From the NCBI GenBank assembly GCA_017443585.1, contig JAFSYV010000189.1, forward strand, positions 1 through 42,856: a stretch of DNA of 42,856 nucleotides. The letters are read 5' to 3'. A model generated the notes under the pieces. It was not told where the DNA came from. It did not search any database and was given only the letters and a program-made list of their open reading frames with translations. Shown here one piece after another: positions 1 through 42,856 of the stretch. A program made the position numbers and the translations under genes. Numbering within the stretch: position 1 is the first letter of the stretch; each line of letters begins with the position of its first letter. Origin of the DNA: Lentisphaeria bacterium. Lineage in GTDB: Bacteria; Verrucomicrobiota; Lentisphaeria; Victivallales; Victivallaceae.

Positions 1-2
1 AA

Positions 3-134
3 CTGCTCTTCGACCGCATCCGAGACCAGGAACGGCAGCCGCGCCGCATGACTTTGCACCTGAGCGTCTTCCCCCGTGCTTCCGCCGGGGCGCTTTCGGA
101 TAACAACCCTTCACAAAAGGAGACCGCATCATGA
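3..134 (+). CDS. C-terminal fragment of a probable LacI-family transcriptional regulator
   Basis: An open frame enters from the left edge and stops at TGA 132-134. It encodes about 43 residues beginning [20 protein letters not shown]. The pattern LL-x-RI-x(5)-P-R-x(3)-L-x-L followed by an R-x-S element resembles the very C-terminus of LacI/PurR-type regulators, where the last strand of the sugar-binding domain ends. The DNA-binding and effector domains lie outside the window, so the family call rests on a short stretch. The stop codon overlaps the ATG of the pseudopilin gene (ATGA), which suggests translational coupling. If the call is right, the regulator may control the downstream pseudopilin and DUF4838 genes. 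The last 16 residues (after RAS) are an unusual low-complexity tail. Confidence 0.5.
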
Positions 135-898
135 TGAAACAAGGAAGAAAGTCCTCTCCGCGCCGGGCAGCCTTCACCCTCATCGAACTGCTGGTGGTCA
201 TCGCCATCATCGCGATCCTCGCCGCCATGCTCCTGCCCGCGCTGAATCAGGCGCGGGAACGGGGGAAGAGCACCAAGTGCCTTTCCAACCTCAAGACCTT
301 CGGCTTCGCGGTCATCACCTATTGCGACACCTACCGGGACTTCATGCCCCGGCCCGCCGGTTACGCCGTGGGCAGCAACGGCGAGGTGGGCGTCAGCGGC
401 AACAGCTTCTGGCAGTCCGCCTTCGCCGCTCTCAAGCTCATCAATGCGCCCATCCCCTCTTCTTCGAGAGCCCCCACGGGGGTCTTCGTGTGTCCCTCTG
501 AAACCATGCAGAGAGTAGGCGTCAGCGGCGCCACGGTCTACTCGGTCTGGAACACCTACAAGGGGACCGCTTACGGAATGAACAGATACCTTTCGGTGAC
601 CTATCACTCCGCCGCCACCGGCAACGCCGCCTGCCCCTACAAGGACAGGAAGATCACTCAGGCGAAGTGGCCCTCCAGGACCTGCTCCATCGGGGACAAG
701 TGGGTCCATCCCCTCTTCAACTCCGGCGCCATCCAGACGGAAATGCGCCCGAGATACTACGTGCCGGGCGAACGCCACAGCGACAACTGGAACTACGCCA
801 CCTTGGACGGCGGCGTCAAGTCCCGGAAAAGCTATCCCATGAAGGGGACCGCCTACGATTACGCCGACGAGCTGTGGGCTCCCACGCCCTGGAAATAA
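131..898 (+). CDS. Type II secretion pseudopilin-like protein with H-X9-DG motif
   Basis: A 255-residue protein with a prepilin N-terminus: a basic leader ([13 protein letters not shown]) followed by [20 protein letters not shown]. This is a class III signal normally cut by prepilin peptidase just before the Phe, and the conserved Glu is at +5. The -1 residue is Ala, not Gly. The rest is a globular secreted domain ending with an H-x9-DG signature ([12 protein letters not shown]), typical of the large pseudopilin families of Planctomycetes, Lentisphaerota and Verrucomicrobiota. AAGGAG at 117-122 supports ATG 131; ATG 134 is the alternative. Only 13 bp separate it from the DUF4838 gene, so both probably share one mRNA. 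The role is inferred: a surface or secretion-system pseudopilin specific to the neighbouring carbohydrate locus. Confidence 0.88.
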
Positions 899-911
899 AG
901 GAGACTCCGAA

Positions 912-3308
912 ATGAAAAAAATCGCATCGCTTCTGCTGGTTTTGACCGCCGTGTTCTGCTGCGCCGCCGTCAAGGTGGACCCGGAAAAAGCCGTGATCGT
1001 GGTGGCTCGAGACGCCGACGGCGTGGTCCGTTTCGCGGGACTGGAACTCCAGAAGTATCTGCACATGATAACGGGGAAGAAGATCCCTCTCGCCGACAAG
1101 GCGATCACGGGGAAATATCCCTTCTTCATGGGGAAACCCGCCGGTGCGCCGCCCCTGAAGCCGGAAGAATCCCGGTGGGAGGTGACGAAAGACTTCGCCC
1201 GGCTTTACGGCGACTCCACGTCCCTGGGAACGTCGAGGATCTTCCTTCCCCGGATCCTCGCGCCAGCGACGAAGAGCGGCGATCTGACCGCGGTCTACGA
1301 TTTTCTGGAAAAACAGCTGAATGTGCTCTTTCTCGCGCCGGGGGATGAAAACGTTTCCTTCACGCCGTCGCCGGTTTTGACCCTGAAGGAGGGCAAAGGC
1401 GTCTGGATCCCCCGGCTGACCCACCGCTATCTGTGGCCGGACCGGAGTTTGCGGGGCGCCGCGGCCCTCTTCGGAGGGGACAAGGGCCCGGCGCGGAGAA
1501 AGAACATCGAAGTCCCGGCGGCCTTCGTGCCCCGGAGCCGGACGGAATACATGCGGAAGATGGCCGGGACGCTGCTCTGGCTGAAACAGCAGCGCATGGG
1601 CCGGAGCGTGAACTACGCTTTCGGCCACGCCTTCACCCGGTGGTGGGGCCGTTTCGGGCAGACCCATCCGGAGTATTTCGCCCTGGTCCGGGGCAAGCGC
1701 CGCCCCGTGCACGCCAATCAGCCCGACCGGGTGAAGCTGTGCGTTTCCAACCCGGCGGTGTGGAAGCAGATCGTCGCCGACTGGGCCGCCCGGAAGGACC
1801 GGGGGCGCTTCATCGACGTGTGCGAAAACGATTCGGGCAACTACTGCGAATGCGCCGAATGCCGCAAGCTGGATATGCCGCCCCGGCCGGGGAAGAAGTG
1901 GGACGACGACCTTTCGGACCGCTACGTCTACTTCGCCAATCAGGTGCTGAAAGAGGCCCGGAAGATCGACCCCGGCGTCGCCGTGTGCCACTACGCCTAC
2001 AGCGTCTACCGCTTCCCGCCCCGGCGGGAGAAGGTGGATCCCGAGGTCTACATCGGCTTCGTTCCCCGGATGCTGGAGCTGGAGGTCAACGAAGAGATGT
2101 ACAAGGGGTGGTACAAGGCGGGCGCAAGAAAAATCTTCCTGCGGCCCAACGATTTCCACGTCAACACACCGCTCCCCATGGGCTTCGAGAAGCACATTTT
2201 CGCCGCTTTCAAGATGGGGGTGAAGTACGGCATCACCGGCACGAGCTACGATTCGCTCCACGGCTTCTGGGACATTTCCGGCCTGGCGGACTACCTCATC
2301 GCCCGGGGCAACGTGGACCCCGCGAAGGATTTCGAGCACTGGATGAAGGAATACTGCTCGGCCTATGGAGAAGCGGCGTCCGACGTGCGGGCCTATCATG
2401 ACTATTTCCGGGTCAACATCTGGGAAAAACAGTTGCTGCCCAACAGGGCGGCCATCAGCGAGAAGGGCCGCTACGGAAACTTCCGCCGGGGGCTCATGTG
2501 GGACATCCACAAGTACTACAGGGAAAGCGACTTCGACAATGCGGAAAAGATCCTGCGGAACGGGCTGAAGAAAAATCTCGACGCCCAGCAGAGAAGGCGT
2601 CTGGAACGGATGCTCCTCGTCAACGAACACTCCCGGCTCACCTACCGGGCGCTGGCGGCTTCGGGGAGGGAGAAGAACCGGGCGGCGACGAAGCTCATCC
2701 GGTTCCGTCTGGCCAACCGGGACAAGCTCAATTTGAACTGGGAACGGCTCTTCGGCATCGAGATCGGTTTCGGGGACTGCACGGGGGTGAAGGCCGCCGA
2801 ACTGCTGGGGGATTACGACGATTTTCAGCCGACTCCGGTGGGCTGGCTCTTCGCGCCCGACCCGAAGAACGCCGGAGAAAAGGAGCACTGGGAAAATACG
2901 TCGATCCCGGAAATGAGGAGCTGCTGGACCTGGATTCGGACCGACACCCAGTGGGAGAACCAGAAAAACCATCCCGACGCAAGTTTCCGGAAATTCATGG
3001 AAAAGTACGACGGGTACGGCTGGTACGGCGTCGCCTTGAGGATCGATCCCGCGTGGAAGGGAAAGGAGATTTCCCTCGTCTTCGGCGCGGTGGATGAATC
3101 CGCCTGGGTCTACGTGAACGGCAAGTTCGCGGGCAAACGCCTCTACGCCCAGCCTTCGGACTGGAAGACCCCCTTCGCCATTCCCATCACCGGTGTGATC
3201 GACTGGAACCGGAAAGAGCAGACCGTGGTGGTCCGGGTCCTCGACACCAACGGCGCGGGCGGCATCTGGCGGCCCGTCATGCTGGCCGTGCGGGAACGGA
3301 AGAAATAA
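912..3308 (+). CDS. Secreted DUF4838-domain protein with C-terminal jelly-roll module
   Basis: A 798-residue protein with a signal peptide (MKKIASLLLVLTAVFCCAA). Residues ~25-150 resemble the N-terminal alpha/beta module of GH20 and GH67 enzymes (AGLELQKYLHMITGKKIPLAD). The central part (~150-560) is DUF4838-like, with a Cys cluster (ENDSGNYCECAECRKLDMPP) and aromatic-rich barrel segments. Residues ~620-795 look like a galactose-binding jelly-roll (VYVNGKFAGKRLY). DUF4838 proteins are thought to be glycoside-hydrolase-like, but I know of no established reaction, so a glycan-active secreted enzyme is an inference. AAGGAGA lies about 8 bp before the ATG. It follows the pseudopilin in a probable operon and converges with the C26 gene downstream. 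Confidence 0.85.
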   Translation: MKKIASLLLVLTAVFCCAAVKVDPEKAVIVVARDADGVVRFAGLELQKYLHMITGKKIPLADKAITGKYPFFMGKPAGAPPLKPEESRWEVTKDFARLYGDSTSLGTSRIFLPRILAPATKSGDLTAVYDFLEKQLNVLFLAPGDENVSFTPSPVLTLKEGKGVWIPRLTHRYLWPDRSLRGAAALFGGDKGPARRKNIEVPAAFVPRSRTEYMRKMAGTLLWLKQQRMGRSVNYAFGHAFTRWWGRFGQTHPEYFALVRGKRRPVHANQPDRVKLCVSNPAVWKQIVADWAARKDRGRFIDVCENDSGNYCECAECRKLDMPPRPGKKWDDDLSDRYVYFANQVLKEARKIDPGVAVCHYAYSVYRFPPRREKVDPEVYIGFVPRMLELEVNEEMYKGWYKAGARKIFLRPNDFHVNTPLPMGFEKHIFAAFKMGVKYGITGTSYDSLHGFWDISGLADYLIARGNVDPAKDFEHWMKEYCSAYGEAASDVRAYHDYFRVNIWEKQLLPNRAAISEKGRYGNFRRGLMWDIHKYYRESDFDNAEKILRNGLKKNLDAQQRRRLERMLLVNEHSRLTYRALAASGREKNRAATKLIRFRLANRDKLNLNWERLFGIEIGFGDCTGVKAAELLGDYDDFQPTPVGWLFAPDPKNAGEKEHWENTSIPEMRSCWTWIRTDTQWENQKNHPDASFRKFMEKYDGYGWYGVALRIDPAWKGKEISLVFGAVDESAWVYVNGKFAGKRLYAQPSDWKTPFAIPITGVIDWNRKEQTVVVRVLDTNGAGGIWRPVMLAVRERKK

Positions 3309-3338
3309 CCGACGCCGGGGGGGCGGCTTTCGCGAGGA

Positions 3339-4058
3339 TCAGTTTTTCCGCGCTTCGCTGATGAAAGCGGAAAAGAGCTTCCGGCGGTGGGGCTCGTCGA
3401 GGATCCGTTCCGGATGCCACTGGACGCCGATCCGGAAGACATCTCCGGCGAATTCGATGCCCTCCACCACTTCGCCACACCTTACGGTCACTCGGGCGTC
3501 CCTGCCGAGACGGGCCGGGTCGATGGCCTGATGGTGGCAGGAGTTCAGCAGCACCTCCCCCGCGCCGAGAATTTCCGCCAGCCGGGAGCCGGGGGCGATG
3601 ACGCCCTTGTGGTACTGGTCCCGCCCGCCCGTGCGGTGGTAGAAGACGAACTCCTCAAGATCTTGGAGCAGACCGCCCCCGGCGGCCACGTTGAGTTCCT
3701 GGGCGCCGAGACAGACCCCCAGCACCGGGATGGTGCGGCTGAAGGCCTTCTTTATCAGCGTCAGGTGATTGACCGCCACGTCCTCGGGCATGGGGTGCAC
3801 CTTGCCCTGATCCTTTTCGCCGTAGAAGGAGGGGGGGATGTCCGGCCCGCCGATGAGCAGCAGCCCGTCCACCATGTCCAGATAGTCGTCGAGATACTGC
3901 TCCTCCACGAAGGCCGGGATCGCCACCGGCAGGCCCCCCGCCTGGTAGACGGCGGCGGCGTAGTTGTTGGGGTAGATGTAGCGGACGTATTCCTCGCCCT
4001 TGAGCCCCAGGATGACCTGGCGCAGTGTGGTGAACCCGATACGCGGCGTTCTGTTCAT
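3339..4058 (-). CDS. Gamma-glutamyl-gamma-aminobutyrate hydrolase-like class I amidotransferase (peptidase C26)
   Basis: A 239-residue cytoplasmic protein of the PuuD/peptidase C26 family. The nucleophile elbow GVCLGAQ carries Cys116, and VQWHPE near the C-terminus supplies the catalytic His and Glu. CHHQAID and the LIGGPDIPPSFYG loop are also family hallmarks. Family members hydrolyse gamma-glutamyl amide bonds; the substrate here is unknown. I chose ATG 4058 over the longer frame from 4193 because it has a Shine-Dalgarno-like AGAGGAA upstream and aligns with the family N-terminus, and the extension runs through the promoter. It is transcribed divergently from the beta-helix operon and converges on a DUF4838 gene. 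A second C26 gene sits beside another DUF4838 gene at 20.6 kb, suggesting a functional link. Confidence 0.92.
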   Translation of the reverse strand: MNRTPRIGFTTLRQVILGLKGEEYVRYIYPNNYAAAVYQAGGLPVAIPAFVEEQYLDDYLDMVDGLLLIGGPDIPPSFYGEKDQGKVHPMPEDVAVNHLTLIKKAFSRTIPVLGVCLGAQELNVAAGGGLLQDLEEFVFYHRTGGRDQYHKGVIAPGSRLAEILGAGEVLLNSCHHQAIDPARLGRDARVTVRCGEVVEGIEFAGDVFRIGVQWHPERILDEPHRRKLFSAFISEARKN

Positions 4059-4130
4059 GGCAAATGTTCCTCTGAAGTTTTCGGGCCTGCCCCGGCGGAG
4101 GGGGCTGACCGCGTGTTCTGTTTTCGGGAT

Positions 4131-4158
4131 AATATAGCACGGTTTCGCCGTGTTGCAA
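4131..4158 (-). promoter_or_regulatory. Promoter of the C26 hydrolase gene
   Basis: On the minus strand TTGCAA (4158-4153) and TATATT (4136-4131) are separated by 16 bp, about 70 bp upstream of the ATG at 4058. The spacer contains the palindrome CACGG-TTTCG-CCGTG (4138-4152), a possible operator. Function is inferred from the consensus only. Confidence 0.6.
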
Positions 4159-4187
4159 CCGAAAAGGGATTTTTTTTCCGGAAACAT

Positions 4188-4216
4188 TTGCAATATCGGG
4201 CGCGCGGTGTTATATT
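4188..4216 (+). promoter_or_regulatory. Promoter of the beta-helix/glycosidase operon
   Basis: TTGCAA (4188-4193) and TATATT (4211-4216) are separated by 17 bp, with the expected start near 4223. It lies back to back with the minus-strand promoter of the C26 gene, and the two hexamer pairs are only about 30 bp apart. Confidence 0.7.
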
Positions 4217-4219
4217 CTC

Positions 4220-4230
4220 CAAACGGTTTG
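4220..4230. promoter_or_regulatory. Palindromic operator-like site at the transcription start
   Basis: CAAAC-G-GTTTG is a perfect 11-bp palindrome just downstream of the -10 box, over the predicted start. A site there would block initiation if bound by a repressor, for example of the LacI type. The binding protein is unknown. Confidence 0.4.
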
Positions 4231-4272
4231 CAAGATCATGTCCGATCAGAAAACTTCAGCGAAGGAGCCTCG

Positions 4273-7164
4273 ATGATGAGAAAATACATTTTTCTGCTGC
4301 TGGCCTCAGCCGTTCTTTTGAATTGTTCCGGCGCCGACCTGCGTCTGGATGTGCGGGGGCTGCCGGAAAAGGGAACGGTCCGGCCCGTTTCCGCCGGATG
4401 CACGGTCAGCACGGTGGTCCGGGGCGGGGAAAAGATCCGGACCGTCATCATCCCGCCGGGAAACGACTGGAAGCCTTTCGAAGTGAAGATCGACGCTTCC
4501 GGCGTTCCGGGCGTGACCCTCGTTTTCCGCAGCACCAACGATACGGCGATGCTTCTGGACGACATCACCGTTTCCGGCGGCAAGCTGGCCAACGGAGACT
4601 TTGAAAATGTCTCCGGCAAAGGCCGTTTCGGCGCCTGGAAGTCCGGCAAGACCGGTATCGTCACCGACCCCAGGCTGGTCCGGTCGGGCAAGGCCGCGGC
4701 CCGGGTGCGCTACAAGGAGATGCTCACCCAGACCGTGAAAGTCACTGCTCCGGAAGTGACGGTCCGGGGATTCGTCCGCTACGAGATCCCCCCTGTGGAG
4801 GCCAAACTCCCCAAGGGGGCCAACATCGTCTTCGACCCCGCCATGGACAAGAACGTACCCCTGGTCATCAGCGTCGGCAGGCTGGAGCTGCATCCCACCT
4901 TCGAAAACTGCAGCGTCTACATCAACCGTCTGCCTGCGGAACGGGGCAAGAAGCTCAAGGCGGCCTTCTTCTTCCGCAAGCAGGGGACCAAGGCTTTTCA
5001 GGAGGCTCTGCCGCCTTCGGAAATCAAGCAGGAAAACGCCTGGCGCGGCTCTCTGCTGTTTCTCGAGGAAAACACTCCCTACGACTTCAAGGCCGTCATT
5101 ACGGGCGAAGGAAACTACCGGACCGAGGTCAAGGGTTCGTTCAAGACGCTGAACAGCAAGGTCCCCTGCGAGACCTGCGTCATCCCGGCCGGGCCCATGA
5201 AGACCCCCATCCGCTCCGGTACGCCCGGCAAATACATCCGCTACACCTCCAACGGCGCCACCGTCACCGCTCCCGGTCCCGGGACCCTTGCCGTCTTCAA
5301 CCTGGAGAAAAAAGAGAACATCATCTTCGACAACATGGTCATCGACGCCCGCGGGGCCCAGATCGCCTTCAATCTCCTCAATTCCAAAAACATCATCATC
5401 CGGAACTGCGAGATCTTCAACTTCGGCCGGGACGCCGTGGGAACCGTCCGCTACGGAGTGGATGAGTATTACAGCGGCGGCGCCCGGGGCAAGGACGGAA
5501 AACTGCTTTACGACGACCTGGCCTTCAAACTGGTCAAGACGCGGAACGTGCTCATCGAAAGATGCCTCGTCCACGATCCGGTCTTCTCGGCCCAGACCTG
5601 GGTCCACGCTCATCCCTCCGGTCCCGGCTGCCTGAAGGTCACGAATACCCGGGGCACCGTGGTCCGCTGGAACGACTTCGCCGGAAGGGACAAGGCCCGC
5701 TTCATCGACCACATCATCGGTCCCCCCAACACCGCGCTCAGAGGCGGCTTCGGCCGGGATGCGGACGTCTACGGCAACCTGATGGTCTTCAGCAACGACG
5801 ACGGGGCGGAGCTGGAAGGCGGCGGCATGAACATCCGCTGCTACGGCAACCGGATCGAGGGGGTCCTGAGCGGCATTTCCACCGGGCCCATCTCGCTGGG
5901 GCCCACCTACGTCATGGCCAATCTTTTCACCAATCCGGGCGACGACACCGGCACCGGCGGTCAGGCTTACAAGAACGGCGGCGGCAAGGCGGGCATGTGC
6001 CATACCCGCGGCACCCTCTATCTGCTCCACAACACCGTGTCGGACACCTGGCCCGGCAGGTACGGGGTGGGGAATTTCAGCCTCCCCCACAAGGATTACT
6101 ACCCCGTCTGCAAGGCTTACTTGAGGAACAACATCCTGCGGGCTTCGGGGCCCTTCTTCCACCGCCTGTGGCCCACCTTCAAGACCGACTGCGACGGGGA
6201 CCTGCTGGAGCGCATTGAGGAGCCGGGAGCCGACCCCGAACAGGTCAAGATCTGGAAGGAAAGGAGCGACGAGTACATCAAACAGGCCGGCATCGAACGT
6301 CACGCCATCCGGGGCAAGGCCTCCTTTCAGGCTCCCCGCCGGGGCAATTACGCCCTGAAGCCCGGAACTCCCGGCTATAACGCGGCGATGAAGGTCAACA
6401 ATTTTCACCTCAGGAACATAGGTGCTTACGAGGGGTACGCGGGCGAGTGGTTCCCCAAGCGCCCCCTCGATCTGACGGGGGACCGGACGGAGCTCCACTG
6501 GGGCAAGGGGGACGCTTCGGCACGGACCTTCACCGTGACTCCGGGGAAGAACCTGAAGGGCCGGTTCAGGATCTTCTGCAGCGACGGCTTCTTCTCCGTG
6601 GCCCCGGCGGCGGGGACCTTCGTTCCCGGCAAAAAGCTGAACTTCACCGTCAAACTCGACCCGTCGGCCATGAAGGAGCCTAAACGGTACAGCGGCGTGA
6701 TCCTCGTCCGCAGTGCGGAAGGACTTTCCTATCCCGTGACCCTCTTCGCCGACCGGCGGGTCTCCCCGGCGGAAGCCATCGCCGACCCGGTCCGTTTCGT
6801 GCGGGCGAAGCGTATTTCCGCCAAGGGCGACACCCAGACCTACGAAGTGACCGTCAACAAGGAGGCCCCCTGGTTCCTGATGGCTCGCGGCAAGGTGCTT
6901 CTCCCGAAGACGAAGGGCAAGTTGACATTCGAATTCGGCGATCTGAAGGGAGACGATCTGCTGGTGCCCTTGAAATGGTCGGGCGGCATGATGACGCTCC
7001 GCGGGGCGGAATTCAACCGGCTCCGGCCGGTGTACCTCAAGAAGGGGCGGAACACCTTCACCTTCCGGAACATCAAAGATGTCGCCGTGGATGAAGTGAT
7101 CCTGACCCGCGAACCCGAGACTCTGGTGCGGAACCGGGACTACCCCGTCCTCATCGGGAAATAG
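4273..7164 (+). CDS. Secreted right-handed parallel beta-helix protein, possible polysaccharide lyase
   Basis: About 963 residues with a signal peptide (MMRKYIFLLLASAVLLNCSGA). Residues ~80-160 look like a lectin or CBM-type jelly-roll, and ~330-650 contain the repeated beta-helix rungs (IIFDNMVIDARGAQIAFNLL, NIIIRNCEIFNFGRDAVG, NVLIERCLVHD, DVYGNLMVFSNDDGAELEGG). This fold is shared by polysaccharide lyases and pectinase-like hydrolases. The C-terminus (~700-960) has two Ig/CBM-like segments. Specific catalytic residues cannot be assigned from sequence alone. The longer frame from 4150 crosses the promoter, so I start at ATG 4273, preceded by GAAGGAG (4261-4267); ATG 4276 is equally possible. 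It is the first gene of an operon with two more carbohydrate-related genes 27 and 19 bp apart. Confidence 0.82.
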   Translation: MMRKYIFLLLASAVLLNCSGADLRLDVRGLPEKGTVRPVSAGCTVSTVVRGGEKIRTVIIPPGNDWKPFEVKIDASGVPGVTLVFRSTNDTAMLLDDITVSGGKLANGDFENVSGKGRFGAWKSGKTGIVTDPRLVRSGKAAARVRYKEMLTQTVKVTAPEVTVRGFVRYEIPPVEAKLPKGANIVFDPAMDKNVPLVISVGRLELHPTFENCSVYINRLPAERGKKLKAAFFFRKQGTKAFQEALPPSEIKQENAWRGSLLFLEENTPYDFKAVITGEGNYRTEVKGSFKTLNSKVPCETCVIPAGPMKTPIRSGTPGKYIRYTSNGATVTAPGPGTLAVFNLEKKENIIFDNMVIDARGAQIAFNLLNSKNIIIRNCEIFNFGRDAVGTVRYGVDEYYSGGARGKDGKLLYDDLAFKLVKTRNVLIERCLVHDPVFSAQTWVHAHPSGPGCLKVTNTRGTVVRWNDFAGRDKARFIDHIIGPPNTALRGGFGRDADVYGNLMVFSNDDGAELEGGGMNIRCYGNRIEGVLSGISTGPISLGPTYVMANLFTNPGDDTGTGGQAYKNGGGKAGMCHTRGTLYLLHNTVSDTWPGRYGVGNFSLPHKDYYPVCKAYLRNNILRASGPFFHRLWPTFKTDCDGDLLERIEEPGADPEQVKIWKERSDEYIKQAGIERHAIRGKASFQAPRRGNYALKPGTPGYNAAMKVNNFHLRNIGAYEGYAGEWFPKRPLDLTGDRTELHWGKGDASARTFTVTPGKNLKGRFRIFCSDGFFSVAPAAGTFVPGKKLNFTVKLDPSAMKEPKRYSGVILVRSAEGLSYPVTLFADRRVSPAEAIADPVRFVRAKRISAKGDTQTYEVTVNKEAPWFLMARGKVLLPKTKGKLTFEFGDLKGDDLLVPLKWSGGMMTLRGAEFNRLRPVYLKKGRNTFTFRNIKDVAVDEVILTREPETLVRNRDYPVLIGK

Positions 7165-7191
7165 AAAAACAAAAGGAAAGAGAGAATAAAA

Positions 7192-8301
7192 ATGCTCGAA
7201 ATCACCAATTTGCGCGACGGCGCGATCCTCAACCGTCATCACGGGACCGAAACGCCCGATCATCTGGAGATCACCGTGGAGGGCATCGCCGACACCCAGG
7301 CCGAAGTCACGGTCAACGGCCAGGCCGTCCGGCGCCGGGACCGGAACTTTTCCGCCAAGGTCCGCCTGACGCAGCGGATCAACAGGATCACCGCCGAGGC
7401 CTCGGACTACTACGGGGTCCGTACCCTGACCCTCACGGTCATGTGGGACAAAGCCTCCTTCAAACGGTACAACTTCTTCTTCGACGACTGCTCATTCTTC
7501 CTGCGGTGGATCGCTCTGAACAGACCCGCGTCGCTCTTCGACGAGATGTTCCTCGGGCGGTTGAAGTCCATCCACGCGAAATACGGTTCCCGCTTCATGC
7601 TGAACCTCTTTTTCCACGACGACCACCACGACTTTTCCATTTCGGACTTCCCCGCCGACTACAAGGGGGAGTTCCAGGCGAACTGCGACTGGCTCAGGCT
7701 CTCCTTCCACGCCAGGAGCGAATTCCCCGACCGGCCCTATCAGAACGCCTCCGGGGCCACGCTGGCGGCGGATTTCGATGAGATCTACCGCGAAGTCTGC
7801 CGCTTCGCAGGACCCGAGTGCTTCATCCCGCCCATGGTCTTCCACTGGGCCATGACCAACCCGGAAAACTTCCGCGTCCTCCAGGAGCGGGGCACCCGTT
7901 GCCTCGCGGGGGGCTTCATCGGCTGTCTCACGGCTCTGGACGAAAAGCACGTCACCGAAGTCACCGACATCGGCTACCACTACGAGCAGGATGTGGCCCG
8001 CTACGTCCGCGCGGCCCACCTGATGTACGACAGAAAGTACGATCTGGTGCTGCTGAACAATCTCTGTTGCTGCAATTTCGACGACATCCCCACGCTGCGG
8101 CGGCGCTTCGCTTCCGTGGAGCCCGACCGGGACACCTTGAGCCTCATGACCCACGAACAGTACAGCTATCCGGACTACTTCAACTACATTCCGGACCACC
8201 TGGACCGGGTGGAGGAGGCCTGCCGTCTGGCCGCGGAAGCGGGTTTCCAGCCCGTCTGGTTCCCCGAAGGGCTCCTCGGCAACACCGCCTGGGAAAAGTA
8301 A
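7192..8301 (+). CDS. Ig-like domain plus polysaccharide-deacetylase-like barrel protein
   Basis: A 369-residue protein without a signal peptide. Residues 1-85 form an Ig-like beta domain (ITVEGIADTQAEVTVNGQAV). From ~90 on it resembles a NodB/polysaccharide-deacetylase barrel: FFFDDCSFFL carries the D98-D99 pair typical of motif 1, and LSFHARSEFPDRPY resembles motif 2 with H174. Acidic and aromatic patches follow (HDDHHDF; MVFHWAMTNPENF). The metal-binding H-x3-H of classical deacetylases is not obvious, so activity and substrate are uncertain. AAGGAAAGAGAG precedes the ATG. It lies between the beta-helix protein and the GHL6-like glycosidase in one operon, suggesting intracellular processing of the imported glycan. 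Confidence 0.7.
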   Translation: MLEITNLRDGAILNRHHGTETPDHLEITVEGIADTQAEVTVNGQAVRRRDRNFSAKVRLTQRINRITAEASDYYGVRTLTLTVMWDKASFKRYNFFFDDCSFFLRWIALNRPASLFDEMFLGRLKSIHAKYGSRFMLNLFFHDDHHDFSISDFPADYKGEFQANCDWLRLSFHARSEFPDRPYQNASGATLAADFDEIYREVCRFAGPECFIPPMVFHWAMTNPENFRVLQERGTRCLAGGFIGCLTALDEKHVTEVTDIGYHYEQDVARYVRAAHLMYDRKYDLVLLNNLCCCNFDDIPTLRRRFASVEPDRDTLSLMTHEQYSYPDYFNYIPDHLDRVEEACRLAAEAGFQPVWFPEGLLGNTAWEK

Positions 8302-8320
8302 CCTTTTTGCGGAGGTTAAA

Positions 8321-10219
8321 ATGGCGAAGCCCCGTTACGCGTTTTTCTGCGACAATCACACGCAGGCCGAAGTCCGGGACTTCGCCTGCAACTTCGACGG
8401 CGAAAAATACGGCGACCAGCTGGCGCGCTGCGGAGTGGACTTCTTCACCTTTCCCGCCCGGTGCAACCGGGGTTTCGCCTATTACGACACGGATATCGGA
8501 ACGCGCCATCCGGCCCTGAAAAGGGACCTTTTCGGCGAACTTGCCGCCGCCTGCGAAAAACGGAACATCGCCATGGCCGCCTACTTCAACGGCGGCATCA
8601 GCGGTGTCGAGGCCGTGCAGCACCCCGAGTGGGCGCTGGTCAACCCCGAAGGCGGCGTCATGCTCGGCACTGTCCGCAGGGAAAGCCCCTTCATCATCCG
8701 CATGTGCTTCAACTCCCCCTACCGCAGGCACCTGCATGCCATGATCGCGGAGGTGATCGAAAAGTATCCTCACATTTCCGGATTCTTCATCGACTGTCTC
8801 CACCAGGCTCCCTGCCTCTGCCCGTACTGTCAGGCGGAACGGGCCCGGCGGGGCATCGGAAGTCCGGAGGAGCTGGCGAAGATCACCTTGCGGGAGTTCT
8901 GCGCGGAAACGGCGGCGCTGGTCAAGAACTTGCGTCCGGGGGCCAACTGTTTCTTCAACTCCGTCAGTTTTTCTTCGGCCGGGGAGAACAATTCGTTCCT
9001 CGACTGCGAATGTCTCCCCACGGGAGGCTGGGGTTACGAGTTCCTGCCCGTGCGGGCCCACTGGCTCCCCGAGCTCCGGCCCGGCGGGCCGGTCTTCAAC
9101 ATGACGGGGCGCTTCTACACCTGGGGCGATTTCGGCGGCCTCCGGCCCGACGCGGCTCTCGAATACGATTTCTTCTACGGGCTCATGTTCGGCATGAGAC
9201 CGGAAACGGGGACCCATTTTTCGCCCCGCGGCGAGCTGGATATGCCGGTCTTCGACACCGTGGCCCGGGTCTACGGCAAGCTCCGGGAGTTCGAAAGTTT
9301 CTTCACCTCCGCCCCCCGGCACACCGAAGTGGCGCTGGTTCTCGGTTCCGAAGAGGAGCTCAACGACCCCGAAGTGCCGCTCCGGGCGGCGGTCCGGGCT
9401 CTGGAAGAGCTGCACGTCCCCTTCTCGATCATCACCGACGAAGCGCGTTCTCTCGATTCCTTCGAGGTGGCGATCCTGCCGGAAAACCGGGAAATTTCCC
9501 CCGTGCTGCGCCGGAAGCTCGAAGGATTCGGCGGGGCCGTCATCGGCTGCGGCAGGGCCGCCGCGGAGGAACTGGGAGACCTTTTCGGCATCGAATGCGC
9601 AGGAGCCGCGCCGGAGCCGGTCTATTACGACGCGCCGGGGATGGCCCGCGCGGCCTACGCCGGGGCGGAGAAACTGAAGATCCTGCACGGAGCGGAGGGC
9701 AGGGGCGCACTGGTCGCGCCCTATTGTTCGAAGGGGTTCGAAAACGGCATGGCCGTCTATTACACGCCGCCCGACAAGGCATTGCCCTTTCCCCTCACGG
9801 TGCGGAAAGGACGGAACATCTTCTGCGCCGCCCACCTCTTTTCGGGACTGCTCGTCCGGGGGGCGGTGCATCTGCGGACTTTGCTCGAAAGTATGCTTGC
9901 CGAGGCGCTTCCCCGGCCCCGGTTCCGGAGCAGGGGGCTTTACTCCTTCACCCGGATCGCCCTGGCGGAAGAGAAGGGGAGGCAGTTCATCTATCTCTTG
10001 AACTATCTGCCCGAAGCACGGGGCAAGACCTTCGCCGTCGAAGAGGGGATCGATCTTCTCGGGGCGCGGGTGTCGCTCCGGGTCGAAGAAGGGACGGTGG
10101 AAAAGGTGCTCTGGGGACCGGAACGCAGGGAGCTGCCTTTCACCCTTTCGGCAGGATACTGCACCGCGGATCTGCCCCCCTTCCGGGGGTTCGGGGCGCT
10201 GGAAGTTCGTCTTTCCTGA
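8321..10219 (+). CDS. GHL6/alpha-L-fucosidase-like glycosidase with glutaminase-like C-terminal domain
   Basis: A 632-residue cytoplasmic protein. Residues 1-330 form a TIM-barrel resembling hypothetical glycosyl hydrolase 6 and GH29-like proteins. The segment HISGFFIDCLHQAPCLCPYC carries a candidate catalytic Asp on strand 4 and a Cys cluster also common in this family. Residues ~340-500 look like the beta-galactosidase trimerisation (class I amidotransferase-like) domain (EVALVLGSEEELN, PFSIITDEAR, VAILPENREIS), and the last ~80 residues are a beta-sandwich. The substrate is unknown. GGAGG lies about 5 bp before the ATG, and the gene is the last of the 4.2-10.2 kb operon. It probably removes terminal sugars from oligosaccharides released by the upstream enzymes. 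Confidence 0.78.
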   Translation: MAKPRYAFFCDNHTQAEVRDFACNFDGEKYGDQLARCGVDFFTFPARCNRGFAYYDTDIGTRHPALKRDLFGELAAACEKRNIAMAAYFNGGISGVEAVQHPEWALVNPEGGVMLGTVRRESPFIIRMCFNSPYRRHLHAMIAEVIEKYPHISGFFIDCLHQAPCLCPYCQAERARRGIGSPEELAKITLREFCAETAALVKNLRPGANCFFNSVSFSSAGENNSFLDCECLPTGGWGYEFLPVRAHWLPELRPGGPVFNMTGRFYTWGDFGGLRPDAALEYDFFYGLMFGMRPETGTHFSPRGELDMPVFDTVARVYGKLREFESFFTSAPRHTEVALVLGSEEELNDPEVPLRAAVRALEELHVPFSIITDEARSLDSFEVAILPENREISPVLRRKLEGFGGAVIGCGRAAAEELGDLFGIECAGAAPEPVYYDAPGMARAAYAGAEKLKILHGAEGRGALVAPYCSKGFENGMAVYYTPPDKALPFPLTVRKGRNIFCAAHLFSGLLVRGAVHLRTLLESMLAEALPRPRFRSRGLYSFTRIALAEEKGRQFIYLLNYLPEARGKTFAVEEGIDLLGARVSLRVEEGTVEKVLWGPERRELPFTLSAGYCTADLPPFRGFGALEVRLS

Positions 10220-10250
10220 CGTTTTTTCCCCGATTTTCCCGTTCCGGAGC

Positions 10251-10279
10251 TTGATTTTACGGTCGATCGGGGTTATTTT
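10251..10279 (+). promoter_or_regulatory. Promoter of the psd-pssA operon
   Basis: TTGATT (10251-10256), a 17-bp spacer and TATTTT (10274-10279), about 60 bp before the psd ATG. The -10 is weaker than at other promoters in the window. Confidence 0.45.
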
Positions 10280-10339
10280 TATAGAGCGGCTTTTTCGAAG
10301 GACCGCCCAAGACCAATTTTTGCGGAGGATCTGAGACCT

Positions 10340-11029
10340 ATGACATTGACTCATTACGGATTTCGGGAATGGGGAAGCGCCCTGGCGCTGGCCCTCGTGC
10401 TGTGCGGCCTGGCCTGGTGGCTCTACCGCATCGGTTGGCACATATCGGCATGGATAAGCGCCGGCGTCGGAGTGGTGCTGTTCCTCGCGGTGGCCTTCTT
10501 TTTCCGCAATCCCTGCCGGAAGGTCCCCGCCGACCCCGGTCTGCTGGTCAGCCCCGCCGACGGCGTGGTCCGGGACATCGAGATCGTGGATGACTTCGAC
10601 ATACCCCCCTTCACCGGAAGAGCCCGACGCATCGGCATCTTTCTGTCGGTCTTCAACGTCCATGTCAACCGGGCCCCGGCGGCCATGACCGTGGAAAGCA
10701 CCCACTACCGGGAAGGGGAATACCTGGACGCCCGCCACGCCGAGGCGACCCGCCGCAACGAAGCCATGACCATCGCCGGGCTCCGGACCGAAGGGAAAAA
10801 GAAGATCCCCCTGGCCGTCCGGCAGATCTCTGGGGCCATCGCCCGGCGCATCGTCTGTCCGGTGCAGGCCGGAGCGAAGCTGAAACGGGGCGAGATCTAC
10901 GGCATGATCAAATTCGGCTCCCGCACCGAGCTCTACTTCCCCGTGGAAGAGGTGGAGGTCAAGGTCAAGGTCGGCGACGCGGTCCGCGGCGGAAGTTCCA
11001 TCCTCGCTTCGGTCAAGGATGACGACTGA
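10340..11029 (+). CDS. psd: Phosphatidylserine decarboxylase proenzyme (short, PSD-A type)
   Basis: A 229-residue membrane-associated enzyme that decarboxylates phosphatidylserine to phosphatidylethanolamine. Two hydrophobic segments (~13-30 and ~35-55) anchor the N-terminus. SPADG (Asp74) and VFNVHVNR (His108) are the conserved active-site regions. The self-cleavage site is G193-S194 in IKFGSRTELYFP, where Ser becomes the pyruvoyl group. The length fits the short family rather than the ~290-320 residue proteobacterial type. GGAGG stands 11 bp before the ATG. The gene is followed after 2 bp by pssA, which makes its substrate, so the pair is a complete phosphatidylethanolamine operon. Confidence 0.95.
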   Translation: MTLTHYGFREWGSALALALVLCGLAWWLYRIGWHISAWISAGVGVVLFLAVAFFFRNPCRKVPADPGLLVSPADGVVRDIEIVDDFDIPPFTGRARRIGIFLSVFNVHVNRAPAAMTVESTHYREGEYLDARHAEATRRNEAMTIAGLRTEGKKKIPLAVRQISGAIARRIVCPVQAGAKLKRGEIYGMIKFGSRTELYFPVEEVEVKVKVGDAVRGGSSILASVKDDD

Positions 11030-11031
11030 CC

Positions 11032-11862
11032 ATGAGAGCGAAGATCAAATTTTCCGAACTCGGACGGCGGATGCTCAAGTGGATCCCCAATGCCCTGACC
11101 CTCTGCAACAGCCTCTGCGGCTTTGCCGCGATCCTCTGCTCCTTCCGCGCTTTCGAGACGCGGCTGGGCGGAGGCGGATGCCTCGGCGCGGGCGCCGACA
11201 TGAAGTGGTTTTTCGTTGCGGCGTTCCTCATCTTCTGCGCCATGATCTTCGACGCCATGGACGGCCTCGCCGCCCGGCTCCTCAACGCGGCCAGTCTCCA
11301 CGGGATCCAGATGGATTCCCTTTCGGACATGGTCACTTTCGGCGTGGCGCCGGCGGTGCTGGTGGTCATGGTGACGGAGTCCCTCTACAACTGGCATGCG
11401 GCCCATCCCGTCTTCGTCTATGCCTGCAGCGCGATCTATCTGGGCGGGGCCGCGCTGCGCCTCGCCACCTACAACGTGGCCGCCATGAACAACGACGGGA
11501 AGAAGAACCCCAACTGGTTTTCCGGGATGCCTTCGCCCGGCGCGGCGGCGGCGTTGTGCGTGGTGATCTTCGTCATGCCCGGTTTCAGGGATTTCTTCAA
11601 GGCGTATCCCCTGATCCTGCCCGTTTACGCAGGACTCCTGGGCATCCTCATGGTTTCCGGCATCCCCTATCTTCACGCGGGCCGTTTCCTCATGTCGGTG
11701 AAGCGCAATCCCAGGCGGCTGATCCTGCTCGTTCTCGTGATCCTGGCGGCGGCGGTCTTCCGGTACAACGGCGTGGCGGCGGTCGTGACGCTCTACGTTC
11801 TTTCCGGTCCCGTGACCGGCATATACAATCTTCTGAGCAGAAAGGGGACTTCTGGAGCATGA
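11032..11862 (+). CDS. pssA: CDP-diacylglycerol--serine O-phosphatidyltransferase
   Basis: A 276-residue multi-pass membrane enzyme that joins serine to CDP-diacylglycerol. The CDP-alcohol phosphotransferase signature D-x2-DG-x2-AR-x8-G-x3-D-x3-D is complete at residues 74-99 (DAMDGLAARL...GIQMDSLSD). Several hydrophobic helices follow (for example VAPAVLVVMV and LCVVIFVMPGF). Length and topology fit the type II PssA family. The start lies 2 bp after the psd stop, and the last codons overlap the epimerase start by 4 bp (ATGA), so translation is probably coupled along the operon. Confidence 0.95.
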   Translation: MRAKIKFSELGRRMLKWIPNALTLCNSLCGFAAILCSFRAFETRLGGGGCLGAGADMKWFFVAAFLIFCAMIFDAMDGLAARLLNAASLHGIQMDSLSDMVTFGVAPAVLVVMVTESLYNWHAAHPVFVYACSAIYLGGAALRLATYNVAAMNNDGKKNPNWFSGMPSPGAAAALCVVIFVMPGFRDFFKAYPLILPVYAGLLGILMVSGIPYLHAGRFLMSVKRNPRRLILLVLVILAAAVFRYNGVAAVVTLYVLSGPVTGIYNLLSRKGTSGA

Positions 11863-12821
11863 AATTCCTTGTTACGGGCGGTGCCGGGTTCATCGGCAGT
11901 CACCTGACCGAAAAACTCCTCGCGCTGGGTCATGATGTCACCGTGGCGGACAACTTTTCCACCGGGAGCCCGGCCAATTTGAGCGCCGTCAAGGAGAATC
12001 CTGCTCTGAAAGTGGTGGAAACCGATGTGTCCGAAGACCGGGCCACGGCGGAAAAACTGGTGAAGGAGTCGGACATCGTCATCCATCTGGCCGCGGCCGT
12101 GGGGGTGGAGCTGGTGGTCAACGACCCCGCCCGCACCATTTCCACCAACGTCCGGGGCACGGAGAACGTGCTCCTGCCCGCGGCGGCGTACGACAAGAGG
12201 ATCATCGCCGCCTCCACCAGCGAGGTCTACGGCAAGTCCGGCAAGGAAAAGTTCGCCGAAACCGACGATCTTCTCATCGGTTCCCCGGATCACTCCCGGT
12301 GGAGCTACGCCTGCAGCAAACTCCTCGACGAATTCTATCTGACGGCTCTGGTCCGGAGTTCCGGGCTCCGGGGCACCGTCACCCGCTTCTTCAACACGGT
12401 GGGGCCCCGGCAGACGGGACGTTACGGCATGGTGCTGCCCCGGTTCGTCCGGGCGGCGCTCGAGGGAAAGGACCTGCAAGTTTACGGGGACGGCGGTCAG
12501 TCCCGCTGTTTCTGTCATGTGGCGGATGTGATCCGGGCCCTCGTCGCCCTCGCCGGGGATGACCGCGCCTACGGCCAGGTCTACAACATCGGCTCCCAGC
12601 GTCTGGTGACGATCCGGGAACTGGCGGAGCTGGTCATCGCCCGCACGAAGAGCACTTCGAAGATCGTCTTCGTGCCCTACGAAAAGGCCTACGCCAAGGG
12701 GTTCGAGGACATGCGCCGCCGGATGCCCGACACGGCGAAGATCCACGCTCTCTGCAACTGGACTCCGGAAAAGTCCCTCGAAGAGATCGTCGACGACGTG
12801 GCGGAGTCCATGCGGAAATGA
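11859..12821 (+). CDS. NAD-dependent nucleotide-sugar epimerase/dehydratase (SDR family)
   Basis: A 320-residue extended short-chain dehydrogenase. It has the NAD-binding GGAGFIG (residues 7-13), a Rossmann fold, the STSEVYG strand with the catalytic Ser/Thr, and Tyr150-x3-Lys154 (YACSK). NTVGPRQTGRYGMVLPRFV is typical of the UDP-glucose 4-epimerase and UDP-glucuronate decarboxylase clade. The exact substrate cannot be fixed from these motifs. The ATG at 11859 overlaps the pssA stop, and its own stop overlaps the dgt start. Its presence in a phospholipid operon suggests cell-envelope sugar synthesis, which is inference. Confidence 0.9.
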   Translation: MKFLVTGGAGFIGSHLTEKLLALGHDVTVADNFSTGSPANLSAVKENPALKVVETDVSEDRATAEKLVKESDIVIHLAAAVGVELVVNDPARTISTNVRGTENVLLPAAAYDKRIIAASTSEVYGKSGKEKFAETDDLLIGSPDHSRWSYACSKLLDEFYLTALVRSSGLRGTVTRFFNTVGPRQTGRYGMVLPRFVRAALEGKDLQVYGDGGQSRCFCHVADVIRALVALAGDDRAYGQVYNIGSQRLVTIRELAELVIARTKSTSKIVFVPYEKAYAKGFEDMRRRMPDTAKIHALCNWTPEKSLEEIVDDVAESMRK

Positions 12822-14176
12822 GCCGGATGCAGTGGAAACGGCTCCTCTCGCCCAAACGGCTGGGGAGCAGTTCCCCCGGAACCATTTCGCCGGAGCGTTC
12901 CCCCTTCCAGCGGGACTTCGACCGGGTGATCTTTTCCGGCGCTTTCCGGCGGCTTCAGAACAAGACCCAGGTGTTTCCCCTGGTGCAGGCGGACTACGTC
13001 CGCACCCGGCTGACCCACAGTCTCGAAACCAGCTCCATCGGCCGTTCATTGGGGACGGCGGCGGGGGTCTTTCTCAAGAAGAACTACGATCTGGGCGACG
13101 CGCAGGTTTCCGACGTGGGGGCCATCGTGGCCACGGCGGCCCTGAGTCACGACATCGGCAATCCGCCCCTGGGGCATGCGGGCGAAGAGGCGATCCGTTA
13201 CTGGTTCACCACCTCGCCCGTGGCGGCGGAGATGCACGAACAGCTTTCTCGCGATCAGATCTGCGATTTCGAATCCTACGAAGGCAACGCTCAGGGCTTC
13301 CGGGTCCTGACCGTGCTGGAAATGCCCGACCAGCGGGGCGGGATGCAGCTCACCTGCGCCACGCTGGGGACCTTCGCCAAATATCCCTCCTGTTCCAACC
13401 CCGAGCGGCCGGCTCCCGGTGCGGCGGGCAAGAAATTCAACTTCTTCCACTCCGAAAAGGAGCTCTTCGCCGAGGTGGCCGACTCCTGCGGGCTGATCGG
13501 ATACGGCCCCTTTTCCTACGCCAGACACCCGCTGGCCTACCTGATGGAGGCGGCGGACGACATCGCCTATCTCATCGTGGACTTCGAAGACGGGGCAAGG
13601 CTTGGCATGATCCCGCAGGAGGAGGTCGAAAGCCGCTACCTTTCGCTTCTGGAGGATCCGGGGATGGCCTCGCATCTCAAGGAGATCGTCAATCCCGTGC
13701 GGCGGACCGAATATCTGCGGGCGCTGGTCATCGGGGCGCTGGTCCGGGGGGCGGCGGCGGTCTTTACCGAAAAGTGCGACGATTTTCTGAACGGAACTCC
13801 CGGACAGCCCCTCACCGAACTGCTTCCCTGTTCGCCCAGGCTGGCCGAGCTCCGGGCCCGCAGCGCCGAACTCATCTACAACAACCGCAAAGTGGCGGAG
13901 ATCATCGCCGCCGGCTTCGAAATGGTTTCCGGGATGCTGGACATCTTCGTCCCCTGCGTCAACGAGCTCGCCGCCGAGAAGCTGGGAAAGCGCGCGGCCT
14001 CCTACCGCTCCCGGCGCATGGGGGCCATGATGACGGGGATCCGGGAGTACCTGAACGATCCCGCGTGGTGCGCCAGTCCCTGCGCCCGGCTCCTCACGGT
14101 GCTGGACTTCATTTCCGGCATGACCGACGCCTACGCCATTTCCATCTACCGCAAGCTCAAGGGCATCGCCCTGTAG
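12818..14176 (+). CDS. dgt: Deoxyguanosinetriphosphate triphosphohydrolase (HD superfamily)
   Basis: A 452-residue HD-domain dNTPase that converts dGTP to deoxyguanosine and triphosphate. The N-terminal SPFQRDFDRVIFSGAFRRLQ and the metal-binding motifs RLTHSLETS (His67) and SHDIGNPPLGHAGE (His111-Asp112) are characteristic, and EAADDIAYLIVDFED supplies the later conserved Asp residues. The length matches the family. The ATG overlaps the epimerase stop (ATGA). It is the last gene of the psd-pssA-epimerase-dgt run, and a hairpin follows 21 bp downstream. Confidence 0.94.
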   Translation: MSRMQWKRLLSPKRLGSSSPGTISPERSPFQRDFDRVIFSGAFRRLQNKTQVFPLVQADYVRTRLTHSLETSSIGRSLGTAAGVFLKKNYDLGDAQVSDVGAIVATAALSHDIGNPPLGHAGEEAIRYWFTTSPVAAEMHEQLSRDQICDFESYEGNAQGFRVLTVLEMPDQRGGMQLTCATLGTFAKYPSCSNPERPAPGAAGKKFNFFHSEKELFAEVADSCGLIGYGPFSYARHPLAYLMEAADDIAYLIVDFEDGARLGMIPQEEVESRYLSLLEDPGMASHLKEIVNPVRRTEYLRALVIGALVRGAAAVFTEKCDDFLNGTPGQPLTELLPCSPRLAELRARSAELIYNNRKVAEIIAAGFEMVSGMLDIFVPCVNELAAEKLGKRAASYRSRRMGAMMTGIREYLNDPAWCASPCARLLTVLDFISGMTDAYAISIYRKLKGIAL

Positions 14177-14197
14177 ACCCTTTCGGAGACAAAAGAG

Positions 14198-14226
14198 AAA
14201 CCTCCGGACCGACCAGCCGGAGGTTT
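14198..14226 (-). terminator. Convergent terminator hairpin between dgt and the oxidoreductase
   Basis: Perfect 10-bp stem AAACCTCCGG (14198-14207) with CCGGAGGTTT (14217-14226) and a 9-nt loop. Read on the minus strand, the stem is followed by a T-rich tail (TTTCTCTTTTG), as expected for the end of the Gfo/Idh/MocA gene. On the plus strand the T tract is poor, so it may terminate dgt less well. Confidence 0.7.
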
Positions 14227-14285
14227 CGGGGTGCTGCGACGATCTTTCCCCGCGGGGAAGTGTGCCCGGACCGACGCTGAAAGGC

Positions 14286-15287
14286 TCAGCGGTTCTTATC
14301 CGCCATCGCCTGAAGCTTCAGACATTTTTCGCTCACATCCATTATGTGCTCGCTGCCGAAGGGGAGATCGGCTCCCGTGGTGATCTCTTCGGTGAAAATG
14401 CTCAGATAGTCGGAGCCGCCCGCCACGGGGGGGACCGTCTCGACGGCGCTCGCACCGGTGAGGCAGAGTTTGCATCCGGGATCGGCGTAGTTGAATTCCA
14501 TCACGCCCTTGCGGCCCCAGAAGGTGAAGCGCCAGTAGAAGGGGTTGGGGAACCCGATCTTTTCGGGGGCGAAATAGGAGACGTCGAAGATGACGCCGCA
14601 CTTGTTGTCGAGGGCGAACATGCCCTGCGCCGCGTCCTGAAAGACCACGGGGGCGAAGGTAGCGAAGGCGTTCCAGGTCCGGGCGGCGGTGAGCTCGGTG
14701 ATGGTGTGCCCAGTCATGTATTCGATGCCGTCGAAGCCGTGGATGGCGATGTCGTTGATGGTGCCGCCGTGCTTGCCGGGTTCGAAATACCAGTTGGGCC
14801 GCGTCCCGTAGGAAAGGGGATGCTGGCCGCCGAAGCTGATGGCGTGGATCTCGCCCAGTCTCCCGGAGCTGATGATCTCGCGGGCGGTGTTCACGTTGGC
14901 GTTGAGCCGCATGTCCAGCATGCAGCCGACTTTGATGTTCCTCATGTGGGCCAGGTGGCGGATCTCCCGGAGCTCCGCCAGGGAGGTGCAGAGGGGCTTG
15001 TCGGCGATGACGTGTTTGCCCGCCACCATGGCCGAAATGGCCCGTGCGCCCCGGATGGCGTAGTAATCCCCGATGGCCAGCACGTCGAAATCGACCGTGT
15101 GCATCATCTCGTGGAAGTTGCCGCAAGTGATCTCGGCTCCCTTGGAAGCGGCTTCGGCGGCGGCTTCGGCGTTTTCTTCGCAGGCCGCGACGATCTCGTA
15201 CTGGTCGGATTCCTTCATCCGGTTGTAGAGGCCGTAGATGTGACCGTGACGGAACCCGACGAACGCGACTTTGATTTTTTCTGCCAT
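14286..15287 (-). CDS. Gfo/Idh/MocA-family NAD(P)-dependent oxidoreductase
   Basis: A 333-residue two-domain enzyme. The N-terminal Rossmann domain (KVAFVGFRHGHIYGLYNRM) carries a GxxHGH variant in place of the usual GxGxxG, and the family DKP (residues 96-98, normally EKP) places Lys97 at the active site. The C-terminal beta-sheet domain contains NDIAIHGFDGIEYMTG, the usual catalytic D-x3-H arrangement. Members oxidise or reduce sugars, inositols or related polyols; the substrate here is unknown. It has its own promoter, divergent from hisF, and ends near a hairpin terminator. Confidence 0.9.
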   Translation of the reverse strand: MAEKIKVAFVGFRHGHIYGLYNRMKESDQYEIVAACEENAEAAAEAASKGAEITCGNFHEMMHTVDFDVLAIGDYYAIRGARAISAMVAGKHVIADKPLCTSLAELREIRHLAHMRNIKVGCMLDMRLNANVNTAREIISSGRLGEIHAISFGGQHPLSYGTRPNWYFEPGKHGGTINDIAIHGFDGIEYMTGHTITELTAARTWNAFATFAPVVFQDAAQGMFALDNKCGVIFDVSYFAPEKIGFPNPFYWRFTFWGRKGVMEFNYADPGCKLCLTGASAVETVPPVAGGSDYLSIFTEEITTGADLPFGSEHIMDVSEKCLKLQAMADKNR

Positions 15288-15333
15288 GATGTTGAAAAAC
15301 TCCTGTGTTTCGAACTTGTGGTATCACACCTAT

Positions 15334-15362
15334 AACATAACCCCCTCCCGGAGAAAAGTCAA
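15334..15362 (-). promoter_or_regulatory. Promoter of the Gfo/Idh/MocA gene
   Basis: On the minus strand TTGACT (15362-15357), 17 bp, TATGTT (15339-15334). It lies about 50 bp before the ATG and back to back with the hisF promoter. Confidence 0.6.
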
Positions 15363-15383
15363 GGGGAAGCACCGGAGTTTTTC

Positions 15384-15412
15384 TTGACTTTTTCCTTCCG
15401 GAAAGGTATATT
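15384..15412 (+). promoter_or_regulatory. Promoter of hisF and probably the malic enzyme gene
   Basis: TTGACT (15384-15389), 17-bp spacer, TATATT (15407-15412), 26 bp upstream of the hisF ATG. This location argues against the longer hisF frame starting at 15384. Confidence 0.7.
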
Positions 15413-15437
15413 AGGGAAACGCACTCTCAGGAGAAAT

Positions 15438-16217
<780 letters not shown>

Positions 16218-16248
16218 ATCGTGATTTCAACATAAAGGGAAGAGAAAC

Positions 16249-17592
16249 ATGTCACCGCAAGAACTGAAGAAGAAAGCCCTCGCCTATCACTGCAAAGGCA
16301 AACCCGGCAAAGTCGCCATCCGGTCCACCAAGCCCTGCACCAGCGGCGAAGAACTGTCGCTGGCCTACACCCCCGGCGTGGCCCAGCCCTGCCTGGAGAT
16401 CAAGCGCGAAAAGGATCTGGTGTGGAAATACACCGCCCGGAGCAACACCGTGGCCGTGATCAGCGACGGCACCGCCGTCCTGGGGCTGGGCAACATCGGC
16501 GCCGAAGCGGGGCTTCCCGTCATGGAGGGCAAGGCCGTTCTCTTCAAGCACTTCGCCGACATCGACGCCATCCCCGTCTGCCTGAACCGGGTGGCGGGCC
16601 CCAACGGCCGGACCGATCCGGAAAAACTCATCGCCGCCGCCGCCACGCTGGAACCCTCTTTCGGCGGCTACAATCTGGAAGACATCGCCGCCCCCGCCTG
16701 CTTCGAGGTGGAACGGACCCTCAAGAAGATGCTCTCCATACCCGTCTTCCACGACGACCAGCACGGCACGGCCATCATTTCGCTGGCCGCGATCCTCAAC
16801 GGCCTCGACGTCGTGGGCAAGAAGATCGGCGAATGCCGCTTCGTGGTCAACGGCGTGGGCGCGGCGGGCCTCGCCTGCAGCCGCTTCTACCTGACCGCCG
16901 GGGCGAAGCCCGAGAACATGCTCCTCTGCGACAGCAAAGGAGTGATCCATACCGGCCGCACCGATCTCAACGAGGAAAAGAAACCCTTTGCCCGCAAGAC
17001 TTCAGCCCGGACCCTGGCCGACGCCATCAAAGGGGCGGACATCTTCCTCGGCTTTTCCGTTCCCGACTGCGTGACACCGGCGATGATAAAGAGCATGAAC
17101 AAGGACGCCATCGTCTTCGCCATGGCCAACCCCACGCCGGAGATCTTCCCCGACGTGGCCCTCGCCGCGGGCGCCGCCCTGGCCGGGCCCGGCCGGAGCG
17201 ACTTCCCCAACCAGATCAACAATGTGCTGGGCTTTCCGGGGATCTTCCGCGGCGCACTGGATGTCCGCGCGAAGGACATCAACGAAGAGATGAAGCTCGC
17301 CGCCTCCCACGCGCTGGCGGAACTGGCCCGTGCGGCCATCCCCGCCAAGGTTCGCGCCGAGCTGGAAAAGGCTTACCCCGCCGATGCGGCAAAAGGGCTC
17401 TTCCGCACTCCGGCGGGACTGCGGCGCGACATGCTCATCCCCAAGCCCTTCGATCCCAGGGTGGTGCCCCACGTGGCCCGCAAGGTGGCCGAAGCGGCCA
17501 TCGCAAGCGGCGTGGCTCAGCTGACGATCGACGATTTCGACGCCTACGAAAAGGCCGTGGCCAGACGCATCGCCGCCTCCCGGGCGGAGTGA
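16249..17592 (+). CDS. NAD(P)-dependent malic enzyme
   Basis: A 447-residue oxidative decarboxylase converting malate to pyruvate and CO2. Signatures are [50 protein letters not shown] with the metal-binding Asp pair, and the dinucleotide-binding [16 protein letters not shown]. The length fits the short bacterial malic enzyme without the phosphotransacetylase domain of MaeB. AAGGGAAGAGAA stands before the ATG. It starts 31 bp after hisF and may share its promoter. NAD versus NADP preference cannot be decided from sequence alone. Confidence 0.93.
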
Positions 17593-17629
17593 TCTCTTCG
17601 CGCTTTCGTTTCTTACTTGACGGACGATA

Positions 17630-20584
17630 CTAAAAAAGTTCCTCGAGGGAGATGTTGTCCACCCAGGCCGTCCCGGTGCAGTTGAGCAGCCAGGGGCGGA
17701 GGGAAGTGCGCTTGGCCTTTCCCACCTCCAGCGTGGTGGAAAATTCGTAGCTCACGCCGAACCACTCGGCCGTGCCCTTGGCCGCGTTGTGGTTCGGAAA
17801 GAAGTGGTTCCGGTCGTCGATGAACTGGAGCGTGAAGCCGCCGCCCTTCCTGGCCGGGACCACGTTCTCCAGCTTGACCATGGCGCTCAGGCGGTAGCGG
17901 GCCCCCGGTTTGAGGGGGGGCAGCGTCAGGTTGAAGAAGTTGCCGCCCGGGTCGCGGGAAACGATCTTCATCGCCTGCGGCGCGCTGAAGAAGATCTTTT
18001 TATCCAGCGCGCAGTAAGTTTCGGGCTTCGAGTGCCGGGCCCAGAAGGTGCTTTTGCCGCTCTTCCACACGGGGCCCCTGGCCGTCTTCACTTCATGCGT
18101 GAAGTTGAAACTGCCGTCGGGGACCAGCTCCCGTTCGGGAGCGATCATGCGCCCGTAGTTTTCCAGATCGTGGAAACTCTTGGCCCAGGGGTTCCAGGTG
18201 TAGCCGATATGGGCTTTGGGCTCCTCCCGGAGCGTCCGGCTCCGGGCGAAATTCACCGGAACGCCCTTGGGAGTGAGCGGCGGCAGGTCCTTCAGGGGGA
18301 TCAGCAGTTCGATCCGGAATCCTCCGGGGATGGGGGAAACTCTGGTCTGGGCATTGGAGTTCCACTTCACGTCGCTCCGGGGCTTTGTCTGGCCGATGCT
18401 TTCCCAGCGGCAGTCCCAGAAGGAGCCTTTCGAGTTCACGACCCACTGATAATAGTTCTTCCTGTCGCCGGAAGGATTGATGAAGAACTCCACCTCGTTG
18501 TCCCGCCACATCCCGGAGGCGTCCCGTGGCCGGACGAAAGCGACGACCTTCTCCATTTTGGGTTCCTCGCAGTCGAAGACCACTTTCAACATGCCATTTT
18601 CGCGTTTGGCGGTGACGCAGGTCTTCACCGTTTCGGGCGCGGCGGGGGAGGTGTGCCAGGGCCGCAGGTACACGGGCGTCCCTTCGGCGAATTTCAGCAG
18701 ATTGACCGCCTTGCTCCTCCCGGCGTACCGGGCGGCTTCCTCCTCCATGACGCCCATGAACTCCCGCTGGTAGAGCCGGATCCTCCGTTCTTCGAGGGAG
18801 CCTTTCTTGACCATCGCCGCCGCCTGGTCGAAGCGTTTGTTCAGTTCCTGCCGCTTCGCCGGGGAAAAGATCACGGTCCACAGTTCATGTTCTCCGGGGG
18901 TGGAGTTCACCGGCCCCGTGGGGGTGGTCACGGTCCGTCCGATGACCCGGCGGATCCACAGGTTTTCGAACTCCTCCATCAGCTTCTGCATGACCGGAGC
19001 GGCGGGGCCGTACATCAGTTTGTAGTGTTCGTCCATGATCGCCCGGTAGTCGGCGGCGTTGTCCCACGCGATGCGGCTTAAGACGTAGTAGTTCATGGCG
19101 TAGTAGAGAAAACGGTCGCAGTTGGAGGCGAGGTAGGCGCCGAAGAGGTGGGGCGCCACTTCCTTGTAGTAGCGCCCCGCCGCCAGCGGCGAGGGGGCGG
19201 GGACTCCCGGCAGGGCGTTGGCATGGGTCTTGTAGGTGTAGTTCCACGTCCACACCTTGCGGCCCAGCGCTTTGTGCCAGGCGGCGATGCCGTATTCCCG
19301 GCCCGGTTCGCAGACGTCGCCCCGAGCTCCGGGCTTGCCGCCGTCGTTCCACGGCCCCGTGTCGGCCACCATGACCACCACGTTGTCGGGCACCGGTGTC
19401 TTCGGCACCGCCCGGTAGGGCAGGTAGGCCATCATGGTGATGATGCCGGGGATCTTCTCCTGTTTCAGGCGGTTGGCCCAGCCGATGACCGTGCCCCAGA
19501 CCACGTCGTTGGCGTAGTCGGGGCCCTTGCCGAACCTCGCCTGACATTCACGGCAGCGGCAGGCGAAAAAGCCGTCCTGGGGCATGACGTCCACGAAGGG
19601 CTTGCGGAAGGCGGTCTCGACCCACCGGGGGCGTCCCCGGTAGTACATGCCCCGCTCCTCGGGCGGGCGGCCCGTGAGATAGGCTTTCATGTCCTGATAG
19701 ATGACTTCGGTCACGGGACTGCTCCAGCAGATGTGTCCGGCGAACATGCCGGTGGTCCCGGTGCGCCGTTCCCCGGTGTTCGTCAGGGCGAAGTACTCGG
19801 GATGCGTCTTGGCGAAGCGTTCCAGCAGATTGAACCGGGTCATGCCGTGATTGCTGGGCAGATAGGCGGTCTCCATCCGCAGCCGGTAGAAGTTGAGGGT
19901 CTTCTGCGGGTGGAGTTTCCTGTTCCGGTCGGGGCCTTCGAAGTAGGTGCCGTCCCAGTAGAGGGAATATTTGCGGTAGAGGAAGTCCGGCCGGTCGAGA
20001 ATGGCGCATTCGGGGACGGTGATCGACTCTTTCCGGGGGACGATGGTCCCCAGCTCGCCGGGGAAGTAAAAACGGCAGTTGCCGAAACGCTCCAGAAAGT
20101 CGTAGACGCCGAAAAGGGTCGCCCGTTCGTAGTGCTGGTCCCAGACGCCGCCCCGCAGCGCCCGTGCGGGATCGACCTTCGGATCGTCGCAGCCCGCGAT
20201 GAGAATATCCTTCCCCGCGGTTCGGATGAAGAAGCCGTCACGGGGAATTTGAGTCCGTGCCGGGTCGAGCCCCATTTTCGCGGCTCCGGGGCCGAAGCCC
20301 ACGTAGATGTTGTGCCCCGTTCCGGGCTTGTCGGCGACGGGGATCTTGCCCCCGAGGATCAGGGAGAGGAACTTTTGCAGTTCCGCCGCCGCAAAGCGGG
20401 TCGTCTTGGGCGCATCGGGGGCGATGACGACGGTGCAGTTTTTCGCCGTCAGCGTGAAGGCGGGGCTTTTGCCGATCCGGATGCTCCGGAAAGAGCGTTT
20501 TTCCGTAGGAAACGGTGCTCCCGCGGGAAGGGTGAACGCGGCGAAACAGAAGCTCAGGACGAGGAGGGGGACGATTCTTTTCAT
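17630..20584 (-). CDS. Secreted DUF4838-domain protein with CBM9-like and C-terminal jelly-roll modules
   Basis: A 984-residue protein with a signal peptide (MKRIVPLLVLSFCFAAFTLPAGA). Residues ~50-180 form a GH20/GH67-type N-terminal alpha/beta module (AAELQKFLSLILGGKIPVAD, IYVGFGPGA). The central ~200-620 is the DUF4838-type barrel (AKTHPEYFAL; DGFFACRCRECQARFG; WTWNYTYKTHANALPG). Residues ~660-830 resemble a family 9 carbohydrate-binding domain (MWRDNEVEFFINPSG), and ~840-984 a lectin-like sandwich. The reaction is unknown; glycan hydrolysis is inferred. GGAG precedes the ATG, and the gene follows a C26 hydrolase by 18 bp in one operon. It shares architecture with the protein at 37.6 kb. 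Confidence 0.87.
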   Translation of the reverse strand: MKRIVPLLVLSFCFAAFTLPAGAPFPTEKRSFRSIRIGKSPAFTLTAKNCTVVIAPDAPKTTRFAAAELQKFLSLILGGKIPVADKPGTGHNIYVGFGPGAAKMGLDPARTQIPRDGFFIRTAGKDILIAGCDDPKVDPARALRGGVWDQHYERATLFGVYDFLERFGNCRFYFPGELGTIVPRKESITVPECAILDRPDFLYRKYSLYWDGTYFEGPDRNRKLHPQKTLNFYRLRMETAYLPSNHGMTRFNLLERFAKTHPEYFALTNTGERRTGTTGMFAGHICWSSPVTEVIYQDMKAYLTGRPPEERGMYYRGRPRWVETAFRKPFVDVMPQDGFFACRCRECQARFGKGPDYANDVVWGTVIGWANRLKQEKIPGIITMMAYLPYRAVPKTPVPDNVVVMVADTGPWNDGGKPGARGDVCEPGREYGIAAWHKALGRKVWTWNYTYKTHANALPGVPAPSPLAAGRYYKEVAPHLFGAYLASNCDRFLYYAMNYYVLSRIAWDNAADYRAIMDEHYKLMYGPAAPVMQKLMEEFENLWIRRVIGRTVTTPTGPVNSTPGEHELWTVIFSPAKRQELNKRFDQAAAMVKKGSLEERRIRLYQREFMGVMEEEAARYAGRSKAVNLLKFAEGTPVYLRPWHTSPAAPETVKTCVTAKRENGMLKVVFDCEEPKMEKVVAFVRPRDASGMWRDNEVEFFINPSGDRKNYYQWVVNSKGSFWDCRWESIGQTKPRSDVKWNSNAQTRVSPIPGGFRIELLIPLKDLPPLTPKGVPVNFARSRTLREEPKAHIGYTWNPWAKSFHDLENYGRMIAPERELVPDGSFNFTHEVKTARGPVWKSGKSTFWARHSKPETYCALDKKIFFSAPQAMKIVSRDPGGNFFNLTLPPLKPGARYRLSAMVKLENVVPARKGGGFTLQFIDDRNHFFPNHNAAKGTAEWFGVSYEFSTTLEVGKAKRTSLRPWLLNCTGTAWVDNISLEELF

Positions 20585-20602
20585 GGTATTTTCTCCGTTG
20601 GA

Positions 20603-21325
20603 TTATCGGGTGTTTTGATGTCTTTCCCCGGCGGCGCGGATGAAGGCGGAAAAGAGGGCCTTGCGCTGGGGAATGTCGTCGGAACATTCCGGATGCCACT
20701 GGACGCCCAGGCGGAAGACTTCACCCGGCTGTTCGATGGCTTCGACCACTTCGCCGTCCAAGGCGGCGATCCGCCAGTTTTTCCCGGGCGCGTCGGGCCG
20801 GACCGCCTGATGGTGGCAGGAGTTGACCCGCACCGTGCCCGCCCCGAGGATCTTGGCAAGGAGGGTGCCGGGCAGGATCTCCGCCGTGTGATAGGGACTT
20901 TTTTCCGCGTCCCGGTGGCGGGAAACGAGGGGGCCCAGATCCTGAATGAGTTTCCCGCCGGAAACCGCGCAGAGGAGCTGGCACCCCAGACAGACCCCGA
21001 AGACGGGCAGGGGGCGGGCCAGGGCAAGCTCGGCCGCGAGGACCAGACTTTCCTGCACTTCGGGCTTCAGGATCCGGGTCACTTCGGGGACGGGCGTTTC
21101 GCCGTAGAAGGAGGGATGGATGTCGGGCCCGCCGATGAAGAGCACCCCGTCCAGAATTTCCATGTAGGCTTCGAGTTCCTCTTTCCCGGCGAAGGGGGGC
21201 AGCTGGACGGGCAATCCGCCGCAGTCGTAAACGGCCCGGAAATACTCGTCCGGGATCTCGTAGACGTTTTTGGTTTTGACGACTTCGTTGACCCGTCCCG
21301 TGACGCCGATGAGGGGGAGTTTCAT
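20603..21325 (-). CDS. Gamma-glutamyl-gamma-aminobutyrate hydrolase-like amidotransferase (peptidase C26), second copy
   Basis: A 240-residue class I amidotransferase-like hydrolase. GVCLGCQ carries nucleophile Cys112, and VQWHPE the catalytic His and Glu; IGGPDIHPSFYGE and CHHQAVRPDA match the copy at 3.3 kb, of which it is a clear paralogue. It is the first gene of a two-gene operon with the DUF4838 protein and has a near-consensus promoter. The repeated pairing of C26 and DUF4838 genes suggests that the DUF4838 pathway yields a gamma-glutamyl or amide-containing product, which is speculation. Confidence 0.92.
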   Translation of the reverse strand: MKLPLIGVTGRVNEVVKTKNVYEIPDEYFRAVYDCGGLPVQLPPFAGKEELEAYMEILDGVLFIGGPDIHPSFYGETPVPEVTRILKPEVQESLVLAAELALARPLPVFGVCLGCQLLCAVSGGKLIQDLGPLVSRHRDAEKSPYHTAEILPGTLLAKILGAGTVRVNSCHHQAVRPDAPGKNWRIAALDGEVVEAIEQPGEVFRLGVQWHPECSDDIPQRKALFSAFIRAAGERHQNTR

Positions 21326-21366
21326 GAAAAAGGTTCCTATCTTGTTCAGTGATCTCTCAAAAACAG

Positions 21367-21395
21367 AATATAACCCGCCGCCGCCCCGATGTCAA
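21367..21395 (-). promoter_or_regulatory. Promoter of the C26-DUF4838 operon
   Basis: On the minus strand TTGACA (21395-21390), 17 bp, TATATT (21372-21367), about 40 bp before the ATG at 21325. It is among the strongest matches in the window. Confidence 0.8.
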
Positions 21396-21410
21396 GCCCG
21401 AAAAAGAAAA

Positions 21411-21598
21411 AAGCCGAACGTCGGCCTCGAAGTGTTGCGGCGGCCTCGCAAACAGACGCGGCCGGCGATTGGCCGATAGGCCTGATAGGCCGGGGTGAGT
21501 AAGCGCCCCTCGGCTCTGCGGTGGCGTTCGCCGCAAGTTTCGGGCGGTGGCCATAGATTCCGCAGTCGCAGTATTCATGGTATTCATGGTATTCATAG
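21411..21598 (+). repeat. Composite GC-rich intergenic repeat, copy 1, with 9-bp tandem tail
   Basis: This stretch has no convincing gene. It begins with CCGAACGTCGGCCTCGA (about 21413), continues with a CTCGCAAACAGACGCGG block, a CCGGCGATTGGCC block with two GATAGGCC units, and a GCGGTGGCGTTCGCC block. It ends with GCAG followed by three 9-bp units TATTCATRG (21572-21598). The same modules in the same order occur at 42.1-42.5 kb in the opposite orientation, and partial copies occur near 26.27 and 27.23 kb. Confidence 0.75.
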
Positions 21599-21604
21599 TT
21601 CCGT

Positions 21605-21633
21605 TTGAATTTCCGGCTTCGTCATGGTATATT
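21605..21633 (+). promoter_or_regulatory. Promoter of the transporter/permease-kinase operon
   Basis: TTGAAT (21605-21610), 17 bp, TATATT (21628-21633), directly after the repeat tail and 43 bp before the EamA ATG. Confidence 0.7.
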
Positions 21634-21676
21634 ATGCACCGTCAAAATCGCACGTGTGGAAAAGGAACGTCTGGAT

Positions 21677-22624
21677 ATGAACGGAAAAGTCTTGCTGGGG
21701 CTGCTGCTGGGGTTTCTGGCTACGGCCTCGTGGGGGAGTTTTTACATCGCGGGCCGGTGGCTCTACGGCGAAGAGGGGAACACCATCAACTCCTGGCTGT
21801 TCAACTTCCTGCGGTTTTCCATGGCCGCCGTCGCCCTGCTGCCGCTGCTGGTCCCGAAAAAGACGCGCGAACTCATCGTCCGGGCCTTCCGCGAGGACCT
21901 TCGGGAGTTTCTCATCATCGCCGCGACGGGGATCGTCATCGAAAGCAGTCTGGTCTTCTGCTCGTTGAAATTCACCACTGCGGCCCGCAGTTCCCTCATG
22001 GCCAACTGTTCTCCCATCGCCACGGTGATCCTCGCGTGGGTGATGCTCCGTCAGAAAAGTTCCCTCGGGGCGATCCTGGGCATGTTGATCGGCTTCGCCG
22101 GGATCGTGCTGGCGGCCGTCGCCGAGGGCGGGGACATCTACGCCGACACCGGCTGGCGGACCCTCGTCGGCGACGCCATGTCGCTGGCTTCCGGCATTTT
22201 TTGGGCCTATTTCACAGTCAAGGGGGCGAAAGTTTCGCAAAAATACGGCGGCCCGGTGTGCATGGCGGTGTGCTTCGTGCTGGGGGCGGCGATGATGGTC
22301 CCGGTGCTTTTCTTCACCGTGCGGCCCGCCGACTTCTCGGCCCTGACGCCCCGGATGTGGGGAGGAGTGCTCTACACGGGCGTCGTCACGCTCGCTCTCG
22401 CCAATGCCTGCTGGTACGGAGCCTTGCGCTACCTGAAACCGGGTGTGCTGGGCGCTTTCGGATATCTTTCGGCGGCCATCACCTTCACTTTGTCGGCGCT
22501 GGTCCTCAAGGAGCGTTTTACGCCGCCTTTCATCGTCGCCATCGGGCTGATCCTCGGGGGAATGGCGCTGATGATGCGCATGACGCCGCAAGCCGAAAAG
22601 CGGGAAGAAGAAAAAGAACTCTGA
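21677..22624 (+). CDS. EamA/DMT-superfamily transporter
   Basis: A 315-residue inner-membrane protein with about ten hydrophobic segments arranged as two EamA halves (LLGLLLGFLATASWGSFYIA at the start; GVLYTGVVTLALANACWYGA in the second half). Members export or import amino acids, nucleosides or sugars; the substrate is unknown. I start at ATG 21677 with AAGGAA upstream; a longer frame from a TTG at 21605 overlaps the promoter. It is the first gene of a probable three-gene operon with the permease-kinase (22-bp gap) and the Ser/Thr kinase. Confidence 0.88.
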   Translation: MNGKVLLGLLLGFLATASWGSFYIAGRWLYGEEGNTINSWLFNFLRFSMAAVALLPLLVPKKTRELIVRAFREDLREFLIIAATGIVIESSLVFCSLKFTTAARSSLMANCSPIATVILAWVMLRQKSSLGAILGMLIGFAGIVLAAVAEGGDIYADTGWRTLVGDAMSLASGIFWAYFTVKGAKVSQKYGGPVCMAVCFVLGAAMMVPVLFFTVRPADFSALTPRMWGGVLYTGVVTLALANACWYGALRYLKPGVLGAFGYLSAAITFTLSALVLKERFTPPFIVAIGLILGGMALMMRMTPQAEKREEEKEL

Positions 22625-22646
22625 GCGGAAACGAGGAGAATCACTT

Positions 22647-25013
22647 ATGACGGAACAGAATCGGACGAACTCGCAGGAAAAATATCTCACCCCTCTCGAC
22701 GTCTGGGCAATGGCCTTCGGCTGCATGGTCGGCTGGGGGGCCTTCGTCATGCCCGGCTCCACCTTCCTGCCGGTGGCGGGCCCGGCGGGCACCATCATTT
22801 CCATGGCCATCGGACTTGTCGTCATTCTGGTCATCGGCTCCTGCATCTCCTTTCTGATGACGCGCTCGTCGGGGACCGGCGGGATCTACGTCTACACCAG
22901 GGAGGCTCTCGGGCGGGACCACGCCTTCCTCTGCTCCTGGTTCCTCTGCCTTTCGTACCTGACCATCGTGTTCCTGAACGGGACGGCCCTGTTTCTCGTC
23001 ATCCGGGCGATGCTGGGAGACGCGGCGCACCGGGGCTACAGCTACGCCATTGCGGGGAGGCCCGTCTACGCCTTCGAGGTCCTTCTTTCCGTGGCCGCCC
23101 TGGCCGGGATCGGATTCCTCTTCCTCGTGGCGAAAAAACTTCTGAAACGCCTCGCCACCGTGCTCGCCGTGATCCTTCTCGCCGGGATAGTCGTCACGAC
23201 GGCCGCCTGCCTGCCCCACGCCGACCCGCACGACATTTTCACGACCTTCGGCTATCAGGACGTGAACCGGGGATTCGCCATCTTCAGTCTGGTCATCCTC
23301 GCCCCGTGGGCCTTCGTGGGCTTCGAGGTGGTCACCTTCGCCGCATCGCATTTCACCTTCCCCGCCCCGAAGACGAAAAGGGTCATTACCACCTCCATCA
23401 TCATCGCCGCGCTTGCGTATACCTTCATGACGCTCGTCAGCATCTCCATCATCCCGGAGGGATACTCTTCCTGGCAGGCCTACATCGCCGACCTCGGCAA
23501 GCTGAACGGGATCGTTTCCATCCCGAGTTTTTATGCCGCGAAAAAGGCCATGGGCACGACGGGGCTCGTCGTTGTCGTCGTCACCGCGATGGCGGCCATC
23601 CTGACGGGGATCATCGGGGCCTACCGGGCCACCGTGAGTCTGCTTTCCACCATGGCCGGGGACAAGATCCTTTCGGAGCGGTTCCTGAAGCCGAAACATT
23701 GCATCCTTTTCATCATGATCCTTTCGGTCCTCATCTCGTTTCTGGGGCGGAACTCGCTCGTCTGGTTCATCGACCTGACCGCCTTCGGCGCCATCGTGGC
23801 CTACGGATACACTTCCGCCGCGGCGTACAAGATCGCCCAAACGAAGAACAACTACCGGATCATGGCGGCGGGTCTCCTGGGGGTCGTCAGCTCCGTGCTC
23901 TTCGGGATCGCCCAGATCGTTCCCTGTCTGGCGGCGGTGGAGGCCATGTGCAGCGAGGCGTTCCTGCTCCTCTCGCTCTGGTGTCTCTTGGGATTCGTCT
24001 TCTACTGGCGCATGGTCCGGCGGAGCTCACTTGTCGAATACAGCAGCATGGCCACTTCGGGACTGGTGCTGTTCACGCTCCTTCTCTACACCGCCTTGAT
24101 GTGGCTCGGGAAACTGCTCATTGCCCAGAAGGATCTTGAAACTCTGCAGCGGTCGCTGGTCACGGGGGGGATCGTTCTGATGGTGATCATCTTCGTCGGT
24201 CTGGTCGTCATGCTGTATATCCAGAACCGGGTGAGCAAGATGCACGAAGCGGCCCGGCGGGAAAGGATCCGCCTCGCGGAGGGAAGCCTCGCCCGGAGCC
24301 AGTTCCTCCTGAACATGTCCCACGACATCCGCCCGCCGATGAACGCCGTCGTCAACTACGCGAAACTCGCCCTCAAGGAACCGGACAGCATGCTCCGGGA
24401 CTACCTGCGGAAGATCGAAAAGTCCGGTCGGGAATTGAAAACGATCATCGACGGCATCTTCGATGCGACCCGGAGCGGGAACGACGAATTCGACCTGGAA
24501 CTCGACCCCACGGACCTGAGTTTGAGTTTCGAGGAACTCAGCGATCTGTTTGCCGAAGAGATAAAGCGGAAACGGGTGAACTTTTCCGTCCACGTCTCCC
24601 AGGTCCGCAACCGGTATGCGTGGTGCGATGAGAAGGACTTCAAACAGATCCTTTCGGACATCGTTTCGCGCGCCTGCCGACGTACGCCCGAGGGCGGCGC
24701 CGTTTCCGCCTCGATCTGCGAAACGGGCTCCGGGGAAAACGGATACAGCACCTACGAACTGCGCTTTCAGAACAGCGGTCCGGGCCTTTCACGGGAAGAG
24801 GCCGCCAAACTCTTCGCCGCCGACGCTCCCGCCGAAGGCGCGGACCCCGGTCTCGCCGGGACGAAGATCATCATCGACCGCATGGGCGGCACTGCGGAGG
24901 TGTTCTCGTCGCCGGGCAACGGCACCGAAATGGTCCTGCGCTTCAAATTCCGGCTCGCCCGCGAAAAGGACATGAAGAAGAAGATCGCCGTCGAAAAGGC
25001 CGCCGGCAAGTGA
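22647..25013 (+). CDS. APC-superfamily permease fused to a C-terminal histidine-kinase-like module
   Basis: A 788-residue protein. Residues ~15-530 are an amino-acid/polyamine/organocation-type permease with about 12-14 membrane helices (GCMVGWGAFVMPGSTFLPVA opens helix 1). A charged coiled linker (~530-555) leads to a HisKA-like H-box MSHDIRPPMNAV with His559. A HATPase_c-like domain follows, but its N-box reads SDIVSRACRRT (Asp671 and Arg675 where Asn is expected), and the G2 box DPGLAGTK lacks the usual GLGL. The G1 box QNSGPG is acceptable. The module may therefore bind no ATP and act as a sensor or pseudokinase. GAGGAG precedes the ATG. It is followed after 31 bp by a Ser/Thr kinase. No response regulator is present. 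Confidence 0.85.
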   Translation: MTEQNRTNSQEKYLTPLDVWAMAFGCMVGWGAFVMPGSTFLPVAGPAGTIISMAIGLVVILVIGSCISFLMTRSSGTGGIYVYTREALGRDHAFLCSWFLCLSYLTIVFLNGTALFLVIRAMLGDAAHRGYSYAIAGRPVYAFEVLLSVAALAGIGFLFLVAKKLLKRLATVLAVILLAGIVVTTAACLPHADPHDIFTTFGYQDVNRGFAIFSLVILAPWAFVGFEVVTFAASHFTFPAPKTKRVITTSIIIAALAYTFMTLVSISIIPEGYSSWQAYIADLGKLNGIVSIPSFYAAKKAMGTTGLVVVVVTAMAAILTGIIGAYRATVSLLSTMAGDKILSERFLKPKHCILFIMILSVLISFLGRNSLVWFIDLTAFGAIVAYGYTSAAAYKIAQTKNNYRIMAAGLLGVVSSVLFGIAQIVPCLAAVEAMCSEAFLLLSLWCLLGFVFYWRMVRRSSLVEYSSMATSGLVLFTLLLYTALMWLGKLLIAQKDLETLQRSLVTGGIVLMVIIFVGLVVMLYIQNRVSKMHEAARRERIRLAEGSLARSQFLLNMSHDIRPPMNAVVNYAKLALKEPDSMLRDYLRKIEKSGRELKTIIDGIFDATRSGNDEFDLELDPTDLSLSFEELSDLFAEEIKRKRVNFSVHVSQVRNRYAWCDEKDFKQILSDIVSRACRRTPEGGAVSASICETGSGENGYSTYELRFQNSGPGLSREEAAKLFAADAPAEGADPGLAGTKIIIDRMGGTAEVFSSPGNGTEMVLRFKFRLAREKDMKKKIAVEKAAGK

Positions 25014-25044
25014 TTTTACCCCTGATCCGGGTCACTTTCTGCAA

Positions 25045-26235
25045 ATGAGCGAAAAATCTCAAAATTATCCGACCGAAGAGGTGAAGTTCGGCGACGAGTC
25101 CGAAGCCGATCTCAACCGGACCGTCATTGTCCCCGGTCTTGCCTCCGGCGCGGCGGACAACACGACGAATATTTCGGAAAACGGCGGCATCCCCGACCGG
25201 AAACGGAAGAAGGAGATCGAAGACCTCGTCGGCGGCGTCGACATCAACCCCTATATCAGTCTGGATCTGGACGTTTCCCCCGAACTGGAGTCCTCGCTCG
25301 AGACCGTCGGGGCGAGATACGCCATGCTGACGGAATTCGCCGAAGGGGGAACGGCGAAGATTTCCATCGCCCGCGACCGGAATCTGCGCCGGCTCGTCGC
25401 CGTCAAGTCGCTGCGGATGGATGCGGAAAACATCAAGGAACTTCTGGCCTCCTTCGTGACCGAGGCCAAAGTGACCGCCCAGCTGGATCATCCCGGCATC
25501 ATCCCCATCTACGGACTGGCCCGCGACGAGCAGAACGGGATCCATCTGGTCATGAAGCTGGTCAACGGCAGGACGCTGCGCGAATACTTGAAGAACATCA
25601 CGCTGAATTACCGCATCCGGGGCGTCGACGCCTTCGACGAGACCGTCGAACTCCGGAAGCGACTGGAGATATTCCTGCGCGTCTGCGACACCCTCGTCTA
25701 CGCCCACCACCGCAACGTGATCCACCGGGACCTCAAGCCCGAAAACATCATGATCGGGAAATACATGGAAGTCTTCGTGATGGATTGGGGGCTGGCGAAA
25801 ATCCTTTCCGAAGGAGAGGACAATTTCCCCGCGAACCGCAAGATTTCGGGAACGCTCCGCTATTTTCCCCCGGAGGTGCTCCGCGGCGACCCGCTGGACC
25901 TGCGGTCGGATATCTTCACCCTCGGGCTGATCCTCCAGGAGGTCGTGACGCTGCGGTACGCCTTCGACGGCCACGACGAAAAGGAGATCGTCGACCGCGT
26001 CCGCAAGGGGCAGATCGAGCCCGTGGTGCATCTTTTCGGCCGGAAGATCGACGGAAAACTCCGCGCCATCATCCACAAGGCGACGGCGTACGATCTGAAG
26101 GAGCGCTACCAGACCGTGGAAGACCTCGCGGAGGATCTCCGCCGCTACATGGGCGGGCTTTCCATTTCCGTCGGGGACGGCAATTTCGTGGACAAATTCC
26201 TGCGTTTCGTTTTCGAGCGCATCCTCAAGTTCTGA
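25045..26235 (+). CDS. Hanks-type serine/threonine protein kinase
   Basis: A 396-residue soluble kinase without a membrane helix. After an ~85-residue acidic N-terminal segment, the kinase domain shows the glycine loop (FAEGGTAKISIARD), VAVK with Lys121, catalytic HRDLKPEN (His227-Asp229), DWG in place of DFG (Asp247), and a SGTLRYFPPE activation segment where PPE replaces APE. All catalytic residues are present, so it is probably active. PVC bacteria commonly carry this Pkn2-like type with DWG. Its ribosome-binding site is weak. It sits 31 bp after the permease-kinase fusion in one operon, suggesting a shared signalling pathway. Confidence 0.93.
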   Translation: MSEKSQNYPTEEVKFGDESEADLNRTVIVPGLASGAADNTTNISENGGIPDRKRKKEIEDLVGGVDINPYISLDLDVSPELESSLETVGARYAMLTEFAEGGTAKISIARDRNLRRLVAVKSLRMDAENIKELLASFVTEAKVTAQLDHPGIIPIYGLARDEQNGIHLVMKLVNGRTLREYLKNITLNYRIRGVDAFDETVELRKRLEIFLRVCDTLVYAHHRNVIHRDLKPENIMIGKYMEVFVMDWGLAKILSEGEDNFPANRKISGTLRYFPPEVLRGDPLDLRSDIFTLGLILQEVVTLRYAFDGHDEKEIVDRVRKGQIEPVVHLFGRKIDGKLRAIIHKATAYDLKERYQTVEDLAEDLRRYMGGLSISVGDGNFVDKFLRFVFERILKF

Positions 26236-26261
26236 GGCGGCCGGGCGGTTTCGCGAAAAGG

Positions 26262-26345
26262 CGTGACCGGCGATTGGCTTAATAGGCCGGGGTGTGCAGG
26301 CGCACCGGGCCCCTGCGGTGGCGTTCGCCCTACGCTGTAACCGGA
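26262..26345 (+). repeat. GC-rich intergenic repeat, partial copy 2
   Basis: This gap holds a truncated copy of the composite repeat: ACCGGCGATTGGC, then ATAGGCCGGGGTG, then CTGCGGTGGCGTTCGCC. The order and spacing match 21462-21535. It lacks the CCGAACGTCGG block and the 9-bp tail. Confidence 0.65.
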
Positions 26346-26396
26346 AGGTCCATGCCAAGTAAGGTTTTGTTTTTTCCCGAAAAAGGGGACATTCTC

Positions 26397-26425
26397 TTGA
26401 AAAACGGACTGCGGGGCGTTATATT
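26397..26425 (+). promoter_or_regulatory. Promoter of the SGNH esterase gene
   Basis: TTGAAA (26397-26402), 17 bp, TATATT (26420-26425), 45 bp before the ATG at 26470. Confidence 0.7.
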
Positions 26426-26469
26426 ATCCTCCGAATGTCATAACAGAACACCAATTCCGGAGCAGTTTC

Positions 26470-27192
26470 ATGCAGAACATGCGCATCGTCATCCTCGCCG
26501 GGCAGTCCAACATGGCCGGGCGGGGCGTCCCCGAACCCGAAGATTTTGTCCCCATCCCCGGTGTCTTCGCCCTCAATGAAAAACTGGAGTGGGTGGCCGC
26601 CGTGGAACCCGTGACCTTCGACCGGCCCAAACTGGCGGGGGTCTCCTGCGGGCGCTCTTTCGCCAGGATGCTGCTCTGGAGCACCCCCTGCGGTCCCGTG
26701 GGTCTGGTCCCCGCCGCCGTGGGCGGCTCGCCCATATCGTTGTGGAAGCCCGGTGCCGAGGAGGAGGGCACGGGCAAACATCCCTACGACGACGCCCTGC
26801 GCATGGCGGAAGCCGCCCGGCCTTACGGCGAGATCGTCGCCATTTTGTGGCATCAGGGCGAGAACGACGCCGTCATCCACAACGACCATTACGCCGCCGA
26901 TCTGGAAGAGGTGGTGCTGAACTTCCGCCGGGATTTGCGGCTCTCCGATCTGCCCTTCATCTGCGGCGAACTGGGCAAGTTCCTCAAAGGCACGAGGTGT
27001 GACTATCCCCCCGTGGAGGAGGGGATCCGGCAAGTCGTGGCGAAACTCCCCCGCATGGGGCTCGTTTCTTCGGAAGGTCTCTCCGACAAGGGGGATAAAC
27101 TCCACTTCGACACCCCCTCGCAGCGGATCTTCGGGAAACGCTACTTCGAGGAATACCTGCGAATCATCGGCAAGAGGCCCGGTTACTGGTGA
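26470..27192 (+). CDS. SGNH-family carbohydrate esterase (sialate O-acetylesterase/CE6-like)
   Basis: A 240-residue cytoplasmic hydrolase. ILAGQSNMAG carries catalytic Ser13, CGPVGLVPAAVGGSPISLW the oxyanion glycine block, ILWHQGENDA the conserved Q-G-E-N-D block, and GDKLHFD the catalytic Asp/His pair. These are the marks of the DUF303/CE6-type acetyl esterases that deacetylate sialate or xylan side chains. Length fits a single-domain member without accessory module. It is a monocistronic unit with its own promoter. Its position near the carbohydrate cassettes fits removal of acetyl groups from glycans, which is inference. Confidence 0.92.
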   Translation: MQNMRIVILAGQSNMAGRGVPEPEDFVPIPGVFALNEKLEWVAAVEPVTFDRPKLAGVSCGRSFARMLLWSTPCGPVGLVPAAVGGSPISLWKPGAEEEGTGKHPYDDALRMAEAARPYGEIVAILWHQGENDAVIHNDHYAADLEEVVLNFRRDLRLSDLPFICGELGKFLKGTRCDYPPVEEGIRQVVAKLPRMGLVSSEGLSDKGDKLHFDTPSQRIFGKRYFEEYLRIIGKRPGYW

Positions 27193-27210
27193 CGTTCCGG
27201 TCCCGCCCGT

Positions 27211-27300
27211 TCGCGAGGCCCGGCGCACCGAACGTCGGCTTCGTCTTTGCGCGGCGCCTGTCGCTAACGCTCTCCTGTTGCCGCGGTTCGCAAACTGGCG
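27211..27300 (+). repeat. GC-rich intergenic repeat, partial copy 3
   Basis: This gap after the esterase gene matches the left part of the composite repeat: CCGAACGTCGGCTTCG, CGGCGCCTGTCGCT and a GCCGCGGTTCGCAAAC block, in the same order as the reverse complement of 42.35-42.26 kb. The rest of the element and the 9-bp tail are missing. No gene is visible here. Confidence 0.65.
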
Positions 27301-27460
27301 TTGGCGTTGCCGTTGTCAGACCTGTCGGCTTTGTCGGGCAAACAAGGTATCCGGCTTGGCATTGGCGCCGTAATTGAGTTTTGCGGTCATTTTACCCTCA
27401 TGATTTACCGTTTCATGCAGGGAACCGCGTCTCGTTTTAACTTTTTGCATGTCAACGGGC

Positions 27461-27489
27461 TTGAAAAAAGGTGGAAGGGGGAGTATATT
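27461..27489 (+). promoter_or_regulatory. Strong promoter of a gene-free transcription unit
   Basis: TTGAAA (27461-27466), 17 bp, TATATT (27484-27489). The predicted start is near 27496. The next ORF begins more than 400 bp later, after two intrinsic terminators, so this promoter probably makes a non-coding RNA. Confidence 0.7.
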
Positions 27490-27495
27490 ATCCAA

Positions 27496-27739
27496 AGAGC
27501 GCGGCGGAAGTTCCTTCCCCGGAAGGAATGGCCGTCGGCTCGAGTTGTTGAAAAACCGTTAGATTTCAGCAAATGCTCGGAAACCGACCAAGTAAAGCGT
27601 ATTTGCAAACTATCATCGTTGATGAAATGTATCCGGTGAGATTGTGTCTTCACATCTTGCCGGACGTTCTCTGGCATGATGATAGTGGGCTCTTGGTCGG
27701 GCCTCCGAGCAGTGTTTGGGAGCGTTCGGTCTTTTTTTT
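27496..27739 (+). ncRNA. Candidate structured non-coding RNA, about 240 nt, 6S-like outline
   Basis: Seen in the sequence: a 5' hairpin (27497-27541), where GAGC-CGGCGG pairs with CCGTCG-GCTC around an inner TTCCTTC/GAAGGAA stem. Then comes a long interrupted helix: GCTCGG (27575-27580) with CCGAGC (27705-27710), CCGACCA (27584-27590) with TGGTCGG (27694-27700), CTATCATC (27610-27617) with GATGATAG (27678-27685), and a 14-bp hairpin 27632-27664 with one bulge. Asymmetric internal loops (19 by 8 and 14 by 13 nt) separate the helices. A terminator with eight T residues ends it. The bubble-in-a-rod layout recalls 6S RNA, but I see no decisive 6S sequence. tmRNA, RNase P and SRP RNA signatures are absent. 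Confidence 0.65.
27705..27739 (+). terminator. Intrinsic terminator of the candidate ncRNA
   Basis: CCGAGC (27705-27710) can alternatively pair with GTTCGG (27724-27729), followed by TCTTTTTTTT. The same CCGAGC also closes the long helix of the RNA, so the two folds compete. Confidence 0.65.
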
Positions 27740-27757
27740 GCCCTCATTCTCAAGCAC

Positions 27758-27796
27758 GCTGGACTCTTCCGCAAGGACGAAGCTCCGGCCTTTTTT
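27758..27796 (+). terminator. Second intrinsic terminator
   Basis: GCTGGA (27758-27763) pairs with TCCGGC (27784-27789), with an inner CTTC/GAAG stem, followed by six T residues (27791-27796). It stands 20 bp after the first terminator and may be a backup. Confidence 0.6.
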
Positions 27797-27923
27797 ATGC
27801 CTGTCTCCCTCCTTCGCGGCAAAGAAATTACGTTTTTTCTTGAAAAAGGTGTAAGAAAGGCAAAAAAGCCGACAGTAAAGTTCACAGAAGAGGAAAATCT
27901 CTCAAAAAGAAAGGGGGCAGAGA

Positions 27924-29159
27924 ATGAAGAAGTTTTTCGCGCTATTCTTTGGGATCGGAGTTTTTTTTGCAGTGCTTGCTGATAATATTCCGGAATATGT
28001 ACAGAAATGGCAGGAAAATGCCAGAAAAGGCAATGCTCTTGCTCAGTACCTTTTGGGAAATGTCTATGCCACAGGGGGAAAATCCATTCCTAAGGACGAA
28101 AAGGAAGCCGTCAAGTGGTACCGCAAATCCGCGGAACAAGGGGAGTCACAAGCTCAGTATGCGCTGGGATTATGTTACCTCGAAGGTCGGGGGATCGAAA
28201 AAAATCTGGTGGAGGCCGTTAAATGGTTTCGCAAGGCGGCGGAAAAAGGAGATGCGATCGCGCAGGAGAAAGTGGCAAACTGTTACCTCAACGGTTGGGG
28301 CATCGAAAAAAATCCGTCCGAGGCATTCAAATGGTACCGCAAGTCTGCCGAAAATGATGGCTCCCCGACGATGCAGACGATTGTCGGCGATTTCTATTGT
28401 TACGGGATCGGCATCGAACGCAATCCTGTCGAGGCCGTCAAGTGGTACCGTAAGGCGGCGGCACGAAACCTGCCGATGGCGGAACATCGGCTGGGATTGT
28501 GTTACATGAGGGGCATCGGTGTCGAACAAAATTTCGTCGAGGCGATTAAATGGTTCCGCAAGCCTGCTGAGTGGGGATTGGCGGAAGCGCAGGTCGACTT
28601 GGGCACATGCTACTGCGACGGCAGTGGCGTTGAAAAAAATCCGACTGAAGGCGTCAAATGGTTTCGCAAGGCAGCAAAGCAGGGAAGTGTGGACGCACTG
28701 TTTCATTTGGGGATGTGTTGTGTCGTCGGTGCAGGTGTTGAGAAGAATTTCGCCGAAGCCGTCAGGCTGTACCGTATTGCGGCAGAACATGGTCATCCGA
28801 GAGCGCAGTACGAGTTGGGCGTGTGTCACATGCAAGGCGAAGGCGTTGAAAAGAACTTGGTTGAGGCTGTCAAGTGGTTTCACAAGGCAGCAGAACAAGG
28901 GCATGTGGGGGCTCAGTATAACTTGGGGGCGTGTTACGCCAGAGGTGAAGGTGTCAAAAAGAATTATGCTGAGGCGTCCAAGTGGTTTCGCAGGGCAGCG
29001 GAACGGGGCCATGCGGATGCACAGTATCTCCTGGGCCTTCACTACCTCGGCGGTATAGGTGTTGAAAAGAATCAGGTTGAAGGCGTTAAGTGGGTTCGAG
29101 CAGCGGCGGCACAGGGCCACAAGGAGGGGCAAAACCTCCTTAAAGAAAAGGGATTTTAA
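27924..29159 (+). CDS. Secreted Sel1-like repeat (SLR/TPR-like) protein
   Basis: A 411-residue protein with a signal peptide (MKKFFALFFGIGVFFAVLA) and ten consecutive 36-residue Sel1-like repeats from about residue 34 to the end, plus a half repeat. Each carries the A-x2-LG-x-CY-x2-G-x-GVEKN-x2-EAVKWFRKAAEQG pattern. Such alpha-alpha solenoids act as protein-interaction scaffolds; a periplasmic partner is likely but unknown. GGGGGCAGAG stands before the ATG. Codon use is AT-richer than the neighbours, and the gene belongs to the 27.9-30.3 kb low-GC block. A hairpin (CCCCACT/AGTGGGG) follows at 29170-29188. Confidence 0.92.
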   Translation: MKKFFALFFGIGVFFAVLADNIPEYVQKWQENARKGNALAQYLLGNVYATGGKSIPKDEKEAVKWYRKSAEQGESQAQYALGLCYLEGRGIEKNLVEAVKWFRKAAEKGDAIAQEKVANCYLNGWGIEKNPSEAFKWYRKSAENDGSPTMQTIVGDFYCYGIGIERNPVEAVKWYRKAAARNLPMAEHRLGLCYMRGIGVEQNFVEAIKWFRKPAEWGLAEAQVDLGTCYCDGSGVEKNPTEGVKWFRKAAKQGSVDALFHLGMCCVVGAGVEKNFAEAVRLYRIAAEHGHPRAQYELGVCHMQGEGVEKNLVEAVKWFHKAAEQGHVGAQYNLGACYARGEGVKKNYAEASKWFRRAAERGHADAQYLLGLHYLGGIGVEKNQVEGVKWVRAAAAQGHKEGQNLLKEKGF

Positions 29160-29169
29160 GGAGGTCCCT

Positions 29170-29188
29170 CCCCACTTGAATAGTGGGG
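29170..29188 (+). terminator. Hairpin after the Sel1-repeat gene, possible terminator
   Basis: CCCCACT (29170-29176), 5-nt loop, AGTGGGG (29182-29188). Only a weak T stretch follows, so termination may be partial. It lies 10 bp after the stop codon. Confidence 0.4.
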
Positions 29189-29254
29189 GTAATGTTTTGG
29201 GAGGTCAAGAAAGAAGAGAGAAAATAAAGGGAATGTTCGTGAGTAGGCGTTAGA

Positions 29255-29911
29255 ATGAGGAAAATAACAAAAATCATAAAGGGGCATTCGATTACGGCAA
29301 GTTTGTTTGCCTTTTGCCTGATTTGCATACTCTTCGTTTTATCCCTGCTCCTCTGCGAACTGAGGGGGATTACACCGGTTTTCAATGAAATTGACAAAAA
29401 AGGCCCTGTTATTGTCTTTGTTGCTGGTTTGGGGGAGCCGTGGCACGAGACGCTTACCATGACGGCCCAATTGTTCAAGAATTGGAACTATGCCGTCTTC
29501 TCATGGAATCAAAAACAGAACATCATGGATTGGTTGAAACAAAACAGCCGGAGAAGACTCATTCTGATCGGTCACAGCTTAGGTGCAGGCACCGCCGTTC
29601 GGGTCGCAAATGAGAATGCTTCGGTCACAGGTCTGTTGATAACGTTGGATCCTGTTGGCCCGATGCCATCTTTCTCAAATGCTCTAAGCAATATCCCGTG
29701 GGTCAATGTTCGTGGGTGCGGGCGTTCTTGGAATGATTTTGTTGCAGGCTGCGGGGGGCGTTGGAAAACGCTTCCCAACTATTGTTTGAACGTTCGTTCG
29801 ATGCGGGATCATAATGCTCCTTACCATATGCTTCGAGATATGGGGCTCTTGAAGGTGAACGCTTTTCTGCTGAAATTGCAGAATCCTCCAAAGGCAAAAC
29901 GGGGTGAGTAG
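29255..29911 (+). CDS. Membrane-anchored alpha/beta hydrolase
   Basis: A 218-residue protein with one N-terminal membrane segment (~12-35: SITASLFAFCLICILFVLSL). The nucleophile elbow GHSLGAG places Ser108, with Asp132 (TLDPVG) and His186 or His191 (RDHNAPYH) as candidate triad members. VIVFVAGLGEPW may form the oxyanion strand. It is shorter than usual lipases (lid region absent). The substrate is unknown; a lipase or esterase role is inferred. The ribosome-binding site is weak, 95 bp follow the Sel1-repeat gene, and it may be cotranscribed with it. Base composition is as AT-rich as that gene. Confidence 0.8.
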   Translation: MRKITKIIKGHSITASLFAFCLICILFVLSLLLCELRGITPVFNEIDKKGPVIVFVAGLGEPWHETLTMTAQLFKNWNYAVFSWNQKQNIMDWLKQNSRRRLILIGHSLGAGTAVRVANENASVTGLLITLDPVGPMPSFSNALSNIPWVNVRGCGRSWNDFVAGCGGRWKTLPNYCLNVRSMRDHNAPYHMLRDMGLLKVNAFLLKLQNPPKAKRGE

Positions 29912-30077
29912 GAAGACGGTTTGACATTCGTACATATTGATGCAGCATTTTTATCACGAAACTGAGAATATCGGCGTGAGAGGAGGTGAGACGGAAGCGA
30001 AAATTCTGAAAAACGTAAGGATGGTAAGTTGAGTCTTGATTCCAAGAAATGTTTAATCGTAAAAAGTGGAGATCAAA

Positions 30078-30299
30078 ATGAAAAAAATCTTGTTGATGGT
30101 CGTTGCATGTCTTATGCTGGTTATCGGTGGGTGCAGAAGACCTGACGCTACGATTGTGGACAGGGAGACCGGCCAGGCAACCGATGTTTATGTGAACCAC
30201 GAGCCTCCCGAAAAAGTCAGTGTGGGAAAAGCCCTTGCCGTGGGGGCCGGGCTGCTGCTCCTGTATTTGGTGACGGGAGGAGGCAGTTCCGGAAACTAA
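30078..30299 (+). CDS. Small lipoprotein of unknown function
   Basis: A 73-residue protein with a lipoprotein signal (MKKILLMVVACLMLVIGGC; cleavage before Cys19 is likely). The mature part has a charged middle (PDATIVDRETGQATDVYVNH) and a hydrophobic, Gly-rich C-terminus (ALAVGAGLLLLYLVTGGG) that could be a second membrane segment. I prefer ATG 30078 to the GTG at 30066, because GTGGAG stands before it. The family is not recognised. It is the last gene of the low-GC block. Confidence 0.65.
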   Translation: MKKILLMVVACLMLVIGGCRRPDATIVDRETGQATDVYVNHEPPEKVSVGKALAVGAGLLLLYLVTGGGSSGN

Positions 30300-30398
30300 G
30301 TGCTGTAAGGTTGCTGACTGGGGCAATATCGCACTTCCCCCAGCCTTCGTTTCCCAGATGGAACCGTTGACGGCACAATTTTTCGGTAGTGGATGAGG

Positions 30399-30512
30399 CA
30401 CAGACCAAAACGAGACCAAGCGCCGTGAAGGCGCTGCGGGCGCTGTGTATTGCCGCCGGGCCGGTTGCCAGTCTGCGGGCGAAACGCTGAGTGTCGCACG
30501 CCGCGTGTATCG
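30399..30512 (-). repeat. GC-rich intergenic repeat, copy 4 (inner block)
   Basis: This segment aligns without gaps over 114 bp with 42134-42247 (about 80 percent identical by eye), for example GCCGCCGGGCCGGTTGCC and ACGCTGAGTGTCGC. It lies in the 700-bp gene-free stretch after the lipoprotein gene. The orientation matches the 42.1 kb copy (both read on the minus strand relative to copy 1). The 9-bp tail and the outer CCGAACGTCGG block are absent. Confidence 0.75.
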
Positions 30513-30990
30513 TGCAGTGGTGAAAGATCCCGCTGGCTGGGAGGTCTGCAAACCCCGGTCGGAGCTCCACGGCGAAGGCGCTTAGCGCCGAGCGCGCAGG
30601 GGACGAACAAAGCGAACCGCCGCCGCTTCGGGCGGCGGACGCGGCCCGACAGGGGCGCGGGCGAAGTGGCGACGAGCATACGCCGACATCGAATCCGCCG
30701 CAGGCGGGCCGAGGTCGGCGCTGTAATCTAAGAAAAGAGGCTTCTCACCAAACGCCGGTCGGAGCCGCACACGCGCCAAAAAGGTCGGCGGCTGTTGCAC
30801 CCCATAGACGGGGCGCCCCGTGAAAAAGAGAGGGGGGCGCGGGGGAAGAGAAAAACGCGTCGCGTTTTGCTTTTCCCCGCACCGCACAGCCTTGTAACAG
30901 TTACTGAGCGCCCGTAAAAACCGAGAGGCCCCCAGCCGTATGGGGAAGCGTGTTTCGAAAAAAATCCTGACGAACGCCTCATGGTAAAAA
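30513..30990. other. Gene-free GC-rich palindromic stretch
   Basis: No convincing gene lies here; the frames in it lack a start signal and codon bias. It is rich in inverted repeats: GGCGCTTAGCGCC (near 30578), CCGCCGCC/GGCGGCGG (30617-30624 with 30631-30638), and a composite hairpin at 30842-30878 (GGGGAA and AAAACGC arms with GCGTTTT and TTCCCC). The segment near 30760-30790 (CACGCGCCAAAAAGG) resembles CACACGCCAAAAACG at 42.35 kb, so the repeat family probably extends to about 30790. Confidence 0.5.
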
Positions 30991-31000
30991 AGGAGGCGTC

Positions 31001-31297
31001 ATGTCCGTTTCAGCGACCAACTGCAGGGCCGCCCTCTTCCGCCGCACCGGAGCGGAACAGGGCCGGAGCGTTTATGAGAAAAAAGGCGTGTTTCCGGCGT
31101 TTTTCATCGAACACGTGAAAAGCTCCCCGGAGGGCGAAACCGGGGAGCTGTCGGAGATCCTGCTCCCGCCCGGAGCCGCTCCCGAGGCCGGGGACGAGCT
31201 GGAGGTCGAGGGGGCGCGGTACCGGATCTCCGGCATCCGCAGCTGCATCGACGCTTCGGGGCGCTTGCGGGGATTCCGCTGCACTTTCCTGCGCTGA
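31001..31297 (+). CDS. Small protein of unknown function
   Basis: A 98-residue soluble protein. The sequence ends with a beta-rich segment (GDELEVEGARYRISGIRSCIDASGRLRGFRCTFL) of the kind seen in small phage head-tail or OB-like proteins, but this is only a resemblance. The Shine-Dalgarno AAGGAGG, 5 bp before the ATG, is the best in the window, which supports it being a real gene. It stands alone between a repeat stretch and a convergent operon. No family is recognised. Confidence 0.55.
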   Translation: MSVSATNCRAALFRRTGAEQGRSVYEKKGVFPAFFIEHVKSSPEGETGELSEILLPPGAAPEAGDELEVEGARYRISGIRSCIDASGRLRGFRCTFLR

Positions 31298-31300
31298 ACT

Positions 31301-31642
31301 TCAGCGGGCCGGGCCCGAGGCGATGAGATTCACCCCCGTATTGCCGATGTCGGAAACGATGACCGCTCCCGGCTCCGCTTCGGGGAAACTTTTCTTCAGG
31401 ATCGTGTTGAGGAGACCTGCGATGAGTTTCCGGGGCAGGGGCTTGTCGGTCCGCACGGGCTGGAACCGGCCGTCGGTGCAGCGGAGCACCGCCGTCACCA
31501 CCCGCCGGGGATCCCGGAGCTCCGTTTCGGCGTAGGCCGCGCCCCTCGGACAGCGGTTGCCCGTGCAGAGGATCTTTCCTTCCTTTTCGTCGACTTCCAT
31601 TTCACAGCCTGTGGGACAGGTGATGCAGATAATTCTTTTCAT
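31301..31642 (-). CDS. DUF1667 protein (Cys-rich small protein)
   Basis: A 113-residue protein with two Cys pairs: CITCPTGCEMEV and CTGNRCPRGAAYAETE, an arrangement that may bind a metal or Fe-S cluster. DUF1667 proteins are typically encoded beside GlpA-like and FAD-dependent oxidoreductases, where they are thought to be a partner or electron-transfer subunit. I start at ATG 31642, overlapping the upstream stop by 4 bp (ATGA). It is the last gene of the operon. Confidence 0.85.
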   Translation of the reverse strand: MKRIICITCPTGCEMEVDEKEGKILCTGNRCPRGAAYAETELRDPRRVVTAVLRCTDGRFQPVRTDKPLPRKLIAGLLNTILKKSFPEAEPGAVIVSDIGNTGVNLIASGPAR

Positions 31643-32874
31643 TTGCACTCCTCGAGTTCGAAGGAAAGGTTTTTCGCTCCCGCGGGAACGTCGGCTTTCA
31701 TGGTGAGCATTTCCGCCGGACGCACCGACACGCACATTTTTTTCGCGATCTCGCTCCCGTCGGCGAGGAACGACAGCTTCGCCCGGCGGCAGCTGACGGT
31801 GGGCCGGAAGAAGAATTCGCAGCTTTCCCCCGCGGCGCACCGGCCGGGAACGACGTATTTCAAGGTTCTGCTGCACGTCACGGGCAGCTCCGCCGCGGGG
31901 AGCCCCGCTCCCGAAGCGTACCGCGCGGCGCTTTCTCCCGCCCGCCGGGCTTCCAGCGAAGCGAAGTCCACCAGATCGTGGACGTGGAGGGAGTTTCCGG
32001 CGGCGAAGACCCCCGGCACGGAGCACTGGAGCGAGGAATCCACTCCGGGGCCCCCCGTGGCCGGATCCAGCTTCGCCCCCATGGCCTTGAGCAGTTCGTT
32101 TTCGGGGATGAGCCCCACCGAGAAGAGTATCGTGTCGCACTTGAAGGTCATCACCTCGCCCGTGGTCATGTTCTCCACTTCCGCCGCCTCGACCCGGTTC
32201 CGGCCGATGATCTTCCGGCAGCGGTGCGAGAGCAGAAGCGGGATGTCGAAGTCCCGCAGGCACTGGGCGATGTTCCGGGGCAGTCCCGAGGGCTCCGGCA
32301 GGATCTCGATGACCGCCGCCACCTCGATGCCGCTCCAGCGGCACCGGCGGGCCATGATGAGCCCGATGTCCCCCGAGCCCACGATGAGCGCCCGGCGGCC
32401 CGGAAGCATGCCGTTCAGGTTCATGAGTTTCTGGGCGGACCCCGCCGTGTAGATGCCGGCGCACCGGTCTCCCGGCACGGCGATGTTGGCCCTGGTCCGC
32501 TCCCGGCAGCCCGTGGTGAAGACCGCCGCGCGGGACTCGACTTTCGTCACGCCGTCCGCGGCGGAAAAGAGGGTCGCTTCGAAGGTCCCGTCCGAACGGC
32601 GGACCACGGAACTGACCGTTTCGCCGCAGCGGATCTCCGCCCCCGATCCACGGGCGGCCCGTTCCATGCGCAACGCGTATTCGGGGCCCGTGAGCTCCGC
32701 GTTGAAGAAGCGCAGCCCGAACCCGTTGTGGATGCACTGGCACAACACGCCGCCGCAGGCTTCCTCCCGGTCCACGGTCAGGACTTTCGCACCCGCCGAA
32801 GCGGCCGCCTGAGCCGCGGAAAGACCCGCGCCTCCGGCGCCGATGACCAGCACGTCGCAGTCGATCTTTTTCAT
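31639..32874 (-). CDS. FAD-dependent NAD(P)-type oxidoreductase
   Basis: A 411-residue flavoprotein. The N-terminal FAD site is VIGAGGAGLSAAQAAASAG (residues ~10-28), with GGVLCQCIHNGFGL, a block typical of the TM1433-like family. A second nucleotide-binding site follows (RRALIVGSGDIGLIMARR, ~190-207), probably for NAD(P)H. It is thought to work with the GlpA-like subunit and the DUF1667 protein in oxidising glycerol 3-phosphate or a related substrate. The start is 1 bp after the GlpA-like gene, and its end overlaps the DUF1667 gene by 4 bp. Confidence 0.88.
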   Translation of the reverse strand: MKKIDCDVLVIGAGGAGLSAAQAAASAGAKVLTVDREEACGGVLCQCIHNGFGLRFFNAELTGPEYALRMERAARGSGAEIRCGETVSSVVRRSDGTFEATLFSAADGVTKVESRAAVFTTGCRERTRANIAVPGDRCAGIYTAGSAQKLMNLNGMLPGRRALIVGSGDIGLIMARRCRWSGIEVAAVIEILPEPSGLPRNIAQCLRDFDIPLLLSHRCRKIIGRNRVEAAEVENMTTGEVMTFKCDTILFSVGLIPENELLKAMGAKLDPATGGPGVDSSLQCSVPGVFAAGNSLHVHDLVDFASLEARRAGESAARYASGAGLPAAELPVTCSRTLKYVVPGRCAAGESCEFFFRPTVSCRRAKLSFLADGSEIAKKMCVSVRPAEMLTMKADVPAGAKNLSFELEECK

Positions 32875-32875
32875 C

Positions 32876-34330
32876 TTACTTCACCTCCAAATCGCCCAGA
32901 TGTCCGGCCAGCAGTTCGCTGCCGGGGCCCCGTTTCGTCAGCTGTTCCAGGGGGATGCCGCTTTCCTGGGAAATGATCTGCATGATCCGGGGGGCGCAGA
33001 AGCCCCCCTGGCACCGGCCCATCCCCGCCCGAGTGCGGAACTTGACGCCGTCCAGGGTCACATGTCCCCGGCGGACCGCCGCCACGATCTCCGCTTCGGA
33101 AATGAATTCGCACCGGCAGATGATCCGTGAAGCGAGCTTGTCGTCCGCATGGAGCTTGTCGATCTCCTCCGGCGAAAGGTCCCGCGCCCGTTTTTCCGGG
33201 GGGAGCTTCTTCCGGGGCTCGCTCTTGGGTTCGAGGGCAAGTCCGCACTTGCCCAGCAGATCCTTTATATACACGCCGATGGCGGGCGAGGCGGTCAGCC
33301 CCGGCGACTGGATCCCCGCCGCCTGGATGAGGTCGGTCGCCTTTTCCGACCGGGCGATGTAGAAGTCCTCATTGCCGACCAGCACGGGACGCAGCCCCGA
33401 AAAGGCCGCCACCAGATCCCGTTCCGAAATGCCGTCGACCATCTTCCGGGAGTGGACGAAGATCTTTTCCCTTTCCTCCGCCGTGGTGCCGGTCTCCTCC
33501 TTGTCCTCGGTCATCACCGCCGAAGGGCCGATCATGGTGGTGCCCCCCGCGGTGGGGATCACCAGCATCCCCTTGGAACAGGGGGTGGGCACCGGGAAGA
33601 CCACGCGGGAAGGCCGGGCCGCCGAGGTCCGGTCGAGAAGATACTCCTCCCCTTTGCGGGGCTTGATCTCGAACTCTTCGCCGCCGCAGAGCCGTGAAAT
33701 CTCATCGGCGTAAAGGCCGGCCGCGTTCACCGTGAAGTGGGCTTCGATCACCCGGCCGTCGGCGGCTCGCAACCGGCGGAAATCTCCCTCTCTTTCGCTC
33801 GAAACGACCGCGAAGTTCCGCCAGAACTCCACGCCGTTGAGTTCCGCCGATTCCACCAGAGAGAAGACGTAGCCGTAGGGCTCGATGACGCCGCCCCGAG
33901 GCACGAAGAATCCCGCCGTCGCCGCCTCGGTCAGCTTGGGTTCCAGTTCCAGCAGCCGCTTGCGGTCGCACAGCTCGATCCCCGGAACTTTGTTGGCCAC
34001 GCCCTGCTCGTAAAGTTTCCGCAGCGCGGGCAGCTCCTCTTCGCTGTAGGCGACGACGATGATGCCGCACCGGACGAATTCGAACCCCAGCTCCTTCTGC
34101 AGATCGTCGAACATGGGGTTGCCTTCCAGCTCCAGCTTCGCCATGAGCGTCTTCGCCGCCGAGTGGTGGAATCCCCCGTGGATGATGCCGGAATTGGCCT
34201 TGCTCACGCCGAAACAGGCGTCGGCGCAGCGGTCCAGCAGCGCCACCTTGAGCTGATAATGGGAAAGCTGCCAGGCCACGGCGGCCCCCGTGGCCCCCGC
34301 GCCGATCACCGCAACATCGTAACGTTTCAT
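32876..34330 (-). CDS. GlpA-like glycerol-3-phosphate dehydrogenase with C-terminal BFD-type [2Fe-2S] domain
   Basis: A 484-residue flavoprotein. The N-terminal DAO-type FAD domain begins VAVIGAGATGAAVAWQLSHY, with the GIIHGGFHHS and GLTASPAIGVY blocks of the GlpA family. The C-terminal part holds the BFD-like cluster site ICRCEF...GMGRCQGGFC, with four Cys for a [2Fe-2S] centre. It is shorter than GlpA (~540 residues). The reaction is probably oxidation of glycerol 3-phosphate to dihydroxyacetone phosphate, but a different polyol phosphate is possible. The start ATG 34330 is adjacent to the HAD-IIA stop. A longer upstream frame is a shadow. Confidence 0.9.
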   Translation of the reverse strand: MKRYDVAVIGAGATGAAVAWQLSHYQLKVALLDRCADACFGVSKANSGIIHGGFHHSAAKTLMAKLELEGNPMFDDLQKELGFEFVRCGIIVVAYSEEELPALRKLYEQGVANKVPGIELCDRKRLLELEPKLTEAATAGFFVPRGGVIEPYGYVFSLVESAELNGVEFWRNFAVVSSEREGDFRRLRAADGRVIEAHFTVNAAGLYADEISRLCGGEEFEIKPRKGEEYLLDRTSAARPSRVVFPVPTPCSKGMLVIPTAGGTTMIGPSAVMTEDKEETGTTAEEREKIFVHSRKMVDGISERDLVAAFSGLRPVLVGNEDFYIARSEKATDLIQAAGIQSPGLTASPAIGVYIKDLLGKCGLALEPKSEPRKKLPPEKRARDLSPEEIDKLHADDKLASRIICRCEFISEAEIVAAVRRGHVTLDGVKFRTRAGMGRCQGGFCAPRIMQIISQESGIPLEQLTKRGPGSELLAGHLGDLEVK

Positions 34331-35136
34331 TTTGTCGCCTCCTGCCACATATCCTGAAGGACACTCAGGTCCTTCACGTTCACATGGGGCCGCCCCGCCT
34401 CGGGCCAGTCCGCGTCGCAGGGAACGGGGGAGATCCACGCGGTGAAGGCCCCGGAATTCCGCCCCACGGCGATGTCGGTCCGGAGTCGGTCCCCCACCAT
34501 AAGGCACTGGTCGATGGTCACACCCCGCCGCCGGGCCGCCAGCCGGAGCATTTCCGCGTTGGGCTTGCCCAGAACGGTGAGTTTCTTCCCCGTGGCGTAT
34601 TCGATGCAGCGGGTGATGGCGCCGCAGTCGATGAGGCAGGTGGGCTTGTCGCTGGGACAAACCGGGTCGGGATGGGTGGCGAAGCCGGGGACGCCCTGCA
34701 GCAGGAGCCAGGAGCTCCGGCAGAGCTTGTTGTAGGTAACATCCCGGTCGAAGCCCAGCAGCACCGCGTCGGGGATCGTTTCGTCGTCCACGAGAGTAAA
34801 ACCCGCCTCGGTCAGGTGCTTCCCCGGCTTGGGCATGCCGAACCAGTAGAGGCTTTTTATTTCCGGATGCTCGGTTTTCAGGTAGTCGATGGCGAAATCC
34901 GTGGAGGTGTAAAAGTTTTCCGGTCCCGCGGGCACCCCCATGCGGGTCAGCTTTTCCACGTACTCCGGCGTGCTCCACGAGGAGTTGTTGGTGATGAAAG
35001 CGTAGTTCACGCCGCGGCTCTTCAGGAAATTCAGGAATGGAAGCGTACAGTCGTAGAGGTGGTCCCCCTCATAGATCGTACCGTCCATATCCAGAAAGAC
35101 CTGCCGCAGTCCGGCGAAATTTATGGCTCCCGGCAT
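34327..35136 (-). CDS. HAD-IIA family phosphatase (NagD-like)
   Basis: A 269-residue HAD hydrolase. Motif I FLDMDGTIYEG places the nucleophile Asp, motif II is ITNNSS, motif III Lys is in VLGKPNAEML, and motif IV is VGDRLRTDI. The large C2 cap between motifs II and III classes it with the NagD/phosphoglycolate phosphatases. Being first in an operon with glycerol-phosphate-type dehydrogenases, it may dephosphorylate glycerol phosphate or a related product; this is inference. GGAGG lies 8-9 bp before the ATG on the minus strand. Confidence 0.92.
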   Translation of the reverse strand: MPGAINFAGLRQVFLDMDGTIYEGDHLYDCTLPFLNFLKSRGVNYAFITNNSSWSTPEYVEKLTRMGVPAGPENFYTSTDFAIDYLKTEHPEIKSLYWFGMPKPGKHLTEAGFTLVDDETIPDAVLLGFDRDVTYNKLCRSSWLLLQGVPGFATHPDPVCPSDKPTCLIDCGAITRCIEYATGKKLTVLGKPNAEMLRLAARRRGVTIDQCLMVGDRLRTDIAVGRNSGAFTAWISPVPCDADWPEAGRPHVNVKDLSVLQDMWQEATK

Positions 35137-35171
35137 GGTGTTTCCTCCGATGTTTAGTTGGTTGTTTACTT

Positions 35172-35200
35172 AATATAAACTCCCTCTATATATTTGTCAA
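35172..35200 (-). promoter_or_regulatory. Promoter of the HAD-IIA/GlpA-like operon
   Basis: On the minus strand TTGACA (35200-35195), 17 bp, TATATT (35177-35172). A palindrome GTTTA-N7-TAAAC (35164-35180) covers the -10 box and may be an operator. Confidence 0.7.
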
Positions 35201-35275
35201 GGCCGATTTCGGTGTTCTTCGCGACTATCTTTGCCGCCGATTTCGCTTTTTTTTACATTTTTTTCGAAATTGCCC

Positions 35276-35304
35276 TTGCATTTTCCTCTTTTCCGGGCTA
35301 TATT
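35276..35304 (+). promoter_or_regulatory. Promoter of tRNA-Lys
   Basis: TTGCAT (35276-35281), 17 bp, TATATT (35299-35304), 13 bp before the tRNA. Confidence 0.75.
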
Positions 35305-35316
35305 ATGAAACGTTAA

Positions 35317-35392
35317 GCGCCCATAGCTCAGTTGGTAGAGCAAGTGACTCTTAATCACTGGGTCCTGGGTTCGAGTCCCCGTGGGCGCACCA
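35317..35392 (+). tRNA. tRNA-Lys (anticodon CUU)
   Basis: A 76-nt cloverleaf: the acceptor stem GCGCCCA pairs with TGGGCGC (35382-35388), the anticodon arm AGTGA-CTCTTAA-TCACT gives anticodon CTT, and the T arm has GGTTCGAGTCC. The discriminator is A (35389), and CCA is encoded (35390-35392). Confidence 0.97.
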
Positions 35393-35401
35393 TTTTGACA
35401 C

Positions 35402-35427
35402 AGCCATCCTTCTGGGTGGCTTTTTTA
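35402..35427 (+). terminator. Intrinsic terminator of the tRNA gene
   Basis: AGCCATCC (35402-35409), loop TTCT, GGGTGGCT (35414-35421), then a run of T (35421-35426). One pair is a G-T wobble. Confidence 0.85.
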
Positions 35428-35549
35428 TATGTCGGGTTTTCGTGCCGCAGGTCTTTGCTTACGGTCGAGTTTTGGGTGCGGCGGCCGTTTCACCGGGCAG
35501 CGCTCCGGCTTGAAGGTGCCGCATTCGGGGAGAAGGGGAGGATTTCGAG

Positions 35550-36572
35550 ATGAGTTCCGGCACCATGCGCGAGGAAACGCGGCTCTTGCTGGAGTGGTAC
35601 GCCGGAAACGGGCGGCAGCTCCCCTGGCGGGTCCGGGGCGGCGCCCATCCCGACCCCTATGCCGTGTGGGTGTCTGAGATCATGCTCCAGCAGACCACCG
35701 TTCAAACTGTTCTCCCGTATTTCGCGCGCTGGATGACCGCTTTCCCCACCCTCGAAGCTCTCGCCCGCGCCTCCCTCGACGATGTGCTCAAACTTTGGCA
35801 GGGGCTGGGTTACTACGCGAGGGCCAAAAAGATGCACGAATGCGCTCAGGTTCTCCTTCGCGATTTCGCGGGCCGGTTCCCCGATGACCGGGCCGAATTG
35901 CTGAAACTGCCCGGCATCGGCCCCTACACCGCGGCCAGCATCTGCGCCTTCGCCTTCGACAAGCCGGAAACCGTGGTGGACGGCAATGTGATCCGGGTCG
36001 TCGCCCGGCTCCGCGGCATCGAAACCGAAGTCGACCGCGGGAGCATCACCCCCCTCGCCGCCGAGCTCACTCCGGAAAAATCCGCCGCGGACTACGCTTC
36101 CGCCGTCATGGACCTGGGGGCCACCGTCTGCAGGCCCGTCGCGCCATCGTGCCTCCTGTGCCCCTGGCGGGAACTGTGCATCGCGCGCAAAAAGGGGATC
36201 CAGGAGAAGATCCCCGTGCTGAAGAAACTTGAGAAAAAGCACAAAGACGGGGCGGTCTTCGTCATCACGGATGAGTCCGGCGCCCTCTTTCTGCGCAGGC
36301 GTCCGGGGAAGGGGCTCCTTTCCGGGCTGTGGGAACTCCCCTGGAGCGAGGAGGGCACGCCCCCCTTTCCGGGGGAGTGGCGGGAAGAGCCCGGCGAAGT
36401 GCGCCACGTCTTCACCCATTTTTCCCTGACGCTGCGTTTCCGGCGGCTCCTTTCTCCGGTCCCGGCGGAGTTCGCTTCCCAGGGGCGTTTCGTCCCCGAC
36501 GCGGAGCTGGGGGAGTATCCTTTTTCCACGCTCATGCGCAAAGTGCTCCGGCAGCTCGGGCGGCAGGTGTGA
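35550..36572 (+). CDS. mutY: A/G-specific adenine DNA glycosylase
   Basis: A 340-residue repair enzyme that removes A opposite 8-oxoG. The HhH-GPD domain contains catalytic Glu43 (SEIMLQQT) and Asp144 (VVDGNVIR), the hairpin LPGIGPYTAAS, and the [4Fe-4S] site Cys194-x6-Cys201-x2-Cys204-x5-Cys210. The C-terminal NUDIX-like domain (VFVITDESGALFLRRRPGKGLLSGLWELPW) recognises 8-oxoG. Length is normal. GGGGAGG stands about 9 bp before the ATG. It follows tRNA-Lys and its terminator. Confidence 0.97.
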   Translation: MSSGTMREETRLLLEWYAGNGRQLPWRVRGGAHPDPYAVWVSEIMLQQTTVQTVLPYFARWMTAFPTLEALARASLDDVLKLWQGLGYYARAKKMHECAQVLLRDFAGRFPDDRAELLKLPGIGPYTAASICAFAFDKPETVVDGNVIRVVARLRGIETEVDRGSITPLAAELTPEKSAADYASAVMDLGATVCRPVAPSCLLCPWRELCIARKKGIQEKIPVLKKLEKKHKDGAVFVITDESGALFLRRRPGKGLLSGLWELPWSEEGTPPFPGEWREEPGEVRHVFTHFSLTLRFRRLLSPVPAEFASQGRFVPDAELGEYPFSTLMRKVLRQLGRQV

Positions 36573-36629
36573 TCTCCCTCGGGGCTTTCCGGAAGGTGCG
36601 TAAAAATGCCGTTTTTTTTGCGAAAAAAC

Positions 36630-36659
36630 TTGCAATTTCGCCCCTTTGCGGCTTATATT
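36630..36659 (+). promoter_or_regulatory. Promoter of the pseudopilin-DUF4838-GH locus
   Basis: TTGCAA (36630-36635), 18 bp, TATATT (36654-36659). Two palindromes lie over it: GCTTA-TAT-TAAGC (36651-36663) and AAGGT-AC-ACCTT (36664-36675). These could be repressor or activator sites at the start region. Confidence 0.65.
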
Positions 36660-36700
36660 AAGCAAGGTACACCTTTTCACTCGAAATTATGAGGCGCGTC

Positions 36701-37516
36701 ATGAAATTCTGCAAGATCGTGGGGAAAAGAGCGTCCTTCACGCTCATCGAACTGCTGGTGGTCATCGCCATCATCGCCATTCTGGCGGGGATGCTCCTGC
36801 CTGCGTTGCAGCAGGCCCGGAGCCGGGCCAAGGCCATCAGCTGCACCAGCAACTTCAATCAGATCGGCAAGGCCCTCGTGGCCTACATGCAGGACAACAA
36901 GGACTGCATCAACCCCTACTACAACCGGGGCAACTGGGCTGAAGGCGCCGGCTGGTCGGACGGGCTCAACAAATATTTGGGCTACACCGGGCCCTGCGCG
37001 GTCGGTGGTGCCCGCTTCAACAAGAATACCAAGGTGATGCAGCGCCATCCCCTGCTCTGTCCCGTCCGTGAAATCAATCGTCCTGAAGCTCTGACGCCGA
37101 GCAGCAACACCACGGTGGGGATCGCCGCCGTGGGCATCAACTACGCCTTCTGGAACTACGGCGGGGGAGGCAAAAAATACGCCAAGGTCAATGCCGCCAG
37201 CTTCTACCGGCCTTCCCGGAGCTGCTATGTCATGGAGGCGCGCATGGCCGACTGCACCAGCTACGTCTGGGCTACCGACAGCACCAGCCGTCCGGCCTTT
37301 CCCCACAATAACAACAATCCCGAGGACCAGCTGACCCTGCCTCAAATCGCTTCGGGCAGCGGCAGCTCCAACGTGGTCTTTCTGGACGGACACTGCGCCA
37401 TGCTGGACCGGGGCAAAGTGCCCCTGGCGGTGAGAGTCGCCAACAGCGTCAGGAAAACCTTCTGGAACTACTGCAAGAACATCGGCTCCCTGAGCCCCAT
37501 CGACGACAACTGGTGA
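36701..37516 (+). CDS. Type II secretion pseudopilin-like protein
   Basis: A 271-residue protein with a class III prepilin signal: leader [12 protein letters not shown], then [20 protein letters not shown], cleaved before Phe with Glu at +5. The -1 residue is Ser. The globular domain ends with [12 protein letters not shown], the DG of the H-x9-DG class. The upstream ATG 36689 is possible, but GAGG at 36691-36694 is the better ribosome site for ATG 36701. It precedes the DUF4838 gene by 62 bp, the same order as at 131-3308. The role is as pilus-like or secretion accessory. Confidence 0.88.
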
Positions 37517-37578
37517 CCGACCGCCGTTCCGTCGTGAAGTCCGCAAGTCCGACATCCACAATATAAGGAAAGCATAAA

Positions 37579-40572
37579 ATGAGATCATCGCTGTTGTTCC
37601 TGCTGGCGGCCCTGCCGCTGCTGCCCCTCGGGGCCGCCCCCCAGTTCGCGCCGAAGCCGATCAGCCCCCGCTCCTGCAAGCTGGAAAAACGCACGCTCCC
37701 CCTCATGGAAAAAGGGAAGGTGAAGTTCGCCCTCTACGTGCCGAAGAACGCTCCCGCGTCGGTCAAGACGGCGGCAAAGGAGTTCGCCGCGCTCCTTTCG
37801 GAGATTTGCGGTACGCCGATCAAGCCCGTGAACGCGCTTCCCGCGGACAGGAGCCTCACCGTTCTGCGTCTGGGCGACCCCGCGCCGGCCGGAACGCTCA
37901 AGGCCGATCTTGCGAAGGTCGACCGTGACGGCTTCGTCATCATCGCCAAAGACAATCAGATCCTTATCGCGGGCGGCGACGCCCTGACGCCTTCCGTCGG
38001 CAAGGGGACCCTTTACGGCGCGTACGACTTTCTGGAGCGCTTCGCAGGCGCCCGCTTCTACTTCCCCGGCAAGCACGGAACGCTCCTCCCCCGGAAGAGC
38101 GATTGGAGCGTCCCGGCCATGACCATCTTCGACCGGCCCGATTCCCAGTACCGCCGCATCTACTGGAAAGGTCTGAACTACGGTCCGGTTTTCTGGTACG
38201 ATCCCGCCATGAAGCCGGGCCCCGCGCAGGAAACCCAGCGGAACCGTCTCCGCCTTTCCACGCTGGATCTGGTCAACTGCCACGGTCTGGCCTACATGGG
38301 CTACGTCAAGCGCTTCGGCAAGACCCACCCCGAATATTTCGCCGTGAAGGATGACGGCACCCGTGCCGACGGCTCCCTCGTCCGGGTCCCCAGCGACGCC
38401 ACCGGCCATCTCTGCTGGAGCTCCGGGATCATGGAGGAGATCTATGAGGACGCCAAGGCCGTCCTGACCGGACCCGAGGCCGTCAAGGCCCGCAACATGA
38501 CCGGCGCTTCCCGCTGGTACACCAACACCAAGCCCTTCTTCAACCTGATGCCCAACGACTCCATGGCCCGCTGCCGCTGTCCCAAGTGCGGCCCCTACTT
38601 CAAAGGGCTGGCCTGGCCCAACAATTACTCCAAGAAGGGAGCCGACTTCCTCTGGTCGAAACTGCTCCCCATCCCCCGCCGCCTGAAAAAGGAAGGGGTC
38701 CCCGGCTTCGTCACCATGATGGCCTACGACCTCTGCCGGGAAGTTCCCGACGAGCCCATTCCGGACAACGTGGTCATCCAGGTCGCCGTCTCCGGTCCGT
38801 GGAAGGAACGGAAAAAAGCCGAACAGGCCAAGGATGAAAAGAGACTTCAGGCCTGGGTCGCAAAAACCGGCTCCAAGATTTACTTGTGGAACTACACCAC
38901 CAAACTTGCGGTCCGGACCGTGCCCGCCGTGCCCAATTTCACCCCCAAGGCCATCGGCAAGTACTACAAGGATGTCTTCAAGTACAGCTTCGGAACATTC
39001 CTCGAAGCGGAATCCGACTGCTGGTTCTTCGGCCACCTGAACTTCTACGTCTTTTCCAAGGTCATGTGGGACCACACCACCGACGTGGACGCTCTGCTCG
39101 CGGAGTACCGGGAACGGATGTTCGGGGCCGGCGCCGCGCCCATGAAGGAGGTCATGGACTTGCTCGAAGATCACTGGCTCAACGACGTCATGGGCAACAC
39201 CGTGGACACCGACGCGGGCCCCGTGACCACGCCGCCTTCGGAATACAAGCTCTGGAACGTGATCTTCTCCCCCAAAGAGGTCAAGCGGATCGAGGGGCTT
39301 TTCGCCAAGGCGGAAAAACTCGCCGCCGGGGATAAGGACGCGGTCGAGCGGATCCGCATGGTCCGCCGGAGCCTCTGGGGCCCCGCCGCCGATGCCGCCG
39401 CGGCCTATTTCCGCAAGGCGGCGGCCGTGGATTACTGGCGCACTTCCGTAGGGCTCCTCAAGGAGGGCGAAAAGGTCGTCATCGACGGCAGGGGCGACGA
39501 GGAAGCGTGGAAGAACGCTCCCTCCATCGCTCTCATCCCTCTGGATCCCAAGAACACGAAGGTGGATGTGGACGTGCATACCTTCGTCAAACTTCTGGCC
39601 GACAAGGAGAACTTCTATTTCCTCTTCGACTGCCGCGAGCCCCTGACGGAAAAGATGCGCCAGACCAAACGGCCCTTCGACGACAAGGACATGTGGTCCG
39701 ACAACGCCGTGGAGATCTATCTGGATACGGAAGGGCAACGCCGCGAACACCGTCAGATCATGGTGGACAGCCGGGGCGAAGTGGCCGATCTGCGCACCAT
39801 TCCCGGCAAGCTCTTCAGCGACTGGAAGTGGAACAGCGGGGCCGAGGCCAAGACCTCCATCGTTCCCGGCAAGGGCTGGTTCGCGGAAGTCCGCGTCCCC
39901 CGGAAGGCCCTGCCGCCCGTCAAGGGGAACTCCCTCGTCGCCAACTTCACCCGCCACCGGACCATCAACGGCATGCAGGCGCATCCCTACTACGTCTGGA
40001 GCCCCTACGCCCGGACCTTCGGCGATCTGCCCAACTTCGGCGTGCTCTATCTGGGCTCCCTGCCCGAGAAGAACCTCTACTCCGACGGCGATTTCGAATT
40101 CGCCGGGACCAAGAAGGCCAGGGAGAAGGGCTCCTTCTGGTTCAACTGGGGGCCCATGCCCGCCCGTGACGAAAAGATCTTCCGCACGGCGGGTGTTTCC
40201 GTCTGCCTCGAAGGCAACACCAAGAAGAACGCCATCATCCACCGGGTGGAAAGCCTGAAGCCCAACACCACCTACCGGCTGAGTTTCTTCGTCCGGCAGG
40301 AGAACGTGAAACTGCTCCCCGGCAAGGATCCCCGCTACGGCGCGGGCTTCTACATCCGGATCGACGACGGCGTCGGCATTCCCGGTGTGCGCTCCTTCCC
40401 CAAGCCCTATTTCGGTTCCGTTCCCTGGACCCGCTGGGAGTACACCTTCAAGACCGGGCCCGTGAAGCCGGGGACCAAGTACAAGCCCTATCACCACTAC
40501 ATCCTGCGCAACGCCACCGGCAAGGTGTGGATCGACCACGCGGAACTGGTGGAAGTGCCCGACAAGAAGTAA
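37579..40572 (+). CDS. Secreted DUF4838-domain protein with CBM9-like and lectin modules
   Basis: A 997-residue protein with a signal peptide (MRSSLLFLLAALPLLPLGAA). Residues ~45-170 are the GH20/GH67-type alpha/beta module (TAAKEFAALLSEICGTPIKP). The central DUF4838 barrel (~190-600) contains FGKTHPEYFAVKD and DSMARCRCPKCGPYF with the Cys cluster. Residues ~640-810 are a CBM9/DOMON-like domain (VIDGRGDEEAWKNAP; MWSDNAVEIYLDT), and ~820-990 a jelly-roll. AAGGAAAGCATAAA precedes the ATG. The stop TAA overlaps the next start (TAATG), so the GH39-like enzyme is coupled. Architecture matches the protein at 17.6 kb. Confidence 0.87.
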   Translation: MRSSLLFLLAALPLLPLGAAPQFAPKPISPRSCKLEKRTLPLMEKGKVKFALYVPKNAPASVKTAAKEFAALLSEICGTPIKPVNALPADRSLTVLRLGDPAPAGTLKADLAKVDRDGFVIIAKDNQILIAGGDALTPSVGKGTLYGAYDFLERFAGARFYFPGKHGTLLPRKSDWSVPAMTIFDRPDSQYRRIYWKGLNYGPVFWYDPAMKPGPAQETQRNRLRLSTLDLVNCHGLAYMGYVKRFGKTHPEYFAVKDDGTRADGSLVRVPSDATGHLCWSSGIMEEIYEDAKAVLTGPEAVKARNMTGASRWYTNTKPFFNLMPNDSMARCRCPKCGPYFKGLAWPNNYSKKGADFLWSKLLPIPRRLKKEGVPGFVTMMAYDLCREVPDEPIPDNVVIQVAVSGPWKERKKAEQAKDEKRLQAWVAKTGSKIYLWNYTTKLAVRTVPAVPNFTPKAIGKYYKDVFKYSFGTFLEAESDCWFFGHLNFYVFSKVMWDHTTDVDALLAEYRERMFGAGAAPMKEVMDLLEDHWLNDVMGNTVDTDAGPVTTPPSEYKLWNVIFSPKEVKRIEGLFAKAEKLAAGDKDAVERIRMVRRSLWGPAADAAAAYFRKAAAVDYWRTSVGLLKEGEKVVIDGRGDEEAWKNAPSIALIPLDPKNTKVDVDVHTFVKLLADKENFYFLFDCREPLTEKMRQTKRPFDDKDMWSDNAVEIYLDTEGQRREHRQIMVDSRGEVADLRTIPGKLFSDWKWNSGAEAKTSIVPGKGWFAEVRVPRKALPPVKGNSLVANFTRHRTINGMQAHPYYVWSPYARTFGDLPNFGVLYLGSLPEKNLYSDGDFEFAGTKKAREKGSFWFNWGPMPARDEKIFRTAGVSVCLEGNTKKNAIIHRVESLKPNTTYRLSFFVRQENVKLLPGKDPRYGAGFYIRIDDGVGIPGVRSFPKPYFGSVPWTRWEYTFKTGPVKPGTKYKPYHHYILRNATGKVWIDHAELVEVPDKK

Positions 40573-42050
40573 TGACCGAGGCGGAAAAAACTGCCGGAGA
40601 GGCTTTTCCCCCGCTTTCCCGGCGGTTCCCTGAGGCGGCCCTCGCTCCCGCGGGGAATTTGCGGATAACGTCCGGCGGGGAAAAGGCGTCCCGCCTTTCC
40701 ATCGGCTGCGAGACCTTGGACCGGGACTACTGGGATTTCGACCGGGGGTTCCCTGTGCTCGCGGAGCTTTCCCCCGGCTGGGCGCGGATCCAATCCGGCT
40801 GGGCCAAGTGCGAAAAGAGCCCCGGCGTTTACGATTTCGCGTGGCTGGACCATGTGGCCGAGGGGCTTCTTTCCATCGGCATCCGCCCGTGGATGTGCGT
40901 CTGCTTCGGCAATCCCGTCTACTACGGTGAAGGGACGTGGATCCGCACCTGCCCCATGACGCTGGGCCCCGAAGTTTCCGCCGCCTGGGAGCGCTATCTG
41001 GAAAAGCTCGCCGCCCATTACCGGGGCCGGGTCGATCACTTCGAGATCTGGAACGAACCCGACCTCGGCTGGAGAGAGGCGCAGCTTGACGGAAAATATC
41101 TTTACGCCGAGTTCGTGAAACTTTCGTCGCGCGCCCTGCGGCGGGGAAATCCCGATGCCTTCATCATCGGCGGCTCCATGGCCTGCGGCCCCCGGAACAC
41201 GACGCGCTACGGCGGTTTCGCGCTGGCGGACCTCTTTTTCGGCTCCGGCGTCGGGGAGTATATAAACGCCTACAGCTGTCACGCCTACGACGTCTTCCCC
41301 GAACTGGTGCAAGCTCCGGAAGAAGAAGCTTTCCGCCGGGTGCTCAAGCGTCACAATCTGGAGCACCTGCCCCGCTGGCAGGGGGAGGGGGGCTGTCCCG
41401 CCGCGTGGCAGAAGGACAACGCCCTTTCCAAGCACCCCTGGAACGAGGCCAAGCAGGCCCGCCATCTGCTCCGGAACATCCTCTGCGACCTGCGGGGCGG
41501 GGCGGAAATTTCCTCCTACTTCATGCTTTCGGACTTCACCTACCGCTACGACGACGGGACTTTGGGGCCCTGCCACTACGGACTGCTGGTCCATCCGGAT
41601 TACCGGAAACGGCCCTCGTTCTACGCTTTCCAGAGCCTCTGCCGCCTCTTCGCGGGGCGGATAGAACTCAATGACGAACTGCTCTTTTCGCTTCACAAGA
41701 CCGACGATCAGCGAAGCAGGATCACCATCGAGGAAAGCGCGGGCATCGACGCGCTGCGGGTGTCGATCCAGCGCTTCTGTTTCGTCAACGGCGGTACGCC
41801 CCTGCTGGCCTGGCACCGGCCCGTGAATCCTCACGTGCCGGAAAAGATGTTCCTCAACACCATGCTCATCGAGGGGAAGGACGCGGAAGGTTTCCTCGAC
41901 CCGCTGCTGCTGGATCCCGTGACCCAGACCCTGTGGCGGCCGCAGAAGGTCCGGTGCGAGGAAAAGTGGGGCGCTTCCCGCGTCCGCATCGACGATCTGC
42001 CCGTGGAAGAGTACCCCCTCTTCCTCGCCCCCGCTTCGTTTTTCAGCTGA
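40572..42050 (+). CDS. GH-A clan glycoside hydrolase (GH39-like)
   Basis: A 492-residue cytoplasmic TIM-barrel enzyme. HFEIWNEPDLGW supplies the acid/base Glu162, and RWQGEGGCPA the nucleophile Glu272, at the ends of strands 4 and 7 as in clan GH-A. The rest resembles GH39/GH5-like proteins; the substrate cannot be fixed. No signal peptide is present. The ATG at 40572 overlaps the last base of the DUF4838 stop, which argues against the frame start at 40527. Cytoplasmic location fits breakdown of oligosaccharides after uptake. Confidence 0.82.
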   Translation: MTEAEKTAGEAFPPLSRRFPEAALAPAGNLRITSGGEKASRLSIGCETLDRDYWDFDRGFPVLAELSPGWARIQSGWAKCEKSPGVYDFAWLDHVAEGLLSIGIRPWMCVCFGNPVYYGEGTWIRTCPMTLGPEVSAAWERYLEKLAAHYRGRVDHFEIWNEPDLGWREAQLDGKYLYAEFVKLSSRALRRGNPDAFIIGGSMACGPRNTTRYGGFALADLFFGSGVGEYINAYSCHAYDVFPELVQAPEEEAFRRVLKRHNLEHLPRWQGEGGCPAAWQKDNALSKHPWNEAKQARHLLRNILCDLRGGAEISSYFMLSDFTYRYDDGTLGPCHYGLLVHPDYRKRPSFYAFQSLCRLFAGRIELNDELLFSLHKTDDQRSRITIEESAGIDALRVSIQRFCFVNGGTPLLAWHRPVNPHVPEKMFLNTMLIEGKDAEGFLDPLLLDPVTQTLWRPQKVRCEEKWGASRVRIDDLPVEEYPLFLAPASFFS

Positions 42051-42074
42051 GCCCTGTTTGCCGAGCCGCAGGCA

Positions 42075-42490
42075 CTATGAATACTATGAATACTGCCCCC
42101 GGCATCGAGGCAATTTGGCGATAGCGGCCGGGCCACAGACTAAAACATTGCCAAGCGCAAAGAAAGCGCCGCGGGCGCTCGGCATGACCGCCGGGCCGGT
42201 TGCCGGTCTGCGGGCGAGACGCTGAGTGTCGCGCGCCGCGCGTACCGGGCGGCGGTGTGCTGCCTCCCGCGTCTGTTTGCGAGCCGCGGCACCTCGAGAG
42301 CGAAGCGACAGGCACCGCGTAGAGTCGAGGCCGACGTTCGGCCCCCCCCGCACCCCACACGCCAAAAACGTTTGCAGAGCGCCACGTCGATCATAAAAAC
42401 GCTTTGCACGAGACAAAAAACACCCTTGCACGATACAAAAACACCCTTGCACGGCCGACGCAGTATTCATAGTATTCATAGTATTCATAG
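42075..42490 (-). mobile_element. MITE-like composite repeat, full copy with terminal inverted repeats
   Basis: A 416-bp gene-free element bounded by a perfect 22-bp inverted repeat. The left end (42075-42096) has two CTATGAATA units then CTGC, and the right end (42460-42481) GCAG plus two TATTCATAG units, with a third unit to 42490. The interior reads, on the minus strand: a 21-22 bp tandem repeat (TTGCACG-A/T-rich-CACCC, 42404-42446 plus a remnant), CCGAACGTCGGCCTCGA, a GCCGCGGCTCGCAAACAGACGCGG block, the block shared with 30399-30512, and the tail. It has no transposase ORF. The structure suggests a non-autonomous mobile or regulatory repeat. Confidence 0.6.
42404..42453 (+). repeat. Short tandem repeat inside the element
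   Basis: Units beginning TTGCACG at 42404, 42426 and 42447, separated by 22 and 21 bp, of the form TTGCACGAKACAAAAACACCC. The third unit is truncated. Confidence 0.8.
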
Positions 42491-42532
42491 TTTGAGTTGG
42501 CTCATTTTTCTCGCTCTCCCGCCTTTTTTCTC

Positions 42533-42560
42533 TTGATTTCCCGCCGAAAAAGCGTATTGT
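42533..42560 (+). promoter_or_regulatory. Possible promoter of the terminal gene
   Basis: TTGATT (42533-42538), 16 bp, TATTGT (42555-42560). A start 6-7 bp later would cut off the 5' strand of the leader's closing helix, so either this promoter or that helix is misassigned. Confidence 0.3.
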
Positions 42561-42654
42561 GTTCCGGTAGAGGAGAGACTGCGGAAGGAGTGCGCCAAAG
42601 AAAGGAGGCGAAAAGGCCCTCTTTGCGCGGTAAAAAGGCCGGAACCCTTCCGGC
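42561..42654 (+). promoter_or_regulatory. Structured leader resembling a single glycine aptamer (candidate riboswitch)
   Basis: Seen: GTTCCGG (42561-42567) pairs with CCGGAAC (42639-42645), closing a domain that contains GAGGAGAGA, then CGCC-AAAGA, a hairpin closed by AAAGA/TCTTT, then GCGGTAAAAAGG directly before the closing strand. These blocks and their order match the glycine riboswitch core as I recall it (GGAGAGA, CACCGAAGA, TCTTTCAGGTAAAAAGG). The CCGGAA strand can alternatively form GCCGGAA-CCC-TTCCGGC (42638-42654), a typical switch. The P2 helix is weak (about 5 bp with one mismatch). The target is not a usual glycine-regulated gene. Confidence 0.45.
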
Positions 42655-42688
42655 AGTGTGAAAACAACGGAAAAGAGGAGAAAAAAAC

Positions 42689-42856
42689 ATGCGATCCGTC
42701 ACCACATTCAGCATCCAGTACGCCCACCGTTTCTACAACTTCAAAGGCGAAGCCCAGTATCTTCACGGCCACACGGGGATCCTGACCATCGAAGTCGAAG
42801 ACACCGTCAATACCGGCGTCAACATGGTCTTCCCCTGCAACGAGATCCGGAAGACC
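42689..42856 (+). CDS. 6-carboxytetrahydropterin/6-pyruvoyltetrahydropterin synthase-family protein, 5' fragment
   Basis: The first 56 residues of a gene cut by the window end. FSIQYAHRFYNF and YLHGHTGILTIEVED match the zinc-binding H and HGH motifs of the QueD/PTPS family. The catalytic Cys normally four residues before HGH (C-x3-HGH) is replaced by Ala, with Glu just upstream (GEAQYLHGH). This may be a paralogue with a different reaction, such as the folate-pathway PTPS-III type that uses Glu, although the Glu spacing differs. AGGAG stands 8 bp before the ATG, and a structured leader precedes it. Confidence 0.82.
   Translation, partial: MRSVTTFSIQYAHRFYNFKGEAQYLHGHTGILTIEVEDTVNTGVNMVFPCNEIRKT

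Follow-up and report, generated by a model that had tools for sequence, protein, structure and literature searches.

An APC-type permease fused to a degenerate histidine-kinase module and paired with a Hanks-type Ser/Thr kinase in a Lentisphaeria bacterium

Genes at the locus and the family of the fusion protein

The DNA analysed here (the window) is a stretch of 42,856 nucleotides from a Lentisphaeria bacterium (assembly GCA_017443585.1, contig JAFSYV010000189.1), in which three genes follow each other on the forward strand: an EamA (DMT) transporter gene (21677-22624; two EamA repeats in Pfam, 3.9e-37), a gene encoding a fusion of an APC permease and a histidine kinase (HK) module (22647-25013; starting 22 bp after EamA), and a gene for a Hanks-type Ser/Thr kinase (STK; 25045-26235, 396 aa; starting 31 bp after the fusion gene). 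Open reading frames and Pfam domains thereby bore out the layout given by a first-pass annotation, including the permease joined in a single 788-aa frame to a HisKA/HATPase module and the Hanks kinase 31 bp further on. A candidate sigma-70-like promoter, recognised by consensus match only (TTGAAT-17-TATATT, with TG before the -10; 21605-21633, forward strand), lies upstream of EamA. Divergent from EamA is a gene resembling Peptidase_C26/glutamine amidotransferase (20603-21325, reverse strand), which is preceded by a near-consensus promoter-like site (21395-21367, reverse strand; 11/12).

Three Pfam domains are found in the fusion protein: AA_permease_2 at residues 14-442 (1.8e-16; 60.6 bits versus a cut-off of 27), HisKA at residues 549-611 (1e-11; DHp region, 24291-24479) and HATPase_c at residues 661-768 (1.5e-10; CA region, 24627-24950). 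The family match, the AlphaFold model and the identity with relatives place the permease domain and further transmembrane (TM) helices at residues 1 to about 529 (22647-24234). Pfam detected neither SSS nor STAC, and the protein is thus not CbrA-like. Structure prediction, proposed in the annotation as a check, yielded a model with a mean pLDDT of 79 and a pTM of 0.64 (32 sequences), in which an APC fold is followed by a continuous helix running from the last TM segment into the first DHp helix (residues 497-577; 24135-24377) and by a CA fold whose lid (725-734) is disordered. On the basis of this model the helix is likely to be signal-transmitting. Foldseek matched the permease part to AdiC, GkApcT/CAT, BasC and ApcT (TM-score by target 0.72-0.78). 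The TM1 motif of the fusion reads G-W-G, with a Trp (W30; 22734-22736) that is invariant in 32 aligned relatives. APC transporters usually carry a small residue at this position, and W30 may mean that the ligand is unusual or that the protein is a sensor without transport activity.

A search for the same architecture recovered about 45 in-frame relatives (46-68% identity) in Victivallales and in numerous genomes from rumen and gut that carry Bacillota or Actinomycetota labels; all genomes compared are drafts, and some labels of rumen metagenome-assembled genomes may be wrong. Dozens of genomes, independent of one another, carry the fusion in frame, and it therefore does not stem from a frameshift or assembly join near residue 530, one of the two outcomes that the annotation had named as overturning its proposal. 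Orthologues typically span 925-968 aa (open frames), and their extra length consists of a C-terminal receiver domain (REC; by Pfam for relative G032, by alignment for the family). The family is therefore one of APC-type hybrid histidine kinases, and its norm, as read from the alignments, is a protein with C-terminal REC and intact motifs. The literature searched contained no earlier description of this APC-hybrid-HK transceptor family, documented here in rumen and gut bacteria, and only SLC5, Amt and S-component cases were encountered. The permease domain of the window protein is 65-75% identical to those of Victivallales relatives, and is conserved as much as these are among themselves.

Besides the orthologues, distant paralogues with approximately 32% identity were found, among them a canonical APC-hybrid HK in the window's own genome (G000:C76; L071 5378-8029), the REC of which is cut by the contig end; G032 also carries such a paralogue. 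In the gene tree, the Victivallales APC-HKs except that of G307 form one clade nested among Bacillota-labelled sequences, a topology that suggests transfer between phyla in gut or rumen.

Conserved pairing with a Ser/Thr kinase

The three genes had been taken as one operon in the first-pass annotation. EamA, 22 bp from the fusion gene, is probably co-transcribed with it, and is not a conserved part of the fusion-STK system. It lies beside the fusion in the window genome only: EamA relatives occur in 18 genomes of the order, away from the fusion, none adjoins the fusion in the other genomes compared, and none was detected in G032 at 1e-60. A simple three-gene operon including EamA was therefore rejected, and the conserved unit is the pair of fusion gene and STK.

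At each of the six Victivallales-clade loci (window, G032, G102, L058, L021 and L024) the APC-HK gene is followed by the STK, so that the adjacency on which the annotation had staked its proposal does recur in relatives, with one STK apparently broken; it is absent beside the APC-HK in the Bacillota relatives. The exceptional STK, beside an intact APC-hybrid HK in L024 (10955-12162), is spread over three reading frames, which points to a broken gene or possibly to an assembly error. L024 is the mirror image of the window, with an intact HK and a broken STK versus a dead HK and an intact STK. Since G032, L058 and L021 combine an intact HK with the STK, the two genes were already paired before HK catalysis was lost; the STK is thus not a replacement that arose with that loss, and two outputs are probable for the intact sister loci.

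The remaining neighbours of the fusion gene are those of a phosphorelay. An Hpt gene follows the STK in G032, L021 and L024, and a partner hybrid HK is present in G032 and L024. Bacillota loci contain a hybrid HK beside the gene and often Hpt and REC-GGDEF-EAL genes (21 frames match, two of which were checked with Pfam), for instance at L044 2869-4563 and L023 5658-7370. These REC-GGDEF-EAL genes suggest c-di-GMP turnover as the ancestral output. G307, a more distant class member (43%), has a hybrid HK and Hpt and no STK. Neither Hpt nor a partner hybrid HK occurs beside the fusion gene in the window or G102, and the window as a whole contains no REC or Hpt homologue and no second HK, in agreement with the annotated lack of a response regulator. 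With the STK still present in both, the phosphorelay parts were thus lost together while the STK was kept. On this comparison of loci, the missing response regulator reflects a phosphorelay that was lost here and that relatives retain (own REC, partner hybrid HK and Hpt), and is not the mark of an orphan HK.

Substitution of the lost REC by a detached REC gene was considered and rejected, as the two REC genes near the G102 fusion are not close to the REC of G032 (32-33% identity). One of them, on a fragment convergent with the STK (L109 1-456), resembles the REC of the APC-hybrid-HK paralogues, and two APC-HK genes may therefore be neighbours in G102.

The window STK is a Hanks-type kinase by its Pkinase fold (2.4e-38, 132.5 bits) and by its catalytic Lys, HRD and DFG-type motifs, which are conserved among the operon STKs as AVK, HRDLKPEN and DWG. 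The five intact operon STKs form one clade (100/99) of 394-425 aa frames, which stop where the sister STK-TM-dCache kinases have their juxtamembrane position. These sisters and distant STKs of the order mostly have frames of 740-900 aa with a TM segment right after that position, and both long STKs that were checked with Pfam (n=2) contain a dCache domain. The shortening is derived, because the outgroups are also long. Judged by these comparisons, the window STK is a truncated STK-TM-dCache sensor kinase that has lost its sensor and membrane anchor.

Degeneration and constraint of the histidine-kinase module

The window and G102 proteins were compared with 36 relatives in a residue census of the alignment. 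The first N-box Asn, present in 35 of the 36 relatives, is Asp in both proteins (D671 in the window). The second, present in all 36, is Arg in the window (R675) and His in G102, and the equally invariant Asp of the G1 box is Asn in both (N709 in the window). The position four residues after the phospho-acceptor His is Pro in the window versus Thr in 36/36 relatives, and the ATP lid/F-box is shortened. The H-box is preserved in the window with its phospho-acceptor His559, which is Asn in G102 (SNDIRT); the ATP-binding boxes N, G1, F and G2 are not preserved in the window. HisKA is still matched by Pfam in both proteins; HATPase_c scores 42 bits in the window versus 93 in the intact relative G032, and is undetected in G102 at E 0.01. 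Finally, the 35 relatives whose sequence covers that site all have the REC Asp, and REC is missing in the window and G102, which stop at the same place: the C-terminal tail of the window protein (24951-25013) ends where relatives have a linker and REC. G102 (784 aa, 68% overall identity), which belongs to a different genus and family within the order, is the sole other degenerate member. The HisKA/HATPase-like assignment of the annotation holds at the level of Pfam, with the loss of catalytic residues having been overlooked; from these replacements the HK module of the window protein is predicted to be catalytically dead.

On permease columns, the window and G102 are sisters (98/97), with G032 next (100/98), and the alternatives window+G032 and G102+G032 are rejected (AU p about 0.01). 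The parsimonious reading of the shared form would be a single REC loss with decay in the window/G102 ancestor. The STK tree weakly prefers window+G032, and window+G102 (AU p 0.066) is not independently recovered there. Branch lengths revealed accelerated evolution of the HK region, with 0.34 versus 0.08 for the permease on the window/G102 stem and 0.29 versus 0.13 on the window tip; HK-region tips are about twofold longer in both proteins, whereas most other branches lack such excess (L073: 0.18 versus 0.21). A model with separate branch lengths for HK and permease regions has a much better fit than a proportional model (2dlnL about 94, 19 df).

Despite this acceleration, the region evolves under constraint. 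Between the window and G102, dN/dS is 0.36 in the HK region (bootstrap 0.25-0.53) and 0.29 in the permease, both reflecting evolution after the inferred loss, whereas the intact pair G032-L058 gives 0.13 for its HK region; dS is moderately high, which makes these values approximate. No stop codons were seen in the HK region of either protein, while neutral simulation at the observed divergence predicts about 3.7-5.3 stops per lineage (p(none) 0.005-0.018). Neutral decay of the HK region is disfavoured by these results, which derive from the only two sequences carrying the dead form. Because the predicted dead region evolves under constraint and retains its modelled fold while the catalytic residues are gone, the window copy is most readily classified, on this comparative evidence, as a retained pseudo-histidine-kinase and not as a functional HK.

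A proposed rewiring of the receptor to Ser/Thr kinase output and its known counterparts

The best model for the locus, to which we assign a probability of about 0.55, is an APC-type receptor whose dead HK module controls an STK without a sensor of its own. The annotation had suggested a transceptor feeding eukaryote-type phosphosignalling; the APC-HK fusion and its conserved STK partner are in keeping with that idea, with an HK module that is predicted to be dead. We infer that the STK receives the transceptor signal, a proposal strengthened by the loss of its own TM-dCache sensor, and the data suggest that receptor output was rewired from His-Asp to Ser/Thr phosphate signalling. That the HK of the transceptor became a module without catalysis that docks and switches the sensorless STK, with Ser/Thr phosphorylation replacing His-Asp output, is a more tentative proposition, held at somewhat under even odds.

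According to this model, the ancestor would have been an APC-type hybrid HK with a permease sensor, DHp/CA and REC, acting with a second hybrid HK and Hpt as in relatives. In the window/G102 ancestor REC would have been deleted and the ATP site would have decayed, leaving a non-catalytic HK-fold module under purifying selection, while the fusion gene kept its neighbouring STK, which had itself lost its membrane anchor and dCache sensor. The permease domain would bind, and perhaps carry, an amino acid or related solute, and its conformational change would be transmitted along the continuous helix to the pseudo-HK dimer. This dimer would provide the membrane docking site for the soluble STK and switch its activity, giving an output by Ser/Thr phosphorylation in place of a His-Asp relay.

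The strongest rival, which we consider unlikely, is that the pseudo-HK modulates an intact HK in the manner of DivL or RetS, its DHp heterodimerising or being phosphorylated, while the STK would provide an output that is separate or runs in parallel. Among non-transporter structures, Foldseek gave DivL as the best match, and DivL and RetS are among the PDB sequence matches, as is ethylene response sensor 1 of the rival plant-like reading; moreover, the retained HisKA match in both proteins and the intact paralogues in the window genome and in G032 accord with such a role, and the window protein could still take phosphate on His559 from another kinase. However, the partner hybrid HK, REC and Hpt are gone from the locus while the STK was kept, the paralogue sits on another contig, and G102 lacks the His. 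Quite unlikely is a fusion that now serves mainly as a transporter, or as a receptor being lost, with an HK tail that decays or is kept for folding or dimerisation and with an independent STK: the raised substitution rate, degenerate catalytic residues and REC deletion would fit, but a dN/dS of 0.36 after the split, the lack of stops in two lineages and the conserved STK adjacency do not. It is very improbable that the module has an unusual but real catalysis, through atypical ATP binding or as a Ser kinase like PDK/BCKDK of the GHKL fold; the fold in the AlphaFold model and His559 are kept, but replacements affect the G1 Asp and the two N-box Asn, the ATP lid is altered, and HATPase_c has faded from G102. 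The chance of a chimeric contig or frameshift is negligible, since despite the 371 contigs and 7.45% estimated contamination of the assembly, the fusion recurs independently in frame and G102 likewise lacks REC and has the STK beside the fusion.

Discussion of how two-component receptors came to use Ser/Thr kinases for their output usually draws on plants, and a bacterial series can be set out here, leading from Bacillota loci with a phosphorelay only (often with REC-GGDEF-EAL), via Victivallales loci with phosphorelay and STK (one STK broken), to two loci with the STK only. Such natural intermediates make receptor rewiring directly testable.

Several known systems share parts of this architecture. 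CbrA and CrbS (SLC5-STAC-PAS-HK; PMC13022988, PMC7096432, PMC5715377) likewise place a solute carrier N-terminal to an HK module and are proposed nutrient transceptors; their carrier is SLC5 instead of APC/AA_permease_2, whereas Pfam finds no STAC or PAS in the window protein, which has a predicted dead HK and an STK neighbour. The ammonium sensor kinase Ks-Amt5 (PMC5764959) is also a sensor in which a transporter domain is fused to an HK, but it differs in its Amt fold and active HK. DivL, a repurposed HK without kinase activity (PMC4211667), shares the reuse of a non-catalytic HK fold for signalling, but reads a response regulator, acts on CckA and has neither a transporter domain nor an STK. 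In ethylene receptors, the HK domain binds the Ser/Thr kinase CTR1 and HK catalysis is dispensable (PMC3933193); control of a Ser/Thr kinase by the HK domain of a membrane receptor is what the model proposes here, from adjacency, although the plant system is eukaryotic, has an ethylene-binding TM domain with GAF and a Raf-like kinase, and is homologous only at the HK fold. If the docking and switching reading is true, the locus would be a bacterial counterpart of ethylene receptor-CTR1, in which a receptor and a kinase replace one sensor kinase and of which two-output intermediates exist in sister lineages. The STK-TM-dCache sensor kinases of the same order (L112, L113) are close to the locus through their kinase domain, which is sister to that of the window STK; the latter stops before the TM and dCache segments.
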